DNA from: Nitrospira sp.
Lineage (GTDB): Bacteria > Nitrospirota > Nitrospiria > Nitrospirales > UBA8639
NCBI GenBank assembly: GCA_011523385.1
Contig: WTGX01000023.1
Coordinates: 1 to 64,000 of the forward strand
Reading direction: 5' to 3'
DNA length: 64,000 nucleotides
Made by a program: the position numbers and the translations under genes. Positions 1-64,000 of this stretch are shown here, in pieces. Below the pieces are notes generated by a model that was not told where the DNA came from, made no database searches, and saw only the letters and a program-made list of their open reading frames with translations. The first letter of the stretch is position 1, and every line of letters starts with the position of its first letter.

Positions 1-368
1 CTCAACCGGAACACACGATCGGGTTCGAGGTCGGGGCACAGTGGTGACGGGGCCGACGGTCGCGTCGTCCTGACGTCTTCAACGAACGTTCAAATACCGT
101 CATTGCCGTAGCACTGACCAGCCAACCACAACGTTCAGGTTTTCCTCTCCCCTCCCGCATGGCTGGACTTCCACGTTCTTCATGGGTGAAAATCAGTCAA
201 ATTCGCACACGTGCCGTCGAAAGAATTGGGAAGCGGTTAACGGGTACACCTATCTCCTTGAGGGGAAGCAGACGCAATCCAACTCAACATCAGTTTCTGG
301 CTAATTGATCGTCTGGCCTGATAAAATACATTTCTGGCAAGAATAATAGAAGAACCCGGGATACATGA
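1..368. other. Non-coding left edge, no gene seen
   Basis: All three plus-strand frames close within the first about 115 bases (for example TGA at 43-45 in frame 3 and TAG at 109-111 in frame 1), so at most the last few codons of a gene from outside the window could be present. The rest shows no convincing coding frame, tRNA or repeat. The last 60 bases are AT-richer and probably hold the promoter of the next gene, but I cannot fix -35 and -10 boxes. Confidence 0.5.
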
Positions 369-1610
369 ATGAACGACGGAATTGAAAAGAAGGGGAACCG
401 GCTTATCGTAAGAGGGCATGTGCGTCATAACGATTTGCGGTCCTTTTGTTCAAAACTTTATCAAACGATAGAGCGTCAGCAATGGTCTGATGTCATACTG
501 GATTTTTCACTGTGCGCCGGCATTACGGAAGCCGTGATGTTGCCGTTGATGCCTATTATTGCTGATTATCGGGAGAATAGTGTCGGTTTCCAATTAGTTG
601 AGCCGAACGACGACAAACTGCGACGGCTTTTTTTTAATACCAATTGGGCGCACTATATCGATCCCGATAAATATGACCGAAATCCACATGAAGGCGGCCA
701 TGTCCCCGCCCTTCGTTTCGGTGATGATGAGACAAGTGCCTCAGGTGAAATTCTCACCAAGGTCATGAATCTGATTCTAAGGCAATTGGAAACGGATAGA
801 GCAACCTTAAAAGCTGTCGAATGGGCGTTGGGGGAAATCATGGATAATGTGGTCAATCACTCTCAATCGCCGATTGGTGGATTTGTGCAAGCGACGGCAT
901 ATGAAGGCTCTAACCGGGTCGAGTTTGTCGTTGCCGACGCCGGCATCGGCATTCCCCGTAGCATGAACATAGCCAATCATGCGGAAGCAATTCGACGAGC
1001 GATTGACGAAGGCGTCACGAGAGACAAGACCCAAAACGCCGGTAATGGGCTCTATGGGAGCTATCGAGTTGCAACACTTTCAGGCGGCCAATTCGAGATT
1101 CATTCCTTAAAGGGATCGCTGTTTTGTAAAGAAAATGAAGGGGAAATCGAAAATCGTTCAAACTTCGTTCCCTATTGCGGAACGTCGGTCCGGTGTGGGA
1201 TCAATGTCAGCGATCCTGAATTGCTTGGCAAAGCACTTCGCTTCAAGGGCCGATCTCACGATCCACCCTACGATTACATTGAACGTACATTCGAGAACAA
1301 GGAGAACGAATTGGTTTTCAACGTCAAGGATACGGCTCAACGCGATACAGGCTCTCGCCAGGGAGGAAAGCGAATTCGAGGCATGATCGAGAACCTGCTG
1401 CGTGAACGTCGGCCGGTCAATATCGACTTTGACGGTGTGGGCGTTATCTCAAGCAGTTTCGCCGATGAAGTGTTCGGCCGTCTGTTCGTGGAGATGGGGC
1501 CATACGATTTCATGACCCGAATCAAAATTTGCAACGCCGACCCAACCGTCAAGGGTTTGATTGACCGCGCCATCATGCAACGAACCAGACTTGGCAACGG
1601 AGACGCCTGA
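369..1610 (+). CDS. STAS-like / GHKL ATPase / DUF4325 fusion protein
   Basis: This 413-residue protein looks like a partner-switch regulator fused into one chain. The first 90 or so residues resemble a STAS-type fold. A GHKL (HATPase_c) domain follows at about 130-250: the N-box is seen in EWALGEIMDNVVNHS, the G1 box in VADAGIGIP and the G2 box in NAGNGLYG. The C-terminal 100 residues, with VNIDFDGVGVISSSFADEVFG, match the STAS-like DUF4325 family. GHKL anti-sigma kinases and STAS anti-sigma antagonists normally are separate proteins. No transmembrane segment or receiver domain is visible, so it should be cytoplasmic. It lies 34 bases before purB on the same strand, but a functional link to purines is not obvious. 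The Shine-Dalgarno sequence is weak. Domain calls are by motif; the biological role is unknown. Confidence 0.8.
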   Translation: MNDGIEKKGNRLIVRGHVRHNDLRSFCSKLYQTIERQQWSDVILDFSLCAGITEAVMLPLMPIIADYRENSVGFQLVEPNDDKLRRLFFNTNWAHYIDPDKYDRNPHEGGHVPALRFGDDETSASGEILTKVMNLILRQLETDRATLKAVEWALGEIMDNVVNHSQSPIGGFVQATAYEGSNRVEFVVADAGIGIPRSMNIANHAEAIRRAIDEGVTRDKTQNAGNGLYGSYRVATLSGGQFEIHSLKGSLFCKENEGEIENRSNFVPYCGTSVRCGINVSDPELLGKALRFKGRSHDPPYDYIERTFENKENELVFNVKDTAQRDTGSRQGGKRIRGMIENLLRERRPVNIDFDGVGVISSSFADEVFGRLFVEMGPYDFMTRIKICNADPTVKGLIDRAIMQRTRLGNGDA

Positions 1611-1644
1611 TTCCCGCTGAAAAAGGCTTTCCTGTGGAGCACAC

Positions 1645-2987
<1,343 letters not shown>

Positions 2988-2991
<4 letters not shown>

Positions 2992-3254
2992 TCAGGGCAA
3001 AAATTCACGTCACCTTGAAACCGGGTATTTTGGATCCCCAGGGACGCACCATCAGGCAATCGTTGGAGACCCTGGGGTTTTCCAACGTCGCCGACGTCCG
3101 GGTGGGCAAGTTTCTGGAAATCGAATTGAACCAGGACGACCCCGTTCAGGCGGAAGAACAACTCAAGGCCATGTGTGAAACCCTGCTCGCCAACACGGTC
3201 ATCGAAGAATATCGCTACGAACTGGAACGCCAACCATCACGGCCCCTCTCATGA
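2988..3254 (+). CDS. purS: FGAM synthase subunit PurS
   Basis: This 88-residue protein begins at the ATG that overlaps the purB stop; a longer frame upstream is just purB sequence. It shows the typical PurS pattern: a beta strand start ([19 protein letters not shown]), a central [16 protein letters not shown], and an acidic helix ending in [14 protein letters not shown]. PurS dimers bridge PurQ and small PurL in the complex that converts FGAR to FGAM, and help pass ammonia between them. Its presence predicts a small-type PurL, which is indeed found at 54314-56554. The stop overlaps the purQ start by four bases. Confidence 0.96.
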
Positions 3255-3970
3255 AGTGGGGCGTCATCGTCTTTCCCGGCTCCAATTGCGATCGCGATTG
3301 TGCGCACGTCCTCGCGGAAGCGTTGGAGCAGGACGTGAGCCTCGTCTGGCACGGCGACACGTCGTTGGATGGAATGGACGCCGTAATCCTGCCCGGAGGC
3401 TTCTCGTATGGGGATTACCTTCGCACCGGGGCCATTGCCCGATTATCTCCCATTATGCAGGCCGTCAAGGAATTTGCCCGGAAAGGCGGGTTGGTCCTGG
3501 GTATCTGCAACGGGTTTCAGATCCTGCTCGAAGCCGGGTTGTTGCCGGGAGCCATGCTGCCGAACGCCGGGCTTTCCTTTGTTTGCGAAGACGTTTGGGT
3601 GAAAGTGGAGAATGCCGAGACCCCGTTTACGCGGCATTATGAATCCGGGCAGGTCATGCGCTTTCCCATTGCCCACGCCGAGGGCAACTACCATACCGAT
3701 CCGGTGACCTTGGCCGCGATCCAGGCCAATGCCCAAATCGTGTTCCGGTATTGCCGGGCGGACGGCACCGTAACGGAACAGGCCAATCCCAACGGCTCGC
3801 TTGACAATATTGCCGGGATTCGCAACGCGGCCGGCAACGTGTTGGGCCTGATGCCGCATCCGGAACGCTGCGCCGAAGCCGTATTGGGCAACCGGGACGG
3901 ACTGTTACTCTTTCGCTCCATGATTGAAGCGGTCATGTCCGGGCAAGACACAAAACAGGCGACCTCCTGA
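3251..3970 (+). CDS. purQ: FGAM synthase glutaminase subunit PurQ
   Basis: PurQ is the class I glutamine amidotransferase that feeds ammonia to PurL. The 239-residue protein has the opening strand [13 protein letters not shown], the oxyanion region [12 protein letters not shown], the nucleophile elbow GICNGFQ with Cys at about residue 86, and the C-terminal His/Glu pair in MPHPER at about 200. The family usually has 220-235 residues, so the length is normal. The start codon overlaps the purS stop (ATGA), so translation is coupled. This is the last gene of the purB-purS-purQ operon; the following 230 bases are non-coding and carry repeats. Identification is firm. Confidence 0.97.
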
Positions 3971-4135
3971 CACCGCACGCAAAGCCTCTTTCCCTTCTGT
4001 CATCCTTGTATGTGTTCAGCAATTCCCTTCGACAAGCTCAGGACAGGCGTTGACGATGTTCCCGCTTCCTTTTGTGCCCAGTGCCCACGCCTTGGGAAGA
4101 TAACCCCCTCAATCCCCCTTATCAGGGGGACGAAG

Positions 4136-4157
4136 TAGCCGCGCCATCTTATGGCGC
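4136..4157. repeat. GCGCCAT-ATGGCGC palindromic repeat
   Basis: After a GTAGCC lead, positions 4141-4157 read GCGCCAT-CTT-ATGGCGC, a perfect 7-bp stem. The same core, with the outer TAGC arm, is seen twice at 21648-21719. It is a short dispersed intergenic repeat. It lies 3' of purQ, just upstream (on the plus strand) of the convergent gene end, so it could also act as an mRNA-stabilising hairpin. The bases before it (4022-4055) carry another common intergenic motif, GACAAGCTCAGGACAGGCGT, related to copies near 38.2 kb. Confidence 0.7.
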
Positions 4158-4203
4158 TTCGTTTTATCGGCCTCTCCATGCGCGATAAAGCATGAACGGA
4201 GCA

Positions 4204-4788
4204 TCAGGGGAGGGGATCGGGAAGAAGCGCGGCCAGGGTTTGAATCAGCTCGTTGGCTTGTTTGACGCCGCGCGTGGTGAGTCGATACCGGCTGCCTTTC
4301 CCGATTCCGGATCGCAGTACCAGCTTGACCTTCAGATAAGACGCCATCTCCCGGTCCAAACGAAAGTCCTCGAAGCCTGCGGATCTTAGTCCTTGATTCA
4401 GAAGAAGCGCAGATATCTGGCTTAATCCTCGAAGTTCGCGATATCCCAATAAGAGCAGCAAAACCGTATCGGCTATTCTCATGGGGCCATCCGGGAGGAC
4501 TGTGATCTTCACTCGTTGGGTTCGATCATCCCAAACCAGCAATTTCTGAAAAGACTTGGCGGGGGACTTTCCCGGAACACCTGTCTTCTCGCCGGGCAGG
4601 GGAGGAACCTGCGAGTCACGTGATGACGAAAAATCAACTTCCTCCCTTGATTTGGACGCAACCGGTTTTTGCGCCGCATCCTCAAGAAGCCGCTTGAATG
4701 CCTCATATTGCTCGTTAAGGAAATCACGGGAGCCCTCCGCTTCAAGCTCATAATCAGAGGCTTTGACGCGAAGCCTTAATTTATCCAT
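4204..4788 (-). CDS. Hypothetical protein, winged-helix-like C-terminus
   Basis: I do not recognise a named family. The ATG at 4788 is chosen because AGGAGG lies six bases upstream on the minus strand; an upstream start would add ten residues but lacks such a site. The 194-residue product has an N-terminal part (MDKLRLRVKASDYELEAEG followed by FLNEQYEAFKRLL) of a type seen in small conserved hypothetical proteins, a polar variable middle at about 40-80, and a C-terminal 90 residues with helix-turn-helix character, ending in a strand-turn (SYLKVKLVLRSG..SRYRLTTRG) and a helix. I infer a winged-helix DNA-binding domain. The promoter side is very AT-rich and holds a perfect inverted repeat, which could be its own operator. 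Function unknown. Confidence 0.65.
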   Translation of the reverse strand: MDKLRLRVKASDYELEAEGSRDFLNEQYEAFKRLLEDAAQKPVASKSREEVDFSSSRDSQVPPLPGEKTGVPGKSPAKSFQKLLVWDDRTQRVKITVLPDGPMRIADTVLLLLLGYRELRGLSQISALLLNQGLRSAGFEDFRLDREMASYLKVKLVLRSGIGKGSRYRLTTRGVKQANELIQTLAALLPDPLP

Positions 4789-4848
4789 GTTTCCTCCTGA
4801 GGTTGACTTTAAATTCACATTAACTTCTGTAAATATGGCAGAAAATAA

Positions 4849-4885
4849 AATAATGTCAACAATATGACTTTAATTTGACATTATT
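4849..4885. promoter_or_regulatory. Perfect inverted repeat upstream of 4204-4788
   Basis: AATAATGTCA (4849-4858) and TGACATTATT (4876-4885) are perfect 10-bp inverted arms around a 17-base AT-rich loop. They sit about 60-100 bases upstream of the minus-strand gene starting at 4788, in a stretch (4800-4900) far richer in A and T than the surroundings. Related half-sites, TTGACTTTAAATT and ATGACTTTAATTTGACA, lie next to them. The position suits an operator for an autoregulating winged-helix protein. This is inference from position and symmetry only. Confidence 0.45.
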
Positions 4886-5038
4886 TATCTCCATACAATC
4901 AAGCCGTTCAAGCTGTTTGTGCTACGGTTTGGAGAATGGCCGTGACATTAGGAAAGACTATGTGCGGCCGGGAACGTTTCGGTCAATGTATGCTGCGGGG
5001 AATGAAGTATGAGTCGAGAGATGCGGGAGAAGGAAATA

Positions 5039-5114
5039 TGGTGCCGAGGGGCAGAATCGAACTGCCGACACCAGCCTTTTCAGGGCTGTGCTCTGCCAAC
5101 TGAGCTACCTCGGC
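5039..5114 (-). tRNA. tRNA-Phe (GAA)
   Basis: On the minus strand a 76-base tRNA folds cleanly. The acceptor stem GCCGAGG pairs with CCTCGGC. The D arm begins TAGCTCAG. The anticodon stem CAGCC/GGCTG closes the loop CTGAAAA, giving anticodon GAA (complement at 5079-5081). The T arm is GGCAG-TTCGATT-CTGCC. The discriminator base is A and the 3' CCA is encoded in the DNA. No other tRNA is adjacent. tRNA 3' ends are common integration sites, but I see no integrase or direct repeat of the 3' end near by. Confidence 0.97.
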
Positions 5115-5295
5115 ACAGGATCGGATTGCTATGGGAGAGGCGTCATGCTTTTCTTGTAGAAGCAACAGCGCCATCTTGTGTAACAGGATTGTGTGCGGAA
5201 AATCAAGGAAATGGTTTTGCCTGATCTTGACCCGGTTTATGACGCATGGGTATCCTCGATCAGAGGGAATCGTCATATTTTAAGGACTGGAGAAC

Positions 5296-6660
5296 ATGAG
5301 CGCCGAAGAAACAGAAACCCAAGAAGAACCGAAAGTAGAAGACCTGGAAGAGTCCGCAATAAACGCCGATACTCCGCCGGAAGAGGTCGTCGAGGAGGAG
5401 GTAGTCGATACCCCGACGTACCTTCGCGCCCTTCTGGAGCAGGCGCGTTCTGCCGCTCCCCAATTGAGTCGCTTGCCGGCATCCGTCAAGAATGAGGCGC
5501 TGGGGACCATGGCCGAAGGCCTGGAAGAGGCCACCGACTCGCTTCTGGAAGAAAATGAAAAGGACCTCGAAGCCTTTGATACGAGTAACGGACGGGAGGC
5601 CATGGCCGACCGGCTTCGACTGACGCCCGAGCGCGTGCGGGAAATGGCGGATGGGCTCCGGCAAATTGCCCGGTTACGCGATCCCGTCGGTCAATCACCG
5701 GGCATGCAGGAACGGCCCAACGGCATGAAGGTGGGACGAATCCGCGTGCCCATTGGGGTCATCGGGATCATTTACGAATCCCGCCCTAACGTGACGGCCG
5801 ATGCCGCGGCTTTGTGTCTCAAATCCGGGAACGTCTGCGTACTCCGAGGCGGTTCGGAAGCCATTCATTCCAATATGGCCATCGCCCGCGTGTTATCCGA
5901 GGCCGCACAAAAGGCCGGTCTTCCGGACGGGGCCATCTCCCTGGTCGAACGCACCGAACGGGAGGCGGTTCTGGAACTGCTGAAACAGGACCAATTCATC
6001 GACCTGATTATTCCACGTGGCGGGGAGTCCCTGATGAAACTCGTGACCGAGCACTCGACCATCCCGGTCATCAAGCATGATAAAGGGGTCTGCCACACCT
6101 ATATCGATGCCGAGGCCGACCTCGCGATGGCTGAGGCCATTAGCGTGAACGCCAAGGTCCAACGGCCCTCCACGTGTAACGCCATGGAGACGTTACTCGT
6201 CCACCAGGGCATAGCCAGAACGTTTTTGCCGAAAGCAGGCAAAGCCCTGGTCGAAGCCAACGTGGAAATACGCGGCTGTGAAAAAACCCGTCAATATATT
6301 CCCGAGGCCCAAAGCGCCACCGAAGAGGATTACGGCCGGGAATTTCTTTCTCTGACGTTGGCCGTCAAAGTAGTCAAGGACATGGACGAAGCCATGGCTC
6401 ACATCCGGACGTATGGGTCCCGGCATACCGAAGTCATCGTAACCAAGGACTACGGACGGGCGTTGAGGTTTTTACAGGAAGTCGATGCCGGCGCGGTGAT
6501 GGTCAATGCTTCTTCGCGTCTGAATGACGGCTATCAATTCGGCCTGGGTGCGGAAATCGGCATCAGCACCACGAGGATTCATGCTCGAGGCCCCATGGGG
6601 CTCGAAGATCTGACCTGCTCCAAATACGTGGTGTACGGTTCGGGGCAGATTCGCGAGTAG
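5296..6660 (+). CDS. proA: Gamma-glutamyl phosphate reductase with acidic N-terminal extension
   Basis: ProA reduces gamma-glutamyl phosphate to glutamate semialdehyde with NADPH, the second step of proline synthesis. Family features are clear: the strand KVGRIRVPIGVIGIIYESRPNVT, the cofactor-site region ALCLKSGNVCVLRGGSEA, and the catalytic Cys in VQRPSTCNAMETL. The protein has 454 residues, while ProA usually has about 415-420. The extra length is an N-terminal tail of about 38 residues, very rich in Glu and Asp, before the usual TYLRALLEQAR helix. The ATG at 5296 has GGAG close upstream, so the tail is probably real. proB is not in the window. It converges on the protease gene with only three bases between the stops. 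Confidence 0.94.
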   Translation: MSAEETETQEEPKVEDLEESAINADTPPEEVVEEEVVDTPTYLRALLEQARSAAPQLSRLPASVKNEALGTMAEGLEEATDSLLEENEKDLEAFDTSNGREAMADRLRLTPERVREMADGLRQIARLRDPVGQSPGMQERPNGMKVGRIRVPIGVIGIIYESRPNVTADAAALCLKSGNVCVLRGGSEAIHSNMAIARVLSEAAQKAGLPDGAISLVERTEREAVLELLKQDQFIDLIIPRGGESLMKLVTEHSTIPVIKHDKGVCHTYIDAEADLAMAEAISVNAKVQRPSTCNAMETLLVHQGIARTFLPKAGKALVEANVEIRGCEKTRQYIPEAQSATEEDYGREFLSLTLAVKVVKDMDEAMAHIRTYGSRHTEVIVTKDYGRALRFLQEVDAGAVMVNASSRLNDGYQFGLGAEIGISTTRIHARGPMGLEDLTCSKYVVYGSGQIRE

Positions 6661-6663
6661 AAA

Positions 6664-9252
6664 CTAGAATTCAAATTGCCAACCGGCCAGTAAGCCCCAT
6701 GCCGGTTTTGCATACACGTTGTGGCCTGGATTATGCGTCCAGGCCGCATTCAAACGCAGTTCATTCCCATCGGTAAACGGATGGTGCCAGCTTGCCGAAA
6801 CGTCGAACTGCCGGCCGGAGGGTGCCACCGAAGCCGATACAGGTTGTCGCAGCACGGCTCCGTCCTTGGTTCGGCCGACCGGAATGGAGAGGGCCGCCCG
6901 TCCTCCTTCCACGCGCAGGGGCTGTGAGAGCACAATCCGCATCAGGCCGCCATTTGCCAATCGACGCGTAGCGTTGAAGGCAAACGCGCTGGTGGTCAAA
7001 GAGGACATACGGGTTATGATGCCACCGCGAACCTGCGGGTGCGCCTTGCCGATCTCGGCATCAGCGGCAAGGTGCCAGCGGCCGATCTCGAAACTTGTCT
7101 CGATACCCGTCACCGCGGCATCTGCCGAGAGTTGCCCAAAAGCACCGGTGGCCATAGTGCCCAACAAGGTTGCCTGTTCTGCCAACCAGCCCGCACGGAA
7201 GCCGACCGGCACGTCAAACGGCCGCCACGCCAGCGCAATTCCCGAGGTTGGCGATCTGCCCGCAAACCCGGATGCGGTAAACGTCGATAACGACATGCCG
7301 TTGGATCCGGTGAACGTCAGCGTGGTGGCGTTGTCCGCCAACATAAAATGCCCGCCCTCCGGACCGGCGGGTCTCTCCCTGTAGCCGAACCGCAGCATCC
7401 CATACCCGAAAGCCTGTTCGACCGAACCGCCGGCTCGGGCTGGCGTGAACGTCATCAGCCGCCCGGCGGCGCGTCTCGTGACAGGGGACTGCGCCGTCAA
7501 CTCGCGAAGCCGTACCAGTGAAGACGGGCCGCGAGTCGCCCCGGTGAAACCGGACAGTTTGAACCAGAACGGGGCTCCCAGACTGTCGAACGCGGCGATT
7601 TCCTGCCCCGCCAGTGACCGCTCCAGACCGTCGCCCAAGGCTCCGCCGAGCCCGAGACTCGTCATACGGAGATCAACGCCGGCGTCATCGACCGTAGGGC
7701 CAAGAGAAACCGTGGTTTGACCCATGGGCGCGGTTGCAGCCCCGAGGTCCATCATGCCTTGACCATAGATCGCCGCGTTGGCGTACTTGCCTTCTTTCCT
7801 GGCGGTGGCAAAAAGGCGACTGACGATGGCTGTGTTGGAGAGTTGGCCACGAAACTGCTGCTTCATCAGCGCGAGTCCACCAGCAACCATCGGTGCGGCC
7901 AAGGACGTACCGCTGCTCGTGCCGATTCCCCGTTTACCCGGGATGCCGTTTCCGGGGCCGAAATAGGCTACCTCCACGTTAACGCCAGGGGCCGCAATAC
8001 ACCAATCTTTGGCAATCCCACAGCGGTTGGAGAAACCAGCGATATTACCGTTGTTGTCTACGGCTACCGCGGCAATGGAATGCCCCTGCAATTCCGTAAT
8101 TCGCGCGACCAGTCCGGCCAATATCCCCACAGAGCTTGCATTAAGAGACCCGGCCGGGTTTCCATTATTGTCGGTTCGGTCGCTTCCGACACAATTATCA
8201 GCTCCTGGCGTACAAGCCCGGTCATGGTCATTGCCGGCAGCCCAGACAAGAATCGTTTTCTCTTGAACGCCCGCCTGCGCCAACGCATTGATTGTTTGTC
8301 CAAGATTACTCCGGATACCCTGTGCGTCGTAGTTTTCGATGAGTCCTGAAGTGGCAAAGCTCAAATTCAGGATATCCATATCCTGTGCAAGGACCGTGTT
8401 GAAAATTTGCGCATAGTCCCCATCACTTTGGCTCAGGCCGTTCAACGATCTTGGAGCATAAACGTGGTCTCGTGGTGCCGGGTCCCCGAGCGGAATCGCG
8501 AACATCTTCAGGGCGGCACCCCAAGCGATACCCTGAAATCCTTTCCCACGGTCAGTTAGGGCCAGATGGATTGGATCTGCTCCGACGATGCTGGCAACGG
8601 CTGTGCCATGAGAGGAATCGCCGCCAAGCTCATCGGTCGCACCTGTAAGGAGGGTTTCCGATATTGTCGAGCTTCTGAACAAAGGATGATTCGAATCGAT
8701 ACCTGTATCAATGAAACCGACGGTCACGCCAGTGCCCGGTACCACGTTTGATCCTTTGGAAAGTTGAAGATGGGCATAGGCTTCATCCGCGTTAATGGCA
8801 TCCAGTCCCCATTGATTGGAAAAATCCATTGAATTGCTAAAGCCTTGCGCAATTTTTTTGAGTTCCTGACTGTATCTTGAAGGTGAGAGACACCCAAGGT
8901 TGGCTGATTGGATACATGGTGGAGACGGAGATGGAGTCGGCGGTGGTGAAGGTGAATCAGGCGGTGGCCCTGAATCAGGCGGTGCCCCTGAATCGGGTGG
9001 CGACCCTGAATCGGGTAGTGACTCTGAATCGGGTGGTGCCCCTGAATCAGGCGGTGACCCTGAATCGGGTGGTGGAACCGAGCCGGGATCAAAACCACCA
9101 CCGCCGCCACCACCACATGATGAAACAAAAAGGCCAATCAGGAAACAGATGCCTGCAATTTGCAGCCGCCGCAGATCACGCTCCGAACGACAGGCAGGAT
9201 CTAATGCATATCGATTCTGATGAAGCAGACGGCGCCTGTCACTTGTTCTCAT
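6664..9252 (-). CDS. Subtilisin-like lipoprotein autotransporter
   Basis: The 862-residue protein combines a lipoprotein signal, an S8 serine protease and a C-terminal barrel, like NalP-type autotransporters. After a long basic N-terminus, a hydrophobic segment ends in the lipobox FVSSC (Cys46), followed by seven Gly and a Pro-rich hexapeptide repeat (about 58-105). The catalytic triad is visible: Asp182 in GFIDTGID, His215 in DSSHGTAVA, and Ser450 in GTSSGTSLAAPM. From about residue 560 the sequence alternates polar and hydrophobic residues with many Gly and ends in Phe (GWQFEF), as expected for an outer-membrane beta-barrel. The ATG at 9252 is chosen over a TTG six codons upstream. It should display or release a protease at the cell surface. 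The substrate is unknown. Confidence 0.88.
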   Translation of the reverse strand: MRTSDRRRLLHQNRYALDPACRSERDLRRLQIAGICFLIGLFVSSCGGGGGGGFDPGSVPPPDSGSPPDSGAPPDSESLPDSGSPPDSGAPPDSGPPPDSPSPPPTPSPSPPCIQSANLGCLSPSRYSQELKKIAQGFSNSMDFSNQWGLDAINADEAYAHLQLSKGSNVVPGTGVTVGFIDTGIDSNHPLFRSSTISETLLTGATDELGGDSSHGTAVASIVGADPIHLALTDRGKGFQGIAWGAALKMFAIPLGDPAPRDHVYAPRSLNGLSQSDGDYAQIFNTVLAQDMDILNLSFATSGLIENYDAQGIRSNLGQTINALAQAGVQEKTILVWAAGNDHDRACTPGADNCVGSDRTDNNGNPAGSLNASSVGILAGLVARITELQGHSIAAVAVDNNGNIAGFSNRCGIAKDWCIAAPGVNVEVAYFGPGNGIPGKRGIGTSSGTSLAAPMVAGGLALMKQQFRGQLSNTAIVSRLFATARKEGKYANAAIYGQGMMDLGAATAPMGQTTVSLGPTVDDAGVDLRMTSLGLGGALGDGLERSLAGQEIAAFDSLGAPFWFKLSGFTGATRGPSSLVRLRELTAQSPVTRRAAGRLMTFTPARAGGSVEQAFGYGMLRFGYRERPAGPEGGHFMLADNATTLTFTGSNGMSLSTFTASGFAGRSPTSGIALAWRPFDVPVGFRAGWLAEQATLLGTMATGAFGQLSADAAVTGIETSFEIGRWHLAADAEIGKAHPQVRGGIITRMSSLTTSAFAFNATRRLANGGLMRIVLSQPLRVEGGRAALSIPVGRTKDGAVLRQPVSASVAPSGRQFDVSASWHHPFTDGNELRLNAAWTHNPGHNVYAKPAWGLLAGWQFEF
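8953..9078. repeat. Seven 18-bp tandem units in protease linker
   Basis: The hexamer TGAATC recurs at exactly 18-base spacing: 8953, 8971, 8989, 9007, 9025, 9043 and 9061. On the coding (minus) strand each unit encodes a hexapeptide of the form xPPDSG. Because the unit is a multiple of three, gain or loss of units keeps the frame and would only change linker length between the lipid anchor and the protease. Units differ by a few bases, so the array is not brand new. Confidence 0.9.
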
Positions 9253-9381
9253 GAACAGGTTCTCTCTCAATGTAGACGGTGAGGACTTTCAATGTAAAAA
9301 ATCATCTTCCCGTTGGTCAATCATAAACAGGTATTTCGAAGAAAGATATGAAGGGCATCGCTTTCCGTTGCCGTCTTCGTT

Positions 9382-11220
9382 ATGATGAAAACATCCTTTG
9401 ACGTCTGTTATCAGCACGTCAGGCAGCACATGAAAAGCCATTCCTCGATGTTTTTGTCCATTCTGCAAAATCCGGAGAATTTCACGCTGAAAGGCAATCA
9501 GGCGCTTGTTGCAAGTGCGTCGCCGGATACCATGACGCACAAACAGCTCACTACCGGCCACGTGGTGGCGTATGGCCCGTTGGGACGGCGAATCCTGATG
9601 ACCGATCCCGAGGGGCACCCGCTGCACGAATGCGAGTGGGGTGAACACGCCGATGGTACGGTTCACCTGGTGTCGGCCCGCCTCTATTTGGACTGGGGAC
9701 AATGGGTGGGCCTTAAACCCGGCGGGTTGGTGAATGCCATGAAACTGGATCTGACGACTCGCCCCAATTGGCGCACGCTCACCCGGCATGACCTCCGCGT
9801 GATGGCTTCACGGGCCATGGGCGTTGCTGCCAGGGAAGTGGAATTCTTTTATGCCGACGATGATCTCGTGTTTGACGGCACCGGGCATGCCACGGTCCGT
9901 CAACGGAAGGATGCATTCTACGTGTTGGAGGATGGCACATGGGAACGGGCACGATTTATGTCCTGCATGAGTGCGATGCATTGGGCAAGCATCGACTACT
10001 TGCCGGTGGTGGAATTGTTCAAGTCATTGTTGCCGGGAACGGGAAGTGCCGCGTTTGAATTGATCCGCGGGCTATACGACGATCAGAACCCGCATCATCC
10101 CGGGGCCCTGCAATACCGGGGCATTCCAACCTACCCATCGGCGGCGGCTTTCGGGTTGTTCAGCAATTTCTTTACGGCGACGCACCGGAACGGGGAAAAT
10201 CCTTTTTCCGTTTTCATGGATCCACCCCGGTCCCATGAAGTCGACTGGTTGCCACATCCACATCCACCCGTGCGCTACGTTAATCCGCGGCAGCGAATTT
10301 GCCTGACGGTCAAACAGGGCAACGTGCTCAAGGTGACGAAAACGGATGACGCCAGCGGTCTTCCGTTTGTCCCCCCGAATCAACAAGGGTTCGTGCCCTG
10401 CGGGAAACGGTTGGCCGTGGCCTCAGGACACCTGCTTTTGAACGACCACAAGACCGCACACAAGATTGCGCTACAAGCAGCTTGGGGAATTTCACGCCCG
10501 GCGGAACGTCAGGCAGGCGATCAGGCGGTTGTGAACAAGGGACATTCCTGGGAAGGATTTTTTTCTGATGACGTTCCTGCGGTATCGCCCCGGGAAGCCT
10601 ACTCGGCCGTGCTGCTCTATCCTGAAGACGAGACGCCCATCGACGACCTCGCGAGCCAACCTTTCGTGGCTGATTTTTTGACCGATTTTATCGAGCAGGA
10701 TCAACGCCTGGCTGTCCAAGTCGGGCAAGCCGCCCACGTTCTCGTTCATGGGTTTGACGGAGTCATCGGGTCGTTCCTGGCTTTTGACCGGCCCCGGTCC
10801 ACGACAGTCGTTTATTCACACGGGGCCTATGCCCAAAAGCACGCCCAGTCGGCATGGAACCAGTTGACCGGGAACAACCGGCTGGCCTGGCAAAAATCCT
10901 ATTGTTTCCGGAGCGAAGAAGCTTTCCATTATGGTACGTCCACGTACGACCTCATGTACGTCTGGCTGCCGTTTGCTTCGTATGACGGCGAAGCAACGAT
11001 ACAAGACCGTTTGCGCCGGATCAGCGAGGCACTCCGGCCCACTGCCTTGGCGTTTGTTGCCGGGCCGGATTCCCTGTCTTCCATCGTGGCCGGCCTTCCG
11101 TTGGAAATCGTGTTCGGAGACCTTGTTTCACATTTGCAGCCTTTCCGCATGCACAAATCCATCCTGCCCAAGGCGACGTTGCATCCTCGTCTGTCCGTTT
11201 GGGGCTTCCAAAAAGCGTGA
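9382..11220 (+). CDS. Unrecognised 612-residue protein
   Basis: I do not recognise this family. The frame starts ATGATG at 9382, with no strong Shine-Dalgarno, and codon use matches the neighbours. No signal peptide or transmembrane span is apparent, so it is probably cytoplasmic. The N-terminal third has the pattern of a beta-rich domain (GHVVAYGPLGRRILMTDPEGHP). Several aromatic-rich conserved-looking blocks follow, for example SCMSAMHWASIDYLPVVELF and PHPHPPVRYVNPRQR. The last 150 residues (YDLMYVWLPFASYD, then ISEALRPTALAFVAGP) faintly resemble the end of a class I methyltransferase, but no SAM-binding glycine motif is visible. It sits between a divergent surface protease and the pyr leader. 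It is read in the same direction as pyrR, but pyrR has its own promoter. Confidence 0.7.
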   Translation: MMKTSFDVCYQHVRQHMKSHSSMFLSILQNPENFTLKGNQALVASASPDTMTHKQLTTGHVVAYGPLGRRILMTDPEGHPLHECEWGEHADGTVHLVSARLYLDWGQWVGLKPGGLVNAMKLDLTTRPNWRTLTRHDLRVMASRAMGVAAREVEFFYADDDLVFDGTGHATVRQRKDAFYVLEDGTWERARFMSCMSAMHWASIDYLPVVELFKSLLPGTGSAAFELIRGLYDDQNPHHPGALQYRGIPTYPSAAAFGLFSNFFTATHRNGENPFSVFMDPPRSHEVDWLPHPHPPVRYVNPRQRICLTVKQGNVLKVTKTDDASGLPFVPPNQQGFVPCGKRLAVASGHLLLNDHKTAHKIALQAAWGISRPAERQAGDQAVVNKGHSWEGFFSDDVPAVSPREAYSAVLLYPEDETPIDDLASQPFVADFLTDFIEQDQRLAVQVGQAAHVLVHGFDGVIGSFLAFDRPRSTTVVYSHGAYAQKHAQSAWNQLTGNNRLAWQKSYCFRSEEAFHYGTSTYDLMYVWLPFASYDGEATIQDRLRRISEALRPTALAFVAGPDSLSSIVAGLPLEIVFGDLVSHLQPFRMHKSILPKATLHPRLSVWGFQKA

Positions 11221-11242
11221 ATCCCTCCCCGGCAAGAAAATC

Positions 11243-11271
11243 TTGACTAAACCTTGCGGACCTTTTAGGAT
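11243..11271 (+). promoter_or_regulatory. Sigma-70-type promoter of the pyr operon
   Basis: TTGACT at 11243-11248 and TAGGAT at 11266-11271 are separated by exactly 17 bases, a good sigma-70 arrangement (5/6 and 4/6 matches). Transcription would begin near 11278, giving a leader of about 120 bases before pyrR that contains the PyrR motif, leader peptide and terminator described below. Confidence 0.75.
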
Positions 11272-11290
11272 AGAGACACCTTTAATGCTC

Positions 11291-11316
11291 ATCCTGTGAG
11301 GTGAGAAAGGAGTTCA
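11291..11316 (+). promoter_or_regulatory. PyrR RNA-binding element
   Basis: The leader RNA reads AUCCUGUGAGGUGAGAAAGG over 11291-11310. This matches the known PyrR-binding loop pattern UCC-N-G-N-GAGG-Y with a downstream AAGG, which forms a short stem with an internal GAGG purine loop. UCCU (11292-11295) pairs with AGGA (11308-11311). PyrR with bound UMP stabilises this hairpin. The 3' side overlaps AAAGGAG, the Shine-Dalgarno of the leader peptide, so PyrR binding should also block leader translation. GAGAAAGG (11303-11310) can also pair, with a small bulge, to the 5' arm of the terminator. Confidence 0.85.
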
Positions 11317-11319
11317 GTC

Positions 11320-12891
<1,572 letters not shown>

Positions 12892-12973
12892 CCTCGAATA
12901 ACATGAAAATAGCCGACAATACTCCAAACTGTCATTCCGAGCGAAGCGAGGAATTCAATGTCATTGTTTTTGT

Positions 12974-13072
12974 CTGTCATCCCCGACTCCGATCGGGGAT
13001 CTAGTGTTGTTATCCTCAGAAATGAAAAAACAAAGACCCTGGATCCTCGATTAAAAATGTCGAGGATGACAG
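12974..13072. repeat. Doublet palindromic repeat, copy 1 (pyrB-pyrC gap)
   Basis: A 99-base element opens CTGTCATCCCCGA and closes TCGAGGATGACAG, which are inverted copies with one mismatch. Inside, each end is a small palindrome (CCCCGA-TCGGGG on the left; CCTCGA-TCGAGG on the right), and the modules face each other across a spacer. Similar elements are at 15101-15199, 25973-26066 and 38317-38399. The single module resembles the ATTCCC-N8-GGGAAT repeats called dRS3 in Neisseria. A shorter relative, GTCATTCCGAGCGAAGCGAGG, lies just before it at about 12931. The transcript would fold into a long hairpin inside the pyr mRNA. Confidence 0.85.
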
Positions 13073-13145
13073 GAGAGGCATTGATGCGGAAATACTCTGA
13101 CATGTATTCCACTTTCATCTCATTGCGTTCAGGCGGTAAATCTGC

Positions 13146-14453
13146 ATGGCGAACGACATGAAGATCCTGATCACCGGCGGGCAGGTTGTCGATCCCGGTC
13201 GCTGGAGCGGCGTGGCCGACGTGCTGATCGAGGAGGGAAAAATCGGCGCGGTGGAGCCGAACCTGCGACAAAAATTGCAGGAGGGCAACGCACTGAAGAT
13301 TATCGACGCGAAGGGCCTGCTCGTGTGTCCGGGTTTTGTGGATTTGCACGTCCATTTTCGGGAACCGGGATTCGAGCATAAGGAAACGATCGCCACGGGT
13401 AGCGCCGCGGCAGTGGCCGGCGGCTTTACCTCGGTGTGTTGCATGCCCAATACACAACCCGTCAATGATTCCCGGTCCGTCACGGAATTTATTCTGGCGC
13501 AGGCCTCGGCTGCCGGAAAAGCCAGGGTTTTCCCCATCGGGGCCATTACCAAAGGCTCGCAAGGAGAGGAACTCGCGGAAATCGGGGAACTGTTCGATGC
13601 CGGCTGCGTGGCCGTTTCCGATGACGGATCTCCGGTGATGAACAGTCTGGTTATGCGCCGGGCCATGGAATATGCCACGGCTTTTCACCTTCCGGTTGTC
13701 GATCACTGTGAAGATTCGCAACTCGCGCCCGGCGGCTGTATGCATGAAGGCGCGGTATCCACGGAGCTGGGCATTCCCGGGATCCCGAAAGCCGTGGAAG
13801 AAGTCATGGTGGCCAGGAATATTGCCCTGGCTGAGTTGACCGGGGCCAGGCTGCATTTGCCGCACGTCAGTACGGTGGGCTCGGTCCGGATGGCGCGGGA
13901 AGCCAAGGCGCGCGGGGTTCCGGTCACGGCCGAAGCCTGCCCTCACCATTTTTCATTGACGGACGAAGCCGTTCGGTCCTTCGACGCCAATGCCAAAATG
14001 AATCCTCCACTACGTACCGATGAGGACGTACAGGCCATCAAGGAAGGATTGCAGGACAATACCATCGACATCGTCGCCACGGATCACGCGCCCCACGCCG
14101 TTCAGGAGAAACAATTGGAATTCGACGCCGCTCCGTTCGGCATCATCGGTTTGGAAACGGCCTTCCCGCTCACCCTGAATCTCGTCGAGGAGGGGATCCT
14201 GACGCTGGAACAGGCCATCGCCAAGCTGACGCGGGAACCGGCCCGGGTATTTGACCTCTCGTATGGCACCCTTGCCCCGGGAGCCGCGGCCGACGTGACG
14301 CTGATTGATCCGACTGCCACGTGGGTAGTGGATCCCACCCGGCTTCATTCACTCAGCCGCAATACGCCGTTTGCGGGTTGGACCATGAAGGGGAAGATAG
14401 TCAAGACGTTCGTCGGCGGGGTCGTCGTGTATGATCGGGAAGAAACATTGTGA
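13146..14453 (+). CDS. pyrC: Dihydroorotase
   Basis: PyrC closes carbamoyl aspartate to dihydroorotate. This is a 435-residue class I (long) dihydroorotase. The zinc-binding motif HVHFREPGFEHKE lies at about residue 67, CMPNTQP at about 100, and the C-terminal ATDHAPHAVQEK at about 312. The stretch VSDDGSPVMNS is typical of the Aquifex/Bacillus type, where aspartate replaces a carboxylated lysine. ATG 13146 is used; a second ATG four codons in (MKILITGG) is also possible. It is the third gene of the PyrR-led locus, separated from pyrB by a repeat. Confidence 0.95.
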   Translation: MANDMKILITGGQVVDPGRWSGVADVLIEEGKIGAVEPNLRQKLQEGNALKIIDAKGLLVCPGFVDLHVHFREPGFEHKETIATGSAAAVAGGFTSVCCMPNTQPVNDSRSVTEFILAQASAAGKARVFPIGAITKGSQGEELAEIGELFDAGCVAVSDDGSPVMNSLVMRRAMEYATAFHLPVVDHCEDSQLAPGGCMHEGAVSTELGIPGIPKAVEEVMVARNIALAELTGARLHLPHVSTVGSVRMAREAKARGVPVTAEACPHHFSLTDEAVRSFDANAKMNPPLRTDEDVQAIKEGLQDNTIDIVATDHAPHAVQEKQLEFDAAPFGIIGLETAFPLTLNLVEEGILTLEQAIAKLTREPARVFDLSYGTLAPGAAADVTLIDPTATWVVDPTRLHSLSRNTPFAGWTMKGKIVKTFVGGVVVYDREETL

Positions 14454-14508
14454 GCAAACAATGAACAATTTGTTTCATCCCGACCGGCATGTCCGGCAGG
14501 AGCGATAA

Positions 14509-15045
14509 ATGGTCCGACGCATTTCAGGGTGGCAGCTTTCCTGTTCCTTACTGGAATTGTTGGGGCTCATGATGTGGATCGGAAGCCTGACCGCACTCCT
14601 GACGATGGTGATTCCCGCGGTATTCAATACTCTGGAGATGGAAACGGGTGGACGGTTTTTGCGCCGCGTTTTTGACGGGTATAATGCCGTAACCGTGGGC
14701 GTCGTCGTGGTGCTGATCGGCACGGCGAGTTTTCGGCATTGGAAACACCGGCAGGCGCCGAATGAGAGTCTGCCGGTGAGTCGATCCGAGGTTGGTCTGT
14801 TGATGGCCCTCACGTTCGTGACGGTATTGATTGTCGCGGTCCTGGGACCAAAAGCCGTTGCCTTACAGGAGATCGCGTTTGAAGCGGACTCGCAGGAGGC
14901 AAAAAAAGCGGCCCTTGAGGCTTTTTTCCGAATGCACATGATCGTGCGGGCCCTTCATCTGATCAATGCCGGGTTGGCTATCAGTTTACTCACGGTCAAA
15001 TTCCGGCACTGGGTCAGGAACAGAGGGGCGTTTGGTTTTGAATGA
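14509..15045 (+). CDS. DUF4149-like membrane protein
   Basis: This 178-residue protein has four probable transmembrane helices, at about residues 12-36, 58-76, 93-115 and 145-165, separated by short loops; the third loop is acidic and lies before MHMIVRALHLINAG. Length, helix number and the conserved start (LELLGLMMWIGSLTALLTMVIPAVF) suggest the DUF4149/TMEM205-like family, whose function is not known. The ATG has AGGAG seven bases upstream. It is in line with pyrC (55 bases after it) and carA, so it is probably transcribed with the pyrimidine genes, though no direct role there is known. Confidence 0.7.
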   Translation: MVRRISGWQLSCSLLELLGLMMWIGSLTALLTMVIPAVFNTLEMETGGRFLRRVFDGYNAVTVGVVVVLIGTASFRHWKHRQAPNESLPVSRSEVGLLMALTFVTVLIVAVLGPKAVALQEIAFEADSQEAKKAALEAFFRMHMIVRALHLINAGLAISLLTVKFRHWVRNRGAFGFE

Positions 15046-15100
15046 GGGCATATTTCCTAGGTTATTCGCATGATAATAAACGGTAGCTAACGTCCCACGT

Positions 15101-15199
15101 TGTCATTCCCGCGAAAGCGGGAATCCAGTGTCTTTATCCTTCATAAGATGGGAAAAAACAGAGACGCTGGATTCCCGATTAATGATGTCGGGAATGACA
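15101..15199. repeat. Doublet palindromic repeat, copy 2 (before carA)
   Basis: The element opens TGTCATTCCCGCG and closes CGGGAATGACA, with inner inverted copies GGGAATCCAG and CTGGATTCCC. Each end is itself a palindrome, and the whole spans 99 bases. It ends 39 bases before the carA ATG. An open frame runs through it in phase with carA, but this is chance extension, not protein. Confidence 0.9.
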
Positions 15200-15238
15200 G
15201 AAGGAGGTTTGAGGGAAAGACAAGAGGATGTTTTTCGG

Positions 15239-16420
15239 ATGACAAAAAAAGCGATTCTGGCATTGGCCGATGGGACCGTTCTTGAAGGACGGGCTTTGGG
15301 ATATGAGGGTGAAACGTCCGGTGAGGTGGTGTTCAATACCGCGATGACCGGGTATCAGGAAATCCTCACGGATCCGTCCTACAAGGGACAGATGGTGCTG
15401 ATGACCTGCCCGCATATCGGCAATTACGGTATTTCGCCGGAGGATAATGAATCCCGTCGCACGTGGGCCGAAGGATTTATCGTCAATGAAGCGTCCCGTC
15501 GCCCCAGTAATTGGCGCTCGGAGCTTTCGTTGCACGAGTATCTGGTGCATCATCAAATCGTGGGGATTGAAGGAATCGACACCCGGTTTCTGACGCGCCA
15601 TTTGCGCACTCATGGTTCGCAGGCGGGCATCATCTCCCACGGAGCCGGCGTGAACGATTCCCCGGACGATCTTGTTGCAAAAGCCAACGCGCTACCCTCC
15701 ATTTCCGAACAGGATTTGGTTGGGACCGTGACCTGCGATTCCGCGTATTATTGGAACGAAGGCACCGGGGCCTGGCCCCAGCGGTTGAATGCATACGGAC
15801 AAGTCGATCCGACTCCGGCAAGACAATTCCACGTTGTGGTCTACGATTTTGGCGTGAAACAGAATATCTTACGGCGGCTGGTAGATGAAGGGTGTACGGT
15901 CACTGTAGTTCCCGCATCCACCACGGCAGAGACGGTTCGCGCCTTGAATCCGGACGGTGTTTTCTTGTCCAACGGCCCCGGGGACCCCGAGGGGGTGTCC
16001 TATGCGGTGCCCCATATCCAGGCTCTTCTCGGATGGCGGCCGATCATGGGAATCTGTCTCGGCCACCAGATGTTGGGGTTGGCGTTGGGGCTCTCCGCGT
16101 ACAAATTGAAATTCGGACATCACGGTGCCAACCATCCGGTGATGGATTTGCGATCCGGAAAAGTGGAAATTACCTCACAAAATCACAACTTTGCAGTTCG
16201 TCTGCCTTCAGCCGAAGAACCCAAGGGGCTACAGGAGACACCCTGGGGGCCATTCAAAGCGACGCACGTGAGTCTCAACGATCAATGTCTGGAGGGTCTG
16301 GTTGGAACGACGGTGCCGGCGCTCTCAGTACAGTATCATCCGGAGGCTTCTCCGGGTCCGCATGATTCCTCATACCTGTTCAGGCAATTTCGAACCATGA
16401 TGGAACAAGCCCATGCCTAA
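15239..16420 (+). CDS. carA: Carbamoyl phosphate synthase small subunit
   Basis: CarA hydrolyses glutamine and channels ammonia to CarB for carbamoyl phosphate. The ATG at 15239 is chosen because the protein family starts at [19 protein letters not shown]; the open frame 37 codons longer reads through a repeat element. The resulting 393 residues is the usual size. The class I amidotransferase nucleophile lies in [14 protein letters not shown] (Cys at about 272), and the C-terminal [11 protein letters not shown] holds the catalytic His and Glu. The 3' end overlaps sppA by eight bases. carB follows only after two protease genes, an unusual split. Confidence 0.97.
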
Positions 16421-17378
16421 ATTTTTGCTTCTCGGTCTAGTGCTGCTGGCGGCGACGAGTTGTACCTCGTCCTTGTTTCCCAAGACAAGCCCGTTGGAGG
16501 AAGTCGTGCTTTCAGGAGAGGGACGGGATAAAATCCTGCTGGTCGAGGTTTCCGGGGTTTTGACCTCCGCAAAACCCGGCGGCGTTCTTGACCGGTTCTT
16601 CGACCGGCTCAGCCTGCCGGCACGGTTCAAGGAAGAACTCGCCAAGGCTGAGGATGACGAGGACGTCAAGGCGATCGTTTTTCGGATCAACACGCCGGGA
16701 GGGACCGTCACGGCCTCGGATATTTTGTATCATGAAATTAAGGAATTGAAAAAAACCCGGGAAATCCCGATCATTGCCTCCATCATGGACCTGGGCACCT
16801 CGGGCGGCTATTACGTGGCGATGGCTGCCGATCGGGTTGTGGCGCATCCATCGTCGGTCACGGGCAGTCTCGGGGTTATTATGTTGACGCTCAATGCGTC
16901 GGGTTTGATGGAAAAAATAGGTGTCCGGGCCGATGCGGTGACGTCGGGACCCCATAAAGACATGGGGTCACCGTTCCGCACTATGACCGAACGGGACCGA
17001 GCTATTTTTCAAGGCGTGATCGATAATTTTTATGACCGGTTCCTTCGGGTCATTGAACAAGGAAGGCCGAATCTGAAGCCCGAAACCATTCGTCAGTTGG
17101 CTGATGGTCGAATTTATTCGGCAGCCCAGGCTAAAGACCATGGATTGGTTGATGTGATAGGCTATTTGGATGATGCCATTGGACTCGCCAAGAAGAAAGC
17201 CGGAATTGAGGAAGCGCAGGTTGTCATGTACCAGCGGGCAGGCGGCTATCACCCGAATATTTATGCTCAGGGCTCCGGAGGGTTGGGCCGGACCGATTGG
17301 GCTTTTCCCAAACTCGCTCCGGTTTCGCTGCTGCTAGAGGGAGGCACGCCGGCGTTTATGTATCTCTGGCTTCCGTAG
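16413..17378 (+). CDS. sppA: SppA-type S49 signal peptide peptidase, lipoprotein
   Basis: The 321-residue protein starts with a lipoprotein signal ([17 protein letters not shown], Cys17), so it is probably anchored to a membrane facing the periplasm. It has one S49 ClpP-like domain. [12 protein letters not shown] forms the strand before the active site, the nucleophile Ser lies in [15 protein letters not shown] at about 131, and the Lys is in [11 protein letters not shown] at about 188. This is the short, single-domain form; E. coli SppA has two domains. SppA enzymes cut signal peptides left in the membrane. The ATG lies inside the carA 3' end, so translation is coupled to a pyrimidine gene. 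Confidence 0.9.
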
Positions 17379-17398
17379 TCAGATTGGAACAAATCGGG

Positions 17399-18301
17399 AT
17401 GACTCGTGTTGTCATGAATTTCTCAAGGCCTCAGCTTCAGAATATTGCAATCCTTTGCGGGTTCCTGTTGTTGGCCGGTTGCGTCAAAGCCCCGGGGACC
17501 ACGCGTGACCAGGTGATCTTTCTTTCGGAGGAAAAGGAAATCGCACTGGGGGTCAGTGCGTTTCGCGACGTATTGCGACAGGCCCGGCTCAGTGCGAATC
17601 CCGAAATCAATGAAATGGTCAACCGCGTGGGCCGGCGTATTGCCGAGGCAGCCGACAAACCGGAATACCATTGGGAATTTGCGGTCATTCAAGACGACCA
17701 AATGGTCAATGCCTTTGCCTTGCCCGGAGGCAAAGTTGCGATTTTTACGGGCATCCTGAAACACGCGAAAACCGAAGACGGGCTGGCCACGGTCATGGCC
17801 CATGAAGTCGCGCATGCCCTTCAGCGCCATGGCGCCGAACGTATGAGTCGTGGGATTCTCGATCAAATCGCACAAATAGGCATGATTGCCGGGGCAGCCA
17901 GCGGTGCCGTCAACCCCCAGCTCGCCATGGGTGCCATGAGTGCGTACGGCGTTGGCGTGACGCTCCCGCACAATCGAAAACAGGAATCGGAAGCTGACTA
18001 TGTCGGGCTGAAACTCATGGCAAAGGCCGGATATGACCCTCGCGCAGCCATTGGTTTCTGGGAGCGAATGAGTGGATGCCCCAGGCAAATGATCGGAAAA
18101 TTCTGTTTCCGCTCCAATGCGGCCGTCCCCGAATTTCTTTCGACTCACCCTTCAGATGTCACGCGGATTCGGCAAATACAGGCATGGATTCCCGAGGCTA
18201 TGAAATTCTATCGACCGTACGAAAATGATGGCGACTCGGCCATTGTCCCAAGCACCCCCGAACCTCAGACTCCGGCGCAGGCTTCACCCTCAAAGAACTG
18301 A
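17399..18301 (+). CDS. M48 family metalloprotease, lipoprotein
   Basis: This is a zinc protease of the M48 family, close in layout to the periplasmic LoiP/BepA-like proteins. The signal ends in the lipobox LLAGC (Cys28 from the ATG at 17399), followed by about 50 residues and the M48 domain. The zinc site is HEVAHALQRHGAER, and the third ligand Glu lies in ESEADYVGLKLMAKAGYDPRA. The tail is Pro-rich. There is no TPR region, unlike BepA. The start is uncertain: ATG at 17414 would also keep the lipobox, and the longer frame from 17297 overlaps sppA and is unlikely. With SppA, it forms a pair of envelope proteases between carA and carB. Confidence 0.88.
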   Translation: MTRVVMNFSRPQLQNIAILCGFLLLAGCVKAPGTTRDQVIFLSEEKEIALGVSAFRDVLRQARLSANPEINEMVNRVGRRIAEAADKPEYHWEFAVIQDDQMVNAFALPGGKVAIFTGILKHAKTEDGLATVMAHEVAHALQRHGAERMSRGILDQIAQIGMIAGAASGAVNPQLAMGAMSAYGVGVTLPHNRKQESEADYVGLKLMAKAGYDPRAAIGFWERMSGCPRQMIGKFCFRSNAAVPEFLSTHPSDVTRIRQIQAWIPEAMKFYRPYENDGDSAIVPSTPEPQTPAQASPSKN

Positions 18302-18307
18302 CACTTC

Positions 18308-21300
18308 ATGCCGAAACGCACCGACTTGCGGCGCATTCTCCTGATCGGCTCCGGGCCTATTGTGATCGGCCAAGCCTGTGAGTTCGATTATTCCGGCACT
18401 CAGGCCTGTAAGACCTTGAAACAGGAAGGGTATGAAGTGGTGCTCATCAACAGTAATCCCGCCACGATTATGACCGACCCCGACCTGGCGGATCGAACCT
18501 ATATCGAACCCATTACGGTCGAGGTGGTGGAACGCATTCTCGAAGAGGAACGTCCCGATGCCTTGCTTCCCACGATGGGCGGTCAAACGGCGTTGAATGT
18601 GACCATAGCTCTTCATGAACGGGGCCTGCTTGAAAAGTACAACGTGCAACTCATCGGGGCTAGCTATAAAGCCATCAACAAGGCCGAAGACCGTGAAGCC
18701 TTCAAATGGGCCATGAAAAATATCGGCCTGACTACGCCGACGAGCCGGTTGATTCAAACCCGGGAAGACGCCATAAGTTTTCTGGAAATCGTCGGATTTC
18801 CGGCCATTGTGCGTCCATCCTTCACGTTGGGAGGAAGCGGCGGAAACATTGCTTATAATCGTGAAGAGTTCGAACGGTACGTTGATTGGGCGTTGCTGAC
18901 CAGTCCGGTCGGGGAGGCATTGATCGAACGGTCGTTGATCGGCTGGAAAGAATATGAACTCGAGGTCATGCGGGACCTGAACGATAACGTCGTCATCGTC
19001 TGTCCCATCGAAAACTTTGACGCCATGGGTATCCATACCGGTGACAGCATTACGGTGGCTCCGGCCATGACCCTGACGGATAAAGAATACCAACGCATGC
19101 GGGACGCCGCGATTCGCATTATCCAGGAGATCGGCGTGGATACCGGCGGGTCGAACATTCAATTCGCCCTCAACCCCGCAAACGGAGAAATGATCGTCAT
19201 TGAAATGAACCCGCGCGTGTCCCGGAGTTCGGCCTTGGCCTCCAAGGCCACCGGTTTTCCGATTGCGAAAATCGCGGCGAAACTGGCAGTCGGGTATACC
19301 CTGGATGAAATTGCCAATGACATTACCAAGGTGACGCAAGCCTCTTTTGAACCCACGATCGACTACGTCGTCGTCAAAATTCCGCGATTCGCCTTTGAAA
19401 AATTCCATGGCTCCAATCCCACGCTCACGACCCAAATGAAATCCGTGGGCGAGGCGATGGCCTTGGGAAGAACGTTCAAGGAAGCGTTTCAAAAAGCCTT
19501 ACGGTCCCTGGAAACCGACCGCTGCGGCCTGATCTCCCTCAATGGCTTGGATCATTACCTTCCGGGAGACGAACTCGATCCATCCGTGTTGGAACACATT
19601 CGGACGGCCATGCGGGTCGCCCATCCGGATCGTCCCTGGCACATCGCGGATGGCCTGCGAACCGGCGTCCCCAAAGACGAAATTTTTGCGGCCACGCACG
19701 TCGATCCCTGGTTTTTGGATCAGATCGAGGAACTCGTGCTGTTTGAACAACGCCTGCTGGCTCAAGCCCGCGCCTGCGTTCAAAGGACGACGGATGAGGC
19801 CGCCACGAGATTGGACGAGGTATTCGATGGCCCGGGTGGGCTTGAACGGCTCAAGGAGGCAAAGCGCCTGGGATTTTCGGACCAACGCTTGGCTCAATTA
19901 CTCGACACGACGGCCGCGGCCGTGCGGACCTTTCGAAACGACCGTTTGCCTCGCGTCACGTACTCACGGGTCGACACCTGCGCCGCGGAATTCGAAGCCT
20001 TCACTCCCTATCTGTATTCCACGTATGGCCATGAGTGCGAGGCTCGTCCGACAAACCGGGAAAAAGTCGTCATTTTGGGCGGCGGGCCGAACCGGATCGG
20101 GCAGGGGATTGAATTCGATTATTGCTGTGTCCATGCCACCCTGGCCCTGCGGGAATTGGGCATTGAAACCATTATGGTGAATTGCAATCCCGAAACCGTG
20201 AGTACGGATTATGACACGTCCGATCGACTCTATTTTGAACCGCTGGTCGAAGAAGACGTATTGAACATCATGGAAGTGGAACGGCCCATGGGCGTCGTCG
20301 TGCAATTCGGCGGACAAACGCCGCTCAAATTGGCGCTTCCACTGGCCAGGGCGGGGATTCCGATTTTAGGCACCGATCCCGACGCGATCGACCTGGCCGA
20401 AGATCGTGAACGGTTCAGTGCATTAATCACCACGCTGGGTCTCCGGCAACCGCGAAACGGCGTTGCGCGCTCCGGAGAAGAAGCGTTTGCGGTTGCCTCG
20501 CGCATCGGCTACCCGGTGATTGTGCGTCCTTCATACGTCCTGGGTGGGCGGGCGATGCAGATCGTGTACGACGAACAATCGCTTCGGTCGTACGTCGAAA
20601 ACACGGTCATGAGCGCGGACCAATACCCGCTCCTGATCGACCAGTATTTGACCGATGCCATTGAAGTTGACGTGGACGCGGTTTCCGACGGGACGGACGT
20701 TATCGTGGCCGGCATCATGGAACACGTGGAGGAAGCCGGCATTCATTCCGGCGATTCCGCCTGTTCTCTCCCTCCACACTCATTGACAACGGGATTGGTT
20801 GACCGGATTCGCACCCAAACCGTGGCCTTGGCACGCGAACTGCGCGTGGTCGGTCTCATGAACGTACAATTTGCCGTTCAGGGGAATGACGTATTCGTCC
20901 TGGAAGTCAACCCCAGGGCTTCCCGCACGGTCCCATTCGTGAGCAAGACCATTGGAATACCCTTGGCGAAAGTCGCCATGAAGACCATGGTTGGCCATTC
21001 ACTCCGGGATCTGAATTTTACCAAGGTGCCGGCGACGCGGCATATCGCGGTCAAGGAATCGGTTTTCCCCTTTACGAAACTGGGGAACGTCGACGTGCTC
21101 CTGGGTCCTGAAATGCGTTCAACCGGAGAAGTGATGGGGATCGATCAGGATTTTGGATGGGCATTTGCCAAATCTCAGGCCGCGGCGGGCTTGAGTCTGC
21201 CTCATATGGGCACTATCATCATGAGTGTGAAAGACGGTGACAAACCCGGGACGGTGAACGTCGCCAAGCGCTTGCAAGTGTTGGGGTTCAAGCTTCAAGC

Positions 21301-21604
21301 CACGCGAGGAACCGCCGCGTATTTGCTCGACCGCGGCCTCGACGTGGAACCCGTCAATAAAGTGAAGGAAGGGCGGCCCCATCTCGTGGATCACATTAAG
21401 AACCGCCAGGCGCAGTTGGTCGTCAATACCGTGGACACCACCTCCTCACATAATGATTCGCTGTCCATTCGACGGGAAGCGCTGCAACAGAACATTCCGT
21501 ATTTCACGACGATCCAGGGCATTCAGGCTGCGGTGACCGCCATTGAGGCCATGAAGAAAGCGCCACTCACGATCAAACCATTACAAGACTTTCATCCAAC
21601 CTGA
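18308..21604 (+). CDS. carB: Carbamoyl phosphate synthase large subunit
   Basis: CarB makes carbamoyl phosphate from bicarbonate, ammonia and two ATP, for pyrimidines and arginine. The 1098-residue protein has the duplicated ATP-grasp plan. The first half starts with [20 protein letters not shown] and has [13 protein letters not shown]; the second half starts at about 578 ([20 protein letters not shown]) and has [15 protein letters not shown]. The oligomerisation linker is between them. The last 140 residues form the MGS-like allosteric domain. The chain is slightly longer than the usual 1060-1075. It follows the M48 gene by six bases and ends the pyr run; about 215 bases of repeats precede greA. 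Confidence 0.97.
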
Positions 21605-21647
21605 TAAGAGGTCAGGTTGCTTCACGGGTCCCGCGGCCTCTCCTCCG

Positions 21648-21719
21648 TTGTAGCTGCGGCATCTTATGCCGCCGGGAGAGGCTGTGGAAAAAAAGCGCCA
21701 TAAGATGGCGCGGCTACAA
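21648..21719. repeat. Two GC(G/C)GCAT-type palindromes in a larger inverted repeat
   Basis: GCGGCAT-CTT-ATGCCGC (21656-21672) and GCGCCAT-AAG-ATGGCGC (21695-21711) are two palindromes in opposite orientation. They are bracketed by TTGTAGC (21648-21654) and GCTACAA (21713-21719). The same module occurs singly at 4136-4157. It lies just after carB, so it could end or protect the pyr mRNA, but there is no T run. Confidence 0.85.
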
Positions 21720-21730
21720 ATAAATAGGTG

Positions 21731-21765
21731 CTACCCCACCTGACCTCCCCTTACAAAGGGGAGGT
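21731..21765. repeat. CCTCCCC/GGGGAGG palindrome, single module
   Basis: CTACCCCACCTGA is followed by CCTCCCC-TTACAAA-GGGGAGG (21744-21764). This module, or its reverse complement with the tail GGTGGGGTAG, recurs near 23.2, 29.6, 41.2 and 58.4 kb, always between genes. Confidence 0.85.
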
Positions 21766-21820
21766 AAAACAGAGCCGCTTGACCTAAAAGGATGAATACG
21801 GAGTTTCGTTTGGAGGAATT

Positions 21821-22294
21821 ATGGCTGTTCCGATGACTAAGAAAGGGTATGAGGCACTCAAGACGGAATTGGACCGGCTGAGGAAAGTTGAGCGTCCTCA
21901 AAACATTCAGGACATCGCCGAAGCACGGGAACACGGGGATTTGCGGGAAAATGCAGAATTCAAGGCGGCAAAAGAACGACAGCAATATATTGATACGCGA
22001 ATGAGTGAGCTCGAACATAAATTGGGCGACGCGCAGGTTATAGAATCCGGCACCGGTCCCAGCGAAACCGTTGTATTCGGTACGACCGTACGTCTCCTGG
22101 AAGTGGATTCGGAAGAAGAAAAAGCCTATACCCTTGTCGGTCAGGAAGAAGCCGATATCAAAAACGGTTCGATTTCCGTGCAATCGCCGATTGGCCGCGC
22201 ATTAATCGGTCATCGCGTCGGGGACGTGGTGCAAGTGAATCGGCCGGCGGGGATGATCGAGTACGAAATTCAAGAAATCTTTTTTCCGGAGTAA
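21821..22294 (+). CDS. greA: Transcription elongation factor GreA
   Basis: GreA rescues backtracked RNA polymerase by stimulating cleavage of the RNA 3' end. The 157-residue protein has the N-terminal coiled coil (MTKKGYEALKTELDRLRKVERP..IAEAREHGDLRENAEFKAAKERQ), with the acidic tip around residues 40-47, and the C-terminal FKBP-like domain ending IGHRVGDVVQVNRPAGMIEYEI. The ATG has GGAGG five bases upstream. It lies between the pyr locus and a SAM-hydrolysing enzyme gene, which starts four bases after it. Confidence 0.97.
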   Translation: MAVPMTKKGYEALKTELDRLRKVERPQNIQDIAEAREHGDLRENAEFKAAKERQQYIDTRMSELEHKLGDAQVIESGTGPSETVVFGTTVRLLEVDSEEEKAYTLVGQEEADIKNGSISVQSPIGRALIGHRVGDVVQVNRPAGMIEYEIQEIFFPE

Positions 22295-22298
22295 CTCC

Positions 22299-23099
22299 AT
22301 GCCTTCAGCCATATCCGTCCTGACGTTGTTGACCGACTTCGGCGCCCGGGACCATTTTGTCGCCAGCATGAAAGGGGTGATCCTGGGCATTAACAACCAG
22401 GCCCGCATCATCGATCTCTCGCATAACGTGGAACCGTATTCCATAGAAGAGGCCGCGTTTCTTCTGAATTCCTGTTATCACTATTTCCCCGACGGGACCG
22501 TTCACGTCGTCGTCGTCGATCCGGGAGTCGGGTCGGCGCGTCGAGGGTTGCTCGTCACGACTTCACGGTTTTTCTTTGTCGCCCCGGACAACGGCGTGCT
22601 GACGTATATTTTTGAAAACGAACTCTCGGTGGAGGTTCGGCAAATCGAAAATCGCCAATTTCGCCTGGATTCGGAAGGAGCCACCTTCGAAGGCCGGGAT
22701 TTGTTCGCGCCGTCCGCCGCCTGGCTCACGCGAGGACAAACTCCCGGAGCCTATGGCCGCCTCGTGGCCGACTACGAAAAATTGAAGATTCAGAAGCCCG
22801 AGGTGCGGGACGGTTCTCTCCACGGCCGTGTTGCCTACGTCGACCGGTTCGGAAATATTATCACCGACGTAACTCCCGCCGACATTCAGGCCCTCCAGAC
22901 GATTACCAAACGCAAGAACATTGCGTTTGAAATCGGTGGCATCACCATCGACACTCTCAAAACGCATTACGAGCAAGGCTCATCGGAAAAACCGGATGCC
23001 CTGATTAACAGTAACGGCTATCTCGAAGTGTTTATCAAGGAAAGCAACGCCGCGGAAAAACTGGGGATTAAGACCGGAACTCCCCTGGAAATCCAATAG
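22299..23099 (+). CDS. SAM hydroxide adenosyltransferase (DUF62 family)
   Basis: Members of this family split S-adenosylmethionine with water into adenosine and methionine; related enzymes use chloride or fluoride. Family features are LLTDFGARDHFVASMKGVI at residues 8-26, with the SAM-contacting Asp, DLSHNVEPYSIEEAAFLL at about 45, VHVVVVDPGVGSARR at about 70, and the C-terminal strand domain with GRVAYVDRFGNIITD. The 266-residue length is typical. The start is four bases after greA, with GGAG in the greA 3' end. Why cells remove SAM in this way is not settled; the context gives no further clue. Confidence 0.88.
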   Translation: MPSAISVLTLLTDFGARDHFVASMKGVILGINNQARIIDLSHNVEPYSIEEAAFLLNSCYHYFPDGTVHVVVVDPGVGSARRGLLVTTSRFFFVAPDNGVLTYIFENELSVEVRQIENRQFRLDSEGATFEGRDLFAPSAAWLTRGQTPGAYGRLVADYEKLKIQKPEVRDGSLHGRVAYVDRFGNIITDVTPADIQALQTITKRKNIAFEIGGITIDTLKTHYEQGSSEKPDALINSNGYLEVFIKESNAAEKLGIKTGTPLEIQ

Positions 23100-23174
23100 A
23101 TCCAGTTGTCGGGTTACGCTTCGCGTGTCCTGAGCGTAGTCGAAGGGCTAACCAGAGCTACGGTCTCCTCGTTC

Positions 23175-23325
23175 CCTCCCCTTTGTAAGGGGAGGCCAGG
23201 TGGGGTAGAGTCGTATACATGAAGCACGGACAACGAACACAATCGGAAGGTTCTTTCTTTGAGTTCGCAATACTAACCGTACCCGCTACCTCCCCTTCGC
23301 CCCTCCTTACAAAGGAGGGGAAAGG
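23175..23325. repeat. Pair of CCTCCCC-type palindromes in opposite orientation
   Basis: CCTCCCCTT-TGT-AAGGGGAGG at 23175-23195 with its tail GGTGGGGTAGAG faces CCCCTCCTTACAAAGGAGGGG at about 23300-23320, whose left flank is CTACCTCCCC. The two modules flank about 100 bases of unique sequence. Upstream, at 23109-23150, are GTCGGGTTACGCTTCGC and the TGTCCTGAGCGTAGTCGAAGG motif. So this 238-base gap holds at least three repeat types and no gene. Confidence 0.8.
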
Positions 23326-23337
23326 AATTGTGCCCAG

Positions 23338-23769
23338 TCAATCGCCGCCGTGAAACGTGTCCCGATCGTATTCGTCCTGCATGGATTCAACGTGGTACCC
23401 TAACCCCTGTCTAAAAGACTGACGTATCGCGAAGACACGTTCGTATACGTCGGTTCCTTTAATTTGAGTGCCGAAGCGGGCAAGAAATTGTTCGGTCAGT
23501 TGAACCCCCTTATGAAAATGGCGGGGAATGGTTTCCTCCGTGGCCTGTTGCCAGGTGGTGAAAATCAAAAACTCCTGAAACGACCGGGCCTGCGGCAATT
23601 TCTCGCCAATGGCGATCAGGGTTTCATACGCATGCCTGGCCTCCAACCCCGTTTCAGAAGAAAACGTTTCCTCGGCTTCTTCAATATCCGGTTGAGCATC
23701 GCCCAGGGAATCGTGGGCGTATGCCCGGGCTAAGGCTTCTTGTGCGACAACGGCAGGATCAAAATTCAT
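23338..23769 (-). CDS. Hypothetical protein, acidic, soluble
   Basis: I recognise no family. The 143-residue product from the ATG at 23769 (MNFDPAVVAQEALARAYAH) is mostly helical by pattern, acidic in its first half (DAQPDIEEAEETFSSE), and has no signal peptide or membrane segment. The middle contains HAYETLIAIGEKLPQARSFQEFLIFTTWQQATEETIPRHFHKGVQ. A longer frame with a TTG start would add ten residues. There is no clear Shine-Dalgarno. It lies 49 bases after the hicB stop on the same strand and may be the last gene of that run. Codon use is like the core genes. Confidence 0.6.
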   Translation of the reverse strand: MNFDPAVVAQEALARAYAHDSLGDAQPDIEEAEETFSSETGLEARHAYETLIAIGEKLPQARSFQEFLIFTTWQQATEETIPRHFHKGVQLTEQFLARFGTQIKGTDVYERVFAIRQSFRQGLGYHVESMQDEYDRDTFHGGD

Positions 23770-23818
23770 GTAGGGTGTCCGAACGGAACCCGAAGGCAAC
23801 TGTTGTCAAATTTTTCGG

Positions 23819-24256
23819 CTATGCGGCACGTGCGGCAATCACCAACCGCTTTCCGAATATCTTGAGAGCCGCTTCTATCTGACCAATGTGTGAACGGTGA
23901 TCGAGATCAAGCAGACGCCGGACGGTTCCTTCCAAGACCCCAAGTTGTCCGGCCAGAGCCACATTACTGACACCTTGTTCGCGCATTGCCTGGTAAAGAG
24001 CAAGTTTGGCGGCCACCAACGCTGGAAGTATGACGACAGGCCATCCGCGCGCCGGTGACGGGCGCGGAATGCTGCGCCGTTCGTTGATGTATCCACCGAG
24101 AGCGGCAATAAGACAATCTTCCGCCTCAGCCAGTGCCTCTTGTTCAGTCGCACCTTCTGTCAGTGCCTCGGGGATATCAGGAAACGATACGAATAGCGTG
24201 CCTTCTGCTTGTGGGGCCAAATTGACCGGATACGCCAATTGCATTGACTTCGCCAT
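23819..24256 (-). CDS. hicB: HicB family antitoxin
   Basis: HicB proteins bind and block the HicA ribonuclease and repress the operon. The N-terminal half is the degenerate RNase H-like HicB fold (YPVNLAPQAEGTLFVSFPDIPEALTEGATEQEALAEAEDCLIAALGGYI). The C-terminal half (LALYQAMREQGVSNVALAGQLGVLEGTVRRLLDLDHRS) is a helix-turn-helix of the XRE/Cro type, as in the longer HicB forms. At 145 residues it is of that longer class. The ATG at 24256 has AAGGAG nine bases upstream. It follows hicA by 22 bases. Together they form a type II toxin-antitoxin module in the usual toxin-first order. Confidence 0.9.
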   Translation of the reverse strand: MAKSMQLAYPVNLAPQAEGTLFVSFPDIPEALTEGATEQEALAEAEDCLIAALGGYINERRSIPRPSPARGWPVVILPALVAAKLALYQAMREQGVSNVALAGQLGVLEGTVRRLLDLDHRSHIGQIEAALKIFGKRLVIAARAA

Positions 24257-24278
24257 ATTCTGTATCTCCTTTTAGTTC

Positions 24279-24491
24279 TCAGAGATCTTTAAAGGACAAG
24301 CCGAGTTGTACGAGCATTGCAGCAAGGAGCCCTTTGCCGATTTCTTTTCGGCGGTCTTTGACTGTTGTAAAATGATCTCCATAGTAAAGACGTCCGTGGC
24401 TTCCTTTGCCTTTCCGGGATTCGAAGCGTACATGAATGCCACGCTTACGACCGAGTTTTTCTACCTGTCTAATAAAATCTCCACCCGTCAT
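24279..24491 (-). CDS. hicA: HicA family mRNA interferase toxin
   Basis: The 70-residue product starts at the ATG 24491 (MTGGDFIRQVEKLGRKRG); the open frame upstream of it is not like the family. The double-stranded RNA-binding-like fold and the catalytic His in GKGSHGRLYYGDH are typical, followed by the helix KEIGKGLLAAMLVQLGL. HicA cuts mRNA when free of HicB. There is no clear Shine-Dalgarno before this start. The gene begins 38 bases after the bioA stop on the same strand, so it may be transcribed from bioA as well as from its own promoter. Confidence 0.88.
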   Translation of the reverse strand: MTGGDFIRQVEKLGRKRGIHVRFESRKGKGSHGRLYYGDHFTTVKDRRKEIGKGLLAAMLVQLGLSFKDL

Positions 24492-24528
24492 AGTATATCG
24501 CACATAAATGTACGAGACAATGCCCGAT

Positions 24529-25935
24529 TCATGGACTGTACTTGTGGTGCCTGTCACACCCAATTCGGCATACCTTCGTCAGGATATTCACCATTTTCCT
24601 CAATTCCCGCTCAGTCGCTGCCAAAGGAGGAACGAGGACGACAATATCGCCGATCGGCCGGATAAGGAGGCCGCGACGACGGCATTCCGTCGCAATCCTG
24701 TAGCCCATGCGTTCGGACGGCAAAAACGGTTCCCTGGTTTCCTTGTTTTTGACTAATTCGATGCCTGCCATCATCCCGCATTGCCGGATGTCTCCCACGA
24801 TCGGCAATTCAACCAATGGCTTGAGCAGGGTGTGCAGCAGCCTGGAACGTTTCCCGACCCGGACGAGCGTTTTTTCTTTTTTGAAAATTTCGAGGTTCGC
24901 CAGTGCCGCGGCACAGCCGAGCGCGTTGCCCGTATAGCTGTGACCGTGAAAAAACGTTTTTTCGGGTTCTCCGAGAAACGCCTTGTAAATGTTCTCCGTG
25001 GTCAGGGTCGCGGCGAGGGGCAAATATCCTCCGGTCAATCCTTTGGCCACGCACAGGAGATCCGGTGTCACGCGTTCATGATCGCAGGCAAACATGCTTC
25101 CCGTCCGGCCAAAGCCGGTGGCCACTTCGTCGGCGATCAGGAGCGCGTTGTACTTGGTGCATAGGGCGCGAACCCGTGAGAGATAGCCCGGCGGCTGCGT
25201 AATGATCCCCGCGACGGCTTGCACCATGGGCTCGATCACGACGCCGGCGATCTGTTCGTGTCGCTTGGACAGCACGTCTTCCAAAGGATCGAGGCACGCC
25301 GTCTGACACGAAGGAAAGCGCAGATGCAGGGGACATCGATAACAGTAGGGGGCATCGAGGGCGACCGTCGGAAACAGGAGAGGCCGAAAGCGTTCATGGA
25401 ACAGGGTGATCCCACCCACGCTCATGCTCCCTATGGTGTCGCCGTGATAGGCGACATCCAGGCGAACGAAGGTTTTTTTCTTTTTTTGCGGCGGACGCTG
25501 CTGTTGCCAATATTGAATCGCCATTTTCAAGGCCACTTCCACGGCCGTCGAGCCGTCGTCCGAGTAGAACACCCGCGTCAGGCCTCTCGGGGCGATGTTG
25601 ACGAGTTCCCTGGCCAGGGCAATGGACGGGGGACTGGCCGCACCCAACAACGTGCTGTGGGCAATTTTACCGAGTTGATCTTGAATGGCCGTGTCCAGAG
25701 TACGGTGTCGGTGTCCGTGAAGATTGACCCAGATTGATGAAGATCCATCCAGATATCTGTTGCCGTGGATGTCATAGAGGTAGACGCCGTTGCCTTTTTC
25801 GATGATCAACGGGTCTTCCCGTTCCCATTCCTGCATTTGAGTGAACGGATGCCAGACATATTGCCGGTCCCATTTTGAGAGCTTAGATGATGAAGCGGCA
25901 GGATTGTTTTTTTGTTTTTTCTTGGGTTGCTTCAT
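24529..25935 (-). CDS. bioA: Adenosylmethionine-8-amino-7-oxononanoate aminotransferase
   Basis: BioA converts KAPA to DAPA in biotin synthesis, with SAM as the amino donor. The 468-residue class III aminotransferase has WHPFTQMQEWE at about residue 28, the family mark for BioA, then YLDGSSSIWVNLHGH, YSDDGSTAVEVALKMA (PLP phosphate site), LLIADEVATGFGRTG at about 270, and the PLP Lys in LLCVAKGLTGGYLPLA at about 302. The first 20 residues are Lys-rich and unusual. No other bio gene is in the window. hicAB follows closely downstream on the same strand. Confidence 0.93.
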   Translation of the reverse strand: MKQPKKKQKNNPAASSSKLSKWDRQYVWHPFTQMQEWEREDPLIIEKGNGVYLYDIHGNRYLDGSSSIWVNLHGHRHRTLDTAIQDQLGKIAHSTLLGAASPPSIALARELVNIAPRGLTRVFYSDDGSTAVEVALKMAIQYWQQQRPPQKKKKTFVRLDVAYHGDTIGSMSVGGITLFHERFRPLLFPTVALDAPYCYRCPLHLRFPSCQTACLDPLEDVLSKRHEQIAGVVIEPMVQAVAGIITQPPGYLSRVRALCTKYNALLIADEVATGFGRTGSMFACDHERVTPDLLCVAKGLTGGYLPLAATLTTENIYKAFLGEPEKTFFHGHSYTGNALGCAAALANLEIFKKEKTLVRVGKRSRLLHTLLKPLVELPIVGDIRQCGMMAGIELVKNKETREPFLPSERMGYRIATECRRRGLLIRPIGDIVVLVPPLAATERELRKMVNILTKVCRIGCDRHHKYSP

Positions 25936-25972
25936 TTATCAATTTGTCATTGGTATGAAAATCGCTCTCATC

Positions 25973-26066
25973 TGTCATCCTTGCGCACGCGAGGGTCCAG
26001 TGCCGTTCTCCTCGCCACTCGCAGGAAAAGCAAAAACCCCCGGATTCCCGCGTACGCGAGAATGAC
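25973..26066. repeat. Doublet palindromic repeat, copy 3 (bioA-lepA gap)
   Basis: TGTCATCCTTGCGCACGCG at the left and GGATTCCCGCGTACGCGAG with AATGAC at the right form a degenerate inverted doublet of about 94 bases. The core CCAGTG after the left module matches the copies at 15101-15199 and 38317-38399. It lies between the divergent bioA and lepA genes. Confidence 0.75.
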
Positions 26067-26210
26067 GGTTCAGGGTAGTGTGTTGGCTCTTTTCATCCCA
26101 CTGGGAAAAGATAGAACGGCAGGCCACGTGAGTAACAGGATTATAGGAATGCATTCTTTCTTTGACAAGACGGGGAAACCTTAATAGAATCAATAAATTG
26201 TGCATTTGCA

Positions 26211-28019
26211 ATGAACACACTCTCCTCTATCCGCAATTTTTCCATTATCGCCCATATCGATCACGGAAAATCCACCCTGGCTGATCGTCTGCTGGAACTG
26301 ACGGGAGCGATCACGCCCAGGGAGTTTCGTGAGCAGATCCTGGATGATATGGACCTGGAACGCGAACGCGGGATTACCATTAAGGCCCACGCCGTCACGA
26401 CGTCGTACAAGGCGCATGACGGGCACACGTACCAACTGAACCTCATTGATACTCCCGGTCACGTGGACTTTACCTATGAGGTTTCTCGCAGTTTGGCTGC
26501 GTGTGAAGGCGCCTTGTTGTTAGTGGACGCCACGCAAGGCGTGGAAGCGCAGACCATTGCCAACGTGTATCTCGCCATGGCCAACGACCTCGTGATCCTG
26601 CCCGTCATCAACAAGATCGACCTGCCCAGCGCGGATATCGACGGCGTGAAACACCAAATCGAAGAAGTCCTCGGCTTGCCGGTGGACGATGCTCTCCTGG
26701 TAAGCGCCAAGCAAGGGATCGGGGTGGATGACGTGTTGGGTGCCATGGTCCGGCAAGTGCCATCACCTGCGGGATCAATGGATGCCTCCTTGAAGGCCCT
26801 GATTTTCGATTCCTGGTTCGACAGTTACCAGGGGGCGATCGTGCTGGTTCGTATCTTCGACGGCGTGGTCAAACCGGGCATGAAAATCAGGCTCATGTCC
26901 ACGGGACGGACGTTTGAAGTCTCGGAAGTCGGCATTTTTGCTCCCAAGCGCACCAAGACCAAGGCGTTGAGAGCCGGCGCGGTCGGCTACGTCGTCGCCG
27001 GCATGAAAGACGTGTCGGACACCAAAATCGGTGACACGATCACCGATGCCGACCGGCCCACGGCAACGCCGTTACCCGGTTATCGTGATGTGAAACCACT
27101 GGTCTTCTGCGGGCTCTATACCATGGACAACGCGGATTATGAGAACCTTCGGGACTCGCTCGACAAGCTCCGCCTGAATGATTCTTCGTTTGTCTACGAA
27201 CCGGAAACGTCTTTGGCCTTGGGCTTTGGTTTCCGGTGCGGATTCCTTGGCCTGCTGCACATGGAAATTATTCGTGAACGCTTGCATCGCGAATACGGAC
27301 TGAGCCTTATCAGCACGGCTCCCACCGTGATTTACCGGGTCAGGACGCTGGACGGGGAAGTACTGGACATTGAAAATCCTTCAAAACTGCCGGAGCCTGA
27401 AGCCATCGAAACCATGGAAGAACCATTCATTAAGGCCACGATCATCGCACCGGAACGCTATGCCGGTAATATTCTGGCCTTGTGCCAGGAGCGGCGAGGT
27501 GTCCAGGAGAGTTTGCAGTATCTGGATACGACGCGGATCATGCTGGTCTATGCCTTGCCCTTGAACGAAATGGTGCTGGATTTTTACGACAAGTTGAAAT
27601 CCCGCACCCAGGGCTATGCCTCGTTGGATTACGAATTGATGGACTATCGGGAATCGGATCTGGTGAAACTCGACCTGTTGCTGAACGGCGAAACCATCGA
27701 CGCGTTGTCGTTTATCACGCATAAGGAGAAAGCCTATCATCGTGGCCGCCAACTCGTCGAAAAAATGAAGGAGTTGATCCCGAAGCAAATGTTCGAAGTG
27801 GCGATTCAAGCCGCGATCGGCAAACGCGTGATCGCGCGCGAAACGGTTTCCGCCATCAAAAAGAACGTGACCGCCAAGTGTTACGGGGGAGACATCACGC
27901 GAAAACGCAAGCTGTGGGAGAAACAGAAAGAAGGCAAGAAGCGGATGAAGCAACTGGGGCGCGTGGAGGTTCCGCAGGAGGCCTTCCTGGCGCTCTTGAA
28001 AGTAAAGGATGAGTCATGA
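26211..28019 (+). CDS. lepA: Elongation factor 4 (LepA)
   Basis: EF4 is a ribosomal GTPase that can back-translocate stalled ribosomes. The 602-residue protein has G1 [15 protein letters not shown]2/G3 with [10 protein letters not shown] and [11 protein letters not shown], and G4 NKIDLPSAD. The family-specific C-terminal domain ends with [35 protein letters not shown]. It is the first gene of a long plus-strand run. Its stop overlaps the lepB start by four bases, a classic lepA-lepB pair also known from E. coli. Confidence 0.97.
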
Positions 28020-28768
28020 CCGAATATAAACCGGTGTTGCCTCCGGATTCCTCGTCCGGCGATCCCGAATTTTCCTCCTCCCATGAAGAAAGCCAGCCGG
28101 AGACAACCCGGACCAAATCCGTGTGGCGGGAATACACGGAAGCCATCATCATTGCATTGGTCCTGGCCCTGACCATTCGCGTGTTTCTCGTGCAGGCATT
28201 CAAGATTCCCTCGGGCTCCATGATTCCCAGTTTGCAGATCGGCGATCATATCCTGGTCAACAAACTCGCGTACGGGTTGCAGATTCCCCGGGATTGCGAA
28301 TTTGAGGTCGCGCTGCTCCCGGTCACCTGCTATTCCTCTTCCATGCTCTTTGAGTTTGAAAAACCCAAGCGGGGAGACATCATCGTGTTTCGATACCCGG
28401 AAGACGAGCACAAGGATTTTATCAAACGTATTATCGGCCTGCCCGGCGACACCATTCGGGTCCAGGAGAAAATCGTCTACATTAACGGCGAACGATTTCA
28501 GGACGCGCCATTTACCCAACGTGTGGACCCCGGCATGATCGATGGTCGCATCAATCCTCGTGACACGTTCGGGCCCGTCACGGTTCCTCCGAATTCGTAT
28601 TTCGTCATGGGCGACAACCGGGACCAAAGCCTGGACAGCCGTTTTTGGGGATACGTGCAAGAGCATAAAATCAAAGGCCGGGCGTTCCTCGTGTATTGGT
28701 CCTGGCACGGTCAGGGTTCGGTGATGGAATGGGTTCGATGGAATCGCATCGGGAAAGTGATTGAGTGA
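28016..28768 (+). CDS. lepB: Signal peptidase I
   Basis: LepB cuts signal peptides from exported proteins at the periplasmic side of the inner membrane. The 250-residue protein has a cytoplasmic tail of about 35 residues, a single transmembrane helix ([20 protein letters not shown]), then box B with the catalytic Ser ([21 protein letters not shown], about residue 66) and the catalytic Lys in [12 protein letters not shown] at about 140. The last conserved box is [18 protein letters not shown] overlap with lepA shows translational coupling. Confidence 0.96.
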
Positions 28769-28831
28769 GACAACGGGGAATAATCGGTACGAGAGCCATG
28801 ACCGGAACACCACTCAAAGAGGCCCTTCGTT

Positions 28832-29587
28832 ATGCCGGTGGATAGCCCTCATGTCACGATCGTCATTCCGGCCCGGCACGCATCATCCAGATTTCCCGGC
28901 AAGCCGTTAGCGCTCCTGGCGGGAAAACCTTTGATTCAGCACGTCTATGAACAAGCCGTTCGCGTTCCGAAAGTTGCCGCGGTGCTCGTGGCGACGGATG
29001 ACGCGCGCATACACAAAAGCGTGGAACGGTTCGGTGGCCGCTCTGCGATGGTGACCGCGCCCTGCCGCACGGGCACCGATCGCGTGGCGGAGGCGGTCAA
29101 GGAGCTTCCCGGTGAAATTGTCGTGAACCTCCAGGCTGATGAAATCCTGTTGTCGCCCGATCTACTGCTTGATCTTATCGATCCGTTTCTTGCCGGTGAC
29201 GCGGAAATGGGCACCTTGTGTCGTCCGTTCAACTACAGGGAGGAATTTATGCAATCTTCCGTCGTGAAGGTAGTCAAAGACCGGCAGGGGAAGGCCCTTT
29301 ACTTTTCCCGTGCTCCGATTCCGCACGAACGCGATCACGTCCACGAGGCTTCACCCTTTGCCTCTCTCCATTTAGGAGTGTATATTTTTCGCAGACACAC
29401 CTTGAATCGATTTGCCTCATTGCCGAGCGGGGAATTGGAGGAGGCGGAAAAACTCGAGCAGTTACGGGCGCTGGAACATGGGATTCCCATTCACGTGTGG
29501 GAGACGACCCATGCTTCGCTCCGGATCGATACCGAAGAGGATTTGGAACGAGCGAATGCTTCATGGGACGAAATTATGGCAGGGTAG
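28832..29587 (+). CDS. kdsB: 3-deoxy-manno-octulosonate cytidylyltransferase
   Basis: KdsB activates Kdo to CMP-Kdo for lipid A-core assembly. The 251-residue protein has the nucleotide-binding opening IVIPARHASSRFPGKPLALLAGKPLIQHVYEQA, the TGTDRVAEAV segment at about residue 89, VVNLQADEILLSPDLL at about 100, and YFSRAPIPHERD at about 155. In most KdsB sequences the metal/substrate site reads NVQGDEP; here it is NLQADEI, a small variation. kdsA is downstream past pyrG, so the CTP-making enzyme sits between two Kdo genes that need CTP. Confidence 0.94.
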   Translation: MPVDSPHVTIVIPARHASSRFPGKPLALLAGKPLIQHVYEQAVRVPKVAAVLVATDDARIHKSVERFGGRSAMVTAPCRTGTDRVAEAVKELPGEIVVNLQADEILLSPDLLLDLIDPFLAGDAEMGTLCRPFNYREEFMQSSVVKVVKDRQGKALYFSRAPIPHERDHVHEASPFASLHLGVYIFRRHTLNRFASLPSGELEEAEKLEQLRALEHGIPIHVWETTHASLRIDTEEDLERANASWDEIMAG

Positions 29588-29607
29588 CGGGATTAAGCTT
29601 CTTGCTG

Positions 29608-29695
29608 ATTCCTCCCCTCACCCCTCCTTATCCTTCGGCTCCGCTTCCTTCGCGTTGCTCAGGACAGGCAGGACAGGCAAAGGAGGGGAAGTTGG
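29608..29695. repeat. CCTCCCC-type repeat, divergent or interrupted copy
   Basis: CCTCCCCTCACCCCTCCTTA at the left and CAAAGGAGGGGAAG at the right are the two halves of the CTACCTCCCC...GGAGGGG palindrome. The loop is interrupted by about 50 bases holding CCTTCGGCTCCGC and two GGACAGGCA units, which belong to the separate CTGAGC/GGACAGG repeat family. It looks like one repeat inserted in another. No gene is seen in the 146-base gap. Confidence 0.6.
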
Positions 29696-29724
29696 GAATT
29701 GTCGACGAATGAATAGATATATAA

Positions 29725-31335
<1,611 letters not shown>

Positions 31336-31454
31336 CGGGTGCTCAGCATCCTCGTAGGGGCGGACCGGAGCTTGCCCTGAGCGAAAGCGAACGGGTGTCC
31401 GCCTGTGTGAAAGATAAGGAAGGGTGGGGGGATGCAACCACGCAAAGGGCTTCA

Positions 31455-32309
31455 ATGGAAAAAGACGCCATGATGCAGGATGTTCCGTTGGGAGGTTTTC
31501 CCGGTGGAGGAGAACATCCGCATTTCCTGATTGCGGGACCCTGCGTCATCGAGAACGAGCAGGTCGTCCTGGACACGGCGTTTCAGGTGGCCGAGATCGC
31601 CCAATCAGCCGGATTTCCCTATCTCTTCAAATCATCCTATGATAAAGCGAACCGCAGTTCCATCAATTCATACCGGGGACCCGGGATTCAGGAAGGCCTG
31701 GCCATCCTCCAAAAAGTGAAGGAACAGGTTCAAGTCCCCGTTTTGACGGACGTTCATAGTGTTGAAGAAGTCCGGCAAGCCGCGCAGGTCGTGGACGTGG
31801 TTCAGATTCCTGCGTTTCTGTGCAGGCAGACCGACCTGTTGGCAGCGGCGGCGCAAACAGGTAAAACCGTCAACGTCAAGAAAGGGCAATTTCTTTCTCC
31901 CTGGGATATGAGTAACGTCGTCAAAAAATTGGAAGAAAGCGGGACTCGCCGAATCGTCCTCACTGAAAGAGGGTTCTCGTTCGGCTATAATAATCTGGCG
32001 GTGGACATGCGTGCCCTTCCGGTCCTGAAGGGGTTGGGCTATCCCGTGGTCTTCGACGTCACGCATAGTGTGCAACTACCAGGAGGCGGGGGAACGCACT
32101 CATCCGGCCAGCGCGAATTTATTGCCCCCTTGGCTCGTGCCGCGGCGGCAGCCGGCTGTGATGGGTTTTTCATGGAAGTCCATCCGAATCCGGATTGCGC
32201 TCTCTCTGACGGGGCAACGATGGTCCCACTCAATAAACTAAAAGTTTTACTTGAAGAATTACAGCGGATTTGTCAGGTGGCAGGAAAGGGCTCAGGCCTC
32301 ACACTCTAA
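31455..32309 (+). CDS. kdsA: 3-deoxy-8-phosphooctulonate synthase
   Basis: KdsA condenses phosphoenolpyruvate with arabinose 5-phosphate to Kdo 8-phosphate. The ATG at 31455 is chosen since AAGGG lies upstream and the product has 284 residues, near the family size; an upstream GTG at 31395 would add 20 unlikely residues. Family features include FLIAGPCVIENEQ, FKSSYDKANRSSINSYRGPG, the substrate loop DIWQIPAFLCRQTDL-type segment (here VVQIPAFLCRQTDL), KKGQFLSPWDM, and FDVTHSVQLPGG. The Cys in AGPCVIE suggests the metal-dependent class. Confidence 0.95.
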   Translation: MEKDAMMQDVPLGGFPGGGEHPHFLIAGPCVIENEQVVLDTAFQVAEIAQSAGFPYLFKSSYDKANRSSINSYRGPGIQEGLAILQKVKEQVQVPVLTDVHSVEEVRQAAQVVDVVQIPAFLCRQTDLLAAAAQTGKTVNVKKGQFLSPWDMSNVVKKLEESGTRRIVLTERGFSFGYNNLAVDMRALPVLKGLGYPVVFDVTHSVQLPGGGGTHSSGQREFIAPLARAAAAAGCDGFFMEVHPNPDCALSDGATMVPLNKLKVLLEELQRICQVAGKGSGLTL

Positions 32310-32311
32310 CC

Positions 32312-32938
32312 ATGTCACCAGTTCACGTCGCCAAAGCCCAACCGAAATCCGTCCCTGTAAACGACCGGACCGAGCGTACATTCAACCTGCCGAATGCGCT
32401 CACATTTTTACGAATCTTATTGGTACCTGTCTATATAGGTCTCTTTTCAACACCCACGGCCGTACGGTCCACGTGGGCTGCGGCGATCTTCGGCTTAGCA
32501 GCTCTGACGGACTGGCTGGACGGATATATTGCGCGACGACGCGGGCAAGTCACCAAAATTGGCAGGCTGTTCGACCCTATAGCTGATAAGTTTCTGGTGA
32601 TTTCCGGGCTGGTGTTACTCGTGCAATTTCAACGAATTGCAGCCTGGCTCGCTATTGCGCTGATTGTACGGGACTTGGCCGTGACTGGAATCCGATTTGT
32701 TTCAGCAAGTCGAGGCATTATCATTGCGGCGGGGACATTGGGGAAATATAAAGTTGTACTCCAAATTATTGCGATCATCATTTTGACGCTTGAAGGAGCG
32801 GTTTCCTTTTCCTTCCTGAACATGCATTTGCTGGGAACCGTGACCCTCTACGTGGCATTACTCTTTTCCCTGGTCTCCGCCGGACAATACCTTCTTGAAG
32901 CATGGAATGAGTTTTCCCAAAAAGGGTGCAACTCATAA
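32312..32938 (+). CDS. pgsA: Phosphatidylglycerophosphate synthase
   Basis: PgsA makes phosphatidylglycerol phosphate from CDP-diacylglycerol and glycerol 3-phosphate in the inner membrane. The CDP-alcohol phosphotransferase motif is complete: DGYIARRRGQVTKIGRLFDP followed by IADK, matching DG-x2-AR-x8-G-x3-D-x3-D. Five or so hydrophobic segments follow. The ATG at 32312, two bases after the kdsA stop, gives 208 residues; a longer frame starts inside kdsA. The stop lies just before or overlaps plsY, depending on its start. Two phospholipid genes in a row support the call. Confidence 0.93.
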   Translation: MSPVHVAKAQPKSVPVNDRTERTFNLPNALTFLRILLVPVYIGLFSTPTAVRSTWAAAIFGLAALTDWLDGYIARRRGQVTKIGRLFDPIADKFLVISGLVLLVQFQRIAAWLAIALIVRDLAVTGIRFVSASRGIIIAAGTLGKYKVVLQIIAIIILTLEGAVSFSFLNMHLLGTVTLYVALLFSLVSAGQYLLEAWNEFSQKGCNS

Positions 32939-32952
32939 CGGCGTTGCAAGCC

Positions 32953-33555
32953 ATGTCTCCTGAAATCCTCGGGCTGTTTTTCTGCTTCGGAGCCTATGTG
33001 CTCGGTTCGATTCCTTTTGGGTTGGTTTTTTCGCATCTTCTGGGAGCACCGGACCCGAGACAGGCAGGGAGCGGAAACATCGGCTTCACAAACGTCATAC
33101 GGGTATGCGGGAAAAAGGTTGGATTCCTCACTTTGGCCGGGGACTTGGGAAAGGGGTGGCTGGTGGGGTGGCTCGCGGGATTGGAATTTCTCCCGACCCT
33201 GTGGGCCTTACTGGCCGTGCTCTCTGTCGTCCTGGGACATCTCTTTCCCATTTTTTTAAAACTTCATGGCGGTAAAGGTGTCGCGACCGGGTTGGGAGGA
33301 ATTTTGGGGATTCACTTTCCCATGGGCCTTGTTCTCGTTGCAATTTGGGTCGGAACCGTCGGAATTTGGAGATATTCTTCGGGTGGCGCGCTCATGGCGT
33401 TCGGGGCATTGCCGGTGGTAAGCTGGTTCATGACGGTTGATCTGCAATTTACGCTTTTCAGCCTTGTCGTCAGTATCCTCGTCATCGGCAAACATAAGGG
33501 GAATATCGTCCGTTTGCTGAATGGAACCGAACCCTCAATAGATCGCTCCTCATGA
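32953..33555 (+). CDS. plsY: Acyl-phosphate:glycerol-3-phosphate acyltransferase
   Basis: PlsY moves an acyl group from acyl phosphate to glycerol 3-phosphate, the first step of phospholipid synthesis, in the inner membrane. The three PlsY motifs are present: GSIPFGLVFS with GSGNIGFTNVIRVCGKKVG, the loop LGHLFPIFLKLHGGKGVATGLG, and GKHKGNIVRLLNGTEP near the end. Several transmembrane helices span it. ATG 32953 gives 200 residues; a GTG at 32926 overlapping pgsA would add nine and cannot be excluded. It ends the lepA-to-plsY run. Confidence 0.93.
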   Translation: MSPEILGLFFCFGAYVLGSIPFGLVFSHLLGAPDPRQAGSGNIGFTNVIRVCGKKVGFLTLAGDLGKGWLVGWLAGLEFLPTLWALLAVLSVVLGHLFPIFLKLHGGKGVATGLGGILGIHFPMGLVLVAIWVGTVGIWRYSSGGALMAFGALPVVSWFMTVDLQFTLFSLVVSILVIGKHKGNIVRLLNGTEPSIDRSS

Positions 33556-33581
33556 ACAATTTAAATTTGACATAATACTTC

Positions 33582-33638
33582 TTATCCGACATTAACCAAA
33601 AGCTGGACGAGCACAACCGAGGTATCGACGTAGATCAC
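33582..33638 (-). pseudogene. Remnant of a VapC-like PIN toxin N-terminus
   Basis: On the minus strand, GTG at 33638 opens a 18-codon frame reading VIYVDTSVVLVQLLVNVG before a TAA. YVDTSVVL is the typical first strand of PIN-domain toxins, where the Asp is a metal ligand. Just upstream the bases CGGTGATC give a TGA in another frame overlapping this GTG, which is how antitoxin stop and VapC start often overlap. The rest of the toxin is gone. The reading is short, so I rate it moderate. Confidence 0.5.
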
Positions 33639-33782
33639 CGTTCGCTTGTCACCATCTTAGCCGACTGTTGAGCATTCTTATATCAACTGATCTCATGGAC
33701 AATCGGGTATCAACTGGAAGCTACTTTGTCAAGCTTGCTGTCCACTTGGCCCGCTATCATTCCGAAAGCGAGAAATCTTGAC

Positions 33783-33808
33783 GTCGGATTAAGCTGCGCT
33801 AATCCGAC
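33783..33808. repeat. GTCGGATTA palindrome
   Basis: GTCGGATTA (33783-33791) and TAATCCGAC (33800-33808) are perfect inverted arms around AGCTGCGC. A second copy is at 34429-34454 with loop CGCTTCGC, and a diverged copy near 23109. A half-site TCCGACATTAAC lies at 33585. It is a REP-like intergenic palindrome; here it flanks the two small coiled-coil membrane genes. Confidence 0.85.
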
Positions 33809-33868
33809 ATGTCATTGCCTCGGCTGCTTCTTGACGAATGCGTGGACGTCAGTTAGTCTGTTTACATC

Positions 33869-34069
33869 ATGGCTGTCATGCTTTCAAAGACCTATCAGGC
33901 CTTGAAGGCTGCTGGCGTCTCTGATGAACAGGCACGGGACGCGGCGGAAGAAATCGCGGGGCTTGATTCCCGGCTTATTCGCCTAGAAATCAAAGTCAAC
34001 CTTGTGTTAGGCGGAGTCGGTCTACTCTTGCCGGGTGTGCTTACCCTCATCATCAAGGCGTTTCTCTAG
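33869..34069 (+). CDS. Small coiled-coil membrane protein
   Basis: The 66-residue product has an N-terminal helix resembling DUF1640-type proteins (MLSKTYQALKAAGVSDEQARDAAEEIAGLDSRLIRLE) and a single C-terminal transmembrane segment (LVLGGVGLLLPGVLTLIIKAFL). It is short but has the same plan as the protein encoded at 34152-34418: xTLKxLxxAGVxxxQAxA, a heptad-rich part, then a membrane tail. The two may be relatives. Function unknown; such genes are often found near mobile or toxin-antitoxin genes. Confidence 0.6.
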   Translation: MAVMLSKTYQALKAAGVSDEQARDAAEEIAGLDSRLIRLEIKVNLVLGGVGLLLPGVLTLIIKAFL

Positions 34070-34087
34070 TCCTTCCAAGCCCTTTTG

Positions 34088-34129
34088 GGCGTGGTGCTCC
34101 ATGAAGATGGCTATATCATAATATCATAG
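34088..34129 (+). pseudogene. Small fragment of a degQ/htrA-like gene
   Basis: Bases 34088-34117 encode GVVLHEDGYI and match 34762-34791 inside the intact protease gene (GVVIHEDGYI) at 28 of 30 bases by eye. After this the frame runs into IIS and a TAG at 34127-34129. No gene reads through here. It appears to be a short leftover of a second Do-like protease copy, or a small duplication of the nearby gene. Confidence 0.6.
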
Positions 34130-34151
34130 AGGTTCCCAAGGTGACAGCATC

Positions 34152-34418
34152 ATGGTTTTCGATACCTTGAAATCCGTTGAGGAATTGCAAGAAGCCGGGA
34201 TTCCGGAGAGCCAGGCCAAAGCACAAGTTCGGGTCTTTCAACAGATCATCGAATCCGACCTCGTCACTAAACGCGACATGAAAGAGCTGGAACAAAAGCT
34301 GCAGCAAGAAATGCGAGAATTGGAATACCGTCTCACCATCAAGACCGGGTTAATGGTGGTCGCATCGACTGGGGTGATTTTAGGGACCATTCAATATCTG
34401 CTCCTTCCTTCCCCTTGA
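34152..34418 (+). CDS. DUF1640-like coiled-coil membrane protein
   Basis: The 88-residue protein has the family plan: MVFDTLKSVEELQEAGIPESQAKAQVRVFQQII, then the marker LVTKRDMKELEQKLQQEMRELEYRLTIK with heptad spacing, and one C-terminal transmembrane helix (TGLMVVASTGVILGTIQYLLL). Proteins like this are widespread, resemble the mitochondrial MCUR1/CCDC90 coiled-coil family in outline, and have no established bacterial function. It may form membrane-bound oligomers. It lies between REP-like palindromes and 61 bases before the protease gene. Confidence 0.7.
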   Translation: MVFDTLKSVEELQEAGIPESQAKAQVRVFQQIIESDLVTKRDMKELEQKLQQEMRELEYRLTIKTGLMVVASTGVILGTIQYLLLPSP

Positions 34419-34428
34419 TTCTGATTCT

Positions 34429-34454
34429 GTCGGATTACGCTTCGCTAATCCGAC
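34429..34454. repeat. GTCGGATTA palindrome, second copy
   Basis: GTCGGATTA (34429-34437) and TAATCCGAC (34446-34454) flank CGCTTCGC. Same repeat as at 33783-33808. It lies 25 bases before the degQ start. Confidence 0.85.
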
Positions 34455-34479
34455 CTACCCCAACCTATAAGAGAAGTTC

Positions 34480-35877
34480 GTGAAAGAGCAACTCTTCTCC
34501 TCGCCAACCATGCCTTTCTTTTGGATTCCATACTGTCTTCCGATCATTGCAACCGCGGTCTTTGTTGTTTCTGCCCCGGCCTTTGCCTCTGCTCCTCTGG
34601 AATCCAAAGGGCTTCAGCTTCTGGAAGAGATTCAGGAGGCTATTTCGCATTTGGCCGAAGAGGTCACACCGACTGTCGTTGGCGTATCCGCGATCCGGCA
34701 GCTTTCCCAACCCGGAAAAATGCCACGTCAGGGACGATTCAAGGACCCCAGGGCCGGTTCGGGTGTGGTGATCCATGAAGATGGCTATATCGTGACCAAC
34801 AACCACGTCATCAATAACGGTGTGGAAGCCGAAGTCCATTTTTCCGATCAATCGACCCTTGTCGCGGAAATCGTGGCGAAGGACCCCGACACCGACCTGG
34901 CGCTTCTGAAGGTCGAGACGGATCGCAAACTCCCGAGTGCCACGTTCGGGGATTCAAGCGCGGTCAAAGTCGGACAATGGGTCCTGGCCGTGGGTAATCC
35001 GTTCGGGTTGGATCGAACCGTCACCTTGGGAGTCGTGAGCGGGATCGGCCGGGAAAACATGAACCTGTCCCGGTATGAAAACTTCATTCAAACCGATGCG
35101 TCCATCAATCCGGGCAATTCCGGCGGGCCGCTCTTTAATTTGCGAGGCGAGGTCATCGGAATCAATACGGCCATTATCAATTTCGCGCAAGGCATCGGCT
35201 TTGCGATCCCGTCCAACATGGCGAACCGTATTATCGAGCAACTCAAAACGGGCGGCAAAGTGGTTCGGGGATGGCTCGGGGTCGGGATTCAGCCGTTGAC
35301 GCCCCAACTCGCTGAGAAATTCGGCGTCCCCGACGGCAAAGGCGTGCTGGTCAATGAAGTGTTTGCCGACAATCCGGCGGATCAGGCAGGTCTGAAATCC
35401 GGGGACATCATTACGCGAATCGGAAATGAACGCCTGGAATCTCCCAACCAGTTATCCCGGGTCGTCGCGGGTTTTTCTCCCGGTGAAATAGTATTGGTCC
35501 AAGTCATCCGGGATGGGGTGTCGCTGGAACTCCCAGTATTGCTGGGAGTGAAGAAGGAGAAACCAGTCGTGGTCTCATTGCCCCCGACCGCCGCGGAAGT
35601 CGATTTGGGAATCGACGTGTCTCCCATTACCGAGGAGTTGGCCGAACAGTTTTCACTCGACCAAACAACGGGTATCCTGGTGGTTCGAGTCGTTCAGGGT
35701 AGCGCGGCATATGCGGAGGGCTTGCGAAAAGGAGATATTATTCAGGAGGTCAATCGGGTCGAAGTGCCGACCATGAGGGAATTTCGCCGCCTTCTCGAGC
35801 AGGTTCAGCCCAGCGAGACGATCCTTCTTCGAATTCTTCGCGAATCGAAAGCGTTTTTTGTCGTATTGAAACCGTAG
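34480..35877 (+). CDS. Do-like periplasmic serine protease
   Basis: This is a DegP/DegQ family protease and chaperone. From the GTG at 34480 it has 465 residues; an ATG at 34510 would drop ten. A signal peptide ends near AFASAPL. The trypsin-like triad is complete: His in VTNNHVINNG (about 108), Asp in DTDLALLKVE (about 138), Ser in NPGNSGGPLFN (about 212). Two PDZ domains follow (about 260-350 and 370-460); the first has GWLGVGIQPLTPQLAEKFG. The Q-linker loop LA is short, nearer to DegQ/DegS than to DegP. It should handle misfolded envelope proteins. It converges with the EF-G-like gene. Confidence 0.92.
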   Translation: MKEQLFSSPTMPFFWIPYCLPIIATAVFVVSAPAFASAPLESKGLQLLEEIQEAISHLAEEVTPTVVGVSAIRQLSQPGKMPRQGRFKDPRAGSGVVIHEDGYIVTNNHVINNGVEAEVHFSDQSTLVAEIVAKDPDTDLALLKVETDRKLPSATFGDSSAVKVGQWVLAVGNPFGLDRTVTLGVVSGIGRENMNLSRYENFIQTDASINPGNSGGPLFNLRGEVIGINTAIINFAQGIGFAIPSNMANRIIEQLKTGGKVVRGWLGVGIQPLTPQLAEKFGVPDGKGVLVNEVFADNPADQAGLKSGDIITRIGNERLESPNQLSRVVAGFSPGEIVLVQVIRDGVSLELPVLLGVKKEKPVVVSLPPTAAEVDLGIDVSPITEELAEQFSLDQTTGILVVRVVQGSAAYAEGLRKGDIIQEVNRVEVPTMREFRRLLEQVQPSETILLRILRESKAFFVVLKP

Positions 35878-35901
35878 CCGGGCTGCCCATCACTCTCACC
35901 T

Positions 35902-35930
35902 TAATCCTCTCCCATCAAGAGAGAGGATTA
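35902..35930. terminator. Bidirectional terminator hairpin candidate
   Basis: TAATCCTCTC (35902-35911) and GAGAGGATTA (35921-35930) are perfect 10-bp arms around a nine-base loop, located in the 57 bases between two convergent genes. There is no long T run on either side, so termination strength is uncertain; it may belong to the CTCTCCC/GGGAGAG hairpin class also seen at 54287-54309. Confidence 0.6.
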
Positions 35931-35934
35931 TCTA

Positions 35935-38025
35935 CTAGGATGAAGCGGCGGCCTTTTCGGACTTGTGTTCCTCGACGACCTTGTTGACGACTTCGCGAGG
36001 CGCCTGTTCGTAGCCGGAAAATTCCATGGCATAGGAGCCTTTTCCCGCGGTGATGGAGGTTAGGACCGGGGCATATTTCAGAATTTCCACCAACGGAACC
36101 ATGGCTTTTACGATTTGATTATGCCCCTTGGCATCCATGCCCAGAATACGACCGCGCCGGCTGTTCAAATCGCCGATAACGGCACCCACCATGTCATCCG
36201 GCGCCGTGACTTCCACGACCATGATCGGTTCGAGGAGAATGGGCTGTGCCGATTCCATGGCTTTTTTGAATCCCATCGAAGCCGCGACCTTGAAGGCCAT
36301 TTCCGATGAGTCCACGGGATGATGGGACCCGTCATAGACCGTCACTTGCACGTCCACGACCGGGTAGCCGGCGAGAATGCCCTCGTGCATGGCTTCGACC
36401 ACGCCTTTTTCCACTGCAGGGATGAAGTTGCGGGGGATCACGCCGCCGACGATTTTGTTGAGAAACTCGAATCCACCGTTGCGCGGCAACGGGTCAAGCT
36501 GAAGCCAGCAGTCGCCGTATTGCCCGTGGCCGCCGGTTTGTTTTTTGTATTTTCCCTGGGACTGGGCCATTTTTTGAATGGTCTCACGATAGGCGACTTT
36601 CGGCGTGTGCAGGTTGACGTCCACGCCGTATTTGCGCCGGAGTTTTTCCAAGGTCAACTCGATATGGGTCTGTCCGACGCCGCTCAACAACATCTCCTTG
36701 GTCTCGTCGTTTCGGATGAATTCCAATGACGCGTCTTCTTCGACCAGTTTGTGGAGCCCCAGGCTCACCTTGTCGATGTCACCCTTTGATTTCGGCTCAA
36801 GCGCAAAGGACATGACGGGCCGGCGCAGTTGCATCGGGGGAAAGACGATGGGTGCTTTGTCCGTGCAAATCGTCTCGCCCGTTTGCGTATCCTTGAGCTT
36901 TCCCATGACCACAATTTCACCCGCGGTCGCCTGTTGGGTCTGCGTACTTTTCTTCCCTTGCAAATAATACAGGTGCCCTCCTTTTTCTTTCACGTTTCTC
37001 ACGGGATTGAAAAAGGTCGAATCGGCTTCGAGCACGCCCGAACAGACCTTGAGATACGTGAGCCGGCCCATGAAGGGATCGATGGTGGTCTTGAACACGT
37101 AACCGGAAAACGGCTCCTCCGCGTTCATGGGCCGCACGACTTCTTCACTCGTTTGGGGATGAGATCCGGTCAACGGAAAGGCTTTGGCTCTCTCTTCAGG
37201 AGAAGGCAGGCATTGAATGATGGCATCGTGCAGCACCGTGGTACCGAGGTTCAGGACTGCCGAACCGCACACCACCGGGATGCATTGACGGGTTTTCGTG
37301 CTCAGGACCAACCCTTGCAGAACTTCCTCTTGCGTCAGATCACCGTCGTCCAGGTATTTCTCCACCAACTCGTCGTTGGTCTCGGCCACGGTTTCCACCA
37401 ATTGTTTCCGAAGCTCGGCTGCCTTTTCTTTCAGGTCTTCCGGGATGTCTTCTTCCTGCACCTTGTGACTGTTGGGTACGGGGATCACGGCCTTTTGTGT
37501 CACCAGATCCACCACGCCTCGAAGATTCGCCTCCTCCCCGATTGGAAAGGCAATCGGCACGCATTTGGCCTCGAGCGCTTTCTGAATCTCCTTCAACACG
37601 GATTCGAAATTCGCCCGCTCCTTATCCAGTTCGTTGATAAATACCAGGCAGGGCAACTCACGCGTTTGAATATAGTCCCAGACCCGATCCAATTCCGAAC
37701 GTATGCCCGAAGTACCGACGACCAACACCGCGCCGTCCGCCACGTGGATCGTATTCTTGGTATCGGCGAAGAAATCCAGTGAACCCGGCGTGTCGAGCAG
37801 ATTCAGGAAGGTTCCCTTGTGCTCATACTGAAGCAGGGCCGTACTCATGGAATGATGGTGTTGAATTTCTTCCGCTTCGAAATCGGCCACGGTGTTTCCG
37901 TTCGTGGTGGCCCCCATCGAGGAGGTCACTCCGGCGGAAAACAGCAGGGCTTCGACGAGAGAGGTCTTTCCGGCACCGACATACGACGTGACAGCAACGT
38001 TACGAATGGAAGAAGAATGTGTCAT
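35935..38025 (-). CDS. Elongation factor G-like GTPase (EF-G2 type)
   Basis: This 696-residue protein has the five-domain layout of EF-G but a changed GTPase site, as in the EF-G2-like group. The P-loop reads SYVGAGKTSLVEALLF (canonical GHVDxGKTT); G3 is LLDTPGSLDF; the NKxD base-recognition motif reads FINELDKE. Domain IV carries GKYKKQTGGHGQYGDCWLQLDP and domain V the REVVNKV end. The ATG 38025 is preceded by AAGGGGGTG; a GTG two codons upstream is less likely. Such paralogues bind ribosomes but may not replace EF-G in translocation; main fusA is not in this window. Role inferred only. Confidence 0.88.
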   Translation of the reverse strand: MTHSSSIRNVAVTSYVGAGKTSLVEALLFSAGVTSSMGATTNGNTVADFEAEEIQHHHSMSTALLQYEHKGTFLNLLDTPGSLDFFADTKNTIHVADGAVLVVGTSGIRSELDRVWDYIQTRELPCLVFINELDKERANFESVLKEIQKALEAKCVPIAFPIGEEANLRGVVDLVTQKAVIPVPNSHKVQEEDIPEDLKEKAAELRKQLVETVAETNDELVEKYLDDGDLTQEEVLQGLVLSTKTRQCIPVVCGSAVLNLGTTVLHDAIIQCLPSPEERAKAFPLTGSHPQTSEEVVRPMNAEEPFSGYVFKTTIDPFMGRLTYLKVCSGVLEADSTFFNPVRNVKEKGGHLYYLQGKKSTQTQQATAGEIVVMGKLKDTQTGETICTDKAPIVFPPMQLRRPVMSFALEPKSKGDIDKVSLGLHKLVEEDASLEFIRNDETKEMLLSGVGQTHIELTLEKLRRKYGVDVNLHTPKVAYRETIQKMAQSQGKYKKQTGGHGQYGDCWLQLDPLPRNGGFEFLNKIVGGVIPRNFIPAVEKGVVEAMHEGILAGYPVVDVQVTVYDGSHHPVDSSEMAFKVAASMGFKKAMESAQPILLEPIMVVEVTAPDDMVGAVIGDLNSRRGRILGMDAKGHNQIVKAMVPLVEILKYAPVLTSITAGKGSYAMEFSGYEQAPREVVNKVVEEHKSEKAAASS

Positions 38026-38031
38026 GCGCAC

Positions 38032-38464
38032 CCCCTTATATGAATTGGGCCATTCTAGGCTTGGCTAAATTGGGGTGTCAATGAAATGCAGGATGGAGGG
38101 CGAATGGATAGGTTGACGGATTCCCTTCGCCTCCACGCTCCCGTTCGTTCTGAGCCTGTCCTGAGCCCAGTCGAAAGGCGTAGCGACAGCGAAGTCGAAG
38201 AACGCTCAGGACAGGCGTTGACAGAATGCGGAAACAAGCCACACCATGTTTGTTATTCTGAGCTTGTCCTGCTTGTCCTGAGCGAAGCAAAGGAACCAAG
38301 CGAGGAATCTCCTTGCTGTCATCCCCGACCCGATCGGGGATCCAGGGTTTTTCTTAATGAAGAAAAAAACACTGGATTCCCGCGTGCGCGGGAATGACAA
38401 TTGAGGCTTATTGGGGATCAACGAACAGCCGTCGTAACGCGCTCCCTTCAGTCAAGGACTTCTC
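38032..38464. repeat. Repeat-filled intergenic region
   Basis: This gap of about 430 bases holds no gene. At 38145-38225 it has several CTGAGC/GCTCAGGACAGGCGTTGAC motifs in opposite orientations, related to 4022-4055. At 38255-38300 there is ATTCTGAGCTTGTCCTG with GTCCTGAGCGAAGC. A doublet palindrome follows at 38317-38399. The stack suggests nested insertion of short repeats at one place. The promoter of the EF-G-like gene must lie at its left end. Confidence 0.75.
38317..38399. repeat. Doublet palindromic repeat, copy 4
   Basis: TGTCATCCCCGACC-CGATCGGGGATCC at the left faces GGATTCCCGCGTGCGCGGGAATGACA at the right, with a spacer that forms its own hairpin (TTTTTCTT-AATG-AAGAAAAA). At 83 bases it is shorter than the 99-base copies at 12974 and 15101, but ends and order are the same. 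Confidence 0.9.
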
Positions 38465-38836
38465 ATGAACAATGCCGGAAGCCTGATGCCTCGCCTGATG
38501 GCAACTCTGTGTTTGGGACTTTTCGCCAGCGCCGTGGCCTTCGATGCTCTGCAACCCGAAAAAGTATTTACCTCTGACCTTCATCAGTCATTCTGGTACG
38601 GTTTTCAATTCGGATTTCCAGTGCTCGTGGGCGGAGTCTGTCTGACCGGAACGCGGTGGGCTGCCATGGTTGGGGTGATGTACGGAACGATCGGCATGGC
38701 CTTGGACATTGCCACGTTCGTACAGAGCATGACTTCCGGAACGGATTCCCCGCACTTTGTCGGCCTGATCCTGTTGACCGCCCTGTTCAATTTTCTGCTC
38801 ATTGTGATCGGCGGACGACAGGCGTTGACCGTCTGA
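38465..38836 (+). CDS. Hypothetical membrane protein
   Basis: I recognise no family. The 123-residue protein has four probable transmembrane helices: about 8-27, 45-62, 67-86 and 98-118, with a short polar loop (DALQPEKVFTSDLHQS) after the first. The ATG has AAGGA seven bases upstream. It stands alone on the plus strand between repeats and a minus-strand methyltransferase gene whose stop is six bases away. Its function is unknown. Confidence 0.65.
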   Translation: MNNAGSLMPRLMATLCLGLFASAVAFDALQPEKVFTSDLHQSFWYGFQFGFPVLVGGVCLTGTRWAAMVGVMYGTIGMALDIATFVQSMTSGTDSPHFVGLILLTALFNFLLIVIGGRQALTV

Positions 38837-38842
38837 CTGTGT

Positions 38843-39853
38843 CTATACCCTCCCCTCGACGATGACACCGTCCCAATCGCCGGTTCCTTTTTTTAATTGA
38901 AGGCACCGGGTCTTCTTGAGTCCGGTGGTTTTGAGCCACTGTTGGACGTCTTGGGCGCTGTAGGTATTGCCCGTGGGAGTGAACAAGAGCATCGTGACCG
39001 CAAACAGGTTGGTTTCCAGGGCGTCGCAGCCGGGTCTGTTCATGAGAAACGTGTCCTGAATCAGAATGCGTCCGCCGGGGTTGAGCGCGCGTTTGAGTTT
39101 TTTGAACAGGGTTTTGTTTTCCGCCGGTGAAAAAATGTGGAGTACGTTCGACACCCACATCACGTCGAATTTCCCGGGGACCGAATTGTCAAACAGATCG
39201 CCCGGGTAATAGGACAGTCGTTTGCCGTGTCGTAAGGGTTTGGCGATTTCTTGGGCGACTTCAAGGGCCGGCTGGCGATCCCAGATACCTGCACGCAACG
39301 TGGAATTGTGCTTCAGGAATTCCAAGGCATACGTGCCGGGTCCTCCCCCCACGTCCAACAGCGTTTGTGCGTTGTTCAAATCGAGTTGTGCAGCCACTTG
39401 CTTGGCTGGTCTTATAGAACGCTGATGCATTGCCCAAGTGAAGGATCGACGGTAGTCCGGGTCGTCTGGTCCATCGTCTTCAATCGGTTTACCCGTTCGA
39501 ACGGAATCGGTGAGATGCGCCCAATCTTCCCACTGGCGATGAACCAGATCCAAATAGGCCCCTTGGTAAGCGGGACTGTTCCGGTTCAGATACGTGCGGC
39601 CGAGTTTCTCTACGCCATAGGACGCTCCTCGTCGTTTGAGCAAGCCCGTGGTTTCCAGGTTACGCAGGATGATCTCGACTCCCCGCTCACTGGCCGTCAG
39701 CCTCCCGGCCAAGGCCTTGGGTGTCCAGAATCGTTGTCCCATATGGGTGAAGATGTCCAGATCAAGTGCCGTGGCAAGCACACGTGACAAGCGAAAATTA
39801 TAGACGACGTCACGAAAGTCATCCATGGTCCGAACGGGAAGTTGCGCATCCAT
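38843..39853 (-). CDS. O-methyltransferase, family 2 (COMT-like)
   Basis: The 336-residue enzyme has the two-domain plan of plant COMT and bacterial antibiotic O-methyltransferases: an N-terminal winged-helix dimerisation domain (residues 10-95; VVYNFRLSRVLATALDLDIFTHMG, then RGVEIILRNLETTGLLKR) and a SAM-binding Rossmann domain with LLDVGGGPGTYALEFLKHN at about 165, DLFDNSVPGKFDVMWVSNVLHIFS at about 220-240, and LNPGGRILIQDTFL at about 262. The ATG 39853 has AAAAGGA six bases upstream and is preferred over two nearby upstream starts. The substrate is not known; it could act on a quinone-like or secondary metabolite. Confidence 0.82.
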   Translation of the reverse strand: MDAQLPVRTMDDFRDVVYNFRLSRVLATALDLDIFTHMGQRFWTPKALAGRLTASERGVEIILRNLETTGLLKRRGASYGVEKLGRTYLNRNSPAYQGAYLDLVHRQWEDWAHLTDSVRTGKPIEDDGPDDPDYRRSFTWAMHQRSIRPAKQVAAQLDLNNAQTLLDVGGGPGTYALEFLKHNSTLRAGIWDRQPALEVAQEIAKPLRHGKRLSYYPGDLFDNSVPGKFDVMWVSNVLHIFSPAENKTLFKKLKRALNPGGRILIQDTFLMNRPGCDALETNLFAVTMLLFTPTGNTYSAQDVQQWLKTTGLKKTRCLQLKKGTGDWDGVIVEGRV

Positions 39854-39887
39854 AAGCATTCCTTTTGAGGTTGAGGAGAGAGAGACG

Positions 39888-40322
39888 TCAGGTAGCGGCA
39901 AACTGTCGCCGATAGCGCGCGATCAATTGCTCGAGTGCCGGCAGGTTGTCGAAATCCACGGGACGTTCGAAAAACACCGCGACGTATTCGTCATTCATTT
40001 CAACGCGTTCGCTGAACCCGTCCTTGATGAGACGATCGCGATATTTGGACACGACCTGTTGAATGTAAAACTTGGCCTGTTTGGCCAATTCATCGCTTCC
40101 CAGGTCTTCGGCCGTACCGTCCGACAGCAGGCTCTGCATGTCCTCCAAGGCATATCCGGCCTGGCAGACCAACAATCCGGCCGGTGTGATCTCGAGTTGC
40201 CAATCCTGGTCATCCAATTCCAGGGTCAACGCCCCGCCGGGTTCATGTTGCATAAAACCCGAGTCGGCCTGCTCCAAGTGATCCTGGACGTGTTGCCAGC
40301 CCGGATAGGGTCCGTCACTCAC
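39888..40322 (-). CDS. Hypothetical protein coupled to the TPR gene
   Basis: I recognise no family. The start is taken as the GTG at 40322, which overlaps the TGA of the upstream TPR gene (GTGA), so translation is probably coupled; a longer frame on this strand only reads TPR gene sequence. The 144-residue product is acidic, without signal or membrane segments. Its first part looks like a beta sandwich (GALTLELDDQDWQLEITPAGLLVCQAGYALEDMQSLL) and the last part is helical (LAKQAKFYIQQVVSKYRDRLIKDGF), ending in FDNLPALEQLIARYRRQF. The tight coupling suggests it binds or works with the TPR protein. Confidence 0.65.
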   Translation of the reverse strand: MSDGPYPGWQHVQDHLEQADSGFMQHEPGGALTLELDDQDWQLEITPAGLLVCQAGYALEDMQSLLSDGTAEDLGSDELAKQAKFYIQQVVSKYRDRLIKDGFSERVEMNDEYVAVFFERPVDFDNLPALEQLIARYRRQFAAT

Positions 40323-41131
40323 GAGACACCCTCCCCTGCTCCGGCTTCCATGCGGTTTTGCAGCCGAAGCGTTTCGAGTCGCCTGGTGTTTTCTTCCAGT
40401 TTGGGCAACCCGTATTTTCGATCCACGTGAACCACGTGCTGAAGGAATTCGGCTTCTTTTTCTTTGCAGCCCTTCGCCTTGTGGCAATCGGCCATGACGT
40501 ACCAGGCCCCGCCCATGCGCAGTTCATCACGAAGTCGCCCGGCAATGGCCAAGCTCGTTTGCGCACAGGCCATGGCGTCATCATAACGCTTCCATGTCAG
40601 GTACATCCGCGCCATCATCTTGAACACGTCGGCCTGACCGGCCTGATTCCCCACCCGTCTCATCAAGGCAATGGATTCCGAATAATAGTTCATGGCCTGC
40701 TTGAAGTGCCGGGTTTCCTTTGCAACCAGACCCAAATCCGAGAGCAGGACGGCCTTGGCCGCGTCGTCTTCATACGTTTCCATCCTGTCCAGGGCCTCGA
40801 GATAGTAAGCTCGTCCTCGTTCCCATTCGCCGGCGTCGACGTGCAGATTGCCCAGGTTGGCAAGCGTCGCGCTGATCCCGCGGTTGTCTCCGAGCGTCTT
40901 CTGCAATTCCAGCACCTCCTGATAATATCCCTGGGCTTGCTGACGTTTGCCGCTTACGGCGCAGATGTTCCCGAGATTGCCCAACGTCGCCGTCAGGGCC
41001 CTGGGATCGCCGCTTTGTCGATCTGCCTCCAACGCCTTGGCGTAACACTGGTAAGCCTCCGCGTAAAATCCCTTGGAGAAATGGGCGTTGCCTCGTTGGT
41101 TGAGTTGTGCCGAATGGGATTGTCTCACGGT
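40319..41131 (-). CDS. Tetratricopeptide repeat protein
   Basis: The 270-residue protein is nearly all TPR units, about six, starting at QLNQRGNAHFSKGFYAEAYQCYAKALE, with successive units of the LGNLGNICAVSGKRQQAQGYYQEVLELQ and LANLGNLHVDAGEWERGRAYYLEALDR type, in which the 36-40 residue spacing and A/G at packing sites are seen. No signal peptide is visible, so it is likely cytoplasmic, acting as a scaffold. The start is uncertain: GTG at 41131 is used, since the frame further upstream enters an intergenic repeat. It is coupled by GTGA to the next gene. Confidence 0.78.
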   Translation of the reverse strand, partial: TVRQSHSAQLNQRGNAHFSKGFYAEAYQCYAKALEADRQSGDPRALTATLGNLGNICAVSGKRQQAQGYYQEVLELQKTLGDNRGISATLANLGNLHVDAGEWERGRAYYLEALDRMETYEDDAAKAVLLSDLGLVAKETRHFKQAMNYYSESIALMRRVGNQAGQADVFKMMARMYLTWKRYDDAMACAQTSLAIAGRLRDELRMGGAWYVMADCHKAKGCKEKEAEFLQHVVHVDRKYGLPKLEENTRRLETLRLQNRMEAGAGEGVS

Positions 41132-41148
41132 CGTTTTAATTATATGGG

Positions 41149-41245
41149 CTCTACCTCCCCTCACCCCTCCTTACAAAGGAGGGGAAGCAGCGGGGCATGC
41201 TCGACTTTCCCTCCCCTTTGTAAGGGGAGGGACGGTGGGGTAGAG
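41149..41245. repeat. CCTCCCC-type doublet palindrome
   Basis: The outer ends CTCTACC (41149-41155) and GGTAGAG (41239-41245) are inverted. Inside, CCCCTCCTTACAAAGGAGGGG on the left and CCTCCCCTT-TGT-AAGGGGAGG on the right are palindromes in opposite orientation. At 97 bases it is the cleanest full copy of this family and matches the length of the other doublet family. Confidence 0.9.
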
Positions 41246-41301
41246 GGACGGATAGATATGCCGACGGGCTCTTTTCATACCAATGAGGCCACGACGTCCG
41301 C

Positions 41302-41895
41302 CTATTCCAATGCCTTTGTCACAACGGTCTTGGCCCCGGTCAATATAGAAGTTCCGTCGCCGACCAGGAGCGAATCGAAATTATACTTGAGCAACCGGCG
41401 CAATCCCCCACGCGCCTTGGCGGGATCGGCATACTTCTCGGCAGGCAGCATGCTCACCGCCCCTTCGGGTTTGCCCAGCAAGGCGTCGCCGACAATCAGA
41501 ATGCCCCGCCCCTGTTGGAGAAACAGGGCCGATTCGCCCGGCGACTTTTGATTGGAAAGGTGGATGACCCAAATCCCGCCGGGCAACAATTCTCCATCGA
41601 CAAAAGTCTTATCGGGAGTCACCGACATTTCCGGGGCATCGGCCTGCGGGACGTACACGCGAGTATTCAAAGCCTCTTTGTACGTCGCGCTTTCACGCTC
41701 ATGATCCCGGTTGGTGAGCAGGATGTAGTCGACTTGCCCCGCGTTGCTCAGCTTCGTGAAATCGTCATCCGAAAGCGGCGGAGGATCAACCAGAATTCGA
41801 TGTTCGCCCACATCCAACAAGTGGCCGTTGAAGTTTAGCTGTTTTTCTTCGGAAAACCAGGACCACGTGGCTATCCCGGGCAGGATCGGCTTCAT
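41302..41895 (-). CDS. Metallo-beta-lactamase-fold protein with degenerate metal site
   Basis: The 197-residue protein follows the MBL fold: NGHLLDVGEHRILVDPPPLSDDDF, then VDYILLTNRDHERES where the HxHxDH metal motif should be, and ILIVGDALLGKPEG, matching the later Asp strand. Only the Asp-His of the motif (RDHE) and the GD are kept; the first two His are replaced (LTNRDH), and no clear later His is seen. It may have lost hydrolase action or bind metal differently. The ATG overlaps the stop of the upstream 79-residue gene (ATGA), so the two are coupled. Confidence 0.7.
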   Translation of the reverse strand: MKPILPGIATWSWFSEEKQLNFNGHLLDVGEHRILVDPPPLSDDDFTKLSNAGQVDYILLTNRDHERESATYKEALNTRVYVPQADAPEMSVTPDKTFVDGELLPGGIWVIHLSNQKSPGESALFLQQGRGILIVGDALLGKPEGAVSMLPAEKYADPAKARGGLRRLLKYNFDSLLVGDGTSILTGAKTVVTKALE

Positions 41896-42131
41896 AACTC
41901 GGCTATCGCCTCCTGGAGCATGGCCGTTGTTTTGGATAAAATATCCTCTTCCGATGGAAGGTCGAGGATGTCGTCCTCCGGCACCATGACGAATTTTCGA
42001 TTGCCTCCCTTGGTCAAGGAAATCAGGAACCGGCCGTTGGACGGCGTGGTCGGGATGACCACCTCCACCGTGCTCTCGATATTTTTCACCAGTTCACAGA
42101 ATTTCGCTTTTCCTTCTTCAAACTCATCCAT
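41892..42131 (-). CDS. Small hypothetical protein
   Basis: I recognise no family. The 79-residue product starts MDEFEEGKAKFCELVKNI, has a beta-rich middle (VEVVIPTTPSNGRFLISLTKGGNRKFVMVPEDDI) and an acidic helical end. It is soluble with no signal. The stop overlaps the start of the MBL-fold gene by four bases, so they form a coupled pair, possibly with the thioredoxin-like gene 70 bases upstream. No functional call is possible. Confidence 0.6.
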   Translation of the reverse strand: MDEFEEGKAKFCELVKNIESTVEVVIPTTPSNGRFLISLTKGGNRKFVMVPEDDILDLPSEEDILSKTTAMLQEAIAEL

Positions 42132-42201
42132 TTCGTTTCTGAATCCTTTTGTTCAAATTGGAGAACTTGCAACGGACGGAAATGCCGGATGGCACCGAAC
42201 G

Positions 42202-42738
42202 TCATAAGGCGGTCGATCCGGAAGATGCCCCCAATAATTTACTCACCTCATCCAGGATCGCCGCATGGTCCGCCAAGTCCATGTTGCCGACCCGTTGCCA
42301 CCGGATGACGCCGTCCTGATCCAGAATGTACACGTTGGGAATGAAGCGTCCGCCTCCGTACAGTTTATCGGTAATCTGGTCAGGGTCCGTGAGATAGGGA
42401 TAGGTGATTTTTACGGGAAAGACGCTGAGAAATTCCAGGACGTCGGCCTGTGAATCGCCCGAGGAGTTCACGCCGATCACCGCGACGTTCTGCCCGCGCG
42501 TGGCCTCGTACACTTTCTGCAGATTCGTGCCTTGAATCAAACACGGTTCGCAAATATGAAACAGGCCCAGCACCACGACTTTGCCCTGGAAGTCTTTCAG
42601 CGAAACGGGTTCCCCCGTGACCGAGGTGAGCGAGAACGGCGGAGCCGGCTCCCCGACTTTAAAAAATCCACCGGCCCAGGCCATCGTTACCATGGCTATG
42701 GAAAGCGTCACTGCGAGTAAACAGATATGGCGTTTCAT
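42202..42738 (-). CDS. Exported thioredoxin-like (TlpA/peroxiredoxin-like) protein
   Basis: The 178-residue product begins with a signal peptide (MKRHICLLAVTLSIAMVTMAWAGG), so it acts in the periplasm. The AhpC/TSA-Redoxin-type fold is seen in GEPAPPFSLTSVTGEPVSLKDFQGKVVVLGLF, followed by the CxxC site HICEPC and FIPNVYILDQDGVIRW, with the cis-Pro region. CEPC is an unusual active-site pair compared with TlpA WCxPC. The ATG 42738 has GGAGG at five bases. A disulphide reductase role, for example for cytochrome maturation, is possible but not shown. Confidence 0.82.
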   Translation of the reverse strand: MKRHICLLAVTLSIAMVTMAWAGGFFKVGEPAPPFSLTSVTGEPVSLKDFQGKVVVLGLFHICEPCLIQGTNLQKVYEATRGQNVAVIGVNSSGDSQADVLEFLSVFPVKITYPYLTDPDQITDKLYGGGRFIPNVYILDQDGVIRWQRVGNMDLADHAAILDEVSKLLGASSGSTAL

Positions 42739-42938
42739 GGCATCCTCCACTTTGCTGAACCGCAGTCAATGCAGGCAAGCGACAACGATATCGAAATCTT
42801 AACACACGATTTTTAAGGCGGGCAATTTAAGATAGAGGCCAATGCCTTTGTTATCTCTATCCCTTGAGAGATAGGCACAAAGACCGCATTCTCGACCCAA
42901 TAGAACGTCATAAAGTTGTTCTTCTGTGAAGCATCTTG

Positions 42939-45626
42939 TCAGATTTTTTGTTTGTACTTTTTGAATCCATCAAGCAATGTTTTGAAAGACTTGGGTTGAT
43001 ATTTTTCGAAGTCTTTGTCGTCTACAAAAACAAAGCCAAATTCCGTTTTAGTCTGCGCTTTGTTGATGTCCTCGCACCATTGGCGCAGGCGGGCCATCTT
43101 TAGCGGCACATCCAGGTCTTGTTGTCCTTTGGTTTCCACAATTACCACTCGATCATCGGTCAATTTGACAATGAAATCCGGGTAGTAATTCGAAATGTTC
43201 CCGTCGGCTTTCACGTAATCCAATTTGAAATTCACCGCCAAGTAATTCTTTGCATAGGAAACTACATCGCCGCACTGCTCAAGAAAGTCGGCAAACTGTA
43301 ATTCAAAATGGCTGTCACCAACGATCCGGTTAAACACCGACTTCTTCGGCATCATGTAGCTCTGATTTTTCACCACAAAAGGCCGTGTCCGGCGCAGTTT
43401 GACAGTGTCACGGATTTCCGCGTCGCCCTTGTCGCGCACAGTCAGATCGTTGATGGCTTTCTTGAACGTTTCGATCAAGGTCATGGTCACAGCCAACTCG
43501 GAAAGATTTCGTAGAGTATTGGGCGTTTCCAGATCAACTGATTGGGCAAACAACCTGTCCTGTACGAAGCTCTTGATCTTGCCGTATAGCACATCGTAGC
43601 CGCTCACCAGTCGCAGTTCCCTCATCACTGTCTGCGCGAAGTAGCCGATCACGCTACGGTAGTCACCAACCTTTGTGCCATCCAGCACAGTCGTGTGGGT
43701 CACTTCGCCGGTGGTGATGTCCTTGAACACGATCTCGCGTTGCTCTTCCTTGCTGAACTTCAGGTATTCACAGGTTTGAAACTCTATAGTGGTAACATCA
43801 AGATCGGCTAGGTTCTTGTATTCCCGATAAACCCGCGGCGTGAGCACTGGAATCTCAATGTCGAGAGCATCAATGTTCTTCTGCCTATTCTCCTGATCAA
43901 CCTCTACCACTAACGGAGTCTTCGGCCCGGTGCCTTCACCCATAGCCCTGCGCTCCAATTCCACGCCCTCGGCCTGGATGGACTCGACGAATTCCATGAA
44001 AGCCTCGGTACCCACCACGCTGACATATTCTTCTGCATCGCCCGAATACATCCTGCGCAAGCCGCGCCCCAACGTCTGCTCCGGCAAGATATTGCTCCGT
44101 GCCGAATAGGCGCGCAGCCCGACAATTGTCGTGACGTTGCGCACATCCCAGCCTTCCTTCAGCACCAATACCGAGACAATTGCCTTGTAAGGACTCGCCG
44201 GATCGTCGATTTCGTTCGCCTGCTTGCGTAGCTTTTCCAACTCGTCCTTCGCTTTGCCGGAAGATGCTTCGGAAATCTCACCGTTCTGCTTTGTATGAAT
44301 CGTCAGCACACCGCCCTGTAGATCAGGATATCGGTTCTCCAGAAATTCAGCGACCTCGTCGCAATTCCTCGTATCGTCCGTCATGACGAACAAGATCGCC
44401 TTCTTGCCCAGTTTCCGGTGCTCCTCGTCAGCCTTACGCCACTCAATCACCCCCAGCTCAAGGTAGTCCGCATACTTCTCGGTAAACTTCGCGCTCTGCC
44501 GTTCCTGCAGCTTGGAACGGCTCGGAGCATCCGGCAGTACAGGATGCTTGACCACGTTCTGGGAAATCGCCTCAACCAGGGGGTAATCAGCTACCGTCTG
44601 CACAAAAATCGCCCCATTGTTGTGCTTGGGGGTGGCCGTCACGTCCACCTGCAAACTCAGACCACTGCCCTTCTGCAGCAGCCGGTTGTGAATGTCTTCA
44701 ATCGACTTGAACCAAGCCATCCGCGAATCGTGAATGTGATGCGCCTCGTCATTCAGCACCATCAATTCGTCAATGTCGCGCACGATCATCCCCAAATCGA
44801 CGCTGGAATCGGTGGTGCCCCCCGTGGGTCGCTTGCCGAGGAAGTAATCCATTGTGTTCTCGTCGTCGAACGACGGAGGGATGTCCTCACCGGAATACAC
44901 CCGGTGGATATTGGTTAGGAAAATGTTTCCCGTCTGGCGCGTCACCCGCACCTCGTCCTGTTTATGTAGGGTCAATTGAAAATCATCTTGCCAGTTGCGG
45001 CCGTCAAACCCGTTTCCGGGAATGACCGGGTCGGTGAAGAAAATCCGCAATCCCTGAAAATCCCGATAAAGACGATCCAAGACGATGATGTTGGGCGCAA
45101 TCACCAGAAAGTTGCGCGACAACTCCGACTCCGGTTCATAGAGCTTGTGGTAGAAACTCCACGCCAACGCTAGGCTCATCACCTTCGTTTTGCCGCTACC
45201 AGTCGCCATTTTGATCACATAGCGTCGCCACGTTTCATCGAACAGACCAGCCGATACCAGATCACTGCTATCAAAACGCATCAAGTCATACTTGTCCTTG
45301 GCTCCGACAACGTCGTAGAGGTAAACAATCGTCTCTATCGCCTCCCGTTGGGCAAAGTAATATTCGAAATTCTCCATGCTGCTGCCCGCTCCCGGTAACA
45401 GATGCGATTCCTTGAACCACCAGTTGAGCAGACTCCGACTGGTATCGGATGCCCCCGCGTACCCGCTATCGCGGAACTCCTTCACTTTGCGCCGAAGCTC
45501 CGCCACCAGCGGCGGCATCAGCTTCTCCATGGTTGTGTCTCGGAGAGTCTCATCCGCCGGGAACCAGCGGATGTCAGGATCAAGAATCGCGTGGCAGGAG
45601 TGAGGGAAGTCGGGATGGAGGGCCAT
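42939..45626 (-). CDS. Type III restriction enzyme helicase/nuclease subunit (Res-like)
   Basis: The 895-residue protein is an SF2 helicase with a C-terminal nuclease, as in type III Res. Motif I is MATGSGKTKVM (about 140), motif II LNDEAHHIHDS (about 300), motif III VDVTATPKHNNG (about 333), and motif VI EQTLGRGLRRMYSG (about 535). Near the end the PD-(D/E)xK site reads YYPDFIVKL with VVIVETKGQQ (about 830-850). With an active Mod, Res would cut DNA with unmethylated head-to-head sites by ATP-dependent movement. It is the last gene of the island operon, 11 bases after the AlbA_2 gene. No frame damage is visible. Confidence 0.9.
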   Translation of the reverse strand: MALHPDFPHSCHAILDPDIRWFPADETLRDTTMEKLMPPLVAELRRKVKEFRDSGYAGASDTSRSLLNWWFKESHLLPGAGSSMENFEYYFAQREAIETIVYLYDVVGAKDKYDLMRFDSSDLVSAGLFDETWRRYVIKMATGSGKTKVMSLALAWSFYHKLYEPESELSRNFLVIAPNIIVLDRLYRDFQGLRIFFTDPVIPGNGFDGRNWQDDFQLTLHKQDEVRVTRQTGNIFLTNIHRVYSGEDIPPSFDDENTMDYFLGKRPTGGTTDSSVDLGMIVRDIDELMVLNDEAHHIHDSRMAWFKSIEDIHNRLLQKGSGLSLQVDVTATPKHNNGAIFVQTVADYPLVEAISQNVVKHPVLPDAPSRSKLQERQSAKFTEKYADYLELGVIEWRKADEEHRKLGKKAILFVMTDDTRNCDEVAEFLENRYPDLQGGVLTIHTKQNGEISEASSGKAKDELEKLRKQANEIDDPASPYKAIVSVLVLKEGWDVRNVTTIVGLRAYSARSNILPEQTLGRGLRRMYSGDAEEYVSVVGTEAFMEFVESIQAEGVELERRAMGEGTGPKTPLVVEVDQENRQKNIDALDIEIPVLTPRVYREYKNLADLDVTTIEFQTCEYLKFSKEEQREIVFKDITTGEVTHTTVLDGTKVGDYRSVIGYFAQTVMRELRLVSGYDVLYGKIKSFVQDRLFAQSVDLETPNTLRNLSELAVTMTLIETFKKAINDLTVRDKGDAEIRDTVKLRRTRPFVVKNQSYMMPKKSVFNRIVGDSHFELQFADFLEQCGDVVSYAKNYLAVNFKLDYVKADGNISNYYPDFIVKLTDDRVVIVETKGQQDLDVPLKMARLRQWCEDINKAQTKTEFGFVFVDDKDFEKYQPKSFKTLLDGFKKYKQKI

Positions 45627-45637
45627 TGAGTGTTTTC

Positions 45638-46885
45638 TTAATATGACTCCGCAGCAAATATCGTTAAGCGTAATTCCTCACCTTGCAACTCATATAGAGG
45701 TGTCTTCTCGCTCAATTGTTCGCTTTCTCTTAAAATAATTCCAACGCCTTCGCCTCGACGCTCAAGAAAATACCCTCTTCCAGCCCGCCCTGCTACACTG
45801 TCTTCCAATTTGAGCTCTGAAAGCAAACGTGTGAGTAGCTCATTGCGAGTTACTTGATTGAAGAGCAGGCTGTCCACGGTCAATGTGTTTCCCAACTCGC
45901 CAGGCGAATAAATCTCCAGCCTGTCAGCAAACATAAACAGTCGTATTTTTGAACCATGTTTGGAGTAATCTCGGTGTACCACTGCGTTGACCAATGCTTC
46001 GAAAACCGCCCTCATACTGTATTGAGGCTTTTCCTCTCTTCCCACATCCTTGCGGGCAGACACCTTGTTGTAACGTGCAACAAAATTGAATGCATCTACT
46101 ATCTGTTGGTCGAGTGTTCCACTGAAATCCTTGGCATCGACTTGATAATTCGCATCCTTTGTTTTTCCGCTGTAACAAACCGCTTGAATAAAGCTATTGT
46201 ATAAATAGTTGTCGGGCTTATTGTGACACATCAGGACACCAGCAACAGACGCACGCAATTCGTCTTTATCATCTTGGACCAGCAAGCGTCTTTTAATAAG
46301 GATTTCTTCTGTCTCGCTATCAGAGGTATCTTCTCTAAGGAAACGTTGACATAAACGAATTTGCAATGTGTCTTTACTGGTTCTAGGTACGGCCTGTTCG
46401 TCAAAAGGCATGATTCGCGCCTGAGATCGACTTTGCCCTACCCGTAGCAGATGTTCCGAATTCATTGGTCTTTTGCTATTTCCGTGTCGGTAGAAATACC
46501 CATTTTTACTCTTGTGAAGCCATAGACTTCGTTCAATCTGTACATAAACCAGATACTTGTCTTCGCCTGCTTCATCGGCTATCAGCACACTGTCGACATA
46601 AAAATACACCATAGGGGGATCAATGGAATCATGACAAATTTCGCTGATATAGCTGACCAAAATTCTTATGTTTGTAGGATCAATACCGATAATCTGTCGC
46701 GGTTTATCTGCAACGCCAAAGATGATAGTGCCACCGGAGTGATTGGCAAACGCTGCTAACGAATCAGACAAACTATCACGATCAGGCTCAATCACTTTAT
46801 CATTACCGATACGGACTTCCTTGAATTCAACTCCTGAACTTTCCCCGGTGCGTATCTTTTCGAGAACCTGTGCGGCGCTGAGCAT
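45638..46885 (-). CDS. AlbA_2 (Schlafen-like) and ATPase domain protein
   Basis: The 415-residue protein has an N-terminal AlbA_2/Schlafen-type domain (residues 1-135: SGVEFKEVRIG, SLAAFANHSGGTIIFGVADK, then the strand IERSLWLHKSKNGYFYRHGN) and, at about 270-350, a GHKL-like ATP-binding region of the HATPase_c_4 type (RAVFEALVNAVVHRDYSKHGSKIRLFMFADRLEIYSPGELG). The C-terminus could be winged helix. Family members are often annotated as ATP-binding or RNA-binding regulators and occur in defence islands; some Schlafen domains are nucleases. It starts two bases after the PHP/SMC gene stop. Role here unknown. Confidence 0.78.
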   Translation of the reverse strand: MLSAAQVLEKIRTGESSGVEFKEVRIGNDKVIEPDRDSLSDSLAAFANHSGGTIIFGVADKPRQIIGIDPTNIRILVSYISEICHDSIDPPMVYFYVDSVLIADEAGEDKYLVYVQIERSLWLHKSKNGYFYRHGNSKRPMNSEHLLRVGQSRSQARIMPFDEQAVPRTSKDTLQIRLCQRFLREDTSDSETEEILIKRRLLVQDDKDELRASVAGVLMCHNKPDNYLYNSFIQAVCYSGKTKDANYQVDAKDFSGTLDQQIVDAFNFVARYNKVSARKDVGREEKPQYSMRAVFEALVNAVVHRDYSKHGSKIRLFMFADRLEIYSPGELGNTLTVDSLLFNQVTRNELLTRLLSELKLEDSVAGRAGRGYFLERRGEGVGIILRESEQLSEKTPLYELQGEELRLTIFAAESY

Positions 46886-46887
46886 GG

Positions 46888-49524
46888 CTAAATCTCCAGA
46901 TGTATGCGTTTGTAGCGTTGCTCAAAGGCTTTGCTACCACCTTCCATTGTATCGCAAATGCGCTGCCTAATGGCTTCTGATTGGAGGCTATTAGATATCA
47001 GGTGCGACTGTCCGTTCGCCACATTCAAACAGTGCACCATTTCACAATCGCCATTCACCACGATGTTGGCATTGTGGGTAACAACAATAATTTGCCGTTT
47101 CGTCTTAGTGGCTTTGATAGCCTGCACGATCAAGCTATAAATAAGGTCGTTATCAAGATCATCCTCTGGTTGATCAAGCAGGAGCGGTTCATCACCATGC
47201 GCAAGGATAAATGCCAGTAATGCCGCAGATTTTTGCCCTGGAGAACCTTCGTTGATCCTTTTGCCATTCTCTCCGTAGGTAATTTGCAAAGCATCTTCCG
47301 GGAACCACAACTGCAGATCTACTAAAGATTCACCAGGCAAGCCCTGTAAATGACTTTGGAAGCGAGAGTCTCTGGCTGTTTCTTTATCTGTTCGAATATC
47401 TTCTAGATGTTGTTTCACCTGTTTCCATCCATGTTTGTCAACAACTTCTTCTAGTGATTCAATATCCTTGTCAAAACGATCCCCTACCTGCAATATTGCT
47501 CTGAGTGTTTTTTCCATACCTACCCAGGGCTCGGCAAAAGGCTTAACGGTGATCTTGACTGATCTATTGCCTTCCAAAACACGATCGAGGAACCGTACCC
47601 TGCGTTCCGTTAATTCCTGCCGGTTGCGTTCGGCATCTGAAAGTTTCTCCCAGTATTGTTCTCCTAATCTGTCTCTTTGCTCCTTATAGTCCGCTATCTT
47701 TTTAAGCTCTTTCTCTACCGACGAATATTTTTGTAACAAAGTGGGATAGATTTGCGGGTCAATCTTTTGTTGCTCCAACTGAGTGCGTAACTGCTCGTAC
47801 TGCTGTAAATCCTGATTGAGCACTGCCATCCAGGTCTGTCCTTGCTTTTCGGTCCGCCATTGCTCCAAGCTTTTTGCCTGCTTTTCGACAATATTGAGAA
47901 TTTGCTCGATGTGCTGTTGCCATTGACGTTGTTTGCCTTGCAACGCGCTCAACATCTCAGGATGCTTGGCAAAAAGATCCTTATTGACTGTTGCCATACC
48001 TGCCTCGGCGAGCAAATTGCGCATGTCATCAAATAACCCTTCCCAGTGTTGCTCAACATACTCAATCTCAGTTAACTGTTGTTGACGTAATCGATATTTC
48101 TGTAGCGCATCTTTGTGCCCAGATTTTTCCACTTGCTCAATTTGTCGTTTCACCTGTTCAATCTGTCGTTTAAGGTCATTCAATTGCCCTTTTAATTTAT
48201 TTTCTTCAGCGATTTTCTGATTCAATTGCCCCCACTGCTGAAGGATTTCCTTGCTACTGTTACGGCAATTCTCAAATGCCCTGTAATATTCGTCAAACTC
48301 GACCTCGTGTGCCCTGTCAATGACTCCCAGCAATCCTTGTGGTTCGCTTGCCAATTCAAAAATCTGCTTTTGGCTATAGATACTGACCGGAAACAGCGTA
48401 GCGATTTCGCCCTCTGTCTCCCACCAATCGCCCGTTTCTTCATCCTGCTCTTCCAATGAAGCGACTTCAAAATTCGCGTCCCAGTTGAGACTATAGCGAG
48501 TATCTCCTTTACGATAGACAAGGCGCAGGCTACTATCTTGAGTCAGTAGCCCATCTTCATCCGTACTGAAATAACCCTGATAGTCATCTTCGAGTCGTGC
48601 TGGCAATTCTTGTCTTCGTCTCAAGACTAAGCGCATAAATTCCAGCAAAGTGGATTTACCACTGCCACGTCCGCCGATAATAGTGTTAAGGAAAGGGCTG
48701 AACTGGCAGGTTAGAACTTCGGGGCGTCCAATATACTTGGTTTCTTTAACGATGATTTCTTCGATCACATATTCCGCGTGCCGGTTTGGCTCTGTGTCCA
48801 TATCCCGATGGATCGAAGCACTTCCATCAATGAGGGCAAGTCGAAGTCCTTCAATACTAGGAGCTCCCATCTTTACCCAAGTAAAAACGTCTGTTGGCTT
48901 GCCGTGGAAGTCCGAGCCACAGACTTCTATCCAGTCAGTTTTGGTCGACTTATACAACTCAGGCTTGGGAAAATCCTTATCGCACAATTCCATCGCATAG
49001 ATATTAGAATTCTTCAAGACTTGTTGAAGTGATTGTCCTCTAATGGAAAACAACCCTTTATCTCTATCTACATGGGCTGGAATAGCAATCCCGCCTGCTT
49101 CAACAATTGTGTCGATAACCTTGGTAATACTCTTTTCAGTTTCAGCATCACTCTTCCCCCTGTTTCCCGAATACCCTACCGCACCCAATAATGAATCGAC
49201 ATCTGCTGTCTTTTTGCTGGGATCAAGTATTGCCAGTATATGCACGCCACCATTGGCTGAAATCTCCACCCCTGGGAACAAACATAAGGGTCGATACCAT
49301 TCAGGGTTTTCTCCTTCAAGTTTTGCAAGCGTCTGTTTTAGTTTATCAATCCATTCGCCGCAGTTATGGTCAGTGATCGCCACACAATCTATGTCTCTCT
49401 CCATATACTCACGCAGCCAGTCTTCGCAGGTAAAATTAGGTTTTTTAAAATCGTCTGAAGCGGGTGTATGTGTATGAAAGTCAAATTTCCACCACTTCGC
49501 ACCAGGGAAATCCCAATTGCTCAT
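46888..49524 (-). CDS. TrlF-like PHP phosphoesterase / SMC-type ATPase
   Basis: The 878-residue protein joins an N-terminal PHP domain to an SMC/RecN-like ATPase. PHP metal ligands are visible in FDFHTHTPASDD (His17, His19), AITDHN (Asp52, His53), FPGVEIS, IPAHVDRDKG and GSDFHGKPT (about 215). Walker A is GGRGSGKSTLLEF at about 290. A long coiled coil with Gln/Glu-rich heptads runs about 430-700. The ABC signature is NEGSPGQKSAALLAF (about 770) and Walker B is PLLLDQPEDDLDND (about 795), with D-loop and H-switch VTHNANIVVNGD. The PHP part likely hydrolyses nucleic acid or nucleotides under control of the ATPase. ATG 49524 has GGAGG and overlaps the mod stop (ATGA). Confidence 0.85.
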   Translation of the reverse strand: MSNWDFPGAKWWKFDFHTHTPASDDFKKPNFTCEDWLREYMERDIDCVAITDHNCGEWIDKLKQTLAKLEGENPEWYRPLCLFPGVEISANGGVHILAILDPSKKTADVDSLLGAVGYSGNRGKSDAETEKSITKVIDTIVEAGGIAIPAHVDRDKGLFSIRGQSLQQVLKNSNIYAMELCDKDFPKPELYKSTKTDWIEVCGSDFHGKPTDVFTWVKMGAPSIEGLRLALIDGSASIHRDMDTEPNRHAEYVIEEIIVKETKYIGRPEVLTCQFSPFLNTIIGGRGSGKSTLLEFMRLVLRRRQELPARLEDDYQGYFSTDEDGLLTQDSSLRLVYRKGDTRYSLNWDANFEVASLEEQDEETGDWWETEGEIATLFPVSIYSQKQIFELASEPQGLLGVIDRAHEVEFDEYYRAFENCRNSSKEILQQWGQLNQKIAEENKLKGQLNDLKRQIEQVKRQIEQVEKSGHKDALQKYRLRQQQLTEIEYVEQHWEGLFDDMRNLLAEAGMATVNKDLFAKHPEMLSALQGKQRQWQQHIEQILNIVEKQAKSLEQWRTEKQGQTWMAVLNQDLQQYEQLRTQLEQQKIDPQIYPTLLQKYSSVEKELKKIADYKEQRDRLGEQYWEKLSDAERNRQELTERRVRFLDRVLEGNRSVKITVKPFAEPWVGMEKTLRAILQVGDRFDKDIESLEEVVDKHGWKQVKQHLEDIRTDKETARDSRFQSHLQGLPGESLVDLQLWFPEDALQITYGENGKRINEGSPGQKSAALLAFILAHGDEPLLLDQPEDDLDNDLIYSLIVQAIKATKTKRQIIVVTHNANIVVNGDCEMVHCLNVANGQSHLISNSLQSEAIRQRICDTMEGGSKAFEQRYKRIHLEI

Positions 49525-51659
49525 ACCATCACCTCCACAATCGTCATGGTGTCGTTGCCGAAGATGTCCACCACCTTCACAGCGATCTTGCGTCGACCGG
49601 GCGGGCATTCATGGGCCACGCTTTTGAGTTCCAGCGAGCGGTCTTTTTTCGTGCGGAAGCTCTGCCATTCGTTCTCGAAGATGTAGTCGCCGGTCCACTG
49701 CTCTTCCCACACTGGGAGATTCTGTTGGGCATCGCCCATCCCTTCGAGGATCGTCTGCGCATCCGGCGAAAGCTCTTCTTTTTTGACGCGGATAATCTCG
49801 CGCTTGCTCTCGAAGTCGAAATCGACACTCCAGTAGTCTATCCAGTCTGTCCAATGACGGGTCAATATTTCGCGTTTTATGAGGCTTTTTTTGTCTTTGG
49901 TCAGCTTCACAATCCGGCCCTTTTCAACCACGATCTTGCTCGCGGCTTTCGCATTGCCCGACAAGGCGGCCTCTGCGTTCGCGATTGAATCCTGCGAGTA
50001 GAAAACGGAGAAATCCGTGAGTTCCACCGCCACCGTGGCTGGCTGTTTCTTCCTCCCTGCTTGTACATACGGCTTGACTTCGATGAAGGCCACGTCATGG
50101 AACACCACTTGGTTTTTCTCGACCGCCCGTTTGTCGAAAACTTCAGCAGGGATGTATTTGGGCGCAATGTCAATACCTTTGGAGCGTGCCTCGTCCAGCA
50201 CATGAGGGAACAACCCCATTTCGAACTCGAAGCCGAGAATATCCACCTTAGTGATATGATGTTTTCGACATTCCAGAATAATCTCTTCCACAAACAGCCG
50301 GGTGACGGGAAGATTGACCGGCCCGACCGCCACCAGCCGCCCAGCCTTTTTACCGTGAAAGGCAGAAAAATGCTCTATCTTTTCTGCGCGGTAGGCTTTC
50401 AGAATCAACTCGAGAAAGGCCGTTTCTTTCTCCTGCAACTGCTTCTGTCGTTCTTCCTCGCGGAGGCTGGGGTTGATGCCGATGAAGTGCTGGCGTTCGT
50501 ACTTACCAAGGTTGAGGATTTCAAAGGCGCGGTAGTCCTTGTTGTCGGCCTTGAGTCGTCGCTGCACGCCGATCATGCGTTTGCGCGTGGTGTGAATGGC
50601 GAATTTACCGAGATCGGTGGAAATCCACTTACGACTCAGCTTTTCTGCCACGGCCGCAGTAGTGCCTGAACCACAGAAGAAGTCGGCGACCAAGTCTCCA
50701 TCATTGGAGGAAGCTTGGAGTATGCGTTCAAGCAGGGCTTCGGGTTTTTGGGTCGAATAACCTATACTTTCGGAGCCTTGTAGAGACGGAATGTCAACCC
50801 ACACGTCACGGCACCTAACTCCCTCCCCCATGTAAAGCTTCTTCCCGGGAACCTTCCCCTTTTCCACAAACAGGATTCCAGAGTTGATCCATTCAAGCGC
50901 AGTTTCCTTCGGCATCCTGTAGCCGTTCTTCGGCACCAATTCACCATATCCTAAATCATAAAAATAACCACCTCCACCGGGGTTATCAATTGGGGCTAGC
51001 CTGAATCTCCCTTTATCATCTGAAAAGCGATATAGTTTTTCACTTGCTTCGCCATAAACCTGAAAGGAGTCGTTCCAAACGGGCTTGTCCGACTTTGAAA
51101 ACAAGAAAATTGTATCATGAGATTTTATGAACTTCTTATTCTTCGCTGAGGTGTCGCCAATAGCCCCCTGCCAAATAATTTCGTTTCTGAAGTACTGACC
51201 GTCAAAGACTTCTTCAAGAATGTTTTTTATATAAGCACTTACCCGCCAATCACAATGCACGTAAATACTGCCATCCTCGGCCAATAAATCGCGCATCAGC
51301 ACCAGCCGCTCGTAAATCATGGCAATAAAGGAATCCGCGCCTTTGCCCCAGGTATCGCGGTAGGCGATTTCCTCCAAGATGTTGGGTTTCTTTGTGAAGG
51401 TTTCGTCGCCGATTTCGATATCCATGGAGAAATCGGCACCCACGTCAAAGGGTGGGTCAATATAGATCAACTTGAGCCCGCCCTGCGCTTCGATCTCCTC
51501 GCGTAGCGGCCCGTTCTTGAGCGATGACAAAATCAGCTTGTTGTCGCCCCAGATGAGCTTATTAGTCCAGCCCTTGAGTTGCCGTCCGCGTTCATCTGTG
51601 GAAAATAGCCCCATCTGTAGGGACGAATCAGATGGCTTTTCCGCCCGCGGTTCATCCAC
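49521..51659 (-). CDS. Type III DNA methyltransferase Mod, distal part after a nonsense codon
   Basis: This is an N6-adenine methyltransferase of the beta class. The catalytic motif IV is LIYIDPPFDVGADF (about residue 70 here) and the SAM motif I is VADFFCGSGTTAAVAEKLSRKW (about 325), with a variable target-recognition part between them and a long C-terminal domain. Only a GTG at 51659, without Shine-Dalgarno, is available as a restart, and the natural N-terminus lies beyond a TAA at 51699-51701. The reading frame is the same on both sides of that TAA. If not translated by readthrough or restart, Mod is lost while Res is intact. The 3' end overlaps the PHP/SMC gene by four bases. Confidence 0.85.
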   Translation of the reverse strand: MDEPRAEKPSDSSLQMGLFSTDERGRQLKGWTNKLIWGDNKLILSSLKNGPLREEIEAQGGLKLIYIDPPFDVGADFSMDIEIGDETFTKKPNILEEIAYRDTWGKGADSFIAMIYERLVLMRDLLAEDGSIYVHCDWRVSAYIKNILEEVFDGQYFRNEIIWQGAIGDTSAKNKKFIKSHDTIFLFSKSDKPVWNDSFQVYGEASEKLYRFSDDKGRFRLAPIDNPGGGGYFYDLGYGELVPKNGYRMPKETALEWINSGILFVEKGKVPGKKLYMGEGVRCRDVWVDIPSLQGSESIGYSTQKPEALLERILQASSNDGDLVADFFCGSGTTAAVAEKLSRKWISTDLGKFAIHTTRKRMIGVQRRLKADNKDYRAFEILNLGKYERQHFIGINPSLREEERQKQLQEKETAFLELILKAYRAEKIEHFSAFHGKKAGRLVAVGPVNLPVTRLFVEEIILECRKHHITKVDILGFEFEMGLFPHVLDEARSKGIDIAPKYIPAEVFDKRAVEKNQVVFHDVAFIEVKPYVQAGRKKQPATVAVELTDFSVFYSQDSIANAEAALSGNAKAASKIVVEKGRIVKLTKDKKSLIKREILTRHWTDWIDYWSVDFDFESKREIIRVKKEELSPDAQTILEGMGDAQQNLPVWEEQWTGDYIFENEWQSFRTKKDRSLELKSVAHECPPGRRKIAVKVVDIFGNDTMTIVEVMV

Positions 51660-51698
51660 CTGTTCGATGGTTTGAAACGGCAGGACGATGTTGCAGAT

Positions 51699-51878
51699 TT
51701 AGTTGGTCTTGCCGTTCCAGACCAGTTCCACCTCACGCTTGTCCCCGAACAGCAAAAAGCGATACTTCTCCGGCAGCGGCTTGTCCGCCTCCAGATACCG
51801 GATAATCTCCTGTTTCTCCTGGTCGGATAATTTCAGCATAGTCTTACTACCAAGTTCATTTCGCATCCCCAGTTTCAT
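51699..51878 (-). pseudogene. N-terminal piece of the broken mod gene
   Basis: From ATG 51878 the minus strand reads MKLGMRNELGSKTMLKLSDQ and on to KYRFLLFGDKREVELVWNGK with TN before a TAA (51699-51701). These 59 codons look like the start of type III Mod proteins. The next codons, in the same frame, read ICNIVLPFQTIEQV and join directly to DEPRAEKP of the main part. Changing T to G in the TAA would give Glu and one continuous frame of about 785 codons. So this is a single nonsense change, not a frameshift. A sequencing error is also possible. Confidence 0.85.
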
Positions 51879-51913
51879 TGAGTTAATCGTCTCTCTTCTT
51901 ATGAAACAAATCC

Positions 51914-52228
51914 TTACACTTTAGATGGCACAGTGCAATACCAGTGAGGATAGTTATCCCCTTTTCCTCTATTATTTGCCCAGTGTAGTGGTTGAAGGTT
52001 TACTAATGCGTCAGAACCACCTTTTGAAACCGGAACCATGTGATCGATTTCCCATCCATATTTTGTTGTAGTTCCGTAAGCAGACCTTTCCATCCATGCG
52101 CCACATTGATCTGTTCTATACATCCTCGGATCATATCCTGGTTGTATTTGTCCCTTTTGCCAAACACTTTCCACATCATACGCAGAAAATGAACCTCCGT
52201 TAGTTCTTGTGTTTCGTTGTCTAAACAT
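51914..52228 (-). CDS. HNH endonuclease domain protein
   Basis: The 104-residue product from ATG 52228 (AAAGGAG upstream) has the HNH core YGWEIDHMVPVSKGGSDALVNLQPLHWANNRGKGD, in which the Asp-His pair, the central Asn and the last His/Asn can be placed. The N-terminal part (SVWQKGQIQPGYDPRMYRTDQCGAWMERSAYG) has only one Cys, so no zinc-binding pairs are evident. Small HNH proteins like this can be nicking or defence nucleases. It lies 35 bases before the mod start on the same strand, so it is likely first in the island operon. An upstream in-frame extension is AT-rich and probably not translated. Confidence 0.8.
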   Translation of the reverse strand: MFRQRNTRTNGGSFSAYDVESVWQKGQIQPGYDPRMYRTDQCGAWMERSAYGTTTKYGWEIDHMVPVSKGGSDALVNLQPLHWANNRGKGDNYPHWYCTVPSKV

Positions 52229-52365
52229 AATCCTTGACTCCTTTTGTGAAAGGGTTAATAGCTGCTTACCTATCTTAATGACAAAGGCATAGAGCCCAAA
52301 TGACATGAACAAGAGCATAGTTTGATCAACTTGCAATTCTGGGTCTTGTCCTTTTGAATTTTTCT

Positions 52366-52414
52366 CAAAAAAAAAGCCATAAGTCCGAGACTGTTCGCCT
52401 CTGACCTACGGCTT
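52366..52414 (-). terminator. Intrinsic terminator, minus strand
   Basis: Read on the minus strand, AAGCCGTAGGTC (52414 downwards) pairs with GACTTATGGCTT (ending at 52374) with two G-U pairs, followed by about nine T. It lies after the zinc-ribbon gene and before the HNH gene, so it separates them and suggests the island operon has its own promoter between 52228 and 52366. Confidence 0.75.
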
Positions 52415-52492
52415 GATTGCCTTACCGTGGGCTATTAAAACTAATTAGCCCACACAGCTTTATTGCCTTAAATGGTCAATGCTATTTAAAAG

Positions 52493-52684
52493 TCACCCAT
52501 CAAGCGGGTTCCAATTGTTCAGTGTTACATACTTCTTACAATTCCCGCACCAGATAAGGATGGTACCGTTCTCTGTTTTAAATTTTCTGCTTCCTACCAA
52601 AATTATGGCCCCATTTGAAGAATCTTCCTTTACTATGGCTTGACTGCAGGTTGGACACACACGGAAGATTATTCTTGATCCCAT
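52493..52684 (-). CDS. Small zinc-ribbon-like protein
   Basis: The 63-residue product has two Cys pairs, CPTC near residue 10 and CGNC near residue 46, spaced as in a zinc ribbon, with beta strands between them (AIILVGSRKF, GTILIWCGNCKKYVTL). AGGAGG lies a few bases before the ATG, and a terminator follows the gene, so it is probably expressed. Size and fold suggest a nucleic acid or protein binding adaptor. No known family is recognised. It sits between the restriction island and purF. Confidence 0.7.
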   Translation of the reverse strand: MGSRIIFRVCPTCSQAIVKEDSSNGAIILVGSRKFKTENGTILIWCGNCKKYVTLNNWNPLDG

Positions 52685-52752
52685 AAACCCTCCTTGGGAG
52701 GACGCAATATATCCACATAAATATCGCTTGTCAATACTATTCCTAGTAGCAG

Positions 52753-54216
52753 CTAACGATTTGTCGAATTTGCGTCGAACAGGCCGAGTTGTTGTTCTTC
52801 GGCTTTGGTGAAGGGGATGGGATATCGTTCAGTGAAGCAGGCATGGCAGTAGTGGTCGTTACGACCCGGGGCAGCATTGAGCATGCCCTCCAGGCTCAAG
52901 TACTGAAGGCTGTCGGCGGTGATGTACTTGCGGATTTCCTCGATGGAATGACTCGAACCGATCAATTCCTTTTGGGTGGGCGTGTCGATGCCGTAAAAAC
53001 ACGGAGCGACCGTCGGCGGGGAGCTGATGCGCACGTGGACTTCCTTGACCCCGGCGTTCCGGATCATTTTAATGATTTTCCGGCTTGTCGTTCCGCGCAC
53101 GATGGAATCGTCCACCACCACGACGCGACGCCCTTTCAGCACCTCGGGCACCACGTTCAATTTCAATTTCACGCCGAAATGCCGGATGGATTGTTCGGGT
53201 TCGATAAACGTCCGGCCGATGTAATGGTTACGCGTGAGCCCAATTTCAAACGGAATCCCCGACCCTTCCGCGTATCCCAAGGCCGCGGGCACCCCGGAAT
53301 CCGGCACGGGAATGACGACATCCGCGGGCACGTGCGCCTCCTTGGCCAGTTGGCGGCCCAAGGCTTTCCGAATGGGATAGACGGCGTGGTCGCCGAATAT
53401 TTTGGAATCCGGCCTCGCAAAATAGACGTATTCGAATACGCATTTTGCAGGTTTTTCGGGCAGGATAAACGGATGATGCGAGGTCATCCCATTGTCGTTG
53501 ATGACGATAAGTTCACCCGGTTCGATTTCCCGCACGAACTCGCCGCCCATCAGATCGAACGCACAGGTTTCTGAGGCGATCATCCAGGCGTCCTTGAATT
53601 TTCCCAGACACAAGGGCCGGAATCCATAGGGATCCCGCACGGCGATCAGGTCATGATCGGTCAACAACACCAGGGAATAGGCTCCACGGACCAGGGAGAG
53701 CGCTTCGGTTAAGCGTTCGAGTAAGGTATCTCCTTTGGAGTGGGCGATCAGGTGGATGATGACTTCCGTATCGGAATCGGATTGAAATATGGCGCCATAA
53801 GCTTCGAGTTCGCTACGCAGCATCCAAGCGTTGGTGAGGTTGCCGTTGTGCGCCACGGCCAGGTTTCCGAATGCGAAATTGACGGTGAGTGGCTGGACGT
53901 TGCGCAGGTGGCTGTCCCCGGCGGTGGAATACCGGTTGTGGCCAATGGCTTTGTTTCCCCGCAGGCGGCGAATTTCTTTTTTCGTGAAGATATCCGAGAC
54001 CAGTCCAATCCCTCTTTCCGCGTAAAAATTCCGTTCGTCGGATGAGACGATTCCTGATCCTTCTTGCCCCCGATGCTGTAGCGCGTACAATCCCAGGTAA
54101 GTGAAATTCGAGGCTTCCCGGTGCCCGTAAATGCCGAACACCGCGCACTCGTCCTGAAATTTGTCGGGGGTCATCAGGCGCAAAGGCGCGTGCGTCTTGT
54201 TTGACGAATGACTCAT
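52753..54216 (-). CDS. purF: Amidophosphoribosyltransferase
   Basis: PurF makes phosphoribosylamine from PRPP and glutamine, the first step of purine synthesis. In this 487-residue chain the N-terminal nucleophile Cys would be at residue 24 (DECAVFGIYGH), so a propeptide is removed, as in the Bacillus type. Cys in KCVFEYVYFARPDS, APCFYGIDTP and CHACFTERYP are placed like the iron-sulphur ligands of that type. The PRPP site is VVVVDDSIVRGTTSRKI at about 355. It follows purL on the same strand after 97 bases with a hairpin. Confidence 0.96.
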   Translation of the reverse strand: MSHSSNKTHAPLRLMTPDKFQDECAVFGIYGHREASNFTYLGLYALQHRGQEGSGIVSSDERNFYAERGIGLVSDIFTKKEIRRLRGNKAIGHNRYSTAGDSHLRNVQPLTVNFAFGNLAVAHNGNLTNAWMLRSELEAYGAIFQSDSDTEVIIHLIAHSKGDTLLERLTEALSLVRGAYSLVLLTDHDLIAVRDPYGFRPLCLGKFKDAWMIASETCAFDLMGGEFVREIEPGELIVINDNGMTSHHPFILPEKPAKCVFEYVYFARPDSKIFGDHAVYPIRKALGRQLAKEAHVPADVVIPVPDSGVPAALGYAEGSGIPFEIGLTRNHYIGRTFIEPEQSIRHFGVKLKLNVVPEVLKGRRVVVVDDSIVRGTTSRKIIKMIRNAGVKEVHVRISSPPTVAPCFYGIDTPTQKELIGSSHSIEEIRKYITADSLQYLSLEGMLNAAPGRNDHYCHACFTERYPIPFTKAEEQQLGLFDANSTNR

Positions 54217-54286
54217 AATTCAAAGATATGTGAGCAGCCTACCCGTCGCATGCGCTCGTTTGTTGACAATTTCCCCCTCACCCCAA

Positions 54287-54309
54287 CCCTCTCCCGCCGG
54301 GGGAGAGGG
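54287..54309. repeat. CCCTCTCCC hairpin between purL and purF
   Basis: CCCTCTCCC (54287-54295) and GGGAGAGGG (54301-54309) form a nine-bp stem with a short loop, preceded by CCCCTCACCCCAA. It is a common type of intergenic repeat. In the purL-purF mRNA it would form a stable hairpin right after purL but lacks a T run. Confidence 0.75.
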
Positions 54310-54313
54310 AGTC

Positions 54314-56554
54314 TTAAGAGAGTTTGGATTCCAAGCTTCCGCTCCATTGTTCAAATAATGTGGCGACCGGCATATCGATCGTGGGAACTTCATTGACGTG
54401 AACGTTTAAACGGTCGCCGCCGACCGTGCCGATATCCTGGGCTGGTACTTCATGCTCCCGGGCAATGGCCAGCACGTGTTCGGCCTGTCCGGACGACACC
54501 GAGAGAATGATTCGTGACGGACTTTCGCCAAAGAGTAAGGCATCCGAACGAAGCCCGTTTGCATCAAGCTGAATCGTCGCGCCCAATGGACTATCCAAGG
54601 CTGTCTCAGGTGAAAAACAACATTCCGCCAACGTCACGGCCAAGCCACCATCAGAACAATCGTGTGCCGATTGCACCACGCCCTCCGCAATCAAACGAAG
54701 CATGCAAGCGTGCAATGCTTTTTCCGTCTCGAGATTGAGCCATGGAGGAGCGCCCTGCTCCCGATAATGTACGACTTTCAGGTATTCGGTTCCACCCAAA
54801 TCTTCCCGGGTCTCGCCTAAAAGAAGAACCTGATCCCCCGGAGTTTTAAACCATTGCGTGACCATGCGGTCGGCCGGTTCGATGAGCCCAACCATGCCGA
54901 TAATGGGCGTGGGATAAATGGACAGGCCGTTAGTTTCGTTATACAGGCTGACGTTGCCGCTGACAACAGGAATGCCGAAGGTCCGGCAGGCATCGGCAAT
55001 GCCTTCGACGGTCAACACGAACTGCCACATAATATCCTGCCGTTCGGGATTTCCGAAGTTCAGACAATCCGTCACCCCGATGGGTTGCGCCCCCGAACAC
55101 ACGAGGTTTCGAGCCGCTTCCGCTACGGCCAGGGCGCCGCCCACGTAGGGATTCAAGAGGCAGTACCGGCTGTTGCCGTCCGTTGTCAGGGCCAAGGCTT
55201 TGTTCGTGTCTTTGATGCGGACCACGGCTGCATCAGAACCCGGCCGGACGATGGTATTGAGGCCCACCATGTGGTCGTATTGTCGATAGACCCAGTCTTT
55301 GCCGGCAATCGTCGGCGAATCCAGCAACCGGAGAAGGACGTTCTCCGCATCCTGCACATCAGGCAGATTTTCAATTGTCAGGGATTGCAGGAGATCTTGG
55401 TATTCGGGAGGTTTGGCCGGACGCTCGTATTTGGGACTTTCATCAACGAGGGCTTTGGCCGGGATTTCCGCCACCACGGTTCCCTGTTCCTTGATACGGA
55501 CATACCCGTCATCCGTGACCTTCCCGATCACCGCCGCGTCAATCCCCCATTTCCGGCAAATGGCAATGACCCGGTCTTCTTTTCCGGCGTCGGCCACGAG
55601 CAACATGCGTTCCTGGGATTCCGACAGCATCAACTCATAGGGCGTCATGTTCGGTTCGCGGCGGGGCACGAAGGCCAATTCCAATTCAATGCCCGTGCCG
55701 GCCCGTGAGGCCATTTCACAGGACGAACTTGTGAGCCCGGCCGCGCCCATGTCCTGAATGCCGGCCAGAAGACGTTGGTCCAGAAATTCCATGCAGGCTT
55801 CCAGGAGCAATTTTTCCAGGAACGGGTCGCCGACCTGTACGTTGGGCCGCTTCTGTTCGGAGGCGTCGTCAAAACTGTCCGAAGCCATCGTAGCTCCATG
55901 AATCCCGTCGCGACCGGTTTTGGCGCCGATGTACAAGACCGGATTGCCGACGCCACCAGCCCGGCCCAGAAGCAACTCATCGGTTTTGATAATGCCCAGG
56001 CAAAAGACATTCACGAGGGGGTTTTTGGCGTAAATATCGTTAAAGGTGATTTCGCCGCCAACCGTGGGGACGCCGATGCAGTTCCCGTACCAGGAAATAC
56101 CGGAAACTACGCCCTTTAAAAGATGACGATTTTTGGGCAAGTCCAGTTCGCCGAACCGGAGGGAATCCAGCAAGGCAATGGGCCTGGCGCCCATCGTGAA
56201 AATGTCGCGTAAAATTCCACCGACCCCGGTGGCCGCGCCCTGGAACGGTTCGATGAACGATGGATGATTATGGGACTCCATTTTAAAGACCGCGGAGAGC
56301 CCGTCGCCGATATCCACAACTCCGGCATTTTCTCCCGGACCCTGGACTACCTGCTCGCCCTCGGTGGGAAATCGCTTCAAATGGACCCTTGAACTCTTAT
56401 ACGAACAATGTTCGCTCCACATCACGGAAAAGATCCCGAGTTCGGTCAGATTCGGCTCCCGACCCAAGTGCTTGAGGATCTGCCCATATTCCTCTTCTGT
56501 CAGGCCATGTCGCTGAATCACTTCTGGCGTAATGTGCGTAGATGCCTGCCACAT
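54314..56554 (-). CDS. purL: FGAM synthase large subunit PurL (small type)
   Basis: PurL carries out the ATP-dependent amidation of FGAR. At 746 residues it is the small PurL that needs PurS and PurQ, both present at 3 kb. Features: [19 protein letters not shown] at about 45, the ATP/FGAR site [38 protein letters not shown] at about 90-125, and the repeated AIR-synthase-like halves with [20 protein letters not shown] at about 640. Small PurL and PurF commonly are neighbours. It is preceded by an extremely AT-rich region. Confidence 0.96.
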
Positions 56555-56631
56555 AGTTAATTTTAAACTTAAAGTATAATGTATAACATTTTATAATTAT
56601 TGAACTTTTTTATTTTTTTAATAAATTTATA
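56555..56631 (-). promoter_or_regulatory. Extremely AT-rich region upstream of purL
   Basis: These 77 bases contain only a handful of G or C, in marked contrast to the rest of the window. They lie directly before the purL ATG on the minus strand and after the methyltransferase stop. They could hold the purL promoter with an A/T-rich upstream element; several TATAAT-like hexamers (TATACT, TATAAA) are present, so no single -10 box can be chosen. Confidence 0.5.
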
Positions 56632-57489
56632 TTAGTTCGGCTTGACACCAAGGATATACGTGACCCATGCAGTATCGGGTTCCCCGTTTTCCGTGCGGTG
56701 ATAGGTTCCTGTCCCTTCGTTGGTTCTTTTGTTGGTACCTTCCCACAGGAAATGCACGTCCCGGAACCCGGCCTCGTTCATTAATTCCATGACTTCGGGC
56801 ATGGTCCACATGCGCCAGTCATAGACAAAGGCATTGCGCATTTCACTCCCGTCCTGAAAGGTAAAATGCATGCGCATCGTACAGAAGTACGTTGCGGGGT
56901 CGAAGGCGTCCTGGTCCCAAATGAAGGAAAAATTGCCAATGCCGTCATCGTCGGGATTGTCGATGTCACGGGACTCTTCCTGTAAAACCTGGCTTTCGCT
57001 TCCTCCCCAAATGTCCAGGAGAAATATGCCTCCCGGCTGAAGGGATTCTTTTGCTCTTTTGAAATATTGCAGGAGCGTGGAGCGATCCTTAAAGACCATG
57101 TAGCTGAAGTTCAACGCCATTGCCAATTGCACATGTGAAGGATGAGCGTCCAACACGTTGCCGTGGATGAGCGTCAGGCGGCTTTGCTGATCCACGGTCA
57201 AGGGCGATACGTTATGTTTGATGCCCCAATTGAGCGTCGGCCAATCCAGATCGATGGCGATGGCGTGATTCTCGGAGTGTTGCGTCACGAAATACGTGGA
57301 CAACGCGGCGGTGCCGCAGAAATCTTCACGTAGCGAACGCAAGGGACGGCCCGTATAGTTCTCAACATATTCGGCAAAAAACGGAACGTCGAAATCCGGA
57401 CTTTGGACGCTTTTCTGGTACAGGGCATGAGGATCGGCCCGCTCAGCCATGGACGGCCGTTTCCGGGCAGGCTTACGCGATCTTTTCAT
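56632..57489 (-). CDS. SAM-dependent methyltransferase
   Basis: A class I methyltransferase of 285 residues from ATG 57489. After a basic N-terminal stretch (MKRSRKPARKRPSMAERADPH), the SAM fold appears: SLREDFCGTAALSTYFVTQHSENHAIAIDLDWPTLNWG (motif I is FCGTAALS, a variant of the E/DxGxGxG loop), HGNVLDAHPSHVQLAMALNFSYMVFKDRSTLLQYFKRAKESLQPGGIFLLDIWGGSE. The last part has the beta-strand YDWRMWTMPEVMELMNEAGFRDVHFLWEG seen in small-molecule methyltransferases. Substrate unknown. It is read on the same strand as purL but the AT-rich gap suggests separate transcription. Confidence 0.82.
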   Translation of the reverse strand: MKRSRKPARKRPSMAERADPHALYQKSVQSPDFDVPFFAEYVENYTGRPLRSLREDFCGTAALSTYFVTQHSENHAIAIDLDWPTLNWGIKHNVSPLTVDQQSRLTLIHGNVLDAHPSHVQLAMALNFSYMVFKDRSTLLQYFKRAKESLQPGGIFLLDIWGGSESQVLQEESRDIDNPDDDGIGNFSFIWDQDAFDPATYFCTMRMHFTFQDGSEMRNAFVYDWRMWTMPEVMELMNEAGFRDVHFLWEGTNKRTNEGTGTYHRTENGEPDTAWVTYILGVKPN

Positions 57490-57715
57490 CAAAGGGGCCT
57501 TGTGTTTCCGTATGACATGGCGTTGCCTATAATAAAGGAAAAACAAAGCGTGACGCTAGAGGCAACTTTCACGAGACGGTCACACCGTTTGTTCGCGACA
57601 GGACATGGTCTTCAGCGTGAGAACAGTTGTCCTGCTCCGGCGATTTTTTTTATGATACATTCATTATGAGTTTTTCACTTATCCATGTCCCGTTTTTATA
57701 AGGAAGGAGCAGAGA

Positions 57716-58387
57716 ATGGAAACCTATGCACGTGAAGAAGCCAAAACCGAAACCACCGATGATTCCAAGGCTCGCGAATTGTTGCGACGGGCCTTTGAGA
57801 AAACTTCACGGTGGCCGGATAATTTTGGCGGATTTGAAGCTGATCTTTGCATCAACGTGAATGGTGAGGAAACCGCCGGAAAAGTCACGGTCAAGTCCTC
57901 AAAAGAAGTCGAGGTCACGCTTCCGAATGAAGAACTTCAACAGTGGGCTCAAGGTCAAATTGCAATGATCGCCACGCATCGGGGACCGAGAAGCTTCGAG
58001 GAATCCGATGGGAAATACAATCTGTCGTTCGCGGGCGAAGAAAATCATCCCCAGGGACCGCGGATCAGTCTGGGCGATTCCATGGGCTCCAGCTATCGCA
58101 TCAAAGACGATCGCATTACCCAGATCAACCGGAAGATGCCGCACGTAGCCTTTACCATCAACGTCGAAGACAGTGCGTTGACACAGGATAAAAAATATCT
58201 CACGACCCGTTATACCGTGTATTACTACTCGCCCAAGGATGGCTCACTGGCCAACGTGGAAAGCTTCTCGGATTCTCACGCCAGGGTGGGAAGCGCGGAT
58301 CTGCCTGCAACCCGCCGCATTATTTCCTATGAAAAAGGCGCCACGGTAACACGCACCATCACGTTTGAAAACCATAAGCCGCTGTAA
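57716..58387 (+). CDS. DUF3386-like protein
   Basis: The 223-residue protein starts with SKARELLRRAFEKTSRWPDNFGGFEADLCINVNGEETAGKVTVKSSKEVEVTLP, which resembles DUF3386 proteins best known from cyanobacteria and plastids. Later strands (YRIKDDRITQINRKMPHVAFTINVEDS, KYLTTRYTVYYYSPKDGSLANVESFSD) suggest an all-beta barrel. No signal peptide. The ATG has AGGAG upstream. It stands alone on the plus strand. The family has no firm function. The assignment is from recalled sequence pattern. Confidence 0.65.
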   Translation: METYAREEAKTETTDDSKARELLRRAFEKTSRWPDNFGGFEADLCINVNGEETAGKVTVKSSKEVEVTLPNEELQQWAQGQIAMIATHRGPRSFEESDGKYNLSFAGEENHPQGPRISLGDSMGSSYRIKDDRITQINRKMPHVAFTINVEDSALTQDKKYLTTRYTVYYYSPKDGSLANVESFSDSHARVGSADLPATRRIISYEKGATVTRTITFENHKPL

Positions 58388-58394
58388 GTGTGAC

Positions 58395-58492
58395 GCTTGC
58401 TACAAAGGGAGGGGACCGGCAAGGAATGCGTGCCAATCCCTCCCCTTTGTAAGTGGGCGCATTTCCGAAGAGGGAATGCGGGTGGGGTAGGG
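58395..58492. repeat. CCTCCCC-type repeat doublet, diverged
   Basis: GCTACAAAGGGAGGGG on the left and CCTCCCCTTTGTAAG with a later GGGTGGGGTAGGG on the right represent the two modules of the 41149-41245 family in a diverged state, with an insertion of GTGGGCGCATTTCCGAAG in the right one. It lies after the DUF3386 gene. Confidence 0.65.
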
Positions 58493-58577
58493 CTAAAGCT
58501 AAAGCACGGGGATGCCGGGCAAAACCGCCAGATGCAGTCCTTCCTCGCACCAACGTTCTGGAGATCTGCAGCGCTCG

Positions 58578-59315
58578 CTACGATAACCCCTGCCCTCTTG
58601 TGCTCCCGCCGAATCCTCCGAAGTTCCCCCCAAATCCACCCTGGCCGGTACTCCAATATCCGCCGCGCCGCCAGCGTTGAAACGGATGTCGCCGTTCCGG
58701 GCGGGTAAAACGCCAAAGGGCAAACAGCATGGCTAACGCCACGGCCACGTTCATCCAAAATCCCGCACTTGAAGAGCGTTTGGGTTCTGCAGCCGCTTGG
58801 ACCGCACTGCCCGAGACCGAGGCCAATCCGACAGCCGCACGATACAAGGATTCTCCGTATCGCGCATTCTGGAACATCGGAATGAGGTATTGCGTGGACA
58901 ATTCATCCAGCTTCGGTTTTCCGATCAACGAGAGCAAACTCCGGCCCAGAACAACCACGGCTTGTCGCTCCTTCAAGGAAGCGAGCAATACCATCCCTCG
59001 TTCTTGCTGGGCCGAGCCGATATGCCATTCCTTATACAGACCTTCCGCATATTCCCGTGCATGCGAATGAGGGCTGGCTGTCGCAATTGTCACGACGATC
59101 ATTTCCACACCGGTCCGGTCTTCCAGTTCTTTACAGACATCACGTATTCGGCTTTGCCAGTCGGCTTCAATCAAATCCGCATAATCACTGACATAACCAA
59201 GCGGCGTCGGGAAAGCGGGGAGTTTTTCCCCTCCGGCGGCATCAGCCAAGCCAGGAGGCACATAAACCAACAGAACATAAAGAAAGAGTATGGGTACCGA
59301 ACGCCATACCTTCAT
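58578..59315 (-). CDS. TPM domain (YgcG-like) membrane protein
   Basis: The 245-residue product from ATG 59315 begins with a signal peptide (MKVWRSVPILFLYVLLVYVPPGLADA). The TPM_phosphatase-type domain spans about 35-160 (GYVSDYADLIEADWQSRIRDVCKELEDRTGVEMIVVTIATASPHSHAREYAEGLYKEWHIG..GMVLLASLKERQAVVVLG). One transmembrane helix follows (FWMNVAVALAMLFALWRF), then a basic stretch and a Gly-rich tail (GQGGFGGNFGGFGGSTRG), as usual in this group. The domain should be periplasmic; in plants a relative helps photosystem repair. The role in this bacterium is unknown. The frame upstream of 59315 is not like the family. Confidence 0.85.
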   Translation of the reverse strand: MKVWRSVPILFLYVLLVYVPPGLADAAGGEKLPAFPTPLGYVSDYADLIEADWQSRIRDVCKELEDRTGVEMIVVTIATASPHSHAREYAEGLYKEWHIGSAQQERGMVLLASLKERQAVVVLGRSLLSLIGKPKLDELSTQYLIPMFQNARYGESLYRAAVGLASVSGSAVQAAAEPKRSSSAGFWMNVAVALAMLFALWRFTRPERRHPFQRWRRGGYWSTGQGGFGGNFGGFGGSTRGQGLS

Positions 59316-59394
59316 CTGTTGGAAGCAAGCTGCCCGGCTACCAAACCAACCGCAAAACGGCACCAAGGGGTCCCTTGTCGGTTTCGCCCGTTGA

Positions 59395-59598
59395 TTAGGC
59401 TGAATATAGCCAACGGATATCATTTGAAGTACACGCCTCCAAAACTTCTTTGCTTTCAGCAACAACGAAGCGGTTACAAAGTTGTGGCATTTGCCAGTTA
59501 AAAGTGTTTACAACGTTTATGTTCCATACCTTACCAGATGCAATCGGAATCCATCTGTCCTTGACTGATGCTTCTGCAAGAACTGTCAACGGTGACAT
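59395..59598 (-). CDS. Possible small ORF or gene fragment
   Basis: In the 301 bases between the TPM gene and the toxin-antitoxin pair, the minus strand has a 67-codon frame (MSPLTVLAEASVKDRWIPIASGKVWN...) with a protein-like composition and no family I know. The Shine-Dalgarno is weak. It could be a small gene, a leftover of a longer one, or chance. I rate it low and record it so the gap is not read as empty. Confidence 0.3.
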   Translation of the reverse strand: MSPLTVLAEASVKDRWIPIASGKVWNINVVNTFNWQMPQLCNRFVVAESKEVLEACTSNDIRWLYSA

Positions 59599-59616
59599 GT
59601 GCTCATTTATGCGGTC

Positions 59617-59832
59617 TTACGTAGAAACGGGCGTGAGACTGAACACTCGCGAATATTTTGCAGCGGCTTTGACGTCTCCTCGACGAAGGGCCTCCCGTAC
59701 ATCGTCGAGCCGATACGCGTCCTCTAGAGAAAGGTAGGGTGCCCATCCGTCAGGCTCGTGTAATAGCTCTACTTCAACTTCTGCAACGTAGTTTCCTTCG
59801 TGAATAAGTTTCATCCGTTTTCTCTTACTCAT
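59617..59832 (-). CDS. Putative antitoxin of a DUF4258 pair
   Basis: The 71-residue product starts at ATG 59832, which overlaps the stop of the DUF4258 gene (ATGA); another ATG six codons in (MKLIHEGNYVAEVEVEL) is also possible. The pattern EGNYVAEVEVELLHEPDGWAPYLSLEDAYRLDDVREALRRGDVKAAAKYSRVFSLTPV recurs in small genes paired with DUF4258 or similar mRNA interferase-like toxins. It likely neutralises its partner. The toxin-first order and tight overlap are as in RelE-type pairs of that kind. Confidence 0.65.
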   Translation of the reverse strand: MSKRKRMKLIHEGNYVAEVEVELLHEPDGWAPYLSLEDAYRLDDVREALRRGDVKAAAKYSRVFSLTPVST

Positions 59833-60152
59833 TTGCGTCTCCGTTTGAACCCAGGTTCCCATTTTTGGGGATCTGGCACGTATGCCGTGATCAGCACTGC
59901 CGGATTTGTGTGGCCAGAGGGAAGTCCCCACACAGCGTGGACCGAGCGCCCATCCTTCGTTCGGTGGAGCACCAAAAAACATGGTCCTTTGGGGTAGTTC
60001 GGATAGTCTTCAATAACTTCCGCTGTTTCCACAGCTTCGATAAGCTCTTTTGCAAGTAGTCCCTCATCGGCAAGTTCGTCGTATCCATGCTCCGAAATTC
60101 GGACATTGCCCTCAGCAATCAACGCCCTGATAGTGTCAAACGTATCGCTCAC
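59829..60152 (-). CDS. DUF4258-like putative toxin
   Basis: The 107-residue product has the DUF4258 layout: IRALIAEGNVRISEHGYDELADEGLLAKELIEAVETAEVIEDYPNYPKGPCFLVLHRTKDGRSVHAVWGL, then VLITAYVPDPQKWEPGFKRRRK. The family is fold-related to RelE-type ribonucleases; the His-rich HxVW and TAYxPDPxxW elements are typical. It ends with a very basic tail. The partner gene overlaps by four bases. It is a likely type II toxin, although no activity is proven for this family in general. Confidence 0.7.
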   Translation of the reverse strand: MSDTFDTIRALIAEGNVRISEHGYDELADEGLLAKELIEAVETAEVIEDYPNYPKGPCFLVLHRTKDGRSVHAVWGLPSGHTNPAVLITAYVPDPQKWEPGFKRRRK

Positions 60153-60236
60153 AATACTCGCCGCCGTCGGATATGTCTATAGATCCGTTGTGGGAACATC
60201 AGGTTCCGTACATTATAAAACGTCTTATCCCGTTCA

Positions 60237-60998
60237 TTAAAACCGTGCCTCGTGTTTCATCGATTCGATGCGGTCCACCAATTGCCCCAAGCCTGTTAGG
60301 TATCGGTCCAACAGCTTGGGCAGTTCATGTTTCCCCGGGGTGCTGAGGCCTCGCTTCAAGCGCCAGACTTCGAAAAACACTGAAGGGTCCACGTCCAATG
60401 TGGCCTTCAGTTCGTCCATGATTTCCGGGGATTTTATGTTCGATGGGCGGTTCAGGAGACGATACAACCCGCGAAGACACGGCAGAAGCGCGGTTAATGA
60501 GAGAGGTAAAACGGTTTGAATGGCCTCAACCCTCCCCCACCCTTCGACGTAGCATTGGCGAACCCGCAAAAGATTTGCATGGATTTCCTGCCGGCATTGA
60601 ACAAACAGGTGCGCCTGATTGACGTGCAATTCAGGAAACGGATCACGGCCTTCAAGCAGCACGTGGCATTCCTTGATGTCCAGATATTCCAACGGGAACA
60701 CGTCCGAAGATTGTTGGAGATCCGTGTGCGTGAGAAACAACGGGGCAATGATTTTTTCCCTGGCCCATTGTTTGTGAATGCCGCTCCATCGTTGAAGAAC
60801 AGGCTGGGTGATCTGTTCAAGTACGACCAAGACATTGATATTGGAATATCCTTCCAGGAACTCACCGCGCGCCGCACTGCCATAAACGAGGATCGCTTCG
60901 AGCTTCAAGTCTTTTTGTTTTTTGATGGACCGGAGAAAGCCGCGGAGCGGAGCATGTGTCTCTTCCTGAAGTTGCGTCCAGGGTGGAGTGGCGGACAT
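60237..60998 (-). CDS. Nucleotidyltransferase-fold protein with altered active site
   Basis: The 253-residue protein starts with a minimal nucleotidyltransferase-type fold: LKLEAILVYGSAARGEFLEGYSNINVLVVLE at about residues 32-62. In active members the motif is GSxxRG...SDxDL; here both metal-binding Asp are Asn (SNIN), so catalysis is doubtful. A helical C-terminal domain follows (HANLLRVRQCYVEGWGRVEAIQTVLPLSLTALLPCLRGLYRLLNRP), then a helix end. It may bind nucleotide or act as a partner. It is not clearly part of a toxin-antitoxin pair, as no HEPN gene is next to it. Confidence 0.75.
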   Translation of the reverse strand: MSATPPWTQLQEETHAPLRGFLRSIKKQKDLKLEAILVYGSAARGEFLEGYSNINVLVVLEQITQPVLQRWSGIHKQWAREKIIAPLFLTHTDLQQSSDVFPLEYLDIKECHVLLEGRDPFPELHVNQAHLFVQCRQEIHANLLRVRQCYVEGWGRVEAIQTVLPLSLTALLPCLRGLYRLLNRPSNIKSPEIMDELKATLDVDPSVFFEVWRLKRGLSTPGKHELPKLLDRYLTGLGQLVDRIESMKHEARF

Positions 60999-61037
60999 GC
61001 TTATGACCTCATCCGTAATGCGTCGTGAAGATTGATC

Positions 61038-62309
61038 TTACGAAAGCGCATGAGGTGGTCGTTGGTCGGCGCGGGGATCCGGCACCAGTCCCAGAGCCAG
61101 GAAGCGATCCAATAACCCGAATGGCGGAGTCTCACGGAGTCCGGCGGTCGCCATCAGGACTTGATATTTGAGCCGCTGGTTTCGGTCGATGGTGGAAAAG
61201 ATCCTGTCGCGCAGCCACGCGAGCACAGGATTCCCCGTATTCCAAAAAAAAGCCTCTTCATCGGCAAGCCGTTGCAGCATTTCGACTTTGGGACGACGCT
61301 GTCTTTCATACACCTTCAAACGCGATGCTTGAAAATTGTCTTCCGCCAGGCACGCAGGAACAAGATCCGCCAACACCGTGGCATCGACCATAGCTTGCAT
61401 GCGCCCTTGAGAGGCATGAGGATTCATCCCATGGGCGGCATCCCCGATCAGCACGGCCCCGTCGGCGACCCACGTTCGCGCCCGGGTTCGACCCGTGGGC
61501 ATCACCGTCGTTTGCTCCCAACTCGTGAAGCCATGAAACGTGGGCGATAGCTCAGGATAGATGGCGGACCAGCGTTTTTGAAGGGGCTCAACCCCGGCTG
61601 CGTGTATCGCGTTCCGGGATTCGGCGTCGATCAGGTAGACGAGATAGAGTTTCTCTTTCCCCGCAGGGAATAAACCTAGAATTTCTTTTTTCCCGAGAAA
61701 ATACTGCGCCTCTTCGAATTTGTTCTGACAGTCCAGGATGGCGACAAGATAGCTGTCACGGTAGCGGTACAGCCTGGCGGGGATTTTCAGCGTTTCGCGA
61801 ACTTTGGATGCCGGTCCATCGGCTCCGACGATCAGTTTGGCAGAGATACGTACAGGCTTGCCTTGAACGTCTGCTTCCACCCCAATGATGGTTTCGCCAT
61901 GTCTCAAGACGTTCGTGAACGACGCGTTGTACCACAATCCTCCAGGATTCGCCTTCTCCAAGGCTTCGAGCACCGTCCGGTGTGCGACATGTGGTAAGGT
62001 GACGAGGGCGCGATTATAGGGAGGAGGCAATTCGTCATAATCGATCGAACACAGCCGTTGCCCCCCAATTTGCCGAAAATGAAAATGCCGGACGGGCTGC
62101 ACCGCGTGTTGCGGCAATTGATCCAACAGGCCCAGACCATCCAGAATTTTCTGCCCGTTCGGTTGAAGGATTTCTCCGCGTATCCCGTGGGGAGGCTCTG
62201 AAGCCTGTTCGAGAACGAGGGTCCTGACCCCTTTCCTGGCAAGCAGAAGACCCAGGATTGCTCCTCCGCCTCCGGCACCGACGACAACCACATCAACGTG
62301 TATGTCCAT
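61038..62309 (-). CDS. FAD-dependent monooxygenase
   Basis: The 423-residue enzyme belongs to the PHBH/UbiH-type flavin hydroxylases. The FAD-binding start VDVVVVGAGGGGAILGLLLARKGVRTLVLEQ has a glycine-rich loop in place of GxGxxG with the usual acidic Glu. The DG motif is LIVGADGPASKVRETL at about 155, and the second FAD motif is VLIGDAAHGMNPHASQGRMQAMVDATVLADL at about 305. It has no signal. Possible substrates are quinone precursors or tailoring targets, and the neighbours give no clear lead. Annotating it as a ubiquinone gene would be over-reading. Confidence 0.85.
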   Translation of the reverse strand: MDIHVDVVVVGAGGGGAILGLLLARKGVRTLVLEQASEPPHGIRGEILQPNGQKILDGLGLLDQLPQHAVQPVRHFHFRQIGGQRLCSIDYDELPPPYNRALVTLPHVAHRTVLEALEKANPGGLWYNASFTNVLRHGETIIGVEADVQGKPVRISAKLIVGADGPASKVRETLKIPARLYRYRDSYLVAILDCQNKFEEAQYFLGKKEILGLFPAGKEKLYLVYLIDAESRNAIHAAGVEPLQKRWSAIYPELSPTFHGFTSWEQTTVMPTGRTRARTWVADGAVLIGDAAHGMNPHASQGRMQAMVDATVLADLVPACLAEDNFQASRLKVYERQRRPKVEMLQRLADEEAFFWNTGNPVLAWLRDRIFSTIDRNQRLKYQVLMATAGLRETPPFGLLDRFLALGLVPDPRADQRPPHALS

Positions 62310-62363
62310 ACAAGGGAAAGGAGCGAATCGAAGGACTCAGGATCGGATTTCCCGGCAAACCGC

Positions 62364-62768
62364 CTATTCAAAAATTTTTTGAAAATGCTCCTCGGCTTCT
62401 TCCCAAGCCGTGGAATTCGTGTTTTTGAGCCAATTTTTCAGAAACGTCTTCTGCTCCGGGGAAAGCATTTGCCTGATCTGGTGGGAACGGCCTTGCAGGG
62501 GCTGCAAAAATCCGACCTTTTTGATGGGGTCGAGCGTGGCAGTACGTACGTAAACGTTGGTATAAGCCAGGGGGTGATCGTTTTCTCCCTCCCCTTGGAG
62601 CCAGACCGAAATATACTTGTCCATGGTCAATCCCGAACTGTCCAGTGCCGGATCTGTTTCATGAAACACGTCATTCTCCGTTTCGGGTAACGGGACGGCT
62701 TCATGAGCCCGGAAGAGAAAATTTCGATTCCACATAAGGAAAAATGGGGTCAAAAAACCCGGTTTCAT
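62364..62768 (-). CDS. Hypothetical protein
   Basis: I recognise no family. The 134-residue product from ATG 62768 is soluble and charged; the first hydrophobic residues (MKPGFLTPFFLMWNRNFLF) may be a weak signal or the true start may be ATG 62735. The middle reads MDKYISVWLQGEGENDHPLAYTNVYVRTATLDPIKK, and the end is helical (EQKTFLKNWLKNTNSTAWEEAEEHFQKIF). It follows the start of nothing else on this strand, and is 55 bases upstream of the monooxygenase gene, so they may be co-transcribed. Confidence 0.55.
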   Translation of the reverse strand: MKPGFLTPFFLMWNRNFLFRAHEAVPLPETENDVFHETDPALDSSGLTMDKYISVWLQGEGENDHPLAYTNVYVRTATLDPIKKVGFLQPLQGRSHQIRQMLSPEQKTFLKNWLKNTNSTAWEEAEEHFQKIFE

Positions 62769-62962
62769 AGTGGCAAGGAGCCGGCATGAAAGTCAAATGT
62801 GGCTTCTTGCTCAAGATAACCCTTGTATTTTCTTGTCGGCTTGTCATAGTGTTATGGACAAACCTCTCGTGGAATAGTGGGTGCTGAAATTGTTTTATTG
62901 AAGGTGCTCATGAGATGTACAGCACCACTTATCGAATCACACAAAAAAAGGAGTGTCGCCTC

Positions 62963-63586
62963 ATGAAACCATGGTGTCTCACTGGATTTCTTTTGGCCGT
63001 TCTGTTCATGTTCGGATGTCAAGGCCCCGGACAAATTACCAAATTGCGTATCCAGCACGTCGAATCCACAGTTGAGTCCAAAGAGTCGTCCCTCACGGTC
63101 GCAGTCTCTCCTTTCGATGATAAACGGCAACCATCAGAGCACTTAGGCACGCGAGTCCGTGGCGGAGGAGGCGAAACCTATTTTGACGTGATGGAGGGCA
63201 CGTTGAGTCAACGTGTTACAAATTCTTTTGTTGATTTCCTGAACCAGGCGGGATTTTCTGCCGTACGGGTTAATGGCGCTGATTCCGCTAATGTAAGAAT
63301 TGAGCCGACTATCCAAAAATTCAAGGTCGAGGCGACCGATAAATCGTTGGCTACCTACCTCGAAGTCGACACGATCATGGCTTTCACCGTCCATAACGCG
63401 GCCGACGAAAGTATCGTTCGAATTGCAATCGGAGTCGGTGGAACGGATCATGAAGTATTCTTCTCCGAAAAAGATCTGGAAAAACTGATTGGGGAAGTAC
63501 TCACTGAAGGTTTCGAAGAATTTCTGGAAAAGGTCGAAGTCCAAGGAGAGGCCCTCAAGTTTCGTCTTCCTGAGGAAACCTCCTGA
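62963..63586 (+). CDS. Lipoprotein, YajG-like pattern
   Basis: The 207-residue protein starts MKPWCLTGFLLAVLFMFGC, with a lipobox-like FMFGC (Cys19), so it is probably a lipoprotein. AAGGAG lies ten bases before this ATG; an upstream start adds 16 residues without sense. The body is beta-rich: SLTVAVSPFDDKRQP, then VTNSFVDFLNQAGFSAVRVNGADSANVRIEPTIQKFKVEATDKSLATYLEVDTIMAFTV, and a helical end. This recalls the YajG/GNA1162 group, in which a lipoprotein compares metal or dimers, but the match is only by layout. It likely sits in the outer membrane. Confidence 0.6.
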   Translation: MKPWCLTGFLLAVLFMFGCQGPGQITKLRIQHVESTVESKESSLTVAVSPFDDKRQPSEHLGTRVRGGGGETYFDVMEGTLSQRVTNSFVDFLNQAGFSAVRVNGADSANVRIEPTIQKFKVEATDKSLATYLEVDTIMAFTVHNAADESIVRIAIGVGGTDHEVFFSEKDLEKLIGEVLTEGFEEFLEKVEVQGEALKFRLPEETS

Positions 63587-63610
63587 GACTGGATTCGACA
63601 AAATCCCCGT

Positions 63611-63994
63611 CTAGGGTTCTTCACTCGCACCAAACCACCGATAGCGATATCTCGCTACAAATTCATAGCCGGCAGTCATGGCCTGACGGCACAAGCGAAA
63701 CCTCCAGAAAAACAGGAGGAGTTTTCCGCTCGTCATGCCGTGCAGGAACGGAAGAAATGCTTCCAGCCCACCGACAACGGTCCCCTTTTCATCGATCCAA
63801 TAGGCCATGGGAGGCCGGGAGTCAGACTGGTGGCGGCTTCCCAGATATTCAATGGCATCCTGACTGTCATAGGGGAGATACTGAACGCGTGTGGAACGTT
63901 GCTCCAATTTTCTCTTCACTGCCACGCAAAGACGACAATGAGAATCATAAATCAGGCAACCGGAACGCGCTTGACGGGGAACTTCATCGTTCAT
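63611..63994 (-). CDS. DCC-family thiol-disulphide protein (DUF393)
   Basis: The 127-residue product starts at the window edge (ATG 63994). It has the DCC-type motif CLIYDSHCRLCVAVKRKLEQ, with Cys at 20 and 23 (CxxC), where the usual YDGxCxxC has Ser for Gly, then YLPYDSQDAIEYLGSRH and WIDEKGTVVGGLEAFLPFLHG, typical of DUF393. A hydrophobic stretch (LLLFFWRFRLCRQAMTAGYEFVARYRYR) ends it. It may be a redox protein, not proven. Six codons from the edge, so an upstream start cannot be ruled out. Confidence 0.8.
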   Translation of the reverse strand: MNDEVPRQARSGCLIYDSHCRLCVAVKRKLEQRSTRVQYLPYDSQDAIEYLGSRHQSDSRPPMAYWIDEKGTVVGGLEAFLPFLHGMTSGKLLLFFWRFRLCRQAMTAGYEFVARYRYRWFGASEEP

Positions 63995-64000
63995 GTTCCA

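What the first reader, a model, noticed from the sequence alone, without database searches (positions are those of the whole stretch)
41149..41245. Two repeat families share the same head-to-head doublet plan and length
The TGTCATTCCCG family (four copies) and the CCTCCCC family (41149-41245 and parts near 21.7, 23.2, 29.6 and 58.4 kb) differ in sequence, yet both have two inward palindromic modules with total length 97-99 bases. That fits REP/BIME-like elements moved by a RAYT-like transposase, or MITEs. No transposase is in the window.
Basis: partly seen in the sequence, partly recalled or inferred. Interest (0 to 1): 0.55.

Follow-up and report, generated by a model that had tools for sequence, protein, structure and literature searches.

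The report
Paired palindromic repeats lacking their transposase
The stretch is one copy of a short hairpin-forming repeat, built from two different inward-facing halves, that is scattered between the genes of a group of Nitrospira-like bacteria; it resembles the well-known REP repeats, but the enzyme thought to move REP repeats is missing from this genome and, where it exists in relatives, sits beside other repeats.

Summary
The doublet at 41149-41245 is real, far beyond chance, and bounded: a 36-nt module T (+) faces a 36-nt module C (-). The shared 97-99 base plan is only roughly true. Family A doublets come in two arrangements (hairpins inside or outside) and vary in length; family B doublets run 83-114 nt. 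The unit is the module. A modules pair almost only T with C (own loci 20 of 20; GTDB loci 55 of 56). The genome holds 33 T and 36 C copies. Family B fits the known CGTC-type REPs. Family A is REP/BIME-like in layout but has a different tag and an extra strand beside the hairpin. No RAYT was found in this genome. RAYTs occur in 8 of 13 congeners, flanked by other GTAG REPs, and none of 59 Y1/RAYT loci carries an A module. A copy number does not follow RAYT presence. At shared sites modules are 96% identical, spacers 79%, flanks about 87%, so the modules are constrained or homogenised. A derived variant, C*, recurs in 11 contexts, so modules do get copied. Verdict: a new variant of the REP/BIME kind, with an unidentified mobiliser.

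The parts
41149..41245 (.). family A inward (HH) heterodimer: T module + 25-nt spacer + C module
   Evidence: same site occupied in G003, G004, G011, absent in G010
41149..41184 (+). T module: tag strand, two free bases, 9-bp hairpin
   Evidence: exact consensus copy; DNA fold of the module
41210..41245 (-). C module
   Evidence: one mismatch to the C consensus
21729..21764 (+). lone C module; the same intergenic slot holds a T-C outward dimer in G004
23175..23320 (.). outward (TT) A dimer: C module (-) 23175-23210 and T module (+) 23286-23320
   Evidence: absent from the slot in 9 of 9 relatives where it could be read
29611..29690 (+). remnant of an outward dimer (intact in G004 and G011): T module whose loop carries a 48-nt repeat of another family
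   Evidence: 99% identical 80-nt copy at G000:C38:44726-44805
58401..58490 (.). degenerate A dimer; its right half 58439-58490 (-) is the C* variant (extra hairpin inside a C module)
15101..15199 (.). family B inward doublet (TGTC-tagged, CGTC-type REP)
38317..38399 (.). family B inward doublet
26045..26064 (+). family B palindrome (right half of a decayed doublet)

Best explanation
Families A and B are REP/BIME-class repeats: short DNA modules that fold as hairpins, usually found as pairs in opposite orientation between genes. B belongs with the CGTC-type REPs. A is a separate family made of two module types, T and C, that pair with each other and not with themselves. Shown: copy number, heterotypic pairing, module constraint at shared sites, absence of RAYT from this genome's assembly, and absence of A modules beside the RAYTs examined. 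Inferred: A was spread as non-autonomous copies by an enzyme acting in trans on the folded single strand, most likely a Y1/HUH-type enzyme that is not linked to A and is not in this genome now. After insertion the modules are inherited with the site and kept uniform by constraint or by exchange between copies. Heterotypic pairing most likely persists because a pair of identical modules would be a near-perfect ~36-bp inverted repeat, which replication and SbcCD-type nucleases tend to remove (an explanation already offered by Di Nocera et al. 2013 for other REPs).
For: T 33 and C 36 copies in this genome, reversed-pattern control 0 in every one of 59 genomes. T and C rise and fall together across the genus (G004 88/86, G011 105/82, G005 78/64, G003 48/44, G001 0/0, G007 0/0). 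Own loci: 20 of 20 dimers T-C; 80 GTDB loci: 55 of 56. Of the 30 T copies listed for this genome (of 33), 27 match all 34 fixed bases yet show 10 different dinucleotides at the two free positions: a constraint on sequence. At 12 shared sites (17 pairwise comparisons) modules are 1163/1209 identical, spacers 422/537, flanks 87% on average. The derived C* module recurs in 11 distinct contexts in 4 genomes, so modules are copied as units. B: TGTC tag, ATTCCCGC stem, 4-nt loop, CCA tail, as described for CGTC REPs (PMC3733652).
Against: No mobilising enzyme was identified and no insertion was read to the base. Congener RAYTs could in principle act on A in trans; G004 and G011, with the most A copies, both have a group-2 RAYT. 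The module/spacer contrast is affected by ascertainment (only recognisable modules are compared) and 6 of the 17 comparisons share one site. In the wider set of 36 other loci, 5 of 21 pairs were labelled T-T: three pair T with a third related module type, one is a single interrupted T, and one is a real T-T pair by this labelling. MAGs can lack genes, so absence of RAYT in a 38-contig assembly is not proof.
Confidence: 0.6

Rival explanations
1. Family A is an ordinary REPIN-type substrate of the RAYTs found in congeners; the RAYT was simply lost or not assembled in this genome.
For: RAYT-model matches in 8 of 13 congeners. The RAYT-2 slot is present but holds only ~125 nt in this genome. RAYT loss while REPs persist is known in E. 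coli (PMC8049555 passages; PMC3733652 section 16).
Against: Congener RAYTs are flanked by other GTAG REPs; A modules in 0 of 59 Y1/RAYT loci, D-type REPs in 14 of 59, some loci overlapping. T+C counts without RAYT match: 0, 0, 22, 69, 92, 142; with: 2, 17, 26, 30, 50, 51, 174, 187. The GTAG of A lies at the wrong polarity and ~10 nt from the stem.
Confidence: 0.18
2. Family A is maintained mainly by recombination between copies (gene conversion, module exchange), with little or no transposition today; a REP family kept alive without any transposase.
For: Same site in G005 and G004: spacer and both flanks align, but one carries C* and the other C, and the T module differs by a loop insert. G005 against G000 differs in the same way (C* against C) at a second site. 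Modules are conserved beyond their flanks.
Against: C versus C* at one site could also be an insertion or a deletion. New sites are occupied (23175-23320 empty in 9 of 9 relatives), which conversion alone does not explain.
Confidence: 0.2
3. Family A is a MITE: ends of a lost DDE insertion sequence, moved by a cut-and-paste transposase.
For: 36-nt terminal inverted repeats and a bounded ~97-nt unit.
Against: The two ends differ from each other; outward pairs are at least as common as the inward unit and lone modules occur; no target-site duplication seen. Module pairs 250-2500 nt apart do enclose ORFs, but these ORFs were not identified, so this point is open.
Confidence: 0.1
4. The modules are host regulatory or chromosome-organising sites (protein-binding or mRNA 3'-end hairpins) under selection, dispersed by an old process.
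For: Module conservation above flanking DNA. Convergent 26 against divergent 16 gene contexts (background 49 against 59; crude ORF calls).
Against: Fast turnover of which family occupies a given intergenic slot; 2 of 13 congeners have none and one has 2 copies; no Rfam family at its gathering score in the five loci tested or over the repeat in the window.
Confidence: 0.12

Closest known systems
CGTC-tagged REPs (Di Nocera et al. 2013, PMC3733652)
   Same: Family B: C/TGTC tag, ATTCCCGC-type stem, 4-nt loop, CCA tail, inward dimers, no dedicated transposase. Family A shares only the dimer layout and the lack of a linked transposase.
   Different: Family A has no CGTC tag and has an extra strand of ~8 nt between tag and hairpin.
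GTAG-tagged REPs with RAYT (REPtrons; same paper)
   Same: A shares module size, inward and outward dimers with 20-100 nt spacers, heterodimers and intergenic location.
   Different: In A the GTAG reads outward at the far end, not beside the stem; A modules flank no RAYT examined. GTAG-type REPs of other sequence are in this window, and their kind flanks congener RAYTs.
E. coli BIME (Y/Z REP pairs; GTAG-3 heterodimers) and REPINs
   Same: Pairing of two different module types in opposite orientation.
   Different: E. coli has its own RAYT for these in many strains; A's third strand has no counterpart that I know of (recalled).
TIRs of TIRYT genes (same paper, section 16)
   Same: G-rich terminal repeats also found as dispersed dimers.
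   Different: Some RAYT-like genes of this order have flanking inverted repeats beginning GGGGTCA or GGGGACA, unlike A.

Membership tests
CGTC-type REP (family B) | C/TGTC terminal tag, 8-9 bp stem starting AT, 4-5 nt loop, CCA tail | tested here: met
   against the description read; one of the two module types has a longer loop
CGTC-type REP (family B) | mostly inward (HH) dimers | tested here: met
   14 of 16 dimers HH, 2 HT
CGTC-type REP (family B) | not flanking a transposase gene | tested here: met
   B1/B2 in 3 of 59 Y1/RAYT loci, all three being one G013 locus with a lone copy several hundred bases away
GTAG-type REP (family A) | GTAG beside the stem, read into the hairpin | tested here: not met
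   GTAG is at the opposite end and polarity, ~10 nt from the stem; the 5' GTAG convention itself is partly recalled
GTAG-type REP (family A) | cognate RAYT flanked by the same repeat | tested here: not met
   0 of 59 loci; 6 loci in four distant A-bearing genomes likewise, where the nearest match is a different family
REP/BIME class in the broad sense (family A) | 20-40 nt palindromic modules, dispersed, intergenic, often paired in opposite orientation | tested here: met
REPIN (family A) | inward doublet is the replicating unit, RAYT gene in genome | tested here: not met
   no RAYT found in this assembly; outward dimers at least as common
MITE (family A) | target-site duplication | tested here: inconclusive
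   intergenic flanks too diverged to read
MITE (family A) | parent insertion sequence with the same ends | not tested
   only Y1/RAYT loci were examined for A ends; other transposase families were not searched

The most novel reading that the evidence does not exclude
Family A is a third class of tagged REP, neither GTAG nor CGTC, with a three-strand module. Each module carries, beside its hairpin, a strand matching the hairpin arm of its PARTNER type: the T side strand CCTCCCCT equals the C stem arm; the C side strand CCCCACCT, or CCCCTCCT in some copies, matches the T stem arm in 7 or 8 of 8 bases. It spreads across phyla and is kept uniform without RAYT, by module exchange or an unknown enzyme that reads T-C pairs.
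Probability: 0.25. Interest if true: 0.68.

Novelty: new variant of a known kind. Interest (0 to 1): 0.42.

Why it matters
REP repeats are usually explained by RAYT, yet whole classes have no linked transposase. A family whose modules are better conserved than the neighbouring DNA, in genomes with no detectable RAYT, and with a visible marker variant (C*) that tracks copying and possible in-place replacement, makes the question of how such repeats spread and stay uniform directly testable.

Tried and rejected
PF01797 was first used to look for Y1 transposases and gave no match in G010 and G012; the RAYT model and a congener RAYT then found intact genes there, so the Pfam result alone is not used as evidence of absence. 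That GreA and SAM-hydroxide adenosyltransferase between 21731 and 23210 might be cargo of a composite element was rejected: both are ordinary genes, the region is syntenic in relatives, and the modules on either side come and go. Exact empty sites: MAFFT alignments of six slots were too diverged, and some relatives' segments were cut short by my coordinate arithmetic, so no target-site duplication is claimed. Literature search for the module sequences returned 160 papers, 20 listed, none recognisably about bacterial repeats in the listing; searches for REP with Nitrospira listed no description of these families. That is the basis for calling family A undescribed, within an open-access library only. 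Rfam: no family at its gathering score over the repeats. An exact T-module pattern found nothing in viral contigs. One search failed on an index error; the mismatch limit mixed T and C, and its B pattern was wrong, so its T/C tallies are not used and B was redone. Rows left out: one search used 80 of the 107 loci; one search used two-module sites only.

Full report
What is there. The window is contig 19 of a 2.5-Mb, 38-contig genome. The doublet at 41149-41245 consists of two different modules facing inward. T reads CTCTACC TCCCCT NN CCCCTCC TTACAAA GGAGGGG; C reads CTCTACC CCACCT NN CCTCCCC TTACAAA GGGGAGG. Each folds as a 9-bp hairpin with the first 15 bases unpaired, and in the doublet the two CTCTACC ends pair with each other.

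Genome-wide. With up to 3 mismatches this genome has 33 T and 36 C copies; the same patterns read backwards give 0 in all 59 genomes. Of the 30 T copies listed, 27 match every fixed base while the two free bases take 10 different values; for C, 19 of 36 match exactly, 12 have one mismatch, 4 two and 1 three. T and C counts rise and fall together in the genus: G000 33/36, G001 0/0, G002 12/10, G003 48/44, G004 88/86, G005 78/64, G006 19/31, G007 0/0, G008 30/21, G009 0/2, G010 7/10, G011 105/82, G012 21/5, G013 18/12. T occurs in 27 of 59 genomes searched and C in 23 of 59, in several genera of the order. An exact-pattern scan of GTDB genomes stopped at its limit with 107 stretches, mostly Nitrospirales, but also a Deltaproteobacteria MAG (RIFCSPHIGHO2_02_FULL_40_28, four loci), bacterium SKS1.bin41 (two), a Nitrospinota and an Omnitrophota MAG; the last two are short contigs and may be misbinned.

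Pairs. In 30 own loci (the best hits) there are 20 pairs, 9 inward and 11 outward, all T with C. In 80 GTDB loci chosen by an exact T there are 56 pairs, 55 T with C. Inward gaps cluster at 20-22 nt and outward gaps at 41-45 nt. In 36 further loci, mostly from other genera and phyla (some overlapping the set), 21 pairs were seen: 16 T-C and 5 labelled T-T. Of those five, three pair T with a third module type (stem CTCCCCC), one is a single T with an insert, and one is T-T. So heterotypic pairing is strong, not absolute. Di Nocera et al. 2013 (PMC3733652: abstract, parts 1-2 of the text, sections 14 and 16 and found passages read) report the same preference in many REP families and suggest that heterodimers escape removal by SbcCD.

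Family B. Its modules carry TGTC or CGTC, a stem beginning ATTCCCG and a CCA tail. In 30 own loci plus the window, 16 pairs were read: 14 inward, 2 tandem, none of two identical modules, inward length 83-114 nt with median 98. This fits the CGTC REPs, which that paper says apparently lack a dedicated transposase.

Who moves A? Y1_Tnp gives no match in this genome, nor does the RAYT model at E 0.1 or a congener's RAYT at E 1. In the genus, RAYT-model matches occur in 8 of 13 other genomes (G004, G006, G008-G013). The group-1 RAYTs of G008, G010, G012, G013 and the truncated G006 gene are flanked by GTAGGTCGGATTAGCG-type REPs. The group-2 RAYTs sit in one chromosomal slot flanked by and containing other GTAG-type repeats; in this genome that slot holds about 125 nt and no RAYT. 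Of 59 Y1/RAYT loci examined, some overlapping, none has a T or C module and 14 have the GTCGGATTAGCG REP. Four distant A-bearing genomes all have RAYT-like matches below the family cut-off; of six loci fetched there none has a clear T or C module (weak T or C matches exist; in two overlapping loci the same place fits another family far better), though those two carry a pair of a differently sequenced G-rich repeat of similar layout near the gene. A copy number does not follow RAYT presence: T+C is 0, 0, 22, 69, 92, 142 in the six genomes without a match and 2, 17, 26, 30, 50, 51, 174, 187 in the eight with one.

Turnover and constraint. Mapping a 20-kb part of the window onto 13 congeners and reading the intergenic slots shows that one slot can hold A in one species and B, a CCCTCACCCC/CTCTCCC family, a TGTCATCCTGAG family or nothing in others. 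In pooled loci 344 slot comparisons gave 238 empty, 57 with the same arrangement and 49 with a different one; duplicated loci inflate these counts. For 17 comparisons at 12 shared sites, modules are 1163/1209 identical (96%), spacers 422/537 (79%, gaps excluded), flanks 87% on average. The 41149 doublet is shared by this genome, G003, G004 and G011, and absent from G010. Against over-reading: only recognisable modules enter the comparison, six of the 17 share one site, and the 41149 spacer is itself conserved between G000, G003 and G004.

Copying and replacement. A derived module, C*, with an extra small hairpin in place of the 5' arm, is found in 11 distinct contexts in four genomes, this window included (58439-58490); five copies form a direct tandem with a normal C. 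So modules are copied as units. At one site G005 carries C* and a T with a loop insert where G004 carries plain C and T, with spacer and flanks aligned; at a second site G005 has C* and this genome has C. In-place replacement is the reading I favour; insertion or deletion is not excluded.

How it most likely works. Shown: folding (predicted), pairing rule, copying, constraint or homogenisation, no linked RAYT. Inferred: dispersal by an enzyme acting in trans on the folded single strand, then vertical inheritance with occasional exchange between copies. The match between each module's side strand and its partner's stem arm is direct from sequence, but these are C/T-rich 8-mers, so its weight is small.

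Known or new. B is a member of a known kind. A meets the broad REP/BIME description and fails the defining tests of GTAG REPs (tag position, cognate RAYT); it also lacks the CGTC tag. No description was found in the searches, which cover an open-access library only.

Noticed in passing
window 33783-33808 and 34429-34454; 4135-4188 and 21664-21717: Two GTAG-type REP families (GTCGGATTA.. and GTAGCCGCGCCATC..) orphaned in this genome: the first flanks group-1 RAYTs of congeners; repeats like the second flank the RAYT of G009.
   Followed up: partly
window 29611-29690; G000:C38:44726-44805: A 48-nt repeat of another family sits exactly in the loop of a T module, and the chimera is duplicated at 99% identity; similar loop inserts with other sequences in G004, G005 and G010.
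   Followed up: partly
L168:801-926: A ~126-nt dispersed repeat, about 86-94% identical, with some 15 near-full-length matches in this genome and more in G002; not in the window. No Rfam family matched at its gathering score.
   Followed up: no
window 54277-54309: CCCTCACCCC..CTCTCCC hairpin repeat, laid out like A (side strand plus hairpin), occupying the slot where G004 has an A doublet.
   Followed up: no
window 8924-9103: 18-nt tandem repeats, seven overlapping copies, within the span of a long minus-strand ORF.
   Followed up: no
L168 and L173, RAYT gene: Group-2 RAYT genes of G004 and G012 have a GTAG-type repeat pair inside the coding frame with the frame still open.
   Followed up: no
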